DNA of 64,000 bases from Daucus carota subsp. sativus (taxonomy: Eukaryota; Streptophyta; Magnoliopsida; Apiales; Apiaceae): assembly GCF_001625215.2 (NCBI RefSeq), contig NC_030384.2:24726527-24790526 (forward strand), given 5' to 3'. The notes under the pieces are model-generated. The model saw only the letters and a list, made by a program, of their open reading frames with translations, was not told where the DNA came from and ran no database searches. A program made the position numbers and the translations under genes. Positions 1 to 64,000 of the stretch are shown piece by piece. Positions within the stretch are counted from its first letter, which is position 1. The number at the start of each line of letters is the position of its first letter.

Positions 1-1611
1 AGTTTATAAAAATTGAAAAGTTTTGTAGTACTAGTAGATTTTCCTTATTATTCTTCATTTTGTAACAAATAATAAGCGATTCAAATTTAAGTACCGAATC
101 ATCATCTTAAAGTTATTTTCAGAAAACCCATCATCTTAAACGTTTGTAAGAGAAAATCTTCTCTATCAAACCATCACTCTCGTGCCTGCGATCGAAATGG
201 GGTATTTAATCTGCACAAAATCTCGGGGGTACGTACAATCAAAGATTCAAAGATGTGGAGCCAACAATAGTAGTGGGTATCGTCGACGTTATCGATATTA
301 AAGGTTCAGATGCAAGAGATTACGATCCGATAACGTTTTTCATTTACTCTATTCTTTGAGTTGGTAAGATTATTATCATAATTTCTGCAAATCAAAATCT
401 CCTCGTCCTTAATAAAAGAGGTACTTTTTTTCTCGTTTATCTTATTTATAGACTTAATGTTTGGTATATGATTTGGTGTTTGTTTAGATTGTTATATGTT
501 GTGATAATACATACAATCTAAAATTCTTTTTTATTTTTCTGTTCTAATTCTGAGGTCTTTTTCGGTAGAACGGTGATCAGAATCAATGATTTGGATAATT
601 GGTAATTTTTATTTGTATTAGTGAAAAGATCAAGTTGATTTACGGAATCTATATTTTTCTAACAATTTTCCGGCATTTTTTGTTTTGATCGGATTTGATG
701 AAGGTGGCATGTTTTGTTTTCTAACATAATACTTGTTGAATATATGATCGTAATGCGTGTTCTTGATTTTGTGGGTGTTCTGGGTATCTCTTGAATGTGT
801 AGGTGTGTGAAGTGTGTGTTTTAATCTTTTGTATTGAAAATGTTAGTTGTTAAAATGTTTTTTTTAGATACTTGCACCAATGGATATACAATTTTGTTAT
901 GATTTTAATATTTTTGATTTTATTAATGTTGGTATCGTGTTCATATAATATATTTGTTAATATGCAACGATTGTCTTTTAAAAAAAGTAGTCTTTAAATA
1001 CGTCGGTTTTTTTGATAATATCTCGAGCAAATTTGGCATGTTTATAAACTGTAAATTATGATGTTTTGAATCTCAATGCTCATTTTGTGCTTGATTTGAT
1101 GTTTTAAATTTTAGTATAAATATTATTTATGATATCATTTAGTGTCAATTATGTTGATTAATAAAGGATGATTTTGTTATGCCTTTAACGGCAATTGTGC
1201 CTTTGATGGCTATTGTGCCTTTGATGGCAATTGTTACCTATTTGGTTGCTGTAATTGATATGTTACCTATTTTATTTTGTGATTGTAATTGAATAAATAT
1301 TCTTTATGAATATTTAGTGCCATTTATGGGGGGTCATTATTGATGACTTTATTGTGCCGTTAATGGCTTTCAGTGCCAATTCTATGGCTTGTATTACCAT
1401 TTTGATTGTCGTAATATATAATATATTTAATTATTTTTTAAACTCTATTTTTATTCCTCAATTATATTATTAAATTTTTATTTGTCTAACTAAAGGATTT
1501 TCCGTTGGTTAGAGATTTACTAATATTTCTACATTATTTTATTTCTCTCTATTTTTTATATATATATTCTTTTGATTTTTTATTAGATTTACTATCTTTT
1601 TCACATTAATT

Positions 1612-1648
<37 letters not shown>

Positions 1649-1980
1649 TTCTTGTATATTGAGTTATGTTTTGTTTGATTTGTTTCTTTTTTGAGGATAC
1701 TTTGGAAGCGAGGTGTATGTGACTTCCTTCATGGGTATTTTTTTCTCATTCATTTAAGCTTTATTGTCTAAACGTCCGGAGTTGTGCTTGCATGACTTTC
1801 GGTTAAATGATAAACTTTCTTGAAAGAAAGATATCCTGGATGCGGTTTATTGTATTTCGATACAATTCATCTACGTGTATGTAGACCTTACAAAAAAAAG
1901 TAATTTCAAAATATAATACATAAATAAGATGCAGAACACTAACTAATACTTGAAATAAGGAAATGATTCTAAGGGTTCTC
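1..1980. other. AT-rich region, no gene supported
   Basis: I see no supportable coding region. The first 400 bases are less AT-rich than what follows, and a possible splice donor lies near 370, so this could be the leader exon and first intron of a transcript. No reading frame confirms that. The stretch also holds a short (TA)n run at about 1615-1644 and an 18 bp minisatellite, listed separately. Confidence 0.5.
1181..1234. repeat. 18 bp minisatellite, three units
   Basis: Three tandem units of the form GCCTTTGATGGCAATTGT are visible, at 1181-1198, 1199-1216 and 1217-1234. The first unit reads TTAACGG and the second reads GGCTATT in place of the consensus. Looser relatives (GTGCCGTTAATGGC) recur near 1352, so the motif seems to have spread locally. 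Confidence 0.8.
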
Positions 1981-2008
1981 TACTCAATGGTTCTCTCTGT
2001 AACATGAC

Positions 2009-2010
<2 letters not shown>

Positions 2011-2093
<83 letters not shown>
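2011..2093. repeat. (AT)n microsatellite
   Basis: An uninterrupted AT dinucleotide tract of about 41 units. It creates a spurious poly-Tyr/Ile reading frame on the minus strand. Such tracts are usually length-polymorphic. Confidence 0.97.
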
Positions 2094-2095
<2 letters not shown>

Positions 2096-2546
2096 GAAAT
2101 GGGTGATATTTGAATGTAATTAAAGAGTGATAATCTAACTACTAACTGTGTATCATTGATTCTAAAATGAATAAAGGCTTGTTGTGATTTCGTATTTGTA
2201 TAGGTTGTTATTAGTTGTACTTGCTCACATATTCCAAAAAACATCTACAAAGAAAAAAATAGTTAAAAATTGTAACCGACGCCATATAATTTTTAACATT
2301 AAATTTAAAAAGATTACTTATCAAAGATTTATTTTGTCTTGTATCATTCATGATACTGGAAAAAATCAGTGAATTCAAACACATGCGGCGGGATGAATAT
2401 AACGCCTTCAGTCACCAATATTTCTGTCATGTGATTCAAATGGATGTAGATATTATTTCTAGAACAGTTGTTTGCATGCATTTCAGAATATCGCCTAACA
2501 AAGAAAATTTTGATTTCATAGATTTCCCCTTCAATAAATTGTAGTG

Positions 2547-2760
2547 CTGAGCATTCGGTTCGATTAACCGAATATCGAATCGAAATTATCGAAATACTTC
2601 GATTTGGTTAACCGAACCGAAATATTTCGGTTTTAAATCGGTTATGATTTTCTGTGTATTTCGGTATTTCGGTTTTTTGGGTTTTTTTACCGACTTAACC
2701 GAAAAACTCGAGTAACTAAAATATTTAAAATAATACATATATTATATACATAAAAGTTTA
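2547..2760. repeat. Truncated hAT-type MITE end
   Basis: The segment begins GAGCATTCGGTTCG and then repeats CGGTT/AACCG words, matching the terminus of the complete element at 37869-38592. I see no matching opposite terminus within the next kilobase, so this appears to be one end of a degraded copy. Confidence 0.5.
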
Positions 2761-4095
2761 TTTTTCAATAAATCTTATAATATATAAGCCACACAGCAAC
2801 TCACCAGTGACCAGACTAGCTACTTCCACTTCATACATTAACCTAATTTCTAATTGTATCTTTCGGGTTTCGACGGCATCTTCTTAATGATTCAATATAG
2901 ATGAAATGAGGATGATAATTTGTTTAAAATATAAAGTCGGGGTCTTACTAAAAGCTCCAGAGAGTGTCTCATTCCATGTTATTAATTAACATGGCATGTT
3001 TGTACCAGATTTACGAAAGAAACATCTAAAAAATCATGCGCTTAGTGAAATCGTTTTAAAGCAAGTTCAAATCCTAAAGTCTGAATGAGAAATACAACTG
3101 ATAATCATTTGAATTATACCTAGTTAATAAGCATTCTAATTAAAATGCAAAAAACATAATACTTGTTTCAAGCTTTGTATTTTCCTTGGTTCCTCTCTGC
3201 TGCCAACTTCTTCTTGTTCTTGGTAGGATCCGGGCTCTTAAAATTCAATTGGGAGGAATCATCCAAATGTATACTGGAACCGGAAGCCTACATGACCTTA
3301 TTTAATTCAAAATTTTATTTGAAGATGCAAATTACGAATATAATTGTCTTACCTGTGTCATTGATTCTTGCATGTTATGTGTATGACAATTTTCATCTAT
3401 GTTGTTAGGGACAATCCATGAGGCATAGTACATGAAGGATTCATCTTCATTGTTTCCGGATTTGAGTAGACCGGGCAATATAGACCCAAAACCATATATC
3501 CAGTCCAAACCAAACCAATTTTTAAAATCTCGCCCAACAAAAACTCACATATTTTATTTGGATTTGGTTGGTTGTGAAATCACATTTTTTATCCAAAATA
3601 TAGACCAAATATATGATATCCATATTTCAAAGAAAAGATTTCAACCTAGAGTTTGTGAGATGTCCAAGTTGCCCCTAACTTCATCTCCTTCAAATAATAA
3701 CTCAAATAGAAGGAAACGAAAAAACCCAAAAGGATTGTTTTAAGTTTTATGGAACGAAACTCGATTTCATTGAAGAAGAAACAAACACGATGTTTACCGA
3801 TAGAAAATTATAAACAAGAGAAGAGGTGGTGTGTGCATGGAGAAGGGGCGGTTAGTAATTGAGATTAATATAATAGAGAGAGAATTGAGACGAGAAGAAA
3901 GGGGTTAAGATATGGATGTGGAGATGGGTAGAAGAGGTGGATTAAAAGATGGAGGTGGTTAGGATTCGAGGGAGATGGGGTGGCTAACTCTTATGAGAGA
4001 GAATTTTCATTCGCCCTCCCATATTTTGTAGTTCTTATAAATATATTAAATTTGAAAAATGAAAAATAAGTATTTAGCAATAAAATTTTGGAATT

Positions 4096-5215
4096 TTGGG
4101 TCCCCTGTTATATACATGTCTTATATTCGTTTTGAAAACGATCCAAATCCGAAGGTAACGTTAAATCCAAAAAAATATGATCACATATATGAGCACTCAT
4201 ATACCCGCTCAAATTAGGTACCATATTATTTTTTATGATATGATCCTACCTGAATACCCAATATAATCTATGATTCATATTCGATTCGAACACATATACA
4301 TATTATATTTTTAACTCATTACATTTGTAAGTAAATAGTAAAACTCTAAGATCTTATTTAAATTTGAATCTTCATAACATATGATTTATTCACCGTGATA
4401 ATGCATATCATCGCTTTGATCTGCCGCAGGGGATTCGTTTTAATATCCCATCTGAGTTGAGGATGACATATGATAAGAAAGGGGATTTCTGCTTCTCTGC
4501 TGGCAGTTCTGATGGCCTCAAGAAGTATAAGTCAGAGTCCTCTGCTGAGGCTGAGAAGAGGGGACGGGAGAAAGGCAAAGCGAAGATCATGCATGAGTTC
4601 TGTTTCAACGACGACGGACTGCTTTCTCAAGAAGCCCTCAACTTATTGGATGGTGGCAACCTCCACTGTTTCTCTGGAGCACCTCTTGATTCATTGGTGG
4701 GTAATGGTGTGTAGGCAAAAGATGTGGTGCGTAATGTTTTAATGGGGTCGTTTTCAAAGCTCCTCCCCAATCTTGGTTTTCTCTTGTCTTCATCAGCTGA
4801 CAGTAGGGCCCTTGATGGACTGTTGAATGTTGAGAGTGTCCTTCAGCTCATGGGATTTGGTAAGGCTAACAAAGTCGGAGGGGTGCGCATGTTGGGTGTG
4901 GCTGGTCTTTGATCTCCACTACGTGGTTATGAAGTGCTGCAGTTTAGTTATTATCGTTTTAGTTGTTTTGGTTTAGGTCTCAGATCCTCTTTCAAAGTTG
5001 TATGTAATGCAACTTCTTTTGTTAGTAGCTTGTTCTACTAATTTCAATCTGCTCTGTTCAGGCCTTCATGGGGTCATTGTAAGATTTTTTGAGATTTAAT
5101 GAATAACAGTTCGTTGCTTTTCAAAAAAAAATCTTCATATATATTTAATAAGTTATATACACATACATATAATTATAAGTTTTAGTTTATAATTATTATA
5201 ATTCTATGTGCACCG
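4096..5215. mobile_element. Partial hAT-type repeat split by a LINE piece
   Basis: Bases 4096-4405 and 5132-5215 align by eye with consecutive parts of the intact element at 26242-26984. Shared text includes TTTTGAAAACGATCCAAATC and the stretch ending ATCTTCATATATATTTAATA. The intact copy runs continuously across the point where this one is interrupted, so about 0.7 kb was inserted here later. Both outer ends of this copy are missing. Confidence 0.65.
4410..5131 (+). mobile_element. Retroposed LINE-like segment with poly-A tail
   Basis: This insertion ends in A9 (5123-5131), preceded by a 3' untranslated-like stretch. Its 5' part reads as broken coding sequence. An open frame from 4457 to a stop at 4712-4714 continues in the same frame from 4724 to 4912. 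The peptide is Ser/Gly-rich with a short charged KR/E stretch and ends MLGVAGL. I recognise no domain. The closest guess is the ORF1 tail and 3' end of a plant L1-type element with an internal deletion. Retroposition is supported by the poly-A tail and by the uninterrupted paralogous repeat at 26.6 kb. Confidence 0.55.
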
Positions 5216-5526
5216 GTAAATTCGAAAAAAAATTACAACAAATTTCATTAAGCAATTATATAACACATATATAATTTATGATAATATATTGTTTATATTA
5301 ATTTCTTTCGTAATCATTAGCTAACTAGACATATTTTTATTATGAATAATCAAACTAAATTCAGCAAACAGAACATCATTTCATTAACTAAAATAATTAA
5401 AATTTAGTAAAGCATAAAATATTGATAATGCCAAACAACTCTCTCTCCCTGACAAAAAACATACTCTCTCTCTAGGCTGCCAAACACCGCCGCCGCCTCC
5501 TCTACTCGCAACACCCACCCTTATAC

Positions 5527-5886
5527 TTGCAACTCCATCCCTCGACCCTCGCCATTCCATCTTCCACCGTCCCCGAACTTTACAGCCCCCATGATTTCAC
5601 ATCCAAATCAACACACACCGACACCCCCTCGTCGCCTCCCTTCACCTCCCCTCCTTGGAGCTTCAAATATTTGGAGATACTAGGCTACCTAAAAAATGAT
5701 TGTCTGGTAGTAAACTGTGTGGTAAGCATTCTTGATTCTAGTACAGGATTTGAAATCTCATCCCCGAGTAATTTTACATCCGATTACTTATCTTCATCGA
5801 TAAATAATCAGATTCTAAAGCTTAAGAAATCACAAAGAATGAAGGTTTCTGACAGCGAGGATACAAAATTGCCAAATTCGGGGTAA
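5527..5886 (+). pseudogene. Possible captured MATH-domain fragment
   Basis: An open frame of 119 codons inside the composite element. Its middle (about residues 46-70) contains YLKNDCLVVNCVV, which resembles the YLKDDCL..NC.VGVV strand of the MATH domain in plant BTB/POZ-MATH (BPM) proteins, the substrate adaptors of CUL3 ligases. Nothing resembling a BTB domain follows. The N-terminal part is Pro/Ser/Thr-rich and looks like translated leader sequence. If the match holds, a host exon was carried off by the surrounding transposon. The resemblance rests on about 15 residues from memory of the family, so it is tentative. Confidence 0.3.
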
Positions 5887-6290
5887 CAGTAGAAGTAATC
5901 AACGAATTTGAATCTTCATCGCAGATACAAGGGCTTATTAACGAGACCCTAGAGTACATGTAGTTTGAGAGAAAAAAGAGGTTCTGCTTCAATCATGATT
6001 ATACACTGGTTCCAATTAATTATAATAAGGGTTTATATCAATAAAGAACATACATGAGTCCTTCCTCAGTTAAGAGTCTACTATTTTTTATGAATATGCA
6101 TATTTTAAATTCATAACTATTTTTGTGAAAAACGTGGATATCCATATTTTAATCCATAACCATATAAAACGAAATCAAATTATAACCATATTTGATATAA
6201 TATAATTAATATATGGTTTTGGTTCATAAACCGGTCCAAATCTATATTAACCAACCAAAATTGGTCCAAAATCATATTCTGACAGGTCTA

Positions 6291-7640
6291 GGTTTGAGTA
6301 AGAGCTTGATCATGTAGAATTTGTTCTCAGTAGTCTTCAATATGCTTGGAATTGCATTACAATTGTTCTGTAGTATACAAATTTCAATAAGAAAAATTTC
6401 TAAAAATAATTTGATTTAAAGAGTTAAAGGCTGTTCGCACCTTTGAATGTTCAGTGGAGAAGGAAGGATAGCAGAAAAGAAGAGGAGCAAGGAACGGGGA
6501 GCAGAAGAGAAGTTTGTGTTTTATTTTTTTAGTTTCAAATGACATATGTAGCAGGCTGGTATTTCAAATTATTTTATTTTGGCTTTTGTTTAGTTTTGAT
6601 GGAATTGGACAAATTTAAACCTAAATTTTATAAAATTTGTCAAACAGTGAATTTGAACAATTACAGTATTTTGAAATCAAATCAAGGTTACCAAACATGA
6701 TATAAATGTGTTTATAATTATAATTCTAAAAACTTTAAGTTTAATAACTCAAAAATATTCATAACAATTAGGAAAAATTTAGGTATTTAATTTAGAATTA
6801 AATTTGAAATTCTAATTTTAAACATTTATAGACTACTAACTTTTTTCATCATCTAAAATATATATATATATATATATATTATAAAGTTCAACATACACCC
6901 TAAAACGATGGAGTTTCATAAATTTATTCTGCATTCTTTAATAAAAATCTAAAATGTTGAACAATATGCAGCATGTTAAATATTGTATTGGACAATACAT
7001 TCAACAACTATAATAATAAATATTTTACATAATAGAATATTATGTATTATTTGTAAAAAAAATTGAATGATAATTATTAGAATTGAAATATGTCGATGAT
7101 TAAGTGATAAAAATTTTAAAAAATTGAAAAATAAAGTAGGTTTACATTTTAATTCATTATTTTAGATTTTATATAATGATGTGGAATGATTTGGAGACTC
7201 AAACTAAATCCATCCTAATTTCACTATCTTGTGAAAACAAATTATTCAAAATAAATTGATTTTTTTTCGATTCATAAAATATCATTTGTATTTTTATTGC
7301 TCATGGGTACTAATAGAAGCGAGATCTAATCCAACATGTAGAATAATGATTTTACAAAAAAACAAAATTACAAAAGAAGAAATAAATGGCAAGATCCACT
7401 GATATTTATTTTTCACGATAAAATCTTTTCACAAACTAATAAAATAAATTTTAATAAATATAATTTTTATATGCATGAATTGCAAAAAAAAAAAATCTGT
7501 AAATATTCGGATGAACGGAGAGTATCGTCAGGTGTCAGGACAAATAAAATGAACTCGAAAAATAATCACAAAATCATGTGGTTGCCAACCTATAATTGAT
7601 CATTATTTTATTGTTTTATATCTCAAAGTACCAAGAAAGT
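6291..7640. other. AT-rich intergenic region
   Basis: No supported gene. There is a short (AT)n run near 6859-6880. A lone GGATGAACGGAGAGTAT near 7508 may be one end of a decayed Stowaway-type MITE. The rest is low-complexity A/T sequence upstream of the RING gene promoter. Confidence 0.5.
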
Positions 7641-7651
7641 CACGACCCTTG

Positions 7652-7659
7652 TATAAATA
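7652..7659 (+). promoter_or_regulatory. Probable TATA box of the RING E3 gene
   Basis: TATAAATA lies about 480 bp before the start codon, followed by a pyrimidine-rich leader typical of a plant 5' untranslated region. A short upstream ORF of 7 codons (ATG at 7766) and likely leader splice sites (CAG/GTTAAA near 7784; a T-rich tract and AG near 7975 or 8023) suggest an intron in the leader. These are inferences from sequence alone. Confidence 0.45.
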
Positions 7660-8141
7660 TCATCATCCATTTTCCCAAGCGCTTTCTCTTTTTCTTTTCA
7701 CTCCAAATCTGTTTCTCAATATACTCTCCTCTTCACCACCAGATTCATATCACTCTTTGCGAATTATGAAGAAAATCAAATCAGGTTAAAATATTCTATC
7801 TTGCAATCACCCTTCACTTAATTTTGTTTTAGTAGTAAATCTTGATTTTCTTGTTTCTTAATTAGTCATTTCATTTGTAATTAACTGTAATTGATTCTTG
7901 ATTTCTTGTTTTAGATCACCCATTTAGATGAAATATATGTGTAGTTATAAATACAGAAGTTCTTGTTTATGTAGGGTGAGAAGTGATGTTCTTGATCTGA
8001 AAAATGGGTTATTTTTGTGTTTAGGTTTTGAGGCTTTTTGTGATGTGGGTCTTGGAAAATGTGACAGAAAGAACTGAAATTTGCAATCTTTGGTAAAGGG
8101 TTTTTAGGGTTTGGTGATTTTCTGTAGCTTGATATATAGAA

Positions 8142-9452
8142 ATGATGGATGATGGTAATGATAATGATGCTAGTGTGGATGGTATGGTAATGGACTTGGA
8201 TTTGAATCGAGAGCCCGAGATTGTTAGTTCAGGATTGGCGTTGGGGCCTTTTATAAGTGAACTAGAGAATACCCAAGATCGAATTGAAGACAGGATGCGA
8301 CAGCTTGAGGAGGTTTCGTCTAGGGCTAGGCAACGTCAGAGGTGGAGACAGACTCGAAACTTGATTGCGGAGTCGAGTAGTTTTGTTGGGTATGAGCCGA
8401 GAGGGGTGATTGAGAGTGGAATGCGTAATGGGGAGGAGAGACTAGCTGGTTGTAAAAGGGATAGTAGTCATCTAGTGGCGAATGCGTTGGAGATGGATTT
8501 GGATACTGGAAAGGATAGTGGTAATAGTGGGGGACTTTTTGATTGTAATATATGCTTGGACATGGCAAAGGAACCTGTAGTGACGTGTTGTGGTCACTTG
8601 TTCTGTTGGGCATGTTATTATCAGTTCTCTGTTGACTCGAACTCGAGTGCTAAGGAGTGTCCTGTTTGTAGGGGAGAGGTCACAGATGCAAGTATTACCC
8701 CGATATATGGAAATGCCAGTAATACCCAGTTGATGGAGACTGAGACTGGCTTGAAGATACCTCCTAGGCCACCAGCACATCGTATAGAGAGTGTGAGGCA
8801 ACAGCGTGTCAACCAACGTATTACCCATATTCCAGTTGCAGAAGCACTTCGACGTATAAGGATTAGCATTGGGGCAACTACAGAGCAGCCAAGACAGGAA
8901 GGTGTTAACAATGTGCCTGGAGAACAGCCCACACAGCCGAATCTTCCCAATGCAAATGCTTCTGTGGGAACTAGTTCTCCAGTCTTGCGAAGAGCTGAAG
9001 TTGGGGGTACCTGGCGCCTGCGTTCCCGTCAGTTTTCCAGAGTATTATCAGAAAGTGCTGCTTCACTTTCTTCCGTTTCATCTGCATTGAGTAATGCAGA
9101 AAGGTTAGTTGAAGACCTCGAGACTTACATTCATGGCCGCCTTCTGCGAAGAACTGATTCACAGTTCCGTGCAGTTACTAGTGGGGATATATTTAGCAGC
9201 AGTGATGCTGCTGCTGTGCGAAGAGCGCTCAACACTGTAGATTCTAGTAGTGAGGCAAATTTAGTAGTTAACCTCCCCTCGATTTCTGAAACATATAATG
9301 CTTCTGTTGCTGTTTTAGAAAGTGGTGCCCCTGTTGAAGGAGATGTAACAATGTCCCGTCCTTCCTCTTCCAGAAGAAGAAATGGTGCTTCTCGGACTTC
9401 AGATGTTGATAGTGGAGCCTCTCGAGAATCACGGAGGAGAAGATTGAGGTGA
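8142..9452 (+). CDS. RING-type E3 ubiquitin ligase (RMA-like)
   Basis: A single-exon protein of 436 residues. A C3HC4 RING finger spans about residues 135-176, from CNIC through CGHLFCW to CPVC, with the zinc ligands in place. Such RINGs bind an E2 and transfer ubiquitin to substrates. The spacing and the CGHLFCW..C core are closest to plant RMA/RNF5-type RINGs. Unlike RMA1-3, which are short and end in a membrane anchor, this protein has no hydrophobic tail and ends in an Arg-rich SRRRRLR. An acidic N-terminus with an LDLNREP motif precedes a probable coiled coil at about 38-65. The region after the RING is Ser/Arg-rich and probably disordered. The start is the first ATG of the long frame (ATGATG at 8142). 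Substrate and location are unknown; a soluble or nuclear protein seems likely. Confidence 0.9.
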   Translation: MMDDGNDNDASVDGMVMDLDLNREPEIVSSGLALGPFISELENTQDRIEDRMRQLEEVSSRARQRQRWRQTRNLIAESSSFVGYEPRGVIESGMRNGEERLAGCKRDSSHLVANALEMDLDTGKDSGNSGGLFDCNICLDMAKEPVVTCCGHLFCWACYYQFSVDSNSSAKECPVCRGEVTDASITPIYGNASNTQLMETETGLKIPPRPPAHRIESVRQQRVNQRITHIPVAEALRRIRISIGATTEQPRQEGVNNVPGEQPTQPNLPNANASVGTSSPVLRRAEVGGTWRLRSRQFSRVLSESAASLSSVSSALSNAERLVEDLETYIHGRLLRRTDSQFRAVTSGDIFSSSDAAAVRRALNTVDSSSEANLVVNLPSISETYNASVAVLESGAPVEGDVTMSRPSSSRRRNGASRTSDVDSGASRESRRRRLR

Positions 9453-9880
9453 TTTAATTTTTCAAACTCAAAGGAAAATATGCGTTTTCATCTCTTCGTT
9501 TCTGGAAGTTTAAGTTTCTGTTGACTTACGCTTAACATGCATCTCAACACATGTATAAATCAGATAATTGCAGGCAATTAATTTCGAATTCATTAAGTAC
9601 TCCCTCGTTGCTACAATAGAGACATTTGGCTTCTGTAATTTGTTTGTTCATCCTGATATAAGCATAGATGTGCATTTATGTGTTTCTATATTTGCTTTTT
9701 ATGTGTTTCTATGTTCCAACATTTGAAGAAACTTTACAGTTAATGCATGCATTAGTTATTAGTCATTACTATAGGTAGAGAAGTTGCAAAATACTACTCA
9801 TCCCTTGTAAGTAACTCCCATCGTTAAATTTGTATTAGAATTTACTTTTTATGTTTTTCTAATGTACCAAGTCAAATTAA
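9453..9880. other. 3' flank of the RING gene
   Basis: T-rich sequence with ATGTATAAAT- and TTTATGTGTTTC-like words, compatible with a 3' untranslated region and polyadenylation zone. No separate feature is supported. Confidence 0.4.
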
Positions 9881-9895
9881 ATGTTTACACTGTCC

Positions 9896-10015
9896 TTTTT
9901 TTTTTTTTTTTTTTTTTTTTGCTAATTGATTATACACGCACACGTGGGGAGTCGAACTCCCGACCTCCCGCAAGGGGGTACAAGAGCTCTACCGCCACAC
10001 CAACACCTTGTTGGC
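9896..10015 (-). mobile_element. tRNA-derived SINE
   Basis: Read on the minus strand, this 120 bp element has an A-box-like TGGCGGTAGAGC, a B-box-like AGTTCGACTCC, and a long 3' poly-A (the T run at about 9896-9920 on the plus strand). It is flanked by a perfect 15 bp target duplication, ATGTTTACACTGTCC, at 9881-9895 and 10016-10030. The internal pol III promoter boxes mark a tRNA-derived SINE mobilised by LINE machinery. The intact duplication and long A-tail point to a fairly recent insertion. Confidence 0.93.
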
Positions 10016-10030
10016 ATGTTTACACTGTCC

Positions 10031-11736
10031 TGTTCGAAGTTTTCTGACTTTCTGAATTTATTGAAGTTAACAGTGTTCTCTGAGAAGCTGACTCTAGTTT
10101 GCCAATTATTGGTTTAAGTATTACAGTAGTTTTTTGGCTATTAATTGTACAACTGTATCTTAATGAATCTAGTGCTGCATCTCTTTAAAATTCTCTACAT
10201 CCAAAGCTCATACTTAAGTTCCTGTAAAATTGTTTGCGATGCATCTTATTAAATTGTTTTTTAGTTGATTTCTAAGGTGTAAAGATTAATAAAGGAATAA
10301 GTTAAATTACATTTAGTACAAGTACTCTCATGAATCATGATATACTGTATTTTACCATATACCTCTAGTCTTTCATTAGCCCCCAAGACTTATTATACAC
10401 TGTGTTTAGTATAATTTTTTTCTTTGAAAAAGAGAAGTCTCCCAAAGGATATTCTAGTTCTGTCAGGTACCTAATGCACTGGTAATCTTACAGTGTATGG
10501 TAATTAATGGAAATCTTGGTGGAACAGAAATACAGTGGTTTGGTTTATGTATGCTCAAGTTCTTGGGAGAAGCTGTAAGTAATGTCAGTAGTCTGTTGCT
10601 TTTTTAGTAAACTTATCAAGTGTATTTGGTAGTGTGTGACCTTATTGTTTCTTTAGCAGAGTATGAAATATAGAGCATTGATGCGATATCACCTCACCAT
10701 CATGATGGTTTTGTCGACAAAACTTAGAGCCTCTTTGGCAATGTTGAAAGTCAGTGGCTTAATGTTGGTTTTGTCTTTTTGACTCTAAACTGAAAAACAT
10801 TTGTTTTTATAATAAGTCGTCATCAGAAATAAGCGAAACTTGAAGCTGAAAAATTTCTGTTTGATCATAAATAAGCGAAACTGGCTATATCTGTTGGTGT
10901 AATAAGCCAGAAATAGATCAGAAGTGAAACTAAAGCTCACCAACAAGCCAGAAATAGATCAGAAATAAGTGAAACTAAAGCTAGTGGTTAGTTAGTGATA
11001 CTTTTCAGTTTTCGGTGGCTTAATTATTTATTTTTTTGGATTTTTGATAAAAGATACCTATAGCCATAAGTTAAATAACCTAAATATATATTTTGAAATT
11101 TTAAACTCAGAGCTTATTATATCACATCACAAGTCACAATTTTAACCCTAGCTAAAAGGGTTAGGTGTATGTGATGAAAATTTGCTATCATCTAAAAAAA
11201 ATCTTGCAAGTAAAAAAGCTATATATATCTATTATAAGAGTTTGAATTATACGGAGATGAGTTGAGTTTATTATTAATAAAATGTATTATGCACTCTACT
11301 TCATTTTGAGAACAAATAAAAGTCTTAGTTGCCCTGAAAGTTACAGGGAATTGGATGTTAAAAACAATGACGACGATTTAGGAAAAGAAGAAAACAGTGA
11401 CGACGAAATTTGAAAATTGGTAACATACAACAAATGAAAAGGCCAAAATGGGGAATAATGAACTTCAGAATTTGAAGTCAAAATGAATTGTTATCATCTG
11501 TCATTTTAACTCACAGAAAAAGTTTAAAAAAAAAAAAAAAATTGTGAACAGAGGAGGAATATTAAAACATTGAGATATTGTAAAAAATTGGTTTGACTTA
11601 AAATGTTTAAATTATTGGAGAAATATGACCTCGGGTACTGAGGAATTACTTCTGCATCATTTTGTTGTTTGATCCTTTTATTTCTGTGGCTGAATTTAAG
11701 AGTCTTAAAATGACACGTTCTTACAGTAGACCTGTT
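10031..11736. other. Intergenic region with a small degenerate repeat
   Basis: No gene is supported. Near 10902-10980 a block beginning AAGCCAGAAATAGATCAGAA occurs twice in tandem, with ATAAGTGAAACTAAAGC-type text between and after. The area around 10735-11030, rich in AATAAGC/GCTTATT words, may be a decayed hAT-type MITE, but no clear ends were found. Confidence 0.4.
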
Positions 11737-11986
11737 CTCCCTCCGTTTCAAATTACATGTACACTTTAAAAAAATCACACAGTTTAAGAAAAATGGTTGT
11801 TTATAAATTAATTGCATTAAATGACCCTAATATGTGGTATTAGGTTGATCTAGGAAATATAAATAAAATATATGTGGAGTGGAATTGATTTTGGAAGTAT
11901 GATTTTGCATTGAAAGTTGAAGTGGACAACTAATTTGAAACAAATTTTTTTTTCAAAAGTGGACATGTAAATTGAAACGGAGGGAG
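11737..11986. mobile_element. Stowaway-like MITE
   Basis: Terminal inverted repeats CTCCCTCCGTTTCAA and TTGAAACGGAGGGAG extend inward through (A)CATGT..AC text on both sides. TA follows the right end. This CTCCCTCCGT family recurs throughout the window and fits Tc1/mariner-derived Stowaway MITEs. Confidence 0.85.
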
Positions 11987-12222
11987 TATATGATTAGATG
12001 ACAGAGATCAGGTTAGTTCATTCGAACAAAAGACTACTCTACATCTCATTCTGGCTTCCCAGGAAATTTGATTAGTAACATGATAGTAGAGTCCAAAATG
12101 CATCACAGTTATGTTTTTTCTATAATCTAACCAGCAATCTGTTAACTAAGATACTCCTTCTAAAGCTGCATGTTGTTGCAGAAGTATAAGTAATTAGGTT
12201 ATGCCCCAGTTCCTTCCTTTCC

Positions 12223-12519
12223 GTGGATAGAAAAAGCTATATTTGCCTATTTGGTATAGTAATAAGTTTCCATTTGTATCATCTATGCACTGGATTTATC
12301 AGTTCCAAACTTGGTGCAGTCAAGGAGTTGTTCAAGAACCATGATCCTTCCATCATTGACCGGATCAGCGATGAATCCGTGAGGTCACACGACTGCTTGA
12401 AGAGTTCTCTGTTTTTCCTCCATACTGGATCACCTCAAGGCCAATATGTACCTCTGTGCTCTTCAACAATAACCAAGGTATTGGCACTCATTATCATAAT
12501 TTTATATAATAGTTTATAA
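12223..12519 (+). other. Unrecognised ORF, possible exon relic
   Basis: A 98-codon open frame less AT-rich than its surroundings. The segment encoding about residues 28-84 (KLGAVKELFKNHDPSIIDR...) reads like protein rather than noise and ends in an AAG/GTATTG splice-donor-like site at about 12478. I do not recognise the family and see no adjoining exons. It may be a stray exon or captured fragment. Confidence 0.2.
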
Positions 12520-12526
12520 TTTCTTT

Positions 12527-12716
12527 GAAAACGCTACACAATGTAGAGTTTATCCTTATTTTAGTCCAAGCCCAAATCCATAGGAAAAACACATGAAAAC
12601 CTAACAAATTTAACGCTAGATAATGTAATGTTAATTCATAACATTATTTTATTCAACATTTTAAGCCAAGCTCATGAAATATCACGTTCTGAACGCTACA
12701 TTGTGTAGCGTTTTAT
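12527..12716. mobile_element. Small MITE-like inverted-repeat element
   Basis: AAAACGCTACACAATGTAG at the left is matched by the reverse complement CTACATTGTGTAGCGTTTT at the right, about 190 bp apart. Each terminus is itself nearly palindromic (CGCTACA..TGTAGCG). No target duplication is clear, so the superfamily is undetermined. Confidence 0.45.
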
Positions 12717-13112
12717 CGTTATAAGTGACTTGTTTCCTCGATAAACAATCATCTATCTTCAGTACTCTCGATTAAATTCTGATTTCATTGTAGAACACAC
12801 GATTTAATAAGAGCTATACTAAAACCGACCAAACCTGAAAAATGAAACAGATTCGGGTCACAGAATGTTGTCAACATGAAAACGTGGTCCTGTAATTGCC
12901 TTGGGCTTTCGAATGGTATGCTTATGAGCCGGGCCTTATAGAAAAAACTCAGTATATGATGGTGCAAGGATGGCCAATTAGCCCAAAGTTTGGTTTTCAA
13001 AATGGGCTTTTGCTTTTAAACAGTCATGATAAATCCTGTACGTGAATTAAAATTATATGGGATTATGATTGTGATGATGATGAATCCAACACTCCTTTCA
13101 TCGTTACACCTA

Positions 13113-13208
13113 CACTTTACGCTTATCATTGACCATAACAAAGAAGAGCGCACTAGCTCACACTTTACGCTTATCATTGACCATAACAAAGAAGAGCGCA
13201 CTAGCTCA
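13113..13208. repeat. 48 bp tandem duplication
   Basis: Two adjacent identical units begin CACTTTACGCTTATCATTGA, at 13113-13160 and 13161-13208. Perfect identity suggests a recent duplication, or an assembly artefact. Confidence 0.9.
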
Positions 13209-13589
13209 CTTTTTCTTTAATCTGCTGCATGCAGCTTATTTGATATTGTCTTTTAAAGGAAAGCCTCTTTCACAGATTGTCCTCACCCTATTCTTATTTA
13301 GTTGTTTCATTTGAAAATATAAGGTATCTTAAGAAATATTTATATATTTTGTTTCATGTTTATTTTTAGTTATTGTATGTAAAATAAGCTGCAAAGTCAA
13401 ACATTGGAATAAGAATTGTAAATTATTTTGAATAAAAATGTAATGGTATTCTGAAAACTAACTGAAGAAATAATACAAGGACAATGAAAGTATATAGTTT
13501 AGAGTCAATTACTATGTGATAAAGTGTATATTCATCTATGCTTTTATATTACTTTATTCTATATTCTTAGTATTTTACAAATAGACTTA

Positions 13590-14331
13590 GGTTCTGTGAA
13601 GACCACATAACTTTGGAGACTTGGAGACCAGCATCCAGACCATTAATTTAGTTATAATCCAACGGCTATTATAAACTTAATTTATAATTAAAATAATCTG
13701 TACATAACTACACCTTTCTTCCCGTATAGCTTAATCTCTCCGTATAGTAAACATATACGATTATCCTTAACCACTAACTGTTCCCCTGTTCCTCATATTT
13801 TGTTCTCCTGTTCCTCATATTGTTCATCTGCATGTTCGGTTCAATTGTTTTGCACGTCTTGTTTTGTTTTGCATATTTATGACTTGTAGTTAGTGAAAGT
13901 TCTGCAAATGGTGGTGCAAATGGTGGTACATGAGAAGCAATTAGTTTGTCGTTGTAATCCTGTATATCTTTTTGTTGGCATGCAACAATGATCCAGGGGA
14001 CAATGCACGAATGCCCATTATCACTGTTCTGCACTTGTTGTTTGATATTAAATTTATCCCGCAATCCCTTTGATTTGATTAAAGGGAGAAATTGGAGAAC
14101 AATTAATTTATAATTGTCTTCAGATTGGAGTAGAAAGTGGGATATTGATATGTAGTAGTATAAGATTCAAAATACGGTCCTTGTTTATCACATACAGGTA
14201 CTTATTTTACATTTTTAAAAATGGAAACACTTATCTATCTGTATTTCTAATTAACCGTCCATTTATGTTTTGGTCCAATAGTGTTGGATGTGGTCTCCAA
14301 AGTCTCCAAAATATTTAGTCTTCAAAGATCC
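13590..14331. mobile_element. Inverted-repeat element of unknown family
   Basis: Ends share imperfect inverted repeats of about 45-50 bp. The left reads GTTCTGTGAAGACC ... TTTGGAGACTTGGAGACCAG. The right, reverse-complemented, reads ATCTTTGAAGACT ... TTTGGAGACTTTGGAGACCA. The long termini would suit a MULE, but I cannot find a convincing 9 bp target duplication. It has no coding capacity. Confidence 0.5.
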
Positions 14332-14359
14332 CAACTCTTTACAAATAATCAGGATATTA

Positions 14360-14870
14360 AGAATTGACCAAAACTCTTTCTCCCTCTCAAAACCTAGCCT
14401 CCACTAAAGAATTTTGAGGGGGCTTCCATCGGTTTTCACCGGTGGAAAGCCCCGATTTCCTTTTTTCGTTTGTTATTTGAAATCTTGTTTTCCTTTCGAT
14501 AAGTTCCCAATTTATTTGGGTTTTGTTAGTCTCTCCTTCTTGTGAGATTTGGTTTTTGTTTTGGTGTGTTTTGATGTTCTCCATGACCGAGGTTATAGAT
14601 CGGCATGATTTTCATGGGTTTGATTCAGGTTTGAAAGTTATTATGGAATCGCATCTATGGTCGATTGTTCAGAACATTCAGGTGAAAGCCAATCGGGTGA
14701 AAACCAATCAGGTGAAAACAAGTACATATATTCAAATCATCTTCAAATCGCTTAGTTGCCTCTCCAAGAAGGAAGAATTCAACAGCGATATAATTCAGCG
14801 TCTGTCCAATTTCGATTATATTTGTAGATGTCGTATGGCTTTTGATTAATGAATTGATTCTTTTTTATTC
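14360..14870 (+). repeat. Dispersed retroposon-like repeat, copy 1
   Basis: This segment is colinear with 43310-43775. Shared landmarks include AAGTTCCCAATTTATTTG, TTTGGTTTTTGTTTTG, AAATCGCTTgGTTG and GAAGAAGGAA. It starts in a pyrimidine-rich leader containing a GGCTTCCATCGG / CCGGTGGAAAGCC hairpin and ends with an A/T tail. A non-autonomous non-LTR element is plausible. No protein domain is evident. Confidence 0.5.
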
Positions 14871-15375
14871 AAAAAACAAGTGTTTAATGACAGAAAAATA
14901 AATATTTCTTGATTTGGATGAAATTAACTTATTTGAGTTTAATTAGACTGAAATTGGGATTGTATGGACAATCTGTAAAGCAATTCTTGTTTAGACCATA
15001 ACTAGAGTTCTAGACATCAAAATTGGATGATTCAACAGCTCACCCAAAGATAACAAAATCTTCAACAAGCTAAAGGTGGTCTAATACTTAAAATCCAGTG
15101 GAAGCAGTCCAGAAATAGGCATGAAAATCAGTCTATGAATTTTCTTATAAAATCCAGCTTGTTTTGAAAATTGGATTGTTTTTCAAGGAAATCATTAAAA
15201 ACACTATTATAATTAGATTTTGTAGGATTGGGGAGAGAGGATATATCGTGTGTATTGAGAGAGAGAAATTGTGAGAGAACTTGAGTAAGGATTGAAGAGA
15301 TTTACTTTAAGTTCGAGAGAATTCATTTGTATTTTCAAAAACTCTTACACTCTTGTGACATGGTTTCGACTATAT

Positions 15376-16068
15376 TGTTAGACCTAAAATCACTATAGAA
15401 TGGGGGTTAAATATAGTAGATACAATCAAATCGATTTAAAAAATGCAATATATAATATAAAAATCCAGTTCTTATTGATATATAAATACTTTTACTGAAT
15501 AATCAACTACTCTCCCATATATGTATGAGTTCTCGCTAAGAGCTGCTAGGTTACAAGAAAGATATTATTAATTTAATATTCGACATATAGAGTGTAAATC
15601 TGTCTGTCTTTATATAATACACAGTTACAAAATATTATCTGATTGGTACGATACTAATCAGCTTCCTAAAATATATCAAGAGAGATTTGTAAATCAATCT
15701 TCTTGAAATCCTAAGTTGTTCAATCTCCATAGAGTATATATACTTTACTTAATCCAGATCCGCTCTTGAAAATCAGTCGCTACAAATTCTGAAGAATATT
15801 CGCTATCAGCAAACTCTGACATTTTCATTAGTTGACAAACTCTGATTTCTAACACAAACTCTGATATGTAAATCCTGAAACTACACAAATCAGGAAGTTC
15901 TGATATCATCAAACATATTTAACAGTCTCTCCGAATTTGTGCATAATGAAAATATATAAGTTATATTTGATGATGTCAAAACATATAAATACAAATGTAA
16001 TTGAAATTTTAATAATGACAATAATTTACAACTTACAAAATTTTAGCTACAAAATATTTTACTCAACA
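15376..16068 (-). repeat. Probable Copia/Sirevirus-like LTR
   Basis: The segment starts TGTTAGACC and ends CTCAACA, giving the TG..CA and TGTT..AACA termini of an LTR. A minus-strand element is inferred because sequence just inside the right end, read on the minus strand (GGACATAAGTT then TGTTGAG), resembles a polypurine tract next to a 3' LTR. The GGGGGTTAAA motif near the left end parallels the GGGGGTTGAAT in the LTR-like duplication near 53.1 kb. The partner LTR is missing. Confidence 0.5.
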
Positions 16069-16220
16069 AACTTATGTCCAGGAACTCTTTCGACATAGTT
16101 TGTGATCAATCTTTTTTCAGCATCTATCAGAGTTCGAATCATGTAAGTTTTGATAAACTTTAACTCTTGATCATCCCATCAGTTTGATAAATGACAGGCT
16201 TAAAGCTTTAATTTTGTTTC

Positions 16221-19200
16221 CAGTGCCGGCCCTGGACCGGTGCAACCAGTGCTCCAGCACTGGGCCCATTGGTCCAGGGGCCCAAAATTCTTTTAGGTCC
16301 AGTGTATGTGTTGCTATACTTCTACAGGCCTTTTTTTCCCCCTGATGCTACTCAACGCACTCAACGCAAAGGCCACGTACGTTACCTGCTCCTCTGCTCC
16401 ATTAAACGATCGGTCCAATTACATAATTAACTTCAAGTTTTAAGTTCTAATTCAGGACGTCAATTCTTAGAAAAACAAAGGTAATGACTTATTTCAATCT
16501 TTTAATTTAGTTGTTTATATATAATATATTATCCCAAAATTGTAGTAACTACTGGCTACTTGTTTATCTAATCTCTAATCTAATACTACTTATTTGTTTT
16601 ATATATATGATTTCTATGATCAGTACTTTGTCGAATAATTTTTTTTGCAATTTTTTTCAGTTTGGGATTGGGGACTTGATAGTTGTTATTGATTGGAGTT
16701 AAAGGATTCTGCCACTGCTTCACTACTTCAATACTTGTTCTCCCGTTTATTCAGGTTTCACTTCCTCACAAGTCATACATCTTCCCGATTGCTTGCTATT
16801 TTAGTGCATAAAATGTTTACTACAAAGTACCCATCTGGTAATGATAAAAGAAAAAGAAAGAAAGAGGAGGAGGAAGAAAAAATTAAACCATTAAAGGGAT
16901 CGCTTCAAAAACTTTGGAAGAAAACCAAACAGTCTGATGTGCCTATAGAAAAAGACGAGTCTGAAATTGTAGAGAAGGAGGTGTCTCAAGTTCAAAGTAC
17001 TTTTACACAAGAACATGAAGTAGTTGATGAAGAGTGTGCTAATGAAATAACTGAACAAGAAACCGAAGTGATTGAAAATGAGGTCATCGAAAATAGAGAA
17101 TACACTAATCCTAGTGAGTTTGTTCCTCTGTCTTGGAATATTTGTGATCCTCGGGTGTGGGATGGATTAGATAGTAATATGAGGGATTTGCTTGTTGAAA
17201 AGGGGCCTATTAAAGAAAATATTGTTATTTTTCCCAAGGATAAATGCAGTAGGGGGTTTTCAACGTATTATTATGATCAAAAATTAAGAAATGGAGAACT
17301 TGTTGATAGAAAATGGTTATTTTACTCAAAATAATTAAATAAAGTATTCTGCTTTTGTTGTAAAGTGATAAAAACTGCTCGATCTAAAAGCAATTTAGCA
17401 AGTGTGGGAGTAGATGACTGGGTACATTTAGGTGAGAAGCTGAAGCAACACGAAGATAGTCTTGAACATCTTACTAACCTGAAGGCATGGGCAGAACTCC
17501 AAGTTAGATTGAAAACAAATCAAACCATTGATAAAGAATTGCAAGAGCAAATTAAAAAAGATACTGAACACTGGAGGCATGTTATGATCAGAATAATTGC
17601 TGTTGTTAAACGCCTTGCAATGAATAATCTGGCATTTCGTGGGGAAAATGAAAAAATATTTGAAGATTCGAATGGTAATTTTTTGGGTTTTCTTGAGTCA
17701 ATAGCTGAGTTTGATCAAACAATGCAGCACCATTTCAGACTCATTCAAGACAAGGACATTCACTATCATTATCTTAGTCACAAAATACAAAATGATTTGA
17801 TATTAATGTTGGCTTCGAGTGTAAAGAGTGTGATTTTAAAGAAAATCAAGGAAGCTAAATATTTTTCAGTAATTCTTGATTGCACTCCTGATGCAAGCCG
17901 TATGGAACAAATGACTTTGGTGATTAGATGTGTTGATGTTGTGAGTTATCCTGTAAAAATTGAAGAGTATTTTTTAGAGTTCTTGAATGTGGAAAATACT
18001 TCTGGGTTGGGTCTGTTTGGTGAGTTAGAAATTGCTCTTAAATCTCTTGATTTAAATATCAATGATGTGAGGGGACAAGGGTACGATAATGGTTCTAATA
18101 TGAGGGGAAAACACCAAGGTGTTCAAAAAAGATTACTTGATGTTAATCCGAGAGCTTTTTATATGCCTTGTGGTTGTCATTCTCTTAATTTGGTACTATC
18201 TGATATGGCAAATTCTTGTGTGAAAGGTAAATCTTTTTTTGGAGCATGTCAAGCTTTATATAATGTGTTTGCTAATTCCACTAAGAGATGGAATCTATTG
18301 CTTGAATATGTGGATGACTTGACTTTAAAATCTTTATGTGTGACAAGATGGGAAAGTCGGATCGAAAGTGTTAAAACAATAAGAACTCAAGCTCCAAAAA
18401 TAAGAGACACATTAATGAAATTAGCTGAAGTTTCTGATGACCCAAAAATATGATGGGATGCTGAAAAATTAGCGTCAAATGAGTTTTCAAGTTTTGAATT
18501 TATATTGAGTTTGGTTATTTGGCATGATATTCTGCACAAAATTAATTTGGTGAGCAAAAATTTGCAATATGAAGATATGCGTCTTGATGTTGCTATTACA
18601 AATTTTAAAGGGCTGGTTTCTTTCTTTGAGAAATATCGAGAGAATGGGTTTACATCAGCTATGATTGATGCTAAAGAGCTTGCTAATGAAATGGATGTTG
18701 AACCTGTTTTTTTGATAAAGCGTAGGATTAAAAGAAATAAACAGTTTGATGAAAATCCTGACACCGAACGGGAACAACAATCTGCCTTGGAAAATTATAG
18801 ATTATTTTCTTGTACTAGTGGATATGGCACTTTCTCAACTGAAGGTAAGATTCGAACAAATGGAACTTTTTGAGTCTGTGTTTGGTTTTTTGTTTGATGC
18901 AGCGCGGTTGATTTCTTTGGATGATGAAGGACTAAAAACTTGTTGTCTGAAACTTGATAAGTCCTTAACTCATGGTGATGCTTGTGATATTGATGTGAAA
19001 CGGTTGCTTTCAGAATTACAAATTTTACAGGAGATGCTTCCAAGTGTAGCATATGAATGTGAAATACCATGGAATTCTCTTAAAGTTTTAGAATTTGTGA
19101 AGAAGATGGACATGTTTCCAAATATTTTAATGGCTTATAGGATTTTATTAACTATACCTATTACTGTGGCATCTGCAGAACGGAGCTTCTCAAAATTGAA

Positions 19201-19610
19201 GTTGATTAAGTCTTATTTACGGACAAGCATGACTCAAGATAGGTTGAATGGATTGGCAATTTTGAGTATTGAGAAAAATATACTCAAAAGTATTGATGTG
19301 GAGCATATAATCGATGATTTTGCTTCTAAAAATGCGAGAAGAGGACATTTCAAATGAGGATTGATGTGTTGCAGGTTTCCAATTCAGGATTTTATTAGGA
19401 TGAAAAAACATGATTTAAACATATGTAATTTTTGTTATTTATGATATACTCATGCCACTAGTTTTGTGTTTATATGATATCACCTGATTTAGTATATCTA
19501 ATTTCAAGTTGCTTGGAATTTTTCTTTTTATATTCATATTAGTAGTCTTGTATAAAAAGGCTCATAAAAAAATTTCGCACTAGGCCACCGAAATCTCAGG
19601 ACCGGCCCTG
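16221..19610 (+). mobile_element. hAT transposon, near full length
   Basis: The 3390 bp element has termini CAGTGCCGGCCCTGGACC and, reverse-complemented from the right, CAGGGCCGGTCCTGAG. It is flanked by a perfect 8 bp target duplication, TTTGTTTC, at 16213-16220 and 19611-19618. This is the hAT signature. It carries one transposase reading frame of the TTF-zinc-finger/DUF4371 type, now broken, so it is no longer autonomous. It sits inside the older minus-strand retroelement, which dates it as the younger insertion. Confidence 0.97.
16813..19357 (+). pseudogene. hAT transposase (TTF/DUF4371 type), inactivated
   Basis: This frame encoded a hAT transposase of roughly 850 residues, which cuts and pastes the element by binding its ends. 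The likely start is MFTTKYPSGNDKRKRK at 16813. In order there are a Lys/Glu-rich N-terminus, a TTF-type zinc-finger region (WNICDPRVWDGL to WLFYSK, then FCFCCK), a DUF4371/RNase H-like catalytic region (FSVILDCTPDASRMEQM; DVRGQGYDNGSNMRGKHQGVQ; MPCGCHSLNLVL), and a C-terminal hAT dimerisation domain (VASAERSFSKLKLIKSYLR). Three lesions are visible: an in-frame TAA at 17332-17334 inside the zinc-finger region, an in-frame TGA at 18451-18453, and a frameshift near 18800, after which reading continues in the next frame from about 18800 to 19357. Few lesions imply modest age. Confidence 0.93.
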
Positions 19611-21059
19611 TTTGTTTCTATCCATTTTATCTCAGAATCTGATGACTCTAGGTTTTGCAGCTTCTTCGTTTAAGACTAAATACTATTCACCAAGTATGAT
19701 TTCAAGTTTTGCACTCTTCCTCTTCATTTTAACCTCCTTACCATCATCTAATATGAACTTGAAAATGTACACATCATCATATTTTATTTCATAGAATCTT
19801 TCATGTTTCATCATTGTGAAGACAAAATATGACCATCTTTTGGTTGCTTTATTCTTGACTTCTAGGAGGTATACTATTCCATTCTCTAGAAAATATGTCA
19901 GCTTTTATCTTTCTTTGCTTCCATCATGAGAGTTAGTCATAATTTGCACATATTATACTCTTTCCAGATTCTTTTGCGTGAGTTGTTCATCAGGTTTATC
20001 AGTCAAGGAAAATGGGTCCCTAATAACTACATGTTGCCCATTATACACTTTGGCATATTTTAATCCAATTTCTTCTTTATCACCTCCTTGCCTTCCTTTT
20101 GATTTTGATATAAGAAAGTCCTATAGCATTTGATTTTCTCTGGAAGGTGTTGGTTTAGCTGACTTTCATAGAAGCTTCTTCTTCTTTTATAAAGTAAGAG
20201 AGTCCAAATCAACTTGAGCAATGTTAGAGGTTGTAGAAGTCTTAACAACTTTAATAGTATCAAAGATTGTTTTCTTGGGATTTCCAGAGGTTGTATCTTC
20301 AGACGTCGGAGTCTTCAATACTTTGTTAACATGAGAAATGTCAGAGGTTAACTTATCAGCTTCTATATCTTCAGATTCAGACTCCTCAAGCCTCTTTTTC
20401 TTTTTAGTAATTTCTGTCATCTCATCCTCATGTGCAGACATATCATCATAATTATGAAAAACTTGCATAGAAGAGTCAATTGATACATTGGAAACATCAT
20501 GTACAAGTTTGACTAGAAGAGATGGGGCTGTCAACTTTTCTTTTGCCCTTGTTCTTTAGATCAGCATCAGAGATTGCTTGATATCTGGTTCTTGGTCTAT
20601 CTATCTCTGAGTTAATTATCTATTTCTCTAATTATTGTGTCTTTCTCTTTGGGTCTAGGAGGCTTCTTCCGTTTGTCTGATTGTCTCTTGCTCTTTTCAG
20701 CAGCAAGTCTTTCTGCCTATTTTTTCAACCTTCTAAAGTTCATCCCAGAATTGTCTTTCAAGAATAATCTTTTTACAATTTCTTCATTAAGGGCTTGGAT
20801 CTTTATAATGTGGTGTAGTCTGTTTTCTTGCATGAATTTACTGGTATCATCTCCAGTTTCCACAATCCTGTCGGCTTTGGAATGTAAAAACAATTTACAT
20901 GTTCGTAATTTATTACGAGATAGAGGGGTGTAGACGACAATCATGTACCCAGTGTTACAGTGTATGGTACTGATGTTGGGCATTTGTTACACATTTTTCT
21001 TAATTGTATATTTACGAAAGTATGTTGGGGAAGTATGGGTCTAGAATTTGACACTTCAA

Positions 21060-21732
21060 CGAATTTGACACTTCAACAATCGAATCATGCTCGGAGTGGT
21101 TGCTGCAGAGGCTAGATACAGAAGCACACGATAAAATGAAGCAAATAGCTACAGTTCTGTTGGGTTTTTGGAATGCCAGAAATATGAGTCTGGGAGAATT
21201 AGGTAGTAATTCCGGGGTTACCGATGCAATGGATTGTTAAGCAGATTTGTTAATAGCGAAAAGTGCAGATTCAGAAAGGTAACAAAGCTAATAGAAGGAA
21301 ACAAATTTACTAGAGGAGTCCTGGTCATTAGGTAGCCCGCTCTAAAGGTAGGCTTAAAATGAATGTGGATGTATCTATTTACGACGGAGTGATGAGTTTT
21401 TGTATTGTTATGATTCTACGTGACCATAAGAAAGAGTTTTACAGCGCAAAAATCTGCGTCGAGGAGGGAAAGTGACAGTGGTTGAGGCAGAACCAAGCTA
21501 TGTATTGGAAGCTATAAGGTGGGTTCTTGACACAGGTGTCTCAGATGTGAAATTTGAAAGTAATTAATTTCATACTTTCAGTGCAAGCTATAAACCAGGG
21601 AACGATGAAGTACTTGGAAGTGGGGAACATGCTAAAGTATTGTGAGAATTCTTTTATCTCAGCTGCAAAAGAACAAATCAACAAAATAGCCCATATTTTT
21701 GTTAGAGTATCTCGTGAGATTAATTGTTTTAA
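21060..21732 (+). pseudogene. LINE reverse transcriptase/RNase H remnant
   Basis: Translation in changing frames gives pieces typical of the C-terminus of plant L1 LINE ORF2. These are IESCSEWLLQ..HDKMKQIATVLLGFWNARN, then NVDVSIYDG..SFCIVMILRDHKKEFYSAK, then VVEAEPSYVLEAIRWVLDTGVSDVKFESN, then VQAINQGTMKYLEVGN. The second and third correspond to the RNase H-like domain. Several frameshifts and stops separate them. There is no poly-A tail, because a MULE-like MITE is inserted at 21733. Confidence 0.8.
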
Positions 21733-22114
21733 GAGTAAAGTGCCTTATATGTACCTACACTTTAAGCCAGACACCACTTACAATATCAACTTTCAATAAA
21801 TACCACTTGCACTATTCAAAGTTTCGAAATTTTTACAAAGTGTGTATATCCGTCAATTTAGACTAAAACCGTTAACTTTTTTAAGGGATTTTCCGTCAAT
21901 TCTCTGTTCCAACAGCTGTACTCACCCAAATCTTTTTAAATCATTATAACCTTCTCTACAACAAACACATGGTGTGCTATTTAAAGGAAATTAGACGGGA
22001 GAGCACGATATGTACCGGGTTACGAACTGCAATATTGCATGTGGTAGTTTCAAAAATACAGTATTGTAAGTGGTGTCTCGCTTAAAGTGCAAGTACACAT
22101 AATGCACTTTACTC
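21733..22114. mobile_element. Small MULE-like MITE
   Basis: A 382 bp element with long terminal inverted repeats of about 45-50 bp, starting GAGTAAAGTGC at both ends and sharing CACTTTAAGC and GACACCACTTACAATA. The flanking 9-mers are TTGTTTTAA (21724-21732) and TTGCTCTAA (22115-22123), matching at 7 of 9, consistent with an old MULE insertion. No coding capacity. Confidence 0.72.
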
Positions 22115-22586
22115 TTGCTCTAATGATTTTTCTTCTCAGAAATTAGTGTTTGGAAAATCTCATGCAGGGTGCTTTGGTGAGTTGAATAAAACAATCTATT
22201 TCAAAAAAAAAAAGAAAAAAAAACCACTGTACTACTACACATGGTCGATATAAAAGTGTAGTAGTAGTAATTTGAAAGTAACGTCGAGAATAAAAGCCTG
22301 TCCATAAAAGAAAGAATAAAAGAGAAGCAAATGATGGGGTTTTGATGAGATCGACGAGAGCAGATTGAAAATTAAAGGCAATGACCAAGTATTTGAGTAT
22401 CGCGCATGCACGCTACAGATTTCCAATATTGACAATTTGCGACAGGAGGACCTACTGGAACTTTTTTGGTGACAACTGACATGTACTTTTGTATTCATGT
22501 TCCTTATCTATGGTTTTCTCCAGCACTTTTACTGGTAATGTTTTTTATTAAAATTTTATATAATTTAGAGAAAATTAAGAAAATTA

Positions 22587-22845
22587 CTCCCTCCGTCCCT
22601 AAATACTTTTCCTTTTTGTACTTTTCACGTTTGCCAACACACACTTTTTATCGTTAATATCTTTCATTTCGTAGTAGCATTAAATATAAAAACTTCACCG
22701 TATTAAAGTACTCGTGAATACGAATCTAACAAGATCACTCATGACTATATTTAGTTTTATAGATTAGATGTAAATTAGTAATTTGTCTCATGTTATGAAC
22801 AGTACCGACATTACAAATAGGAAAAGAAAAAAGATACGGAGGGAG
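22587..22845. mobile_element. Stowaway-like MITE
   Basis: Starts CTCCCTCCGTCCCTAAATAC and ends GATACGGAGGGAG, with TA on both sides. Its interior is shared with 24795-24990 and 27193-27450, including AATACGA..CAAGATCACTCATGA-type text, which defines a subfamily. Confidence 0.9.
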
Positions 22846-23776
22846 TAAACTTCAACAGACAATTAAAAATTTATACATCTTTATTAAAAGTATTTAAATA
22901 TGTATTTTTCTGGAAAAATATAATTCATCTTTATAAATAAAAAATATTAAAGTCATATTAAATATTTATACTAAAAGTATTAATAAATATGAATTTTTTC
23001 CTTAAATAAGTCGGTAAAATTAATTTAACCAAGCATGGGATAAATTTAAAGGAAGTGAGGAGGGGGCATGGTGAGGAATCCACACCACTGAATTTCAGAA
23101 GAAAAAAAAAAATTCCTAGTGTTCTAATCATTGATTAAAATTTATGATGAATTGTTTTAAATTCGATTGAAATCAAAAATACGTTTACATTCACTTTTAG
23201 TTTTCGTTCAGAATATCTATTCCATCTTCACCTGTGAAAATGATATTAGTTTCTACTCGTATTTATGTCTCATTTGAATTTTTGTTGATCTTGTACATAT
23301 ATTATCTTATATTTATATAATTTGAAGTAATAAAAAGTTTATTATCCCTTCCAATTTCATTTGATTATTTTTCACATATATTTAATTTTTTAAATTTAAT
23401 GACCAAAACTAAAAGTTTTATTTTTCCTAACAAAAATATAAATAACAAAATTCTAATAAAATATACTAAAAATATTAATATTACTAGGCAAAACCCTCGG
23501 AAAACAGGGCATGTTAAAAACGTACAGCATGGAAATGCAGCTCCCCGGAGGCAGTAGACAATTGATTGTGAAAAACATGAGAGAAAATGAAGGTAATGTA
23601 ATTATTACACAGACAATTGTTCAGCCATTAGTAATGTTTTTGTGACCGACCAATCTATTCATTCATTCACCCACTTATTCATTCAATCAATACCCTAATT
23701 ATTGCTTCACTACAGGCGGCAGGAGGGGGCAGACCCTACTTTCTCCTATGTGTCTATAACTATGCCTGTATCAGTA
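22846..23776. other. AT-rich intergenic region
   Basis: No gene or bounded repeat is seen. It contains A-tracts, such as near 23101, and a pyrimidine-rich patch of CATTCATTC repeats near 23658-23690. Confidence 0.5.
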
Positions 23777-24058
23777 CTCCTCTGTCCCGGCCAATTCTTT
23801 ACGTTTAGTTTGGGCACGGAGGTTAAGAAATTTGTACAAAGAAAGAAAAGTGGATGAAATGATAGGACTCATTGATTTTAATGTATAAAAATGAGATAGT
23901 TGAGTAAATGTAGTGTGAAAAAAAGTAAAAATAATATAAAAAAGGAGGAAAAGTTGAGAAATAGTGGGAAACATTGATTATTTTTGGTAAGTTTTTAAAT
24001 GTAAATAATTGGATTAGACATGAAAAAGGAAATCATAAAGAATTTGGTTGTGACAGAG
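23777..24058. mobile_element. Degenerate Stowaway-like MITE
   Basis: The left end CTCCTCTGTCCCGGCCAATT and the right end AATTTGGTTGTGACAGAG are imperfect inverted repeats, flanked by TA. The interior (GGGCACGGAGGTTAAGAAAT) matches the MITE at 43918-44198. Confidence 0.75.
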
Positions 24059-24079
24059 TACTTATTATAATGCTTGTTA

Positions 24080-24790
24080 CTCCCTCCGTCCCAATCAATT
24101 CTATACAATTTCCTTTTTGGGATGTCCCATCATTTCTATACATTCCCAAAATAGCAATTTTTTATAATATAAACCACTACTCCACCCACTACATTCTCTC
24201 ACTATCTCCATTCTATAAGAGTAAGTCCAATGCTAGATGCTATATATCTATTGCTATTGCTATAATATAGCACCAAAAAGTGTTTTTTGGTGCTAAAATA
24301 AAACTTGCACTCCAATGCTAAGTTCTATAACTTGTTTCAAATTTAACCAACTCATTAACTTTTACCTAACTTCTATATAGAACCAACTCTTTAACTTTTA
24401 CCTAACTCATTAACTCATTAACTAGTTTCCAATTTCAATTTATTGATGATGTGGCAACATGGATGGATCCATCCTTGGTTTCAAATATAGAACCAAGGAT
24501 GCATCTATGCATGGATGCATCCAAATATAGCACCCCTTTGGAGTTGAGTTTTTTTACTTTTGATGCTATAATATAGCAATAGAACCAAGTATAGCATTGC
24601 ATTGGAGTTGCTCTAATAATAAAAACACTATTACACCTACTACTTTCCTCCACTACCTCAAATCTATTATTAAAAAATATGTGGGTCTCACCACTTTACC
24701 CACTTTTCATCTAATTTTACTCATTTTTTACACTTTTTCTTGGTCTTCGTGTCCAATCCCAATGTATATAATTCATTGGGACGGAGGGAG
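24080..24790. mobile_element. Stowaway-like MITE split by a Tourist-like MITE
   Basis: Ends CTCCCTCCGTCCCAAT and ATTGGGACGGAGGGAG are perfect inverted repeats flanked by TA. The body matches the MITE at 28381-28690 (TATTACACC..CTACTTTC, CACTTTACCCACTTTTCATC) once the insertion at 24219-24613 is removed. This is a clear two-layer nest. Confidence 0.92.
24219..24613. mobile_element. Tourist-like (PIF/Harbinger) MITE
   Basis: A 395 bp element inserted in the preceding MITE. The left terminus is GAGTAAGTCCAATGCTAG. The right terminus, reverse-complemented, is GAGCAACTCCAATGCAATGC. The 3 bp target duplication TAA lies at 24216-24218 and 24614-24616. The interior has internal inverted-repeat structure (GCTATAATATAGCA on both sides). 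Confidence 0.9.
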
Positions 24791-24794
24791 TAAT

Positions 24795-24995
24795 ACACAC
24801 TTTTAATAATTGATATATTTAATTTTATATTAGAAGTAAATATGAAAACTTCATCATATTAAAATACTTACAAATACGAGTTCAACAAGACTACATTTAG
24901 TCTTATAAATTAGATGTAAACTAGTGATTTTTCTAATGTTATGAACAGTACTGACATATCAAACAAGAAAAGTAAATAGAGATGGAGTGAATACT
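24795..24995. repeat. Truncated Stowaway-like MITE
   Basis: The sequence corresponds to the right two thirds of the 22587-22845 element (AGTAAATATGAAAACTTCA..., ATGAACAGTACTGACAT) and ends GAGATGGAGTG. Its left end is missing where it abuts the 24790 MITE. Confidence 0.6.
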
Positions 24996-25362
24996 CCCTT
25001 TCTCAATTGTTTACATTAGGGGATGAGGCTCTTCACCCATTCTAATGCCCTCAGAAAATATAGTTTGATAAATTATTTTGAATTTTTTTTCTTAATATAT
25101 ATTTACTATCTAAATTTTTATACAAAAAAATTCAAAAAAAAATTATGAAACTATGTTTTATATGAATCTTAAAATGTATGTCGAAAAATGCAAAAAGTGT
25201 TAAAAGGAAAATGAGAGACAAACGGAGGACCACAAAAAAAGCCAAAAATATGTTGCTCAATCTTTTTCTATGGAACCGCGTATATCACATCATTTTCCTA
25301 ATTATAAAATATATTAAAAATCTTACAATACTTATTCTAAAATATAAATATATTAATATATA

Positions 25363-25612
25363 CTATGTCCCTTCTTTTGTCATTTTTGACTTTTTGTGGT
25401 CAAATTGACTCAATTTGACTGAAATTTACATATATTAAATAATTGAAAAAAATTATATAAAATATATTACTAGAATCTACATTTATTCTACTTTAAGGTG
25501 TATTTTTCAATTTTTAAAATTCATGTAAGGATAGTTAGTCATTACCGGTCAAAATTTGGTCAATTTGATCATAGAAAAGTCAAACAAGACATAAGAAGTG
25601 GGGCGGAGGGAG
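25363..25612. mobile_element. Stowaway-like MITE
   Basis: The left end CTATGTCCCTTCTTTTGTC is paired with the right end ACATAAGAAGTGGGGCGGAGGGAG, flanked by TA. Internal GGTCAAATTGAC and GGTCAATTTGAT blocks form further inverted repeats. Confidence 0.82.
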
Positions 25613-26241
25613 TATAAGTTATTAATCATATACAAACTAACTCATAAATAAAAACTAAAAAATACAAATTCATATAATTATTTTATCTATATTTATTATT
25701 TTAAGTCAAATATTCAATTTTCTAATATAAAAACATTCTCTCCTTTTCTTTTTGCCATTCAAAATGTCCATATAAAACGGGACATCAATATAATTTACAA
25801 ATCGAGACTCCAACAACCCCAGCAAGTTGAAATGAATAGAATATCACATAGAGAAAGGCCATGGTAATGATTGTTTGTGTCGCAGCTTTGTCTCCATATC
25901 GAGTGCAGCTTTGATTCTATATTCATGTATATCATCCCTCGAATAAAATATTCCATATGTCCCCCCGCATTTCTTTACCTTATTTTTTGGTACATTTTTC
26001 TACATTCATTTAAAATATAGTTCCATAATATATATTTTTTTCACTGAATAAAAATTTGATGTTTAAACTTTTATTTAAAAAAAATATTTAGGAAAAATTA
26101 TAAAATTATATTTTATAAAAATCTCAAAATACGTGCAAACAGTGAATGTCATATACTACGGGTGTGAAAACACACAGAGTGAGTAGTGATCCTTTGTCAA
26201 GGAGATTGTAGGGGTGTATGATATGTATGGGACATGCCATG

Positions 26242-26984
26242 TAGGGCTGTAAATCGATACGGACTATCCGGTGTCTCGGCTCATATCCGGCTCGAAAACA
26301 TGATACATGTCTCATATCCGTTTTGAAAACGATCCAAATCTGGCGGAAAAATTAAGCCCGTATAATATATGATCCCGGATACGAGCACGCTTATACCCGC
26401 TCAGATTCGGTCTCATATAACTTTTCATAATATGATCCAACCCGAATAACCGAATATGATCCACGGTTCATATTCGATTCAAATTCATATACATATTATA
26501 TTTTAACACCATCATATTTGCAAGTAAATAGTCATCATTTTATAAAATTTTAATATCTTATTTAAGTTTATATCTTCATAAAATATGATTTATTTAATGT
26601 GATCATACTTATTATCTTCATATATATTTAATAAATGATATATATCAACATATAACTATATGTTTTAATTTAAAATTATTATACTTTATAATATTATGTT
26701 TACTTAGACTAATGATAGTTATTTGAACAGCTGAAATAATAATGATACTTAGTGGTAGTGGATCATATCTGGCTCATATTCGATGGATCATAAACTACCC
26801 GGTTAAAAAATCGAAAATACGATACTGGATCATATCCGGTTCAGATCCGAATCTCAAATACCCGGGATCGGTTTAGATCCGAATAAAACGATCCCGGACC
26901 CAAATCTGGACAAGCTAAATATAATATGATCCGGTACTTGAGCAGAGGGGTACCCGGGATCACCCGGATCATTTTACAGCCCTA
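26242..26984. mobile_element. hAT-type non-autonomous element
   Basis: A 743 bp element with termini TAGGGCTGTAAAT and its complement ATTTTACAGCCCTA. It is flanked by a perfect 8 bp duplication, ATGCCATG, at 26234-26241 and 26985-26992. Subterminal regions are rich in CCGGATC/GATCCGG and CGGTT words, which could act as transposase binding sites. It has no transposase. A split partial copy lies at 4096-5215. Confidence 0.95.
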
Positions 26985-27192
26985 ATGCCATGTCCACCTC
27001 GCGCCCCAAAAATGTTTGGCATGACTCATCACAGTTAAATCAAGCCCCATTTAGCCTTGACCACCCATCCTCACGCGACTCCATCACCTATTATTGTTTG
27101 AAACTTTTCCGTAGGCTAGGCCATTGGGCACTAAGCTATGGTGTAGTAATGTGTAAAACAAGTTACAACACCTTTTTATCTCGAAATACATA

Positions 27193-27450
27193 CTCCCCAT
27201 TCTCTTAATAATTTTTCTTTTTTTTTTATCACGTTTGCTAATGTACATTTTTGATGATTAATATTTTTAATTTTGTATTGGTAGTAAATATAAAAATTTC
27301 ACCGTATTAAATTACTCATAAATACGAAACTTACAAGATCACTCATGAATATATTTAGTGTTATAAATTAAACGTGAATTAGTAACTTGTCTAATATCAT
27401 GAACTGTGCCGACATCTCAAATGAGAAAAACTTTTAGAAGATAGAGGGAG
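27193..27450. mobile_element. Stowaway-like MITE
   Basis: Left end CTCCCCATTCTCTTAATA, right end AGAAGATAGAGGGAG, flanked by TA. The body is shared with 22587-22845, including ATCACTCATGAATATATTTAG. Confidence 0.85.
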
Positions 27451-28380
27451 TACTGTACAGAAAGATACAAGCCCGGTTAACGGACCAGCAAAACACAAGG
27501 GGATTATGATTATCACAAACCGAACCATATGTTCAAACCACGCCATTCATTTTTATTCTCAATTAAATGTTCATTTTCTGATATTCTTATTTATTAAATA
27601 ATAATAATTATTAAATTGAATTTTTTGAAAATCTACAAAGAAACCTAATAATTAAATTTATCATGTTTTCTAAAATGAATTATTGAAACTAAATGAGTAG
27701 AATCCTTTGTGATGATGCCTGAATGCTCTGCAGTTAACCAATACAACAAAAGAAATTATTTTTGGACCTGACTTTATTCATAAATTTTAAATCAATGATA
27801 TTCATTATTCAACTTTACTTCTACCACACTATACGGTTAATCAATCAGATAATATTAAATATTTTAGACGAATCAAGGGACACGCCTAAATTGTAGACCA
27901 ATAATATTTATTCTTCAACTTTATTTTTATTAAATTTTAAACAAGATATTAACCACATACAAGTTAATCATGAATTAACCAATATAATTTTTCATTTTAT
28001 AATATAATCATCGTCTCTTTTTGATTATCAAATTATAACTTATCTAAAGAGAATTCTTTTCATCATCTTATCAGACTCTTTCTAATTATCTAAATAAAAT
28101 TCATCTGATTAAACTCATTTTTATTATTAATTAAAATCCTTCTTATCATCTAATTACAACTGACCACATAGAAGAGATATCCAAACAAAGTGCAGCCATC
28201 CATGACAATACAAAACTCTATCCAAGATTACAATCATGTTCAAAATTTAAAATCAAACCGAATAATCAATTTAAAACAATTCTAACTAAACGCATACTAC
28301 ATCATATCAATAAAATCATTTTTAATAGATCCAACATTGTATAAACTTAAACATAATTAAATGAACCTGAGAAACAGATA
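27451..28380. other. AT-rich intergenic region
   Basis: No gene, bounded repeat or coding bias found. Mostly A/T sequence with diffuse similarity among its own TTATCATCTAATTA-type words. Confidence 0.5.
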
Positions 28381-28690
28381 CTCCCTCTGTCCCTCTCATT
28401 TCTTTACGGTTACTATTTTGGGATGTCCCTCTCATTTCTTTACGTTATTATAAATAGTAAGTTTTTCTCATTATTACACTCACTATTTTCCTCTACTATC
28501 TCATATTTAATAATAAAAACAACTATTACACCCACTACTTTCATTCATTATCTCAAATCTATTATTAAATATTGATAGGTCCCACACTTTACCCACTTTT
28601 CATCTAACTTTACTCATTTTTTATACATTGTCATGGTCTCCGTGTGACGTGTCCCCCTCCAATGTAAAGAATTGAGGGGGGCGGAGGGAG
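28381..28690. mobile_element. Stowaway-like MITE
   Basis: Starts CTCCCTCTGTCCCTCTCATT and ends GGGGGGCGGAGGGAG, flanked by TA. Its left part is partly duplicated: the phrase CCCTCTCATTTCTTTACG appears twice. The same family, in opposite orientation, is found at 42178-42481. Confidence 0.9.
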
Positions 28691-28820
28691 TACAAAATAT
28701 TTGAATATTTTTTAGAAAAGAAGTAAAAATCATAAAACAATATTCAAATATTATCATGTTCAAGTATTCAAAAAAAAACAAATCTACCGGCCTATCTATA
28801 ATGATTAATGATGTTGCAAA

Positions 28821-30063
28821 GGCTAAAATACATTTTTACCACTCAGGTATGCATCAGTGGACACAACAACCATAAAACTTTCAAAAAAGACGGTATGCAT
28901 CTGTCTTATTTTCCCAATCCACTCTGCACCTTCATCAACATTTTGATTGAACATAGCATCATCATCACTGATGGCATAATCACTGTCTGACCACCCCGGC
29001 CACTCCTCATCATCTTCATCCATATTAAAAAACCTCATTGCTGTCTCTTTTCTCATAGTCAGCAGGACAAATATTCTCAAAATCTTGGCTACTGAGGTCA
29101 CGATCATCGTCTTCCTGATCATTGAAATGTTTGACATATATGTCGGCGCTGTAGTTGTTTTTCTGTGCATAGCTCAACATCAAATTAAAATCACCAGCAT
29201 TTTTCAATGGAACCAAGCCAGTCTCCAAACTTTTAGTAGGAACTCTAAAATACAAATTCTTGAAGCCACTGTAACCCAAAACCTGCACTTTCTCCCCAAT
29301 GTCGTCAATGGACAGTTTATCAATAGCATGAAAATCATAGGTACTCAACTCACCATCCACATACTCTGTTCTTGGCAACCACCTCAATTTCCCCCCATGA
29401 TACAGCCTTATGCTCAGCATGTCCTCATCAGGACCTAAGTAAACAAAGCTTTTAACTATGATTTACATATGAAATACAGTGTACACCCCAAAAAGCAAGC
29501 AAACAGAAAACTAAACTAATACATACAATCGGCAAAATGGTAAGATCATTTCCAACAAACAGAACAGCTAACACATAAATCGGAGTGAGTACATATATTG
29601 CAGCCATTATAACGCAGAGAATCTAAAGCATAGATAGTTGAGTAGATGGACTGAACTTACCATATGGAGGAGAATCAGTACTATCAGGTGGTCGGATGGT
29701 CATGAATGGACGCACAATCATCTGTGGTGCTCAAATGCAGCTGTTCTTGAAACCCTAAAACTATCGCCAAAGCCGAGAGAGAAGAGACTGAAGTATGCTT
29801 TCCTAATTCAATTTCTATTTTGAGTGTACACTTCAAACACACAAGTTAAGTAAGTCACATGGTCGATTGTTTACACCCCAACTACCACTCACTCTCTCTC
29901 AAAGCAGTTGTAACACACACACTTCCGGTTTGCAGCTATTTTGCTCGGTTGTGGCCGTTATGTCCGTTTTTACGTATTTGCATGGCCGAACCGTCTTTTT
30001 TGAAAGCTTTATGGTTGTTGTGTCCACCGATGCATACCTGAGTGGTACAAATGTATTTTAGCC
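28821..30063. mobile_element. MULE deletion derivative
   Basis: A 1243 bp element with terminal inverted repeats of about 74 bp, starting GGCTAAAATACATTT and showing about three mismatches. It is flanked by a perfect 9 bp target duplication, TGTTGCAAA, at 28812-28820 and 30064-30072. This is the Mutator-like signature. Internally it carries only the 5' part of a transposase gene on the minus strand, so it depends on a transposase elsewhere. The same short peptide (TVFFESFMVVVSTDAYLSG) is read out of both termini because of the inverted repeats. Confidence 0.96.
29025..29721 (-). CDS. MULE transposase N-terminus (PB1-like), truncated
   Basis: Two exons fit. Exon 1 is 29661-29721 (start MIVRPFMTIRPPDS, donor G/GTAAGT). 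Exon 2 runs from 29434 (acceptor TTTACTTAG) to a stop at 29025, giving about 156 residues. Residues 27-120 (SIRLYHGGKLRWLP..YVDGE..DKLSIDDI..LGYSGFKNLYFRVP) match the PB1-like N-terminal domain of plant MuDR/MURA transposases. The catalytic DDE, zinc-knuckle and MULE domains are absent. The reading frame stops after DSNEVF at a T6 run. One base fewer there would continue into an acidic stretch (NMDEDDEEWPGWSDSDYA), so a homopolymer frameshift is likely. Whether the short product is made is unknown. Confidence 0.7.
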
Positions 30064-30072
30064 TGTTGCAAA

Positions 30073-31225
30073 AAGTGAGGTGCTATACCAGCCATGACCG
30101 GGTCCGCTCTGAATTCTGATCATCTGTTGTAAGTTGAGTCTAAGTTTGTACTAGTAAGCTATTGAAGCTAGTGCAGCTACCTACAGACGTATGCACATTG
30201 TATTATCCCATGCATGTACTAGCTGCTTTCCATCTCTGCCTAAATTTTAAGATACGCCATAGATACTCTGTCCTGGCTTCTAGATTTTCTAGACAAAGGA
30301 GTAGACTGGGAGCCTCGCCTCCTATGTGGTCATCAATGTATGTGTGCGTATATGTACATCCAGATTTGTAAGCCGTCAAGTCTAATCACAATACCTCACT
30401 CTCTTTTTATACCAGTACTCCCCCTTTATATACATTTGATTAGAATACGGAGATTAGGAAAAAGTGTAAAAAATGAATAAAATTAGATGAAAAGTGAGTA
30501 TAAGGTATGATTTATTTATATTTAATAATAGATTTAAAATTTTGGAGGGATGTATTAGGTGTAATAGTATTTATATTATTATAAAATAGAGACAGTGAAA
30601 GAAAGTAGTTGATATAATATTATTTTATATTATAAAAATATACTACTTTCAAAATATTTACAGTTAGTGGTACGTTAAAACTGTATATAAATGGATGAGA
30701 CACGACACTTTTACTTTTCTAGCGATCTTTTGGATTCAACAACCTTCGCAGGTTTTGTTCGTAAAATTATATGAATAAAAAAGTCAACGTCGTCATTGCT
30801 GTTCGTCAAAACTCTCGCACTCGTTTTTCATCTAGCTGCACGGTTGTGTCATGTTACCCGCGGTTGTGTGACTTGTGTCCTGTTACCCTGGCTGTGACCA
30901 TTTTGGGTAATGACTGGGGTTATTTTAGATCAGTTTTTGGCGACCCAAATTTAAAATGATTTGGAAATCTTAATTCCCAAAAACACGGTCTCCAACCAGA
31001 TGCAATTTTTGTTAATTGATCTCGCAGGAGTTGCAAATATGATTGTATCTGGTTACAAGTATGATTGTATGTGGTTGCAACGAGTTGCAGACAGTATTTT
31101 TGCAAATATTTTCATAAGTATGGTATTTTTGCAAAATATTTAAAAAAGATGTAATTTTTTGCAAAAACAATTTTACACTTAGGTATTTATGAAAAAACCC
31201 GTAAAATTAATTGTCTTACATAAAT
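30073..31225. other. Intergenic region with a degraded Stowaway-type end
   Basis: CTCCCCCTTTATATACATTTG at 30418 follows TA and continues into Stowaway-like text (GGAAAAAGTGTAAAAAATGA, AAAGTGAG). No clear right end is found before about 30705. No gene is supported. GTTGCAA-rich text at 31030-31160 is unassigned. Confidence 0.4.
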
Positions 31226-31227
31226 TA

Positions 31228-31473
31228 GGGTGGTGTTTGGCCGGGCTAAAAGCCCGGCTTCTAGATTTATAAGTTAAAAGTCCTTGTTCGTACCGTTTGT
31301 GTAAAAAGTCAAGGAGTGCTTATAAGAAGTTCAAAATACTAGTTTCTCTTTTATGACTTCTACTTTTTTCTCAAACACTTTCATCATTTATAAGTCTTAA
31401 ATTACTTCTACATCTACTTCACTTTTTTGCTTTAAGCCAAAAGCACTAATTTTAAACTCACCCGAACGACCCC
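31228..31473. mobile_element. hAT-type MITE (GTTTGG family)
   Basis: Left GGGTGGTGTTTGGCCGGGC, right end ACCCGAACGACCCC. The interior matches, in opposite orientation, the element at 48760-49006 (AAAGCCCGGCTT, ACTTCTAC, AAAGCACT..). The target duplication here is not clear. Confidence 0.65.
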
Positions 31474-32097
31474 TATATATTATTAAAATATATTAAAAGT
31501 ATTAATAATAATTTAATAAGATGCTAAGTGGATAAATTTGTTTAAATAATATATAAATATATAACAAATTTAAGTAGTTTTCTCTTATAAATTTGTAAAT
31601 GAATTTTCTAGTGTGTGTGTATGTTCGGGTTCACCCCGAATTTCTAAATAAGTTGAGAATCCTAATTTGAGAAAATATTTTAATTCTGATAATTGAGGTA
31701 ATCCCATCATTTTAGTAGAAGTATTAACTATGGAATGAATTATATTAAAAATAGGAAAATATGGTAATTATCATAAATAGTATTTGGATTAAATTAGGAT
31801 TAGAATAAATTGTGATGCCTATGACTATAGTTAATTGTAGGAGTTATATATATTACAAAAGTTAGAGAGTTGTGTGAGAGATACACAAGAGAAGACTTTT
31901 GTGATCAACTTGAGGTGTTTGTATACACATGTGCTGAGTGAAGGAGCAACTCCAATCTTTTATTACATTCATATTTGGTGGGTTTGTGATTTTACCTTTT
32001 CTTGAGGAATTTCCAAATTAATTGTTTGTATTCTTTACTTTCGTGCTTATTTTTGTGTTTGATTAACATCAATCTATAGGATGCAATCCTAACAAAC

Positions 32098-32109
32098 TGG
32101 TATCAAGAG
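32098..32109 (+). promoter_or_regulatory. Retrotransposon primer-binding site
   Basis: TGGTATCAAGAG lies three bases after the end of the 5' LTR. It differs slightly from the canonical plant TGGTATCAGAGC that pairs with the initiator methionyl-tRNA. Confidence 0.75.
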
Positions 32110-32201
32110 TTTGTGTTCAAGAAGTAAATTCGACATTGAATAGGAGACAATCACGAAGCAGGTTGTTTGCACACAGTTGGTCTTGAGTTGATTTTTTTGA
32201 C

Positions 32202-32441
32202 TTGAAGGGGGATCGGAAATCGTTCAAGATTGACGCACCCATTTATGATGAGAAGACGGATTTCACTATGTGCCAATTAACCGTTAAGTATATGTTAATT
32301 AAACAAGTAATTGATGATGCCCTGGAGCATGGACGGAGCTACACGGGAGGCAATGGGGTACTAGTTTCTACTCTAAATATTGTCTATGTTACAGCCCTGC
32401 CCCAGTGGTTCAAAAATGAGTATAGTAGAGAGTTGGTATAG
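32202..32441 (+). pseudogene. Copia gag relic
   Basis: The peptide SFKIDAPIYDEKTDFTMCQLTVKYMLIKQVIDDALEHGR matches the start of plant Copia Gag (K.....F.G..NF..W...V..LL..Q.L..AL). The frame is lost after about 40 residues. Further gag-like text follows in the 131 bp duplication at 32494-32755 (LHDHISCINQLLCHLNNVDEPMKYEEQALLLSSI). Confidence 0.7.
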
Positions 32442-32493
32442 GTTCGATTCCTTCCTACTTGGAGCAAACTAAGCCAAAAAAGAGAGATTAAAA

Positions 32494-32755
32494 CAGGATG
32501 AAGAATATAACCTCCATGACCACATTAGTTGTATTAATCAGCTATTATGTCATCTGAATAATGTTGATGAGCCGATGAAATACGAGGAACAAGCTCTGTT
32601 GTTGTCGTCAATATAACCGAAGTCCAGGATGAAGAATATAACCTCCATGACCACATTAGTTGTATTAATCAGCTATTATGTCATCTGAATAATGTTGATG
32701 AGCCGATGAAATACGAGGAACAAGCTCTGTTGTTGTCGTCAATATAACCGAAGTC
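32494..32755. repeat. 131 bp perfect tandem duplication in gag
   Basis: Units 32494-32624 and 32625-32755 are identical by eye, starting CAGGATGAAGAATATAACC. The duplication is much younger than the surrounding decayed retroelement, or is an assembly artefact. Confidence 0.93.
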
Positions 32756-33616
32756 TTTCAAATATTTCAAGCAGACGCTGTTAGTAGGAAGGGCGTCTCC
32801 TGCGCTTGATGATGTGTTCAAGGTGTTAATATCATTATGAAAAATGATAAGAAGATGAAGGTTTAAGAAGTTGGAACTTTTTTCTTAAACTTAATGATGA
32901 TACAACCAAGATGCATCAAAGAATGTGTTTTCTTTGAGCGTGCTAACATCATGAGGGTACAGATTCTTTGAACGAGTAAGAAGTTGTAAGGTATATACAG
33001 GAAAGAGCTTGATTCTACAAGTGGTGATGAACAAGAATAACATCTTTTGTTTAGATGGTGGAGCAACGTAGATGATGACCCAGACAATGGTAAGATTCTC
33101 AGATTCAGTTGAAGTTTTAGGAAATTTGAGTTGAGGGTAGATTTTTTGAGGGCCGCCCCAAATTTTTAAATAATCTGAAAATCATAATTTGTGAAAATAT
33201 CTTATTATGATAGTTGAGATCATACTATTTGGTAGAAATATCAATTGTGGAGTGATTATATTCAAGATAGAAAAATATGATAATTATCATAAATAAGATT
33301 GAAGTAAATTATGATTATAATATTTGTAATGCCTATAAATATAATGACTGGTAAGAGTTTTATGTATTGTAAAAGTTAAAGAGTTGTGTGAGAGATACAC
33401 AAGATGAGACTTTTGTGATTAAATTGAGGTGTTCGTATATAAGAGTGTTGAGTGGAGCGACTTTAATTTTGTAATACATTCATATTTAGTATATTGAGTG
33501 AATATGTGATTTTACCCTGTCTTGAGAGATTTTCACATTAATTGTTAATGTTGATTACTTTTGTGTTTGTTATGGTGTTTGATTAACTTCAATCTATAAT
33601 AGATGTGATCTTAATA

Positions 33617-35260
33617 ATTTACACACATTAACAATCATTTTTTAGTTAAATGATGGATTTTTGGATATACAATTTATCAAGAATTCATCAAAAGAATTTT
33701 GATTAATTGTAAAATTTACCTGAATCAGAGTGTAATCAAAACATTTGTAAAATATTTTTTAAAGTTTTGTCCGTGAAGGTAGTTTTCACTTCCGTCAATT
33801 ATATAGTAAAATCACTACTATTAAGTTTTATTAAATAGCTTTTAAACATATACTTTTATATATAATCAAATTAAAAACAATGAATATTATTATAATATCA
33901 ACATCTAAATTTGTCTTAAAAACGAAAAAGTGAACAGTGCAGTGCCTGCAAAAAGAAATGGAGATAAAAATATGTTTATACTTTTAGCGGGCTCCTGAGC
34001 CTTGACAAAAAGACCACGCATGGCTGTGGACTTGTGGGTATGGGTCGTATTGTGTGACTTTAATAAATTATTCGTGATACAGAATTCAAACACAGGCAAA
34101 TTATTTGTCGAAATAATAAAAATCTTCCACGCACTTGTTTGATATTCGAATTCGTTGGTTACCTCTGCAGGCAAAAATACGGATGTATATTAGCCACGGA
34201 AACACCCTTGGAAAATATATATATATTCACAGTTTATTATAAATCATCAAATTTGCAAATCAATCATTAATCGAAAATGAATAATTTTTATAATCGTAAA
34301 ATGTGAACTTATAAAGAAAAATAGTCGCAGTAAGGACAGAACATAGTTTCAAAGATTCATCATGGGGAAATTGTGAACTAGTCGGCTGTAACTATAATTG
34401 ACTGTTAATTAGGATCGATTTGATAACTGATTTTAGTCAATAAAGTAGAAAAGATCAATGTAAAAATTCCTAATGTTCATGATTGTCGAATTTGAAGCAG
34501 AAACCACGTATCTTTGACAAAAGATAAATACTGTATTCTTTTATGCAGTCCCATGGCCAATTTTTAAGCGATACTTCGAAAGTCGTTAGCCATCCAGCAC
34601 CAGGACTCGTGATGTACTCTCTCTCTCGGTAAAGTAGTTTGGAGACGAGGGTTCATTAGTGCCGACGATCGTTTCGTATATTTTTATTTCGTGTATTTTT
34701 ATGTTTCAAGATAAAATTTATATTAGTACGTTGTTGATTTCGTTTACTTAATTTGAACTTGTAGCCGATCTAAAATATTTCGTATATTTTTCATGTACAT
34801 TTTTTGATATTATATATATAAATATTGATATAATTTTAATCAAAAATAATTTTAATATATATTTTCCTGTTAATTGTAATAAATATGTTCACGTACAATT
34901 CTCTACAAATTTGTTAATGTATCTATAATATATATATCTACATATCCATATAAATATATAATTTTTCATATAATTATATATTTGATATATTATAATATAT
35001 ATAATAAAAAATATGTACAAATATTTCGGGTACTTTCATGTATCCAAACTCAAAATCCATACTTAGCATGAAATCTATTTTGTAATTTGATATTCATGTA
35101 CTTTTGAGTTTCGTGTATTAAAAAACAAAATTCATATCATCTTTTTCACAATATTTCATTTCTTGTTAGCCTGTTGCGTATCAAATTGCCGACCCTGATC
35201 TCACCCGGGGCATAAAGCCCGGCTCGGCTCACTTATAGAGCCAAACCCACTCAGAATAAC
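33617..35260. other. AT-rich intergenic region, possible hAT-like remnant
   Basis: No gene is supported. Between about 34655 (TAGTGCCGACGATCG) and 35202 (AATTGCCGACCCTGA), weak inverted repeats and GTGTATTTT/TTCGTATATTT words resemble a degraded hAT-type MITE. No target duplication could be matched. Confidence 0.35.
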
Positions 35261-37253
35261 GGCTCCTTCAAATTTCTAACCACCCTAAACAACTTCTTTA
35301 CAAAACTAACCACCTTTTTTTTCACTTCACAAAACTGACCACCCTAATTCATTCACTCCTCGGGCGAACATAAAATTAAAGGGCTTTATATGTTCGCCCC
35401 TTCCTCGGGCGAACATCACAAAAAAATATATATATGTTCGCCCTTCCCTCGGGCGAACATACAAGGACTCTAAACTCCTCATACAAGGACCTGCACCACC
35501 TGCAGCTGTGTCGGAGTTTGAGTCTCCAAAGTTGTATATATGGCTGGTATTTTACAGTCTTGAGAATCTGTAGCCGCACCCTTCACTTGCAAAATTAATA
35601 TAAATGCATACAAAATTCTGAGGAACAACATTTTGTTGAGGGAGCACACATGCTTTTGCCATTTATATATTGTATCCACATCTATCAAAACCTTGTTTAA
35701 CCGGTGTTACAAAAATGGGGAATCGGACCAAATCGGTTGAGCTACCGATTCAGGGATTAATCGGAAATCGGGGATTAATCGAAAGGATTAATCGGTGTGA
35801 AAATCGGATTTATTTTAATATAAAAATATTATTTAATATTTAGTTATTATTATATTAGCTATTTAGTAACTAATATATTTGCTATATTCATAAACTTTAT
35901 AATTACTCATATTTAAAGTAATATGGTATTTTAATTCTAATAATTTATCACATATACTTCGATTAAGAAATATATATAAGGATTAATCGGATTTCAAAAA
36001 TCAGATCGGTGGCCAACCTTGCAGGGGATTAATCGGTGTGGAAAAATTTAATTTATAAATAATAAATTAAAATTTTCAATTAAATAAAATTTGAAAAAAA
36101 ATTCATTTTTTTTTTAAAATACTAGCTTATAGCCCGTGCAAGGCACGAGAGCTTTTTAATTATTTAGAAATTTTTTAAATATATTTTAAATGGTGTGGAA
36201 AAATTTAATTTATAAATAATAAATTAAAATTTTCAATTAAATAAAATTTGAAAAAAAATTTCAATTTTTTTTAAAATACTAGCTTATAGCCCGTGCAAGG
36301 CACGAGAGCTAAATTTTTTAAATTTTTAAAATATATTTAAAAAATTTCTAAATAATTAAAAAGCTCTCGTGCCTTGCACGGGCTATAAGCTAGTATTTTA
36401 AAAAAAATTGAATTTTTTTTCAAATTTTATTTAATTAAAAATTTTAATTTATTATTTATAAATTAAATTTTTCCACACCGATTAATCCCCTGCAAGGTTG
36501 GCCACCGATCCGATTTTTGAAATCCGATTAATCCTTATATATATTTCTTAATCGAAGTATATGTGATAAATTATTAGAATTAAAATACCATATTACTTTA
36601 AATATGAGTAATTATAAAGTTTATGAATATAGCAAATATATTAGTTACTAAATAGCTAATATAATAATAACTAAATATTAAATAATATTTTTATATTAAA
36701 ATAAATCCGATTTTCACACCGATTAATCCTTTCGATTAATCCCCGATTTCCGATTAATCCCTGAATCGGTAGCTCAACCGATTTGGTCCGATTCCCCATT
36801 TTTGTAACACCGGTTAAACAAGGTTTTGATAGATGTGGATACAATATATAAATGGCAAAAGCATGTGTGCTCCCTCAACAAAATGTTGTTCCTCAGAATT
36901 TTGTATGCATTTATATTAATTTTGCAAGTGAAGGGTGCGGCTACAGATTCTCAAGACTGTAAAATACCAGCCATATATACAACTTTGGAGACTCAAACTC
37001 CGACACAGCTGCAGGTGGTGCAGGTCCTTGTATGAGGAGTTTAGAGTCCTTGTATGTTCGCCCGAGGGAAGGGCGAACATATATATATTTTTTTGTGATG
37101 TTCGCCCGAGGAAGGGGCGAACATATAAAGCCCTTTAATTTTATGTTCGCCCGAGGAGTGAATGAATTAGGGTGGTCAGTTTTGTGAAGTGAAAAAAAGG
37201 GTGGTTAGTTTTGTAAAGAAGTTGTTTAGAGTGGTTAGAAATTTGAAGGAGCC
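35261..37253. mobile_element. Giant palindromic MULE-like foldback element
   Basis: This is a 1993 bp inverted repeat. The left arm (about 35261-36190) and right arm (about 36328-37253) are near identical over about 0.93 kb, separated by about 137 bp. Its ends are GGCTCCTTCAAATTTC and the complement. It is flanked by a perfect 9 bp duplication, CAGAATAAC, at 35252-35260 and 37254-37262, which suggests a Mutator-type transposase. Each arm carries three TTCGCCC/GGGCGAA palindromes near its end, a GGATTAATCGG-rich nested repeat, and a TATAGCCCGTGCAAGGCACG block. The same 67- and 69-codon frames appear on both strands for this reason. A transcript through it would fold into a nearly perfect hairpin. 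Confidence 0.93.
36191..36327. repeat. Palindrome spacer: third copy of an arm segment
   Basis: The spacer repeats, in direct orientation, the left-arm text from about 36033 to 36160 (GGTGTGGAAAAATTTAATTT to GCAAGGCACGAGAGCT), then diverges. This suggests the palindrome was built by a copying error rather than by simple end pairing. Confidence 0.8.
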
Positions 37254-37860
37254 CAGAATAACCTCCTCTGTTTCGCAATTTTATACCCATGATTTCTGTT
37301 TCTTGTAAATGATTGCGGCATGGAAAGAGAGTGGGAACAGGGGGTCCTCTGTCATGATTTAGAAAATAATTAGGTCTTCCTCCTGAGGTAATCCATTTGA
37401 ATATAAATCATACAGAAGGACTACTCCGCTGCTAATATATTCAAGTAGTCAACAGGTTCCCTCAGTCAAACTAGGATTTTTCACGCAGACACAAGAAACA
37501 AAATCCATGTTTCTCTCGCTCATAACCCCTTAAAATCAACAATCTATACATAAACATGGGAAGTAATGAACTTAAGTCAAACTTTCCACGATTTACGTAA
37601 ATACCCTCATGTTTTTCGAATACGATTAATGCCAAAATAGAAGTAAAGATATTAAAACGGGTACTCACTTCTTTCTTGTGAGATTAACTCGGGATTCTAG
37701 AAAAGGAGCATATAACTCATGATTCGCCGCTTTCGTTACTAAAACACTTTTTTCCAATGTTCTTGCTGATATTTAGATCTTGAAAATAATTTTTTTAATA
37801 GTTTAATCAATTTAGAAAATTGGATTGATATAATTAAAGTCTTAAATCTATTAAATTCTG
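37254..37860. other. Intergenic region
   Basis: No supported gene. One short minus-strand frame at 37471-37668 has no recognisable features. Confidence 0.45.
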
Positions 37861-37868
37861 GTTTAGAT

Positions 37869-38592
37869 TAGGGGTGAGCATTCGGTTCGGGTATCCATAT
37901 ATCGAATAGATATATCCGAAATATTTTGGTTCGGATATCGAACCGATAAAATATAATTCGGTATATGAAATGTTTTTAGATAATTTCGGAATTTCGGTTT
38001 TTTAAAACGGACTTTTGGATTTATCCGAATTAATCAAAAAATCCAAAATTTTGTAAAAAATATCTTTTATACTATTCTCATCTACTAATTTATATGGTTA
38101 TGTTGTTACTTATCCTTTAGGTTTTCTTGAAACATAATAAACAATGTCAAATTTCAAACATTATCTAGGTGTATGTTTATCATTTGGTTGTTTCTAATAA
38201 GCTATGATTTATCAATTTATTTCACTAAGATAAATTATGGTTTGCACTTTGTTTTATTTAAATAAATGGTGCCTTATGTTCCTGTAGTTTGACTAGTTAA
38301 TATGGTCTAGAATGAATATTATAATTTCATTTTAAGAATTTCATTTTCTTTTTAATTTTGTTATACACATGCAGTTTGTGTTATATGCACAATTAAGATT
38401 GTGTTATATGATACTTTTTGTTATTTGGTTTTTTGGAAAGTTTGGAATCCGATCCAGATTAATATTAATGGTTTGGTTTCCATCCGAAATTAATTCGGTT
38501 CGGTATTTGGAAATGAAATTTCATATTTTTGGAAATTTGGATATCCAAAATAATTTCGGTTCGGTAACCAAATTTCCGAATACTCACCCCTA
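37869..38592. mobile_element. hAT-type non-autonomous element
   Basis: A 724 bp element with termini TAGGGGTGAGCATTCGG and, from the other strand, TAGGGGTGAGTATTCGG. It is flanked by a perfect 8 bp duplication, GTTTAGAT, at 37861-37868 and 38593-38600. Subterminal CGGTTCGG and ATATCCGAA repeats are on both sides. No transposase. The truncated relative at 2547 shares this terminus. Confidence 0.96.
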
Positions 38593-38674
38593 GTTTAGAT
38601 AGCAGATCCAGTCATCCAAGGACATGCATGCTGCGTGGTGTATATTGTGCGTATAATCCATACGGCCAAACTAA

Positions 38675-39067
38675 GAGCATCTCCAACCATACAAAGCCCT
38701 TGGCTAAAAAATGAGTTGACATTCCAAAATAAAAAATATAACCAACGTCCTGAAAAAATAGCACTCCAACCACACTAATCTATTGTCTATAATTTTAGCC
38801 AACCTCCTATGGATGGCTATATTTGTCGAACCTCTACAGGTCTGTAAGAAATCTGTAGGAAGATTACACATCATTTATTACTGTATTAAACTGATATATT
38901 CTATTTTAACAATCTAAAATATTAATAACATACTATTTTTAAATTATAGCCAACCAGTATAGCCAATACCATTGAAGCAAAATGTGTTACATGTTCAGCA
39001 AATTTTACATAATGTCTTACAGGTCCAATTTAGCCAACGATTATAGCCAACACCGTTGGAGATGCTC
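38675..39067. mobile_element. Tourist-like (PIF/Harbinger) MITE
   Basis: A 393 bp element with termini GAGCATCTCCAACCAT and, reverse-complemented, GAGCATCTCCAACGGTG. It has a TAA target duplication at 38672-38674 and 39068-39070. The interior has repeated TATAGCCAAC text. It lies about 0.6 kb upstream of the HAT14-like gene, so it could influence that promoter. Confidence 0.92.
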
Positions 39068-39594
39068 TAATGATTCTATTCCGTTGTCAAATTAAGAGAA
39101 TATGACTGACGTATAATTTAATGTGATTTATGCGATAAATTTGAGAATTTAAAATAATTATTTAGATTATTTTGATATATCAATAATTTATGAGTTATTA
39201 AAAATATAATAATAAATAACGTTAAAATAGTTTATAAATAACTTATATTTTACAACTAATTTTTTAAAAAAATCTAAAAAATTAATTCACAGGAAAAAAT
39301 ACCTCAAATTAACTTTCAGTTTTAAGTTAATTTCTGACCTATTTCTAACATTAAAACGAATTTCAACTTATTAAACAAACAAATATTTTTAGTTTAAAGT
39401 CGAAAATGACTTAAAATCCGGATTTTAAACCCATACAAACGTGCTCTCGATTAAAAATATTAAAATGAAAATTATAGTAAAAATTTGTGACAAATATTAC
39501 ATAGGATCCAGGTCATACATACATACACCCATGTATGCAAATCTATGAGTAAAGATATAAATGCTATCAGACGAGAGAGTGTATATAGATTCTC

Positions 39595-39600
39595 TATAAA
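39595..39600 (+). promoter_or_regulatory. Probable TATA box of the HAT14-like gene
   Basis: TATAAA lies about 100 bp before the start codon, followed by a CT-rich leader (TCTCTCTTTTCC...). Confidence 0.5.
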
Positions 39601-39698
39601 GTCTCTCTTTTCCCCAGTGCTTTCACTCCTAATTAAATCCTCAAACACCCTTTTACTCCTTTTCCTTTCTTTCTACCACCCTCTCTTTTACATGAAAA

Positions 39699-40945
39699 AT
39701 GGAACTCGGCTTGAGCCTAGGAGATTCTTCTTCATCAAAAACATTTCTAGATGCAGCACAAAAAAATTCATCCAAGCCTCCTGATCTTGGCTTTCATATG
39801 GGCTTGACTCTCCACTCAAAATCTACTAGCGATGGTGATGATGAGGATGATTATGTAGATATTGATGATCGATCTTCTCAAGAAAATGTTAAAGATAAAT
39901 CATCAGCTCTTCATCTCCTTTCTCTCGCTCCCCTCCGCTTCGCAAATCAATCCGATAACGGTATTTATTTAATCTCGATTAATTAATAATTATTCGAGTG
40001 CACCGAAAAAAATTAAATATGTTGTTTTTGTGGTTTATGGTAATTGTTTATTATGTTAATATTTTTATTTTTTGTGGGGTTTGTGAAGGGAGTTCGGAGG
40101 GAGGTTCATCGGGAAACGTGAGGGTGGCTAGGGGGTTTGACGTCAACAGGATGGTGGCGGCTGAGGAGGCAACGTCGTCGTTTTGTATGGATTTAGCGAA
40201 ATACAGAGGTGGGAATAAGAGGAGCTTAGAGGATGGGAGAAACGACGGCGTAGAAGGGGAAAGAGGGTCGAACTCGAGAGCGAGTGATGATGATGAAAAT
40301 GGACTTGCTAGAAAGAAACTTAGGCTTTCTAAAGAACAGTCTGCTTTTCTTGAAGAGAGCTTTAAAGAACACAATACCCTTAATCCTGTAAGCAAGTGTG
40401 TGTTATTTAGGTGCATGTGACTTGTTTATGTTATGTTCTTATTGTTTAGTGTTCGATGAAGCAGAAACAAAAGCATGGCCTTGCCAAACAACTCAATCTT
40501 AGGCCTCGTCAAGTTGAGGTTTGGTTTCAGAATCGAAGGGCTAGGTGAGTCTCTCTTCCTCTCTCGGTTGATGGAAAAAAATGTTAAGATTTTTTTTTTG
40601 CTAATTGTATTTTGTGATTAATTTTGTAGGACAAAGTTGAAGCAAACGGAAGTAGATTGTGAGTACTTAAAGAAATGTTGTGAAACGCTAACAGAAGAAA
40701 ACAGGAAACTGCACAAAGAGCTTCAAGAGCTAAGAGCACTCAAATCATCAACTCCGTTTTACATGCAATCTCCGGCGACAACACTTACTATGTGCCCATC
40801 TTGTGAGCGTGTTGCCACCGCTACTCCGCCTTCAACCACCGCAGCTAAGACTGCAGGCACCACCTCCACAAGTACTCCTTCACCTTTTCCGCTATCAAGA
40901 TCCAAGTTTTTCCCGTTTTCTCATACACCCACAAAAGCCTCGTGA
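39699..40945 (+). CDS. HAT14: HD-Zip class II transcription factor, HAT14-like
   Basis: Four exons fit: 39699-39960, 40089-40387, 40465-40544 and 40630-40945, giving 318 residues. All junctions are GT-AG and keep the frame. The N-terminus MELGLSLGD holds an LxLxL EAR-type repression motif. The homeodomain spans about 162-218, with recognition helix WFQNRRAR at 207-214. The leucine zipper follows to about 254, and the class II redox motif CPSCE lies at 269-273. The zipper-to-CPSCE region ([39 protein letters not shown]) is closest to Arabidopsis HAT14. HD-Zip II proteins dimerise, bind CAATNATTG sites and mostly repress, often in shade and auxin responses. Exon 3 starts at AAACAAAAG (40465), because that restores the canonical LNPKQK. 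Confidence 0.95.
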
Positions 40946-41209
40946 AGATCAAGACATGAAAAATAAATTGCTGATTACAAAAAGTGTTATTATCTATGGG
41001 GTTTTGTGTAAATATGGTGGAAAGCTTTGTTTTTTGTCTAAATTAGAAGTGGTTTGTTAAGGGCTTGTTTGGTTAAAGAGTGGTTTTTAAGCTCTCTTTG
41101 TGAGGTGTGCTTTGGTGGATAGGAGGTAGAAACATAGAAAAAAGAGGAGAAGATTGGTGTTCCTTATCTTCCTTTATTTTGCTGGGAAGTAAAGTTGGAA
41201 TTATCTTAA

Positions 41210-41277
41210 CCAAATATATTAATGCAATGTTTTACTATTATATCCAAATATATTAATGCAATGTTTTACTATTTGAT
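41210..41277. repeat. 34 bp tandem duplication
   Basis: CCAAATATATTAATGCAATG and the following TTTTACTATT occur at 41210 and again at 41244, in the 3' flank of the HAT14-like gene. Confidence 0.88.
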
Positions 41278-42177
41278 ATAATCCTAATTCTCGTTACAAG
41301 CACAAATATATATATGTTAAATGTGTCATGGCTCGAATCAATTTCAATTTTGTGTTTAGTTATTCTCCTTTAAAAAATTTACACTACTAGGCATGACACT
41401 AAAAATGTCACTTTTGCGAAGTTGCAAGCTTCACTCAAAAATTAATGTTGGTGCTGTTATTACAGGATACCTTCCTTCTCTTTTGATCAACTATTTTGAT
41501 TATATTTTAACTGAAATTTAGATTTATTATATAATTGAAAAATTATAAAAGTTATATCATTAGAAAGTATTATTTCCCTATTTTAATATAAATTTTTGAA
41601 TTTTAAAAATAATAAATAAACAATTCATAATATTTAATGAAAATTTGATCAATTTTTTTTTTTGCAATACAAACTTATATATCTTACAAACTAAGTATCT
41701 GTTCTATAATAATTTTCGGGATGAGCCAAAGTCGAATCCAGATGTTCTGGGACAACGGAAGATAAACTTACTGGATCATTCAATCGTGCTAAAAAAATTG
41801 ATCAATTTAATTTGTCGAAAAATAAGATGAAAGTAAGGGATATGGAGTGATTCGATGATTTAGTAAAGCGAGAAAGTCGAGGCATGTCTGGGGTTGCTTT
41901 AAAGAACGGGGAGACTTTGGACTCTTTTCATAAGTATCTTTAATGATTTCATTCAAACAAACATTGATGAGAGGCGTGGGTTTTGTGTCTTCTTCATGTC
42001 TCGACGAAAAGTGTGACATTACATTAAGGGACAATATCATAGTGCTCTATATACCGTGGGCTCACATATCTGCTAAATATCATGGATATGGTTAATGTTT
42101 TAGTATTATGTTTATTGAATAATTAACGTGTAAAATATTATAATCATTTTAATTTTTATGACTACGAGTATTATTTA
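41278..42177. other. Intergenic region
   Basis: No gene supported. Two short overlapping frames on opposite strands at 41645-42040 show no domain. Confidence 0.45.
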
Positions 42178-42481
42178 CTCCTTCCGTCCCCCTCAATTGT
42201 TTACATTGGAGGGGGACACGGAGATCAAGACAATGTATAAAAAATGAGTAAAATTAGATGAAAAGTGGGTAAAGTGGTGGGACCTATCAATATTTTATAA
42301 TAGATTTGAGATAGTGGAGGAAAGTAGTGGGTGTAATAGTAGTTTTTATTGTTAAATATGAGATAATAAAGGAAGATAGTGGGTGTAATGATGGGAAAAA
42401 TTTACTATTTATAGTAACGTAAAGAAATGAGAGGGACATCCCAAAATAGTAACTGTAAAGAAATGAGAGGGACAGAGGGAG
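42178..42481. mobile_element. Stowaway-like MITE
   Basis: Starts CTCCTTCCGTCCCCCTCAAT, ends GAGAGGGACAGAGGGAG, flanked by TA. It is the same family as 28381-28690 in reverse orientation, with the doubled AAAGAAATGAGAGGGACA phrase at its right end. Confidence 0.92.
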
Positions 42482-43309
42482 TAATACATTTAGTGAATAA
42501 ATCTAATACATCTAGTGAATAAATTAGACTGTATTTATATTATAATTATCATTTATCAAGATAAAATATATTATTATACAAATAAAAATCAGAATTAATT
42601 TAGAATTTGTGGGAGGTTTTATGATAAATGGAATCATAGCTCCGAAAATAGCTCAGCATATTAGAGTATGATATCTGTGGTGGTGGTACACAAAGATACT
42701 GTTGTATTAATTGATGATGGATGAATTGTGTCTGTGAAAGTAGGTGCTGTTCTCGGACCACTAATTATGAGTACACACGAGCCAAGTACAAGACTCATTA
42801 TTGGATTGTGTTGGCACGTGACTTATCACGAGACTTCTTTCTTGGTGGTTGGCATATAGCGTGAATGCGTGATGTTGTGATAAACATGCTCGGGCGCTTC
42901 AAACGAATTCAATATTTTAATCAAATTTAGGGGAACTCGAGTGAGCTACATACAAACAAATTTTTGTCATATTTTGAAATTATTCTTAATCTAATTTTAA
43001 TTAATTATATAAATAATAACATAATCATCGGGATACAATTCAAATCCGTCATCTTATATAATTTATATATATACTTACTTTTAGACATGTAAAATAGAAA
43101 CTTTCACATATAAATTTCATAATTTTTTAATTTAGTTATGAATTTAAATTTTAAAGTTTTAGGTCAAATACAAATTATAAGATAAGTAGTTTATACAAAT
43201 AAATTTATTGAATATATAAAAGTCCATCAATATTATAAAGATGCCACATATCCCGAACGGAGGGTGTAATCTTTCTTGGATATTAAAAGTGTACATCAAA
43301 GAGGCTCCT
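42482..43309. other. Intergenic region
   Basis: No gene supported. CCCGAACGGAGGGTGTAA near 43253 may be the right end of a decayed Stowaway-type MITE. Confidence 0.4.
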
Positions 43310-43775
43310 CCCTCAAAATCTTAAGTTTCTCACTCATCTTGAAGTAGTGGCCGTCTCTTTTACTTTCATCGGTTAAAAGTCTTAATCTTGTCTTCTTTTA
43401 TTATTATTAGTTAATCTTTTGTTTTCTTCAGTAAGTTCCCAATTTATTTGAGTTTCGTTTGGTCTCCTCTTCTGTGAGAGTTTGGTTTTTGTTTGGATTT
43501 TGTGTGTTCATCATATCCGGGATTACGTATTTGTGGGGTTTTTATGGTGCTGATTCAGTGATAGAAGTTTGTACGGTGATGCATTTATGATCGATTGCAC
43601 AAAACAATATTGAGAGTCTTACAACATGTACATATCTTTTTAAAAAATCGCTTGGTTGTCTACCGAAGAAGGAAAGATTCAACGACGATACGATTATGCA
43701 TTTGTTCAATTTCGCTTACATGTGTAGATGCTGTGTGGCTTTTCAGTTATATATTTGTACTTGTTAAAGGAAGTG
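43310..43775 (+). repeat. Dispersed retroposon-like repeat, copy 2
   Basis: Colinear with 14360-14870 in the same orientation, with shared AAGTTCCCAATTTATTTG, TGATTCAG and AAATCGCTTGGTTG landmarks. It is more degraded than copy 1. Confidence 0.5.
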
Positions 43776-43917
43776 CAAACAAGTACACTGATGTAAAAAG
43801 ATACTCAACACCTCAAATTCTTCTACAGTTTTCTATTATTTTGATACGTATTTTAAAATTTTAATGAAATTTAATTTTATAATTTATTTTTAAATTTTCA
43901 ATTTTTAATAAATAATA

Positions 43918-44198
43918 CTCCTTCCGTCCCTCTCATTTCTTATCAAATTGGTTAGGCACGGAGGTTAAGAAATATGTATAAAATAGTGGAAAAGAGGAAG
44001 AAAAGTGGGTGAAGTGGTGGGATCCATTGATTTTTAATGTATAAATAGAAGATAGTGGAGTAAAAGTAGTGTGAAAAGGAAAGAAAAGTGAAGAAGTGGT
44101 GAGACCCATTAACTATTTTGGGTAAGTTTTGAAATGTAAAGAATTGGATGGGACACCCGAAAAAGGAAAGTGTAAAGAAATGGGAGGGACGGATGGAG
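43918..44198. mobile_element. Stowaway-like MITE
   Basis: Left CTCCTTCCGTCCCTCTCATT, right AATGGGAGGGACGGATGGAG read as GAAATGGGAGGGACGGATGG then AG, flanked by TA. The body shares GGCACGGAGGTTAAGAAAT with 23777-24058. Confidence 0.9.
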
Positions 44199-44715
44199 TA
44201 TGATATTAAATTTTTATTAAAAAAGAAAATTACACTGATTTGTATAATTATATCTTATAAGAATTTCAAAGTATATATTAAAAGCAACTCCAACCACTAA
44301 AAATCTCTAATAATTATGTGTTTGAAAATATCACACTGCAACCATAATCTTCATGTGTTTATAATCATAAGCAAACTTGTATGAATAATTATATTTATCG
44401 TGCCTGTAAAATATTTTTATGAAAATTACACATAATTATTATAGTCTTACAAATTCAATTTGATAACCATTATGGAACGTCATATCTCAAAGGATGATAG
44501 CAAGATTATATAATATTTATAGAACGTCAAATATTACTTTCGGTTTAAGATAGGATTCTCACTCAGTCACCCCTTTTAATTTATTCAACTCTGGTCCTTT
44601 TTCTCTCATTACGTTAAAGATAGTTGTCGTATATGCTGCAGCAATAGTAAAATTGAAAGATATGATACAAATTGAAGATGGCTAGAGATTACTTCCGACC
44701 AGGTATAAATGTATA

Positions 44716-44874
44716 CTCCCTCGTACCAATAAATTTTCTCTGAATAAGAGTTTGATATTTAAATTTTTGTTCAAGAAAATAAATTTAAAAAATATTATAT
44801 ATAATTATATTTTATATGAGTCTCCAAATACGTGCAACAATTAAGTGAACTTATATGTCTAAAAACAGAGAGAG
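44716..44874. mobile_element. Short Stowaway-like MITE
   Basis: Left CTCCCTCGTACCAATAAATT, right AAAACAGAGAGAG, flanked by TA. The interior (AAGAGTTTGATATTTAAATT, AAATACGTGCAA) resembles 59380-59603. The inverted repeats are weak, so this is moderately sure. Confidence 0.6.
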
Positions 44875-45015
44875 TACTTACCAACAAAGATTCGTGAGTG
44901 CTTTATCATTGTAAATTGACAATAACTATAATGGAAGTCAACATTTCACATCCATGATCTTTTTGGATAAATTGCTACTGGTATGTCACAGGATTACTGT
45001 GACATTTTGCAACAC

Positions 45016-45714
45016 TAGGGATGATAGTTTTACCCGACCTGTTCCGACCCAATTGAATTTATCCGAACTCGATTTTTTTGAATTTGTATCTTATTTTTAT
45101 ATTCGAAAAAGTTTGGATCTGGATCTCAGGTATTCCGAACTGAGATCCGACCCGAAATCCGGTTCAAACTTGATCTAAACCCGAAACCCGAAAAAACCTG
45201 ATACAAAATATTAATGTGTGTGTGTCTTAAATGTATAGTGTGTGTGTGTATATATATATTATGAATTATTAGTTATGTATATTAACATTTTACTTAATTT
45301 TATATGCGTGATATATGATTTACATTTATATCACCAATATTTTATTTTTCTTAATTATTGTGCATTAAATAATCAAATTATATTGAAAATATAAACGATT
45401 AATTGAATGATTGTAAACAATTAAATTAACATATTTAATGTATTTACTGTACTAAATGAAACATGTGAACAAATTAAAAAAAAATAATCATCACATATTT
45501 GATAGGTATATGATTTTTAGTTTCTATTAGTTTTTCTTTAAGTATTCGAATTAAACCCCAATTAGACTTGAACCCAAACCGAAACCCGAAAAAACCCGAC
45601 GGATCGGATTTAGATCTTCATTTTAGATACCCGGACCCGGACGCGAACCGACCCAAAATATAATGGATCGGGTCTGGATCTCAAGAAACCCCACCCGACC
45701 TGTTGCCATCCCTA
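45016..45714. mobile_element. hAT-type non-autonomous element
   Basis: The left terminus is TAGGGATGATAGTTTTACCC. The right, reverse-complemented, is TAGGGATGGCAACAGGTCGG. Subterminal regions on both sides are dense in CCCGA/TCGGG and GATCCGG words. The flanking 8-mers TGCAACAC and TGCCGCAG match at only 5 of 8, so the insertion is old. No coding capacity. Confidence 0.82.
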
Positions 45715-46055
45715 TGCCGCAGCCCGGATTAAGCGAGGCTAATTCGTTCCGGAAAATGTTAGGTTTTCTAAAAAATTGTTCCTTTTTTTTCTTCGAATAA
45801 TATGTCCAAGTCTGTTTGCCTGCATGCACTCAAATAATAATAGGACTCTCTTGTATATACATCAATCATCCAATCATAAGTTTCCACTTGTCTCTACATC
45901 TTTTGATAAAAAATTTGGAAAGAATTTTTATTTTCCACTTTGTCTCCCACATCATTTGGTAAAGAAATTTAGGAAGAATTTTTGAAGCACATAAATTTAC
46001 CCATTCATTTCAGGGTCTCGCTAGCTGAAAGAATAGGCCAATTGCCATATCGGTT

Positions 46056-46715
46056 CACTACAAGAAAACTGTTAATAGACATCATAGGTCAGACATCGGT
46101 CAGATTTGCCGCCGATGTTAAAAATGTTTTTAACATCACCCCTTCTAGAGGCGATGTCTTTAGCAATTTAAGACATCAATGAAATTTAAACCGATGTCTA
46201 AAATATCATTAAAAAATTTCAAAACACACGGCCATCCCTCTCTCCCCTCCTTAGTCAAAAAAACCCCGCCTTAAAACCAAATATTCCCCCGCCTTAGAAC
46301 ATTTTAGGCTTCCCTCCTTCTCTTCAGACATATTTAACATAAAATTAAAATCAAAAAACTAAACTAATAACTAAAATAACATTTCTTACAAACTCTCTCA
46401 CTCGACTCTCTCTCTCACTCGACCTCTCTCTCTCGACCATCTCTCTGATCTCTCGACCATCTCTCTCGACCATCTCTCTCGACCATATCATGTAGTAAGA
46501 CTAATTTGATTATAAACTCATTTACCTCTCAACATGTTTTGTAAATAATGGTTGCATGGACATCATGAAAAATGGTAAGGGTGATGTCTAAATATATTTC
46601 AGACATCGGTTTTTGACCGATGTCTATATATAGACATCACCGACAAAGACATCGGTCCTGAAAGAACATAGACATCGGTTAAAAACCGATGTCTATTGAC
46701 TGTTTTCTTGTAGTG
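46056..46715. mobile_element. CACTA (En/Spm) non-autonomous element
   Basis: A 660 bp element with perfect termini CACTACAAGAAAAC and GTTTTCTTGTAGTG, and a 3 bp target duplication GTT at 46053-46055 and 46716-46718. Many copies of GACATCGGT/ACCGATGTC lie near both ends, as expected for subterminal TNPA-type binding repeats. It also holds a CTCTCTCGACC-rich low-complexity tract at about 46390-46490. No transposase. Confidence 0.97.
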
Positions 46716-46718
46716 GTT

Positions 46719-48751
46719 ACATATCTTTCGCGAGGATATGAACATAACATATTTATTAACCATCATAAAGATTTATTATTTAATAACATAAAAAATATAA
46801 ATGAATTATAAGAGACACATAATATAATTTTTAATATCTTTTCAAACAAATGTTATTTTCAAAATGAGAACAATAAATTTCTTAATACGAAATTAATAAA
46901 ATTCAAGGTTTTTCAAAATTTTAGGTTAGTCCACCTGAGTAATTCCAATATTGAAAAACCTTTCCAAATATGATAAACATTTGAAATAATTGGTTTAATT
47001 GCTTGCATCATAGACATGTAAAATATTTAGTGTTGGCTTCTTCTTGGTGGCAAACCATGTGTTTGGTTAACCAAAGAGATGTTACATGCGGAGTGTCCCC
47101 TCTCCCATCTTCTCCCTCCCTCCCTCTCTCTTCCTTTTTCCTATTTTTGTTGGCTCCAATCTCCTCTGTTACCGGAATTTCGATCTGTACAAGTTACATG
47201 TAAATAATAAAATTAGTTCTGGTATTTATTTGCCGATTCATGGTCACGTTTTTTGCCGTCGGAATCATCTGCCGTCATCGCCACCAAACTCTACTTCCGG
47301 TCTACCATCGCTCTACCGCTTGAACGAGTCAGGTCACTGATCTTTCAGTTGCCGTACTTTATTCTGATTTGGGGTTTTTCTATACTTCTTCTCCCACGAC
47401 CATGATATATACTTCCTTTGATCGTACTACTATGACTCATTTACGTGTCAAGATTTCGACATTCAAAATAATGGTGTACTATCCCCGATTCTTAACTTAT
47501 ATGTTTTTTTTTTGTCAGGAACTTATATGTTTATGTGACTTTTTTTTAGTATATTCAATATATTGTATGTTTTTAAAAGTGTTGATGTACATACTCGGAT
47601 TTTTTCAATAGTATTGTTTTTATGCTCGATAATCTATTATTGTAGGTGTTGTTTTGTGTTTTTATTTTATCTTTTCCGATTTATCTAGGAGATGAGAAAG
47701 TTGGTGAGGTGCGGTCAAACTTATTTTGTATATTTAGTTCATAATATGTTGTGAGTCACTAATTTTACTTGCAATCGTGTTTCTAAGTTTGTAGGGGTTA
47801 GAGTTTGTTCATCGTTATTGCTAGTGACAATGACGAGGACGATTCAATGTTGGTTAGGACGGTTCAATGTCGGTGATTAGAGTTAGAAAGAGTTACGTAA
47901 TGGTTCGTGTTTGTATTGAAATACAACACATTAGAGTTACACAGAAATAAGGGCTATTTGCTAGAGAAAAGTATATGAAACTCTATTGTTTTGAAATAAG
48001 CCCCCTTTTTTTTTTTATCACATAATGAATATGAAACACCCCCTTAATATATATATATCCAAAAAATTTATAAAAATATGTTTTTTTTTTAAAAAATAAG
48101 TCCTTAATAAGGACTTAATTTATTTTACCAAACAGGCCTACAGTATTCAAGTATATTAGGACATCATTTTTGTATATTCACCGACAAGAATCTTTATCAA
48201 CAAGCCCTATTATTAAAATATTAATATATTTGAATTGTAATTATAGAAATAAGTGTGGAAAGAGGGGGAATAGTATTTTATTGTTAAATCTAAAATGAGG
48301 TTTGAGCAGTGCAACCTTAAAATTACGGCATATGAAAGATGTACTAGTAGTTTAAGACATTTCTAAGACACTGTTTGAGCTTCTATTTTTGTGAATTGTC
48401 CTAAATTTTGATTCAAAACACCAAATAAGACATTTGTTGGACTTGCTCTCGTCCCTGGTGTCATTTTTTTTTTGTGAAAAGCTGGATTAATAAAAATTAA
48501 TATTGTTTTTGATCGGGGTGAATGAATTTGGATAAAATGGAATAATATTTGAATTATGTTAGCAGCAATTGTTTATAAATTTATTCTTTTCTCAATTTTA
48601 TTCCTTACATTCTATATTAGAGATGACGCCCCTAGTTTGTGAACGAATCCGTTCCCTGCTATTTTAAATTTGTCATCAAATCTCATTATAACAATTTTGT
48701 TGACAGCCAATTTTTTTTCAAAACTTTTTCCCATTCCTTTCTTACCAACCA
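46719..48751. other. Intergenic region, no gene confirmed
   Basis: No recognisable protein. The stretch at 47003-47340 is less AT-rich, has CT-rich leader-like text (CCCTCCCTCCCTCTCTC) and overlapping short frames, and might be a captured or relic exon. I could not identify one. The rest is AT-rich. Confidence 0.35.
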
Positions 48752-48759
48752 AACATAAT

Positions 48760-49006
48760 GGGGCCGTTTGGATGAGCTTAATATAAGTGCTTTTTGCTTA
48801 AAATAAAAAAGTGGAGTAGAAGTTAAAAGCAAGTTAAGACTTATAAGTGATTAAAGTGTTTGAGAAATAAGCAGAAATCCTGAAACAAAAGCTAGCATTC
48901 CTAGCTTTTTATAAGTACTTCTTGATTTTTTACACAAACAGTATAAATAAGTGTTTCTAACTTATAAACCAGAAGCCCGGCTTTCAAGCCGGAAAAAAAC
49001 ACCCCC
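48760..49006. mobile_element. hAT-type MITE (GTTTGG family)
   Basis: A 247 bp element from GGGGCCGTTTGGATGAGC to AAAACACCCCC. The flanking 8-mers AACATAAT (48752-48759) and AATATAAT (49007-49014) match at 7 of 8. It is the reverse-orientation relative of 31228-31473. Confidence 0.82.
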
Positions 49007-49407
49007 AATATAATAAAAGGTACTCCTATGTTAGATTTTGGCACTTGTCCTGGACTCCCTAGCTAGGAAAAATTACCAGCATCTCCGTCCCCAGAAAAGA
49101 TTGATATCAAGAAAAGATAGGAAATCAAGTCAAAAGCCATCAGATTAATAATATTGTCCATTGTATTACTCGCGGAGAAAAAAATAAAAGAAACTGAAAC
49201 TTACTAAAAAAAGTGTAGAACTTACTAAAAGAAGTGTTGCAAAACAAAATGTGTTCCTTTGAGATATGCATAATTGATCTTTCAGACTTACCATTTGTGC
49301 AGGGCATGTTGAAGATATCTGTATGTGTCTGGCCCTCTTATGACAAGTAGCTTATAAGTCCGAACTCACATACATTTTTCATCTTATAACTCAAGTCCAT
49401 GATATGT

Positions 49408-52289
49408 TCAAATCTGATTGAGTTTGGTTGCCATTGTCACACGCGGCAGGCATCTTACTACCAAAGGCTGGAGCTTCGGCATGGTAAGTCCAGGCCCTTC
49501 AGTCATATCAACCAACTCTTTTCCGATCCTTTCCCAATCAAAGCACTGAAGGAGTGACCCCAAAACTAACCCCATCATCCGCATTGCCAGACCTTCCCCT
49601 GGACAGGCTCTTCTTCCCGAGCCAAACGGTAAAAACTTGTACCCGTCTCTGGTCCCTTCAAGGCCTTCAAACCTTTCTGGCATGAACCTTCTTGGTTCTG
49701 CCCATAGTTTTGAGTCATTTTGAATTGCCCACACGTTTACAATCAGCATGGTGCCTTTGGGGATGACGAAACCTCCTACCTTGCAGTCCACGGATGATTC
49801 GTGAGGCAGCAGTAGAGGGCCAGCAGGGTACATCCTCATTGTCTCGGCTATGATGCAACGGAGGTAAGGCAGGTTTGATATATCTGATTCATTAATGAGA
49901 CGGTCTTGTCCCACATGATTGTCGATCTCTATCTGTGCCTTCTTTAGAGCATCTGGATTGTTTACCAGGAGAGACAAAGCCCACTCCATGGTTACAACTG
50001 TCGTATCAGTTCCTGCTCCTAGTAGAACCTATTGTAAAAGGAAGCATTCAAACAGAGCGGCTCAAATGGTTGTCCCAAAATCAATTTGCTTACACAATCA
50101 GTTTGCGAGGATAGAAATTTATGATGTATCATCATCTGTAATTAGTTTAAATCAAGGGCATCCATCACATGAACTACGAATTTGTGGAGTGAACTAGCAG
50201 CGGTTAAGGCACTTAAAAATGATATTATTACTAATATACAGATAAATTTCATCAAAAGTTCTGTTGCAGTGTGAAATTTTTTTGACGAAGTAAGATGTTG
50301 AGGGATGCTCTATTCAACTGGGTGTAGTAGCAGGTATATATAAGGTGAACTCCACTTTCTTTCAGGAAGGATTATCTATCGTCCAGTTATTAAATTCTCT
50401 TCATTCTGTTCAGGATTTGTGTATTTCTCGAGTGCATTATTATATAATTTACTTTCCCACTCCCTGGATCATGAATCCCATAATTTGTTTTAACTAGTGA
50501 TCTGCAGATGAAGTTTGATTTCAGGCAACTTAATCTGCATGCAAAATGAAACTAGAACTGTTGTCATCATTACTTCAGTAGTTATCACTCATCACGCTCT
50601 TCATTTACTCAACCAAGAGGAGAGTTGTATATGAGCCGAACTGTTTGCGGAAAAAGTCGACTCAACTCGAATTATTCGCGAACAACTGAAACTCGACTCG
50701 GTTCTTAACAGACTCGAATTTGAGCAGCAAAAAGTCTTTGTTGAACTTAACAACCAAACCTGACTCGTTAAGCAAAACTCGTACTTGGACTCGATAAGTA
50801 AAAACTCGACTCGACTCAGTTCGTTTACGGCCTAAGTCCAAGATCCTTGAAGAGTGGATTCTAAATCTTTATATGTTTGTATTTCCTTATTTCGGATGTG
50901 AAGTACATGATGCTTCAACAAATAGAAATAGTACTCCTCCATGCATTCAGTCTCAGATGTAATTTTGAATATATTATTATTCAGTTGTCAGTTGGTGTTT
51001 TCTTTAACTAAATGTCAACTCCTCCTTAAGAAAGCTTTTATGAGGAACTATGTGAGGAAGCAGCATCATAGAAGAACCTCCATAGTACATATGTGATTCC
51101 GTAAAAGATAAAAGCACATGCATCAAACTAATAGAGTCTTGCTTAGATTAAATCATGTCCGAATGATGTAATATTTTCCGATCCCATCAAATGTTAAATT
51201 TTCGATACTACTCATTCCTATCAACATAAAATTCACCACAATCTGCAAATCCACAAGTAGTTCTGGCAAATATTGTAAATCACTGATAAAGTATTGATCA
51301 TTTTTGTTTGATAAGAAGAGGATACTAAAAAGGCTTACCAGTATTAAACCTCTGATAATCTCATCACTGTAGTATTCAGGTTGAGTTTGTTGCAGAGACA
51401 ACAACAGTTCGATCATGCTCTTCCTTCCCGTTCCCGATTCCGCCGTATCATCCCCATTCCCATCTTCCATATGTCGTCTATGTTGATCAATCAATTCTTG
51501 AACAAACTCATCTCTCTTCTTCCTCAACGCAATCATTTTCTTTTCTATCCCTCTTTTTTCAACCAACTTCATCAGGGGCAAAAAATCCCCTAAATTCGAA
51601 GCGCCACCAATAACAAACGACTCAGTTATAATCTCCTTAAACCGCTTCGCCTCGGCCTCATCCGCCACATCATCCTCCCCGTAATATCTCTTCCCCGCGA
51701 TCATTCTCATAAGCACATTTAACGTCATCTCGAAAAAAGTCAATTTCATATCGACAATATTCTCTTTCGAGCTTCGAGGAGTTCCAGAACTTCTGGAAGC
51801 TCGAAAGAGGCGATCTAGCAGTATTCGAGTCTCCTCAACTCGAATAACCTGACTAGATCGCAGCCGATGGGCTGAAAACACTTCCACAGTGACCATGCGA
51901 CGGAGATTACGCCAGTGATCTCCGTACGAGGCCCAGTGAAGGGCAGTGTAATTGTAGCCAAGATGTTTTCCAGCTAGCAAATGTGGACGGTCTGCGAAAA
52001 CTACGTCATTTTTGCTTAAGCATTCTTCAGCGGCAGAGGGGGACGAGACGAGAAGGACGCGGCGGGAGCCGAAGTTAAGGAGGAGTAGAGGGCCGCTTTT
52101 GGCTGAGATTTTGGAGAGTGTCCGGTGAAGTGGTTTCTTAAGAAGATATAGGTGACCAAGAAACGGGAGATTTAAGAAGGGAGTGGGAGGGTGGTTCCGG
52201 ATTTTGTTAAGGAAGTGTTTAGTGAACATGTATAAGATTGGAAACGATATGAATGTGTATAAGATGGTGGATACAAGTGTGAGCTCCAT
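49408..52289 (-). CDS. Cytochrome P450, CYP81 family-like
   Basis: Two exons: 51339-52289 and 49408-50028, with one phase-0 GT-AG intron of 1310 bp at the position usual for CYP81 and related A-type P450s. The product is 523 residues. An N-terminal membrane anchor (about 1-23) is followed by the proline-rich hinge (PPTPFLNLPFLGH). The I-helix motif AGTDTT lies at 322-327, ExxR (ETMR) at 379-382, PERF at 434-437, and the haem loop PFGSGRRACPG has the ligand Cys at about 459. All key residues are present. CYP81 enzymes are ER-bound monooxygenases acting on isoflavonoids, lignans, indole glucosinolates or xenobiotics; the substrate here cannot be told. The start at 52289 (MELTLVS) is chosen over an upstream in-frame codon, because it matches family N-termini and lies just after a TATA-like site. 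Confidence 0.95.
50622..50834. repeat. hAT-type MITE relic in the P450 intron
   Basis: Bounded by TTGTATATGAGCCGAACTG and CAGTTCGTTTACGGCCTAA, with many ACTCGACTCG/CGAGTC words between. This is the general pattern of plant hAT MITEs that end TAGGGCTGTAAACGAGC. No target duplication could be matched. Confidence 0.5.
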
Positions 52290-52344
52290 AGTTCTTATGC
52301 GGGGAAGATGGTTGTGAGTTGTAACTTGTAAGTTAAGCCCTGTG

Positions 52345-52354
52345 TATAAATATA
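52345..52354 (-). promoter_or_regulatory. Probable TATA box of the P450 gene
   Basis: TATATTTATA on the minus strand lies about 56 bp before the chosen start codon, which would leave a short leader. Confidence 0.45.
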
Positions 52355-52880
52355 TCGTCACAACTCCGAATAGTATTAGTTGACTTCAGGGTTTGTGGAT
52401 AAATTTATTCTCCATTTCAGATCATGCCTCATTTTGAACGTATTTTATGATGGAACAGAGCTCTTTGTTGGTACACATGCTGACATGCACCTAGAAATAC
52501 GTAAAATAAAAAACCAATAAGCGATTTGAATAAAAAAAGTTCTCCCTCATAAGAGTCGGCCGACTCATCCTCTTTAACTCTAATCGCCCCGTCTCGTTAT
52601 CCACCTCAATTCTCTCCATCCCCATCGTCTTTCTTTTTATCTTAATTCTTTCTCTCTGTTACACCAATCTCAATTTCTAGCCGTCTCTTTTCCTTTCACA
52701 CAACACCTCTTCTTTTGTTTTTAATTTTCTATCGATAAACATCTTTTGTTATTTGTTTCTTCTTCGATAAAATCGAGTTTTGTTTCACAAAATCTGAAAA
52801 ACCTGTTAGATGAAAGTAAAATGGAGGGTCAGGATTAGGACTCCGGGAACTCCAAAAAAAGTGGGACTCCAAATAACTTT

Positions 52881-52909
52881 CTATATATATATATATAGAT
52901 ATATAGATA

Positions 52910-52942
<33 letters not shown>

Positions 52943-52979
52943 ATATGTGTATATATATATAGAGAGGGGGGGGGGGGGA
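52881..52979. repeat. (TA)n/(GTAT)n/poly-G simple repeats
   Basis: Compound microsatellite: TA runs with TAGA interruptions, then about five GTAT units, then TATA and GAGAG, ending in a G tract of about 13. It gives rise to a spurious Tyr/Ile-rich frame. Confidence 0.95.
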
Positions 52980-53001
52980 GTGATTCAATAAACACCAATC
53001 C

Positions 53002-53715
53002 TAGCTTAAATAAAAATTTAAAACCAGTATAACTTAGCGATATTCTCCCACGATTGGATCTTAGAGTATATCGCCATGTTAGTTTTGGTGACTGTCCATG
53101 TTATTGTACACCAAATAAGTACCAAAATTTATAAAGTAATCTGTGTTAGGTCCAATCAAGCGTAGAATCAGATGTTAGGGGGGGGGGGGGGTTGAATACG
53201 TCTCATATTATTTTTTCGATTAATTCGATTGCGGAATATAATTCTGTTCAGTTCTAAATTCAATCGTAATCAAACAACTCTAACAAGTTCGGGGAATATT
53301 CATTGTATTAGAAATAATCCTCGGATGCTACAAATCTCAATACTAGCTTAAATAAAAATTTAAAACCAGTATAACTTAGCGATATTCTCTTTACAAAATA
53401 ATGACTTGTATTGTAAGGACAAGTGATTTCTCCCACTATTGGATCTTAGAGTATATCTGCCATGTTAGTTTTGGCGACTGTCCATGTTATTGTACACCAA
53501 ATAAGCACCAAAATTTATAAAGTAGTCTGTGTTAGGTCCAATCAAGCGTAGAATCAGATGTAGGGGGGTTGAATACGTCTCATATTATTTTGTCGATTAA
53601 TTCATTGCGGATATAATTCTGTTCAGTTCTAAATTCAATCGTAATCAAACAACTCTAGCAAGTTCGGGGAATATTCTTTGTATTAGAAATAATCCCCGGA
53701 TGCTACAAATCCCAA
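53002..53715. repeat. Tandem duplication containing an LTR-like end
   Basis: Unit 1 (53002-53343) and unit 2 (from 53344) start TAGCTTAAATAAAAATTTAA and share nearly all of their sequence. Unit 2 has about 40 extra bases near 53390-53430. Each contains TGTTAGGTCCAATCAAGCG and then a G run plus TTGAATACGTCTCATA, the pattern of a minus-oriented Copia/Sirevirus LTR end (compare TGTTAGACC at 15376). The G tract differs: about 14 in unit 1 and 6 in unit 2. Confidence 0.88.
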
Positions 53716-54018
53716 CACAAGTGTCGGCTACATATTAGAAATATACGCATCAAAACACACACAATACTTATCAGTAAGACACATAAATTACTGTCAACCA
53801 AAACAAGAAGAAATAATTTAGTAGCAAATGTTGATATGCCTCTATATATGTAATATAGCTAGTTAATTCACAATTTAACAAGAAAATATAAGGGCCCTAT
53901 AAGGACGATTAAACCAGCACAAAGTATAGTTAAACTGATCACAACACTGAATGTATTTCAATTAAAACTCCTATTCAAAAGTAGCACTTGAAGCTTCAGA
54001 TGAGTGATTTCTGGAAAG

Positions 54019-55064
54019 TTAGACACCTTCAAGGATTGATTTCAATGACCTTTCCTTCAGAGGTTTCACGTTGTCGTCATCATCATTGCCATGTTCTCGA
54101 CCAGGGTTTGATGTACTCACAGCTTCTCTGTTGTTCTGAACCATGACTCTTCTTTTCTTCCAGTTCGGACCAAATCCCGAATAATAGTCATATATCTCAT
54201 TATCATCACAATTGGCATCCACTTTTACTTCCTTCCTTTGACGACGACGGAGTTGTGGTTGAACCACTTTTGCAGTACTTTCATTGTGATTCAGAGCGGA
54301 TTTAATAGGGCTATGACATATGAATATAAATAAAAAAATTCAACAGGGGTTGCTACATATGAATCTAAATATAATATTACACTACTAACTACACACATAT
54401 CTTTTTCGAACGGTTCTATGAGTGCACAGACCTCCCATATGTACTATAAGTATATAAAATATAGCTTCATATACAAAAAATGTAAAAAACCCTAAAATAT
54501 TTATTTACAAGATATATGAACACAAATCATCATAAGCTGATAGTGAAATTCTTACATTACTTAGTTACCTGTTCAATTCCCCAGAAAAGCTCTGATAAGC
54601 CGATTCTCTAAAGTATCCGTCATCTGTTTCAATTATCTACAAAATAATTTACTAGAATAAGAAAATTTCCAAACACAATTGCGTAATGCCGTATTTGATC
54701 AAAAAAATAAAGAAAGAATTGTGCATCAATTTAATTTGCAAACTAATTCAAAATTCGATAGTACATATGTTACGATAGAGTTATAGAAAATAGTTTACTA
54801 TTGAACCCTAAACAGAGCACAAAAAAATGAATCAAAGCTAATTAGGGTAGAGTATAAAACCAAATGGGGATGGGAGACTTATACAAACATGTAACTGTTT
54901 GAACCGACCTCTTATAGATAAAAAGAAGTAAAAGATAATCAAGTCACCTGCAGATTTTCAGAGAGCTGTGATGAGCTCATTACATCCCATGGGGACTGAT
55001 TCAGAACACAAATTATTGCTGGTCCGGTAGGCTTCAAGTGTAGGTTGTTGGCACGGATCCTCAT
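54019..55064 (-). CDS. MRIR/LNQSPWDV-family protein, short form lacking WRC
   Basis: Three exons on the minus strand: 54948-55064 (39 codons), 54569-54636 and 54019-54310, giving 158 residues. All junctions are GT-AG and in phase. The start MRIRANN and the motif LNQSPWDV match the start of the gene at 57088. The C-terminal motifs YYSGFGPNW.KRR and ERSLKSIL also match. Both genes have the same intron positions and phases, so they are paralogues. This copy lacks the Cys/His segment present in the other, because its exon 3 begins only shortly before the YYSGFGPNW region. The product is small, basic in the centre and acidic near the end, and probably nuclear. I do not know a function for the family. 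Confidence 0.8.
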
Positions 55065-57087
55065 TGACAAAGAAGAAAAAAGTGCAATTTAGGAGAAAAA
55101 GAGAAAGCGACGAGGGCAGATTTGAGATTTCTGAAGATGAAAAGAATGTAGGAAGTCCGGGGCGGAAGTTATTATAAATACACAAATTTTATATTAGGCC
55201 TTTATTCTTATATACACATATTGAAATTCACGGTGAGATATGTGACACATGTAATATATTTAGATACAGTGTCCTTTTATATATAAATCTATTCATCTAC
55301 CGAACTACATTTTATGTTTAGAACTTTTAATGCTTATGTAGATTGTAGAGTAGCTAGTACTATTTCTTTCTTTAAATAATGATTAAATGATAAGAAAATA
55401 TTATCATCAAACAGTAGATGAATTTAAAATAATTTATGGAACATTAAAAGTTTGAATTCAACTAATTTAATTGTTAAAATATTTTAAATTGAGTTTAGAT
55501 GTGATTACCTTAATGGTACATTAGAGGTAAAATTTGTTAAATGTAGAATGATCCGAATAAAAACCCTGTTATCTATCGTACAATGTGTGGATCGTATTCA
55601 ATTGACTATATGAGATCACTCAACAGGCCCAAGAAGCCATTGTGTAATATGGACTCATTTGTGATTCTATCTTCCTGAGTAGAATAAGACGCAAATATTT
55701 AATGGCATGAGCCATATTTATATATTTTATTGGTTGATCTTTAAATAAAATCTAATCGGAGTCCACTGAAATGTGTTGTCTCGAAGACATCCAATCCAAT
55801 ATGAAAACAAATTCTTTCAAGAAAGATCCCAGAATTCATTAAGAAAGATATTTATAATAGAATAAATATTTTAAGACTTTGAATCTCTATAAAAACAAAT
55901 CACAACCCCACAAATCAATACTATGTTTAATTGGTCTATACTCAACTATAACTTGAGATACAGATTTTTGATAATTCGGAAAACTGAATATCCGATTTAA
56001 TGATTAATAACCGGACCAGATTTTAGATTTTACTCTAGATAAGAGTTAGCGTTAATGAGTAGAACAATCCAAAAAAAATCTAAATATATACCGATTTGAT
56101 CTGATATATAAAAATTAAAATATAAAAACATGAGAAAAAGCCTATCTAATATAAGTTTTGAAAACTTAATTTTGGTTTAAAAAACCAAAAACTAAAGTGA
56201 GGATAATTGTTAATTTTATTTCTTACACCTATATGTAATTCTAGTAAACTATTATGATGTTATTTTAGTTTAGTTTAACAACAGTTGTCTTATTTAATAT
56301 TTATTTGTTATATTTTATTATCTATATAAATATTAGGCTATTAAGTTGTTGTTTAAACATCTTCAAATTACATAAAAAAATTAATAAATATATTATACAT
56401 AAGTTGAATAACAATTTAATCTATATTTAAATCGTGCTTTCAAATAATTAAAACACGAGTTATATTTTATATTAAGTTAAAAAGTAGAATATATTTTTTA
56501 TGTTTCCGAACTAACAAACATTTACTACTAATATAAAAATGTTTATAAAAATTAGAACTAACCGAAAAAAAACGTATTATTTATAATACGAATATTCTAA
56601 TTTTCAAAATTTGAAATATTTATAAGAACTAGACACTAGATAAGTGAAATTAAATGTTATACTATCCTAACCTGATTTTTGAATATCACATAATTTTTAA
56701 TTGAAATTTGAGAGAGAAAAAACTACCTCTAAATATTCAACTACTTGAATTTTTTTGCTTCAAAATAAATACTCAAATAAAATTTGAGATTTAAATTATA
56801 TTTTTAATATTAAATATTTCATACTTCATATTTATAAAATCAAATTATTTATTTTTAAAAGTAATCACATATTTTTGAGAAGAAGTCAATAAGAAAAGAC
56901 AAACTATCTATGTAACTAACAAATTTCGTCATTTCTTTTTCTATATATTATAAAAGTGATTTTCATAATTTGTAGTATTATATACAGTGCAGGTAGAAAG
57001 AGAGAAAAGGCTTTCAGATCTTACCCGTCTTCTCTTCCTCTCTTCTCGTCCCCGCTCCTCTCATCTTCTTTCAACCAAAAAAGCACC
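55065..57087. other. Shared upstream region of the head-to-head paralogues
   Basis: About 2 kb between two start codons facing away from each other. It has AT-rich text and scattered MITE-like words near 55950-56040 (GATAATTCGGAAAAC, CCGATTTAATG), but no bounded element. A TATA-like TATATATTATAAAAG at about 56943 lies upstream of the plus-strand gene. Confidence 0.5.
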
Positions 57088-58286
57088 ATGAGGATCAGAA
57101 AGAACATGAAAATCACTCACCAAGCGCTGCCCCAATCATCATACTCAGCCACAACTCCCCTGCAAGCTCACATCTGTCAGCTCAACCAATCTCCCTGGGA
57201 TGTACCTCCTCCAAATACTTCATCTCCATTATTTCAGGTTAGTTCATTCACTCTTTCTTGCAGAGCTCAGCTCTGTCTGTCTTGTATGCATAGATCTGAT
57301 AAACCCCATTTTGTTTCTGTCCGAATAACTCTTACTTTTCCTACACTTCTCCTCCTTATTCTCTAGGGTTTTACTACAATCTCATGTCTTGTTATTACAT
57401 ACCAACCACAAATTCTAGACTACATGGTGTTTATGAGCTCATGTGCTTCAAGGGTCGTTTCTTTTTTGGTCTATTTTATGTTGGTTGGTTGGTTTTTCAA
57501 GTGCTGTGAATGTTCACTTATGCAGCTCCAAGAACACGATAGCTTCTCAGGAAATGGGCCGTGTGGAGATATGAATGGGCCTTTAGAGAGGTATCTCTTG
57601 AATTTTTGTCTTTAATTTTGTTGTTAATGGATGCTTTGAGTTGCGTTTATCTTGTGATATGTTATTAGGGTTTGTTGTATGGGTACTTATTGTATGAGTG
57701 AAATTTACTGAATTTGAACTTGGAATGTATGTATATATGGATTAGTTGTTATCTAGTAAGCTTTCTTTGAAAGTATTGCCGGATATTTTGCAGTGTCGTG
57801 AAATTATGTCGCGACAATGGCATTGTCGAGGAGGAGGAAGAAGGGAAGTTAGAGGATGTTATTAATTATTGTTCGAAAACGGATGAAAATGGGAATTGGA
57901 TTTGTGGGTTAGAAGCTAAACAAGGAGGAACATTCTGTGAATTTCATCTCAGAAGCTATGTTGCTCTTGCTCCGCACGTTCTCCATCCAGTTAGCAAGAA
58001 TAGTACTACCAAGTCGGGCAAAAATAATGGAGCCAAAAAGGCGAGAATCGAAGAGAATCCATACCAATCTTTTAGCTATTATTCTGGGTTTGGACCCAAC
58101 TGGGGAAAAAAGAGAGCAAGTCGAGAATCAAGCAAAACCAGTGAAGTTGTGGCAGCCCCTTTGTCGAATGATGCTGAAGATATAAGCGAATTTGAGTACG
58201 AGGATGATGATGAAAGCTTGATTGACAACGGAACGAAGAGAGTTAGGAAACGAATTAAAGCAAGGTCACTCAAATCACTTATGTGA
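57088..58286 (+). CDS. MRIR/LNQSPWDV-family protein with WRC-like motif
   Basis: Three exons: 57088-57237, 57526-57590 and 57794-58286, giving 235 residues. The N-terminus MRIRKNMK leads to QLNQSPWDV at about 31-39. After an acidic EEEEE stretch comes a zinc-binding-like segment with Cys98, Cys109, Cys120 and His123, i.e. C-x10-C-x10-C-x2-H. This is close to the C-x9-C-x10-C-x2-H of plant WRC domains and includes NWICGLEA..GGTFCEFH. Then come YYSGFGPNWGKKR, an acidic stretch and a basic tail ending RSLKSLM. WRC domains are linked to nuclear localisation and DNA binding in growth-regulating factors; the role here is unknown. The acceptor at 57793 sets the frame, and no ATG-initiated reading is available within exon 3 alone. 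Confidence 0.87.
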
Positions 58287-58510
58287 ATTTCACTTGTATG
58301 TGTGTTTTTCCTGGTTCGTTTTTCTGTGGTAGTAGTATGTTGTGATTGTTTTATTTATTTCAGGAATGTGTAGTGTAATAGAGTACTATGTAACAAGATT
58401 TACTTTTATTTTTTATCTTGACAAACAGCAATTGTTTTATTACGTAGGAAATTTAGATTATGAAACTTGGATAAACAAACATGCACCCGCCGCATCAGGG
58501 ACGTTTATTA

Positions 58511-58767
58511 CTCCCTCCATCCTATTTTAAGTGTTCTGTTTGACTTTTGAATGGTCAAATTCACCAAGTTTTGACTGAGATTTACACATATAATGTAATT
58601 TTTAAATGTAAAAAAATTATGTCATTATACAGTACATACAATATACTACAAAATGTAATTTTTAGTTTTTTAAAATAATAACGAATTTGTTTTTTATGTT
58701 TTGTCAAAAATTGGTCAATTTGACCGTTGAAAGTCAAAACAAGACACTTAAAATGAGATTGAGGAAG
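58511..58767. mobile_element. Stowaway-like MITE
   Basis: Left CTCCCTCCATCCTATTTTAA, right TTAAAATGAGATTGAGGAAG, flanked by TA. Internal TTTGACTTTTGAATGGTCAA and TTGACCGTTGAAAGTCAAA are further inverted repeats. It lies about 230 bp after the stop of the preceding gene. Confidence 0.88.
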
Positions 58768-59379
58768 TACTTATTAACCTATCAAACAATATTGAATATA
58801 AGAACACGACGGCTTCAGCTGGCTATAAAAATCTGACCCAAGTTATACAATAGCGAATAGCCCGCGGCCCCTGACAACCCAACTATAAAAATCTGATCCG
58901 AGATATACAATAGTGAATAGTCCAAATACTAGTAGAGGAGCGGTCACTGCCAGGGACCGTTTAATCAACCCACCGGCCCGTGATCGTTGGATGAATATCT
59001 AGCGGCCATGATTATAACCTACATCCAGCGCTGCGCGGGACGAGATCTGTCCAGCACTTTTAAACCGCTGGACGGGGTCTTTTTTTCCGTCCAGCGGGTA
59101 AAAATCATTGAACGTATTAAACTTTTATTTTAATTCTGGCCGTTGGTTAACAGATCCTGACTTATTAAGAATAGTGATTTTAAAAAAAAAAAAATTTGAG
59201 ATCATGTGATTACTTAAATAATTGTGATTTAATAAAGAAATTGGTTGTTTTTCAACATATTTTTATCCAATTTACTTTTTTATTTTATTAATATTAAAAA
59301 AAATCAATATAACTTATGAATGTTATTATAATAAACTAATGTTTGATTTTATAATTTTAAATATATCATAAAATTATTA
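58768..59379. other. Intergenic region with a short duplication
   Basis: The phrase ACTATAAAAATCTGA..CC..A..TATACAATAG.GAATAG occurs near 58823 and again near 58880, a local duplication of about 40 bp. A GC-richer patch at 58930-59100 repeats GTCCAGC and GCTGGAC words. No gene found. Confidence 0.45.
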
Positions 59380-59603
59380 CTCCCTCTGCCCCATCATGTT
59401 CTTTATGTTACATTGGCACGCATTTTGAGGCTTGTATAAAGTATACTTATAAAATGTACTTTTTTTAAAAAAAATCCTGAAAAAAAGTTTGACATTTAAA
59501 CTTTTATTCAAAAAATTAATTAGATATATATTATAAAACTATGCTTTACGAGAGTATCAAAATACGTGAAAACAGTGTACGTAAACAATCACGGCGGAGG
59601 GAG
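59380..59603. mobile_element. Stowaway-like MITE
   Basis: Left CTCCCTCTGCCCCATCATG, right CACGGCGGAGGGAG, flanked by TA. Confidence 0.85.
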
Positions 59604-59899
59604 TAGAATTTTGCGAATATTGAAGTACTAGTACTTATTAAAATTATATGACCTTGTTTTTAGTTGACTAATTGTTAGGAATAATGGGCCCTCTAAACTT
59701 CTTAGGCATTCTATGAATTTTATATGAATTTTGATGTTCTTATTCTTTTATATTCTTATTTTGTTACAAAAATAATCTAATCTACTTGTATTTATCTGTT
59801 CTCATAATAATGTGCAAAACCCTTATATTATTATTGTCAATAAAATTATAATTTGATGTGACAGTTTTTTTTATGAATTTTTTTGGACCGAAAAAGATG

Positions 59900-60330
59900 G
59901 TTTTATTGATAACTTAAGTCTTTCTCAATATAGTATTTCAAATTCATAGGGATAGAATTCATATCAAAGACTCGATCTGGGTGTCTATATGATGCCCCAG
60001 CGAACTCATGGGCAATCATATTAGCAGATCGTCGAATAAAATACAAAAAAATCTTGTTTGAATCTTGAATGAGTCGCCTGCGATCATTTATAATCCGCCT
60101 AAAGTAGGATGGCATTAGTACACGACTCTGAATCACTTGAACCACAACTAAACAGCTTGAAAAGCTTAATCTACCATCTACTCAGCTTTATCCAACTCAA
60201 CGCTTTCTTCACCGCCATAACTTCAACAACCTTCGGAGCCATCATACCGACCTTCAAACACGTTTGAGCCTGAACGAGCTCACGTGTTGAGTCTTTGGCT
60301 ATTAGACTCATACTATACTCCCCCTTGTCT
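59900..60330 (-). pseudogene. LINE RNase H remnant
   Basis: The minus strand reads STRELVQAQTCLKVG.MAPKVVEVMAVKKALSWIK, then after a stop VQVIQSRV..SYFRRIINDRRRLIQDSN and RRSANMIAHEFAGASY. This is the order found in the RNase H-like domain at the end of plant L1 LINE ORF2. At least one stop and a frameshift break it. Minus-strand sequence further upstream (near 60.85-60.93 kb) contains CHATKYFGIPIIRG-like text, another possible LINE scrap. Confidence 0.8.
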
Positions 60331-62160
60331 TTAAAGATAATTGTATCAATTGTCTCCTCATTGTATCAATTTGTGGTTTAATCAGAAACACTCTCCATCT
60401 CCATTGCTCATTGGCCGAAAGAGCACTTGTTGACCGAGCTTGGGCAAATTTTCATTGTAAAAGGTGTTGTTTCGCTGTTGCAACCACTCTGTTCATATCA
60501 TTTAAATTAATGATTTGTGATTTAAGTAAATTTAGTTTTTATAGAAAAATATTTTTGTAAGAAGTCATAAACAATAAAAGAATAAAGTTTGAAAATGAGA
60601 AATATTATTTTATCTTAAAATGGTATTAACCAAATTTTGAATATGTCGAAATCGAAATTTTGATAACACAAAATGATTTTAATCAAATCAAATGATTCAG
60701 TCCAATTTATATTGTGATTCTTTCAAATTAACCTTCCTTCATTTGGTGTTCAAAGTCTTTTCAAATAGAAAAAAATATTCACTAACAACATCTCGAACGA
60801 GTAATCAAATTAATTCTAAAACAGAGGAGCATTTATTGCTCCTCGAATGATAGGAATACCAAAGTACTTCGTCGCGTGACAAACCTGCGTCTCTCCTACC
60901 TCTATCCACCTTACTTAGCGCGTGTTATGAGAGGTTGTTATGTAACAAGTGGATAATGTTTGATGGACCGTCTGTGAATTTCATCATAACTTGATGAATT
61001 AATTTTGATAGATAAGACTTTCATATTACAATATATTGTTCAAAAAGATCCTCGTTCTTCCATCAAATATTCTACTTTTTATTGAATACTTGAGTTCAAA
61101 TATTCATGGAGTCGTCATTTGCTTACTAGCTTGATATATAATACAGAATACATCAATTTTCTCGAATTTTTTTATTTATATCTCTGATAAAAATGACTAT
61201 TCAATAATGTTTATACAATAGACTCCCCGTTAATCCGAGTGATATGGTCTGAAATTTTGTAGAACATTCGTTATATGATTTCGGTCTAACCTCACAAAGC
61301 TGTAATTATTCTTACATCCACGCTTTTTATAAATATCCTCCCTCCATCTCATTCACTTATATACGTTTGTTGCGGACTGTTTGGTACAACATTATAAAAG
61401 TCTTATGAAATATAATTATGAATTATCTTGTAATTTTTTTCTTCTGAATGAAAGTGTAATAATTAAATTTTTATTCAGAAATAGAAATTTTTAAGAATAA
61501 ATTATAGAATTATATTCTATAAAATGTTTAAAATGCGTATCAGATAATACAGAAAGGTGAATATGGATGAAAGTGCCGGACAAAATATTTACCATCTATT
61601 TAACATTATTATTACATTCTATATATAATCAGGATAGGATAAAATAAAATAAAATAAATAATATTAAGGAGTATGTAATATTTGTAAATTTAATTTTGAT
61701 GTGAAATGTAATAATTTAGTTTATATTATATTATCAAATTAAATATTTGATATGTCAAAAATTTATTTTATTTTAATATTTTTCAATAATAACATATTTT
61801 AAAAAATCTTTTGATTGTAACTAAAAGACATTTAAATATCATCAATAAACATCAAATAGATATACTCTTGTGATGACATTTGAATGTATTTTTGAAATAT
61901 GTGTCAAGCTTCTTTTTTATCTTTTATATGGAAGAGAAATTACTTATTATCTGATTTACTCTTATTTCAGTTTTAAAAAAAATATAAAAATAAACTAAGA
62001 AATTATAAGTAGTACAATAATTGCTAAAATGAAATTGTATAAAAAAATATTAAACAATAAGATAGTAATTTATATTCATTATTTAATATAAAAATTCCTA
62101 AATAATACAAAATTTTCAAATTCTTTTAGTAAGCCGAACAGCCGCTTTGAATTTTGATCT
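60331..62160. other. AT-rich intergenic region
   Basis: No gene supported. CTCCCTCCATCTCATTCAC at about 61339 is a Stowaway-like left end without a clear partner. The last 400 bp before the GeBP-like gene is extremely AT-rich. Confidence 0.5.
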
Positions 62161-62168
62161 TATATATA
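62161..62168 (+). promoter_or_regulatory. Probable TATA box of the GeBP-like gene
   Basis: TATATATA lies about 75 bp before ATGGCACCCAAG. Transcription would then begin near 62190, which favours the start codon at 62240 over the in-frame upstream one at 62147. Confidence 0.55.
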
Positions 62169-62239
62169 CACACCTGACGATACAAGCAAAACACAACCCT
62201 TGTAAACAGCAGTATACAAATTTTGAGCTCAAAACCCTA

Positions 62240-63391
62240 ATGGCACCCAAGCGAAAAGCTGATGATCTACCCCCTCCAAGCAGTGAATCTGTTGATGAAG
62301 AACACTCTACCAGCAGTGATGACTCCGATTCAATTCCTCAACAACTCACTCAACCCAAACCTCAAAAAACCAACCAAGAATCCGAAGAATCTGAAGAGTC
62401 TGGAGAATCCGAAGAAACAGACTCTGACTCTGATGCTAGTTCTGAAAAAACCCAGAAGCCCAATTCTGCTGTTTCACCACCAGCTTTGAAACCGGCCCAA
62501 TTGAAGCCCAATGGCAAGCGTGCAGCTGAGAATGATCAAATCGGTAAGGGTTCGATGGGCAAGAAGAGTAAGACTGCCGACGAGGGTTTGAAGGCTGTTA
62601 AGAAAGTCGGTAAGGGTTCGAAGAGTGATGATAATGTGGATAAGGGTTTGAAGAGTGATAAGGGTAAGAGTGTGAAGAAGGATTCGAAAAAGGGTGAAAT
62701 TAGTAAAGGGGATGATGGTGAGAATGAGGATAAGAAGGCGGATACTTTTAGGAGGGTGTTTACGGAAAAAGATGAGATTGTGATGTTGGAAGGTATAATT
62801 GAGTATAAGGAAAATGGGAAGGGGGCTGATTCTAGTTTAAGTATGGCTGAATTTGTTGAGGACTCGTTGTCGTGTAGTGTTACTAGGAGTAAGATTTCTG
62901 ATAAGATTAGGAGGTTGAAGAAGAAATATTTGAATAATGTGGGGAAAGGAAAGGATGGTGAGGATCCGGTTTTTTCAAAGCCTCATGAGTATAAGGTGTT
63001 TCAGCTTTCGAAGAAGATATGGGGAAGTGGGGGTTGGGGGAGTGGTGATAGTAGGCCGAGGAGTAGCAGGACAACAAAGAAGAAGGATGATAATGTGGGT
63101 AGTGAAATCGCAGTTGGAAATGAGGTTGAGATGGAAGATTGCTGGTCGTTGTATCCGTGTTTGTGCGCTTCTCTTGAGTCAGAAATGGTGAAAAACATTT
63201 CAGGGCCAGTGACTCCAAAGGAACATGTGAAGAAGGTAGTAAGTGGGCTTGAGAAAGAAAAAGCTAAAGAACTAGAACAAGAATGGAAGGGTGTCGTTAT
63301 GTTTGAGCTACAGGTGTATGCAAAGAGGAAGAATGTGATAGCTAAGCAAGCTGTAGCTGCGGTGAATGCACTTCATCCTCAAAATCATTGA
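62240..63391 (+). CDS. GeBP/STOREKEEPER-like transcription factor
   Basis: A single-exon protein of 383 residues. The start MAPKRK is preceded by an AAACCCTAATGG context and a close TATA box; MAPK(R/K)-type starts are common in the family. Residues 1-165 are low-complexity, first acidic and Ser-rich, then Lys/Gly/Ser-rich, and probably disordered. The DUF573 DNA-binding domain (trihelix/Myb-like) spans about 168-262, from TFRRVFTEKDEIVMLEG through SKISDKIRRLKKKY to EYKVFQLSKKIWG. A C-terminal helix (about 325-375) with KEHVKKVVSGLEKEKAKELE could serve dimerisation. Family members are nuclear regulators in trichome development, cytokinin response or sugar-regulated storage genes. No intron is needed. 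Confidence 0.93.
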   Translation: MAPKRKADDLPPPSSESVDEEHSTSSDDSDSIPQQLTQPKPQKTNQESEESEESGESEETDSDSDASSEKTQKPNSAVSPPALKPAQLKPNGKRAAENDQIGKGSMGKKSKTADEGLKAVKKVGKGSKSDDNVDKGLKSDKGKSVKKDSKKGEISKGDDGENEDKKADTFRRVFTEKDEIVMLEGIIEYKENGKGADSSLSMAEFVEDSLSCSVTRSKISDKIRRLKKKYLNNVGKGKDGEDPVFSKPHEYKVFQLSKKIWGSGGWGSGDSRPRSSRTTKKKDDNVGSEIAVGNEVEMEDCWSLYPCLCASLESEMVKNISGPVTPKEHVKKVVSGLEKEKAKELEQEWKGVVMFELQVYAKRKNVIAKQAVAAVNALHPQNH

Positions 63392-64000
63392 GGAGAGGTA
63401 ATTGCAAGATTAAGGATTATGATGTTGTTGTCTTTTGATTTTAGTTTCTTCTTGTGTCTTTGAATTTAGTTGTCTACTAATATATATATATGTCAAGATT
63501 AGATTGTTGGTAATATTCTTTGTTCTGTGCTTTATTGCTATATTGGTTGTGTGCTTTATTTGCTGTTATGATTTGTAATTGTGGCTTTATAACTCTTTAG
63601 AGTTAACTATGTTCATAGATTCTTTTGTTCCTTAAAAGGCGTTTATTTATTAACATAGTATAAGGCAAATTTTTCTGTTATATACTAAGAAATTGAAGAA
63701 TGATTTCTGGATAGGCTACAATATTGCAACTGGGGTTGTATGAAGGGTTCATTATTGATAGGGTCAATTTTAGACAACAAAGAACCAAAATGGAAAGATT
63801 AATAAACTGTTGGAATGATGCTGCAGTGCTGTTTGCCAAGGGTGTAGCATATATTGGCTACTCAACAGCTGAAAGTGTGCACAACAGTGTTGTGAAAAGC
63901 GCAGGGCGCGGCAAAGCGCGCCTCACCTATGCCGAGGCGATGCAACTTCAATCAAGTGTGCACTCTAGGCCATGAAGCGCAAAGCGCGACTAGGTTTGAA
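63392..64000. other. 3' flank of the GeBP-like gene; unassigned ORF at window edge
   Basis: A T-rich 3' untranslated region runs to about 63560. A frame from 63724 to 63975 (83 codons) follows, whose centre (MERLINCWNDAAVLFAKGVAYIGYS) reads like protein, but I do not recognise it. From 63900 the text AAGCGC..GGCGCGGCAAAGCGCG is repetitive and resembles degenerate GCGC-rich transposon ends. It is cut off by the window end. Confidence 0.3.

Follow-up and report, generated by a model that had tools for sequence, protein, structure and literature searches.

A palindromic element of 1,993 bp is located at positions 35261-37253 of a 64-kb stretch of the Daucus carota subsp. sativus genome (hereafter referred to as the window). 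The nearest gene that was found, at 39699-40942 on the plus strand, encodes an HD-Zip protein with homeodomain and HALZ domains and a likely ATG at 39699, and is presumably, judging from its motif, a class II member. This gene is situated 2.4 kb to the right of the element and is transcribed in the direction away from it, and the insertion of the element may affect its upstream region. The window furthermore contains a P450 gene on the minus strand (49411-52289), the two exons of which are identical to the carrot protein DCAR_0415013 over all of its 523 residues, as well as plus-strand frames for a hAT-type transposase with DUF4371 and hAT dimerisation domains (16693-19357), which are split over several ORFs by stops or introns. 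An Rfam search of the window at gathering scores returned no match, a tRNA scan was empty, and the same holds for a viral_contigs pattern search and a plasmid search.

Self-comparison of its arms, tips and flanking duplication shows that the coordinates 35261 to 37253, previously proposed for the palindrome in a first-pass annotation, are exact, and that the near-identical arms of approximately 0.93 kb and the 9-bp flanking duplication described there are indeed present. The element, with tips GGCTCC and GGAGCC, is composed of a left arm of 930 bp (35261-36190, plus strand) and a right arm of 929 bp (36325-37253, minus strand), which are 99.36% identical over 930 columns in an alignment with one gap. 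If the arms are compared without gaps (35261-36118 versus 36396-37253), six differences are found in 858 nucleotides; the annotation had placed such differences near the tips, but just two occur within 55 bp of a tip, while four fall within 116 bp of the inner end of the 858-bp arm. The central loop of 134 bp (36191-36324) is not a simple spacer, but contains an extra direct copy of an inner unit of the left arm. Inverted repeats thus make up most of the element (1,859 of 1,993 bp, or ~93%), as in foldback elements. On either side, the element is bordered by a perfect direct repeat of 9 bp, CAGAATAAC, at 35252-35260 and 37254-37262 (both plus strand); in 200,000 draws of paired random 9-mers from the window, three pairs were identical.

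Each arm consists of a terminal inverted repeat (TIR) of ~205 bp, a piece of a GDSL esterase gene, a truncated non-autonomous hAT element (MITE) and AT-rich units, and the presence of the GDSL piece and the MITE rules out that the arms are purely of MULE content. The TIR is located at 35261-35465 (plus strand) and, as its mirror, at 37049-37253 (minus strand), with relatives of 78-87% identity elsewhere in the genome. The MITE segment of 333 bp, found at 35704-36037 (plus strand) and in mirror orientation at 36477-36810 (minus strand), has at least 34 other matches in the genome at 93-95%, and its inner end is absent from both arms. Inspection by eye of six fetched copies of this MITE revealed the CAGTGTT/AACACTG ends and the 8-bp duplication of a hAT element in three (L016, L017 and L018), while these were not clean in the remaining three (L014, L015 and L019). 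The AT-rich inner unit carries a hairpin followed by CTAG and then T, and matches to this pattern, which was derived from the element itself, number three in the window where 0.03 exact matches were expected, i.e., at 36121-36146 (minus strand), at 36278-36303 within the loop (minus strand) and at 36369-36394 (plus strand). A Helitron 3' end is formed by a hairpin followed by CTRR and is inserted before a T, and the present motif may resemble such an end. No MULE or other transposase domain was detected in the element in a search of six frames at E 0.001.

The captured GDSL esterase fragment is located at 36813-37006 in the right arm (plus strand) and, as its mirror copy, at 35508-35701 in the left arm (minus strand), both pointing outward. 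It includes a captured promoter with the motif TATATAAA, assigned as a TATA box by consensus only, at 36845-36852 (plus strand), with its mirror at 35662-35669. In a large protein search (49 candidates), a composite peptide of 47 residues matched a carrot GDSL esterase (P0002) with an E value of 2.4e-15, and the other eight of the nine reported matches were weak (E 0.04 to 1.3) and all possess a GDSL domain; neither the short GDSL frames nor the composite yielded anything useful in Pfam and PDB searches. A tblastn search of the window with P0002 located residues 1-48 in three frames of the left arm, while in the right arm two of the three frames were returned with P0002 and the third with P0003, and the piece must therefore be a broken fragment.

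When this piece was compared to the genome, 14 matches were obtained, all 14 candidates being scored, of which twelve correspond to arms of the palindrome and its copies described below. The remaining two, at C6:24302522-24302716 (93%) and C6:24299692-24299861 (83%), are 3 kb apart. The former locus is a GDSL gene, at which residues 1-86 of P0002 are encoded at 96.5% and residues 85-131 at 100% identity, and it represents the parent of the captured piece, with 93.4% identity over 197 columns. The captured piece extends from 73 bases before the ATG of MLFLRIL, and thus includes TATATAAA, to approximately 120 coding bases; the P0002 protein record begins seven codons upstream of the MLFLRIL start. 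No match to the MITE was found in the 1.1-kb stretch of the parent. As is the case for Pack-MULEs, the TIRs and target-site duplication therefore enclose a host gene fragment with a parent elsewhere in the genome.

A search of the carrot genome with the left arm returned at least 62 matches (40 scored of 1,729 candidates, so that all counts are lower bounds), and these include at least six palindromes that share their tips and are each flanked by a perfect duplication of 9 or 10 bp. Apart from the window copy, on C4, these are L009 (C4:15645518-15647348), L010 (C6:34698971-34701051), L011 (C6:34449406-34451486), L012 (C6:30457237-30459797) and L013 (C9:2316310-2318099), the last of which has one arm of just 417 bp. 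Their lengths vary from 1,790 to 2,561 bp due to differing centres. L010 and L011 are identical in inverted orientation over 1,062 + 2,084 + 1,055 compared bases, thus including ~1 kb of flank on each side, and were therefore counted as one insertion, which leaves at least five independent insertions. The duplications of these five, i.e., CAGAATAAC in the window and GATCTATACC, GAGTTGTGC, GATGTGTATA and TCTGAAAGC at the other loci, are all 9 or 10 bp long without a mismatch, within the range of 9-11 bp for MULEs.

Near-identical arms are a known assembly hazard, and L010 and L011 form an exact inverted duplicate at a distance of 250 kb; nevertheless, the notion that the palindrome is the product of a fold-over in assembly or library was rejected, and is given a negligible probability, because the 9-10-bp end repeats are direct rather than inverted, because the arms differ from each other and the loops are asymmetric, and because there are five independent insertions with different duplications. 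As for the C6 region itself (34449406-34701051), in which the palindrome forms part of an exact inverted duplication with copies 250 kb apart, two MULE-transposase matches at 34472339 (plus strand) and 34677834 (minus strand) are mirror images of each other at equal distance. This suggests that the duplicated arms on C6 extend for at least 23 kb, as either a large chromosomal palindrome or an assembly duplicate. With respect to the gene context of the copies, no Pfam match at E 0.01 was obtained for ten frames, comprising seven ORFs flanking other copies, two ORFs of L070 (see below) and the first ORF of the HD-Zip gene.

The TIR alone returned at least 48 matches in the genome (40 scored of 194 candidates), twelve of which are the tips of the six palindromes. 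Among twelve further family loci that were selected, seven possess both tips and an exact duplication (9 bp in six cases and 10 bp in one), and for the other five no tip pair with a duplication was found within the stretch fetched. The inverted arms of the seven vary considerably: L070 has arms of 1,900 bp in a total of 4,025 bp (99.6%), L073 is an inverted repeat over its whole 664 bp (94.8%), and the arms comprise 323 of 1,174 bp in L071, 202 of 1,290 bp in L072, 195 of 1,668 bp (78%) in L081, and 90 bp each in L076 and L078. Inverted repeats of at least 100 bp and at least 80% identity, the definition of long TIRs in PMC3310237, are thus present in the six palindromes and in four of these seven members. 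These arm lengths indicate that a single TIR family includes ordinary MULE-like members and at least one additional long palindrome, which carries different cargo.

This second palindrome, L070:525-4549 (G000:C7:33794224-33798248), is 4,025 bp long and is flanked by the duplication GCAATATGA. For the interior of its arm, matches of 0.9-1.2 kb at 89-99% were obtained at 22 further places, and at seven of these a TIR match in the same orientation is found 7.5-25 kb away. The seven intervals were taken as putative large members of the family, one of which was measured from tip to tip. The large member at C3:1119614-1132129 (12.5 kb) carries the hairpin-CTAG unit just inside its right tip, and its tips are without a matching duplication. 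The MULE domain is absent from L070 and from the first 4.9 kb of this large member, and none of the PF10551 matches listed (150 scored of 813 candidates) falls inside the seven intervals; the transposase search in family members yielded one sub-threshold match, to PCO_ADO. These searches thus linked no transposase to the TIR family.

The copy on C9, L013, has one shortened arm. This 417-bp arm continues into a non-palindromic stretch of 213 bp that has matches at 16 other places; 13 of these matches extend over its full length at 99-100%, and all 13 are located within 3 kb of a match to the L070 arm. The stretch testifies to recent template switching or conversion inside the TIR family, and L013 as a whole looks like a frozen template-switch product; such exchange hints at a way in which palindromes can form.

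An alignment of the twelve arms of the six copies was used to compare the arms of independent insertions. At column 24, the arms differ as C/T in both the window copy and L010; a variant that distinguishes the arms at column 53 recurs in L010 and L012; and at column 55 the arms differ as T/C in the window copy, in L010 and, in flipped orientation, in L012, while L009 has T/T and L013 has C/C. Such a recurrence of arm-specific variants would be the outcome if a single palindrome, its two arms differing slightly, had been copied to several loci, and the palindrome most likely arose once and then moved as a unit. It should be borne in mind that the shared variants represent three sites, two of which are situated 2 bp apart and one of which borders a T-run. 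The first-pass annotation had proposed MULE-type transposition of the palindrome as a unit, which is supported by the five insertions with 9-10-bp duplications and the three recurring variants; the arms themselves are not mainly of MULE sequence.

A different order of events would be that an ordinary single-copy MULE inserted at each site and that, once excision had occurred, aberrant gap repair turned every copy into a palindrome at its own site, in which case the duplication would be uninformative with regard to movement of the palindrome. Exchange inside the family does occur, as exemplified by the 213-bp stretch of L013 that is otherwise found beside markers of the large members, and L070 represents a second long palindrome with other cargo. 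However, five loci would then have had to form an identical palindrome with the same two arm versions, while columns 24, 53 and 55 recur between loci, and no single-arm carrier exists among the matches to the GDSL piece, which was found solely in the twelve arms and at the two C6 places. Origin in place is hence deemed improbable, and separate formation of the palindrome at each site was rejected on the shared arm variants, i.e., on three sites.

Further variants bear on how the arms have remained alike. Both arms of L010 contain a 4-bp TATA insertion that is absent from every other independent copy, which points to putative arm-to-arm conversion, although a parallel origin is possible because the insertion site is a TA run. 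In one arm of L012, private differences are clustered at columns 33-188 (11 mismatches in 405 sites relative to the left arm of the window copy and 13 relative to the right), a pattern that looks like conversion from a more distant TIR. Between columns 190 and 800, and excluding two short arms, the inner arms exhibit 0-4 differences per ~605 sites and 0-6 gap columns, and the spread thus looks recent.

Taken from the structure, the duplications, the captured piece and its parent, the shared arm variants and the other copies, all of which are read directly from the sequence, the element is very probably a non-autonomous, almost fully palindromic foldback-type Pack-MULE of a carrot Mutator-like TIR family that was moved as a unit in trans. 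For the order of events, we infer that a TIR-bearing ancestor would have acquired the core promoter and the first ~120 coding bases of the GDSL gene as well as a hAT MITE, while the arms also contain AT-rich units of the kind found close to one end of a large family member. An inverted copy of one end would then have been made, for which a template switch in the course of gap repair is the most likely cause, so as to yield the palindrome. The palindrome would subsequently have been mobilised as a unit at least five times, with the formation of 9-10-bp duplications, by a transposase presumed to be supplied in trans. The likeness of the arms would have been kept by recent spread plus, probably, conversion from arm to arm by a mechanism of this kind.

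If a transcript were to cross the element, it would form a hairpin of ~0.9 kb, and a predicted fold of the full-length transcript has an energy of -1614.9 kcal/mol with 97% of its bases paired. The captured promoters point outward and would therefore produce no hairpin by themselves, so that read-through from outside is needed; transcripts started outward at the captured TATA boxes would not pair with one another. Any siRNAs made from such a hairpin would match the 5' end of the GDSL gene and the family TIRs. Arm and parent share three identical runs, one upstream of the ATG (43 bp), one across it (25 bp) and one in the coding part (47 bp), and all five independent copies contain the same 55 exact 21-mers from the parent stretch; siRNAs, if made, could consequently match the GDSL gene. 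Since the arms include the GDSL piece besides the TIR, the most specific RNA targets predicted are the TIR family and the host GDSL gene, whereas the target of Mu killer is a transposase gene. From its sequence, the palindrome is accordingly a natural candidate for a role in hairpin-mediated silencing, and two readings of such a role were considered.

The element might be a silencer of the Mu killer type, i.e., a MULE that was rearranged, silences its own family by way of a hairpin RNA and is retained for that reason. It is indeed an inverted duplication with a long near-perfect stem, and L070, the arms of which share ~1 kb with 22 other places, some of them near family TIR matches, comes closer in design to Mu killer than the element in the window does. 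The latter, however, shows no transposase domain and carries arms of TIR, GDSL piece, MITE and AT-rich units, and the existence of five similar copies speaks for mobility and not for its being kept as a silencer, which makes this reading rather unlikely. The other reading, to which we attach a similarly low likelihood, is that of a mobile, self-made RNAi construct: the family would capture a host promoter and gene start, convert these into a near-perfect inverted repeat and disperse it, insertions near active promoters would become hairpin loci that silence the parent, and arm conversion would maintain the stem. If true, this would constitute a transposon route to the birth of siRNA or MIRNA loci by inverted duplication.

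Several features of the foldback-type Pack-MULE proposed here are shared with known systems. Like Pack-MULEs such as PM-ZIBP of tomato, as described in PMC3310237, it has a TIR pair, a 9-11-bp duplication and a captured host-gene piece whose parent can be identified; the same source states that acquired sequence can join extended TIRs, and the principle of captured sequence within TIRs is therefore already known. Unlike PM-ZIBP as described there, the carrot element has the captured piece in both arms and is ~93% inverted repeat with hardly any interior. Long modular foldback TIRs and a 9-bp duplication are likewise found in the available accounts of MuTAnT, of FARE as cited therein (PMC4486113), and of Tm1 (PMC3169594). 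Short non-autonomous members are reported there for MuTAnT and Tm1 (PMC4486113 and PMC3169594), and a histone-hairpin motif was possibly acquired by Tm1 (PMC3169594). The carrot arms differ from those of MuTAnT, FARE and Tm1, as described in these accounts, in that they carry a host promoter and gene start, with ~0.9 kb of mixed cargo that is 99.4% alike between arms.

With Mu killer of maize (PMC3440606), the element shares the doubling of one MULE end in inverted orientation and a possible hairpin RNA. Mu killer contains a duplicated mudrA transposase gene and silences in trans, whereas the carrot element shows no transposase domain and is represented by at least five independent insertions. 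PMC3440606 reports antisense transcripts, of short length, from plants with silencing, and sense transcripts with read-through from plants without it, and thereby disputes the read-through hairpin model even for Mu killer. The element furthermore resembles the inverted-duplication model of MIRNA gene birth, as summarised in PMC10004981, in being an inverted copy of a gene part, with or without promoter, that could give rise to siRNAs against the founder; unlike in that summary, the carrot inverted copy is carried and dispersed by a transposon. A MITE library for carrot is presented in PMC8227079.

No description of a palindromic Pack-MULE or of the present carrot TIR family was found in the titles and abstract starts of the open-licence literature listed, which is a limited scope. 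As far as searched, a dispersed near-complete palindrome whose two arms both contain the promoter and start of a host gene is new, and is here presented for carrot. Known Pack-MULEs and foldback MULEs are thereby joined by a dispersed palindrome that has one and the same gene start in each of its arms. As the family comprises ordinary, half-palindromic and fully palindromic members and the in-between L013, it bears on how long near-perfect inverted repeats arise in plant MULEs, and also on whether a host gene can come under the control of small RNAs through capture by a transposon; the predicted target, the siRNA windows and the insertion sites are all named, and the host is a crop plant.

The window contains additional repeats apart from the palindrome. 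A perfect direct tandem duplication of 131 bp is located at 32494-32755, and an inverted dispersed repeat of ~320 bp (90%) is formed by 28379-28699 and 42169-42483, with weaker relatives at 24614, 30447 and 43916. An exact self-complementary stretch of ~82 bp, probably a simple repeat, is present at 2011-2093.
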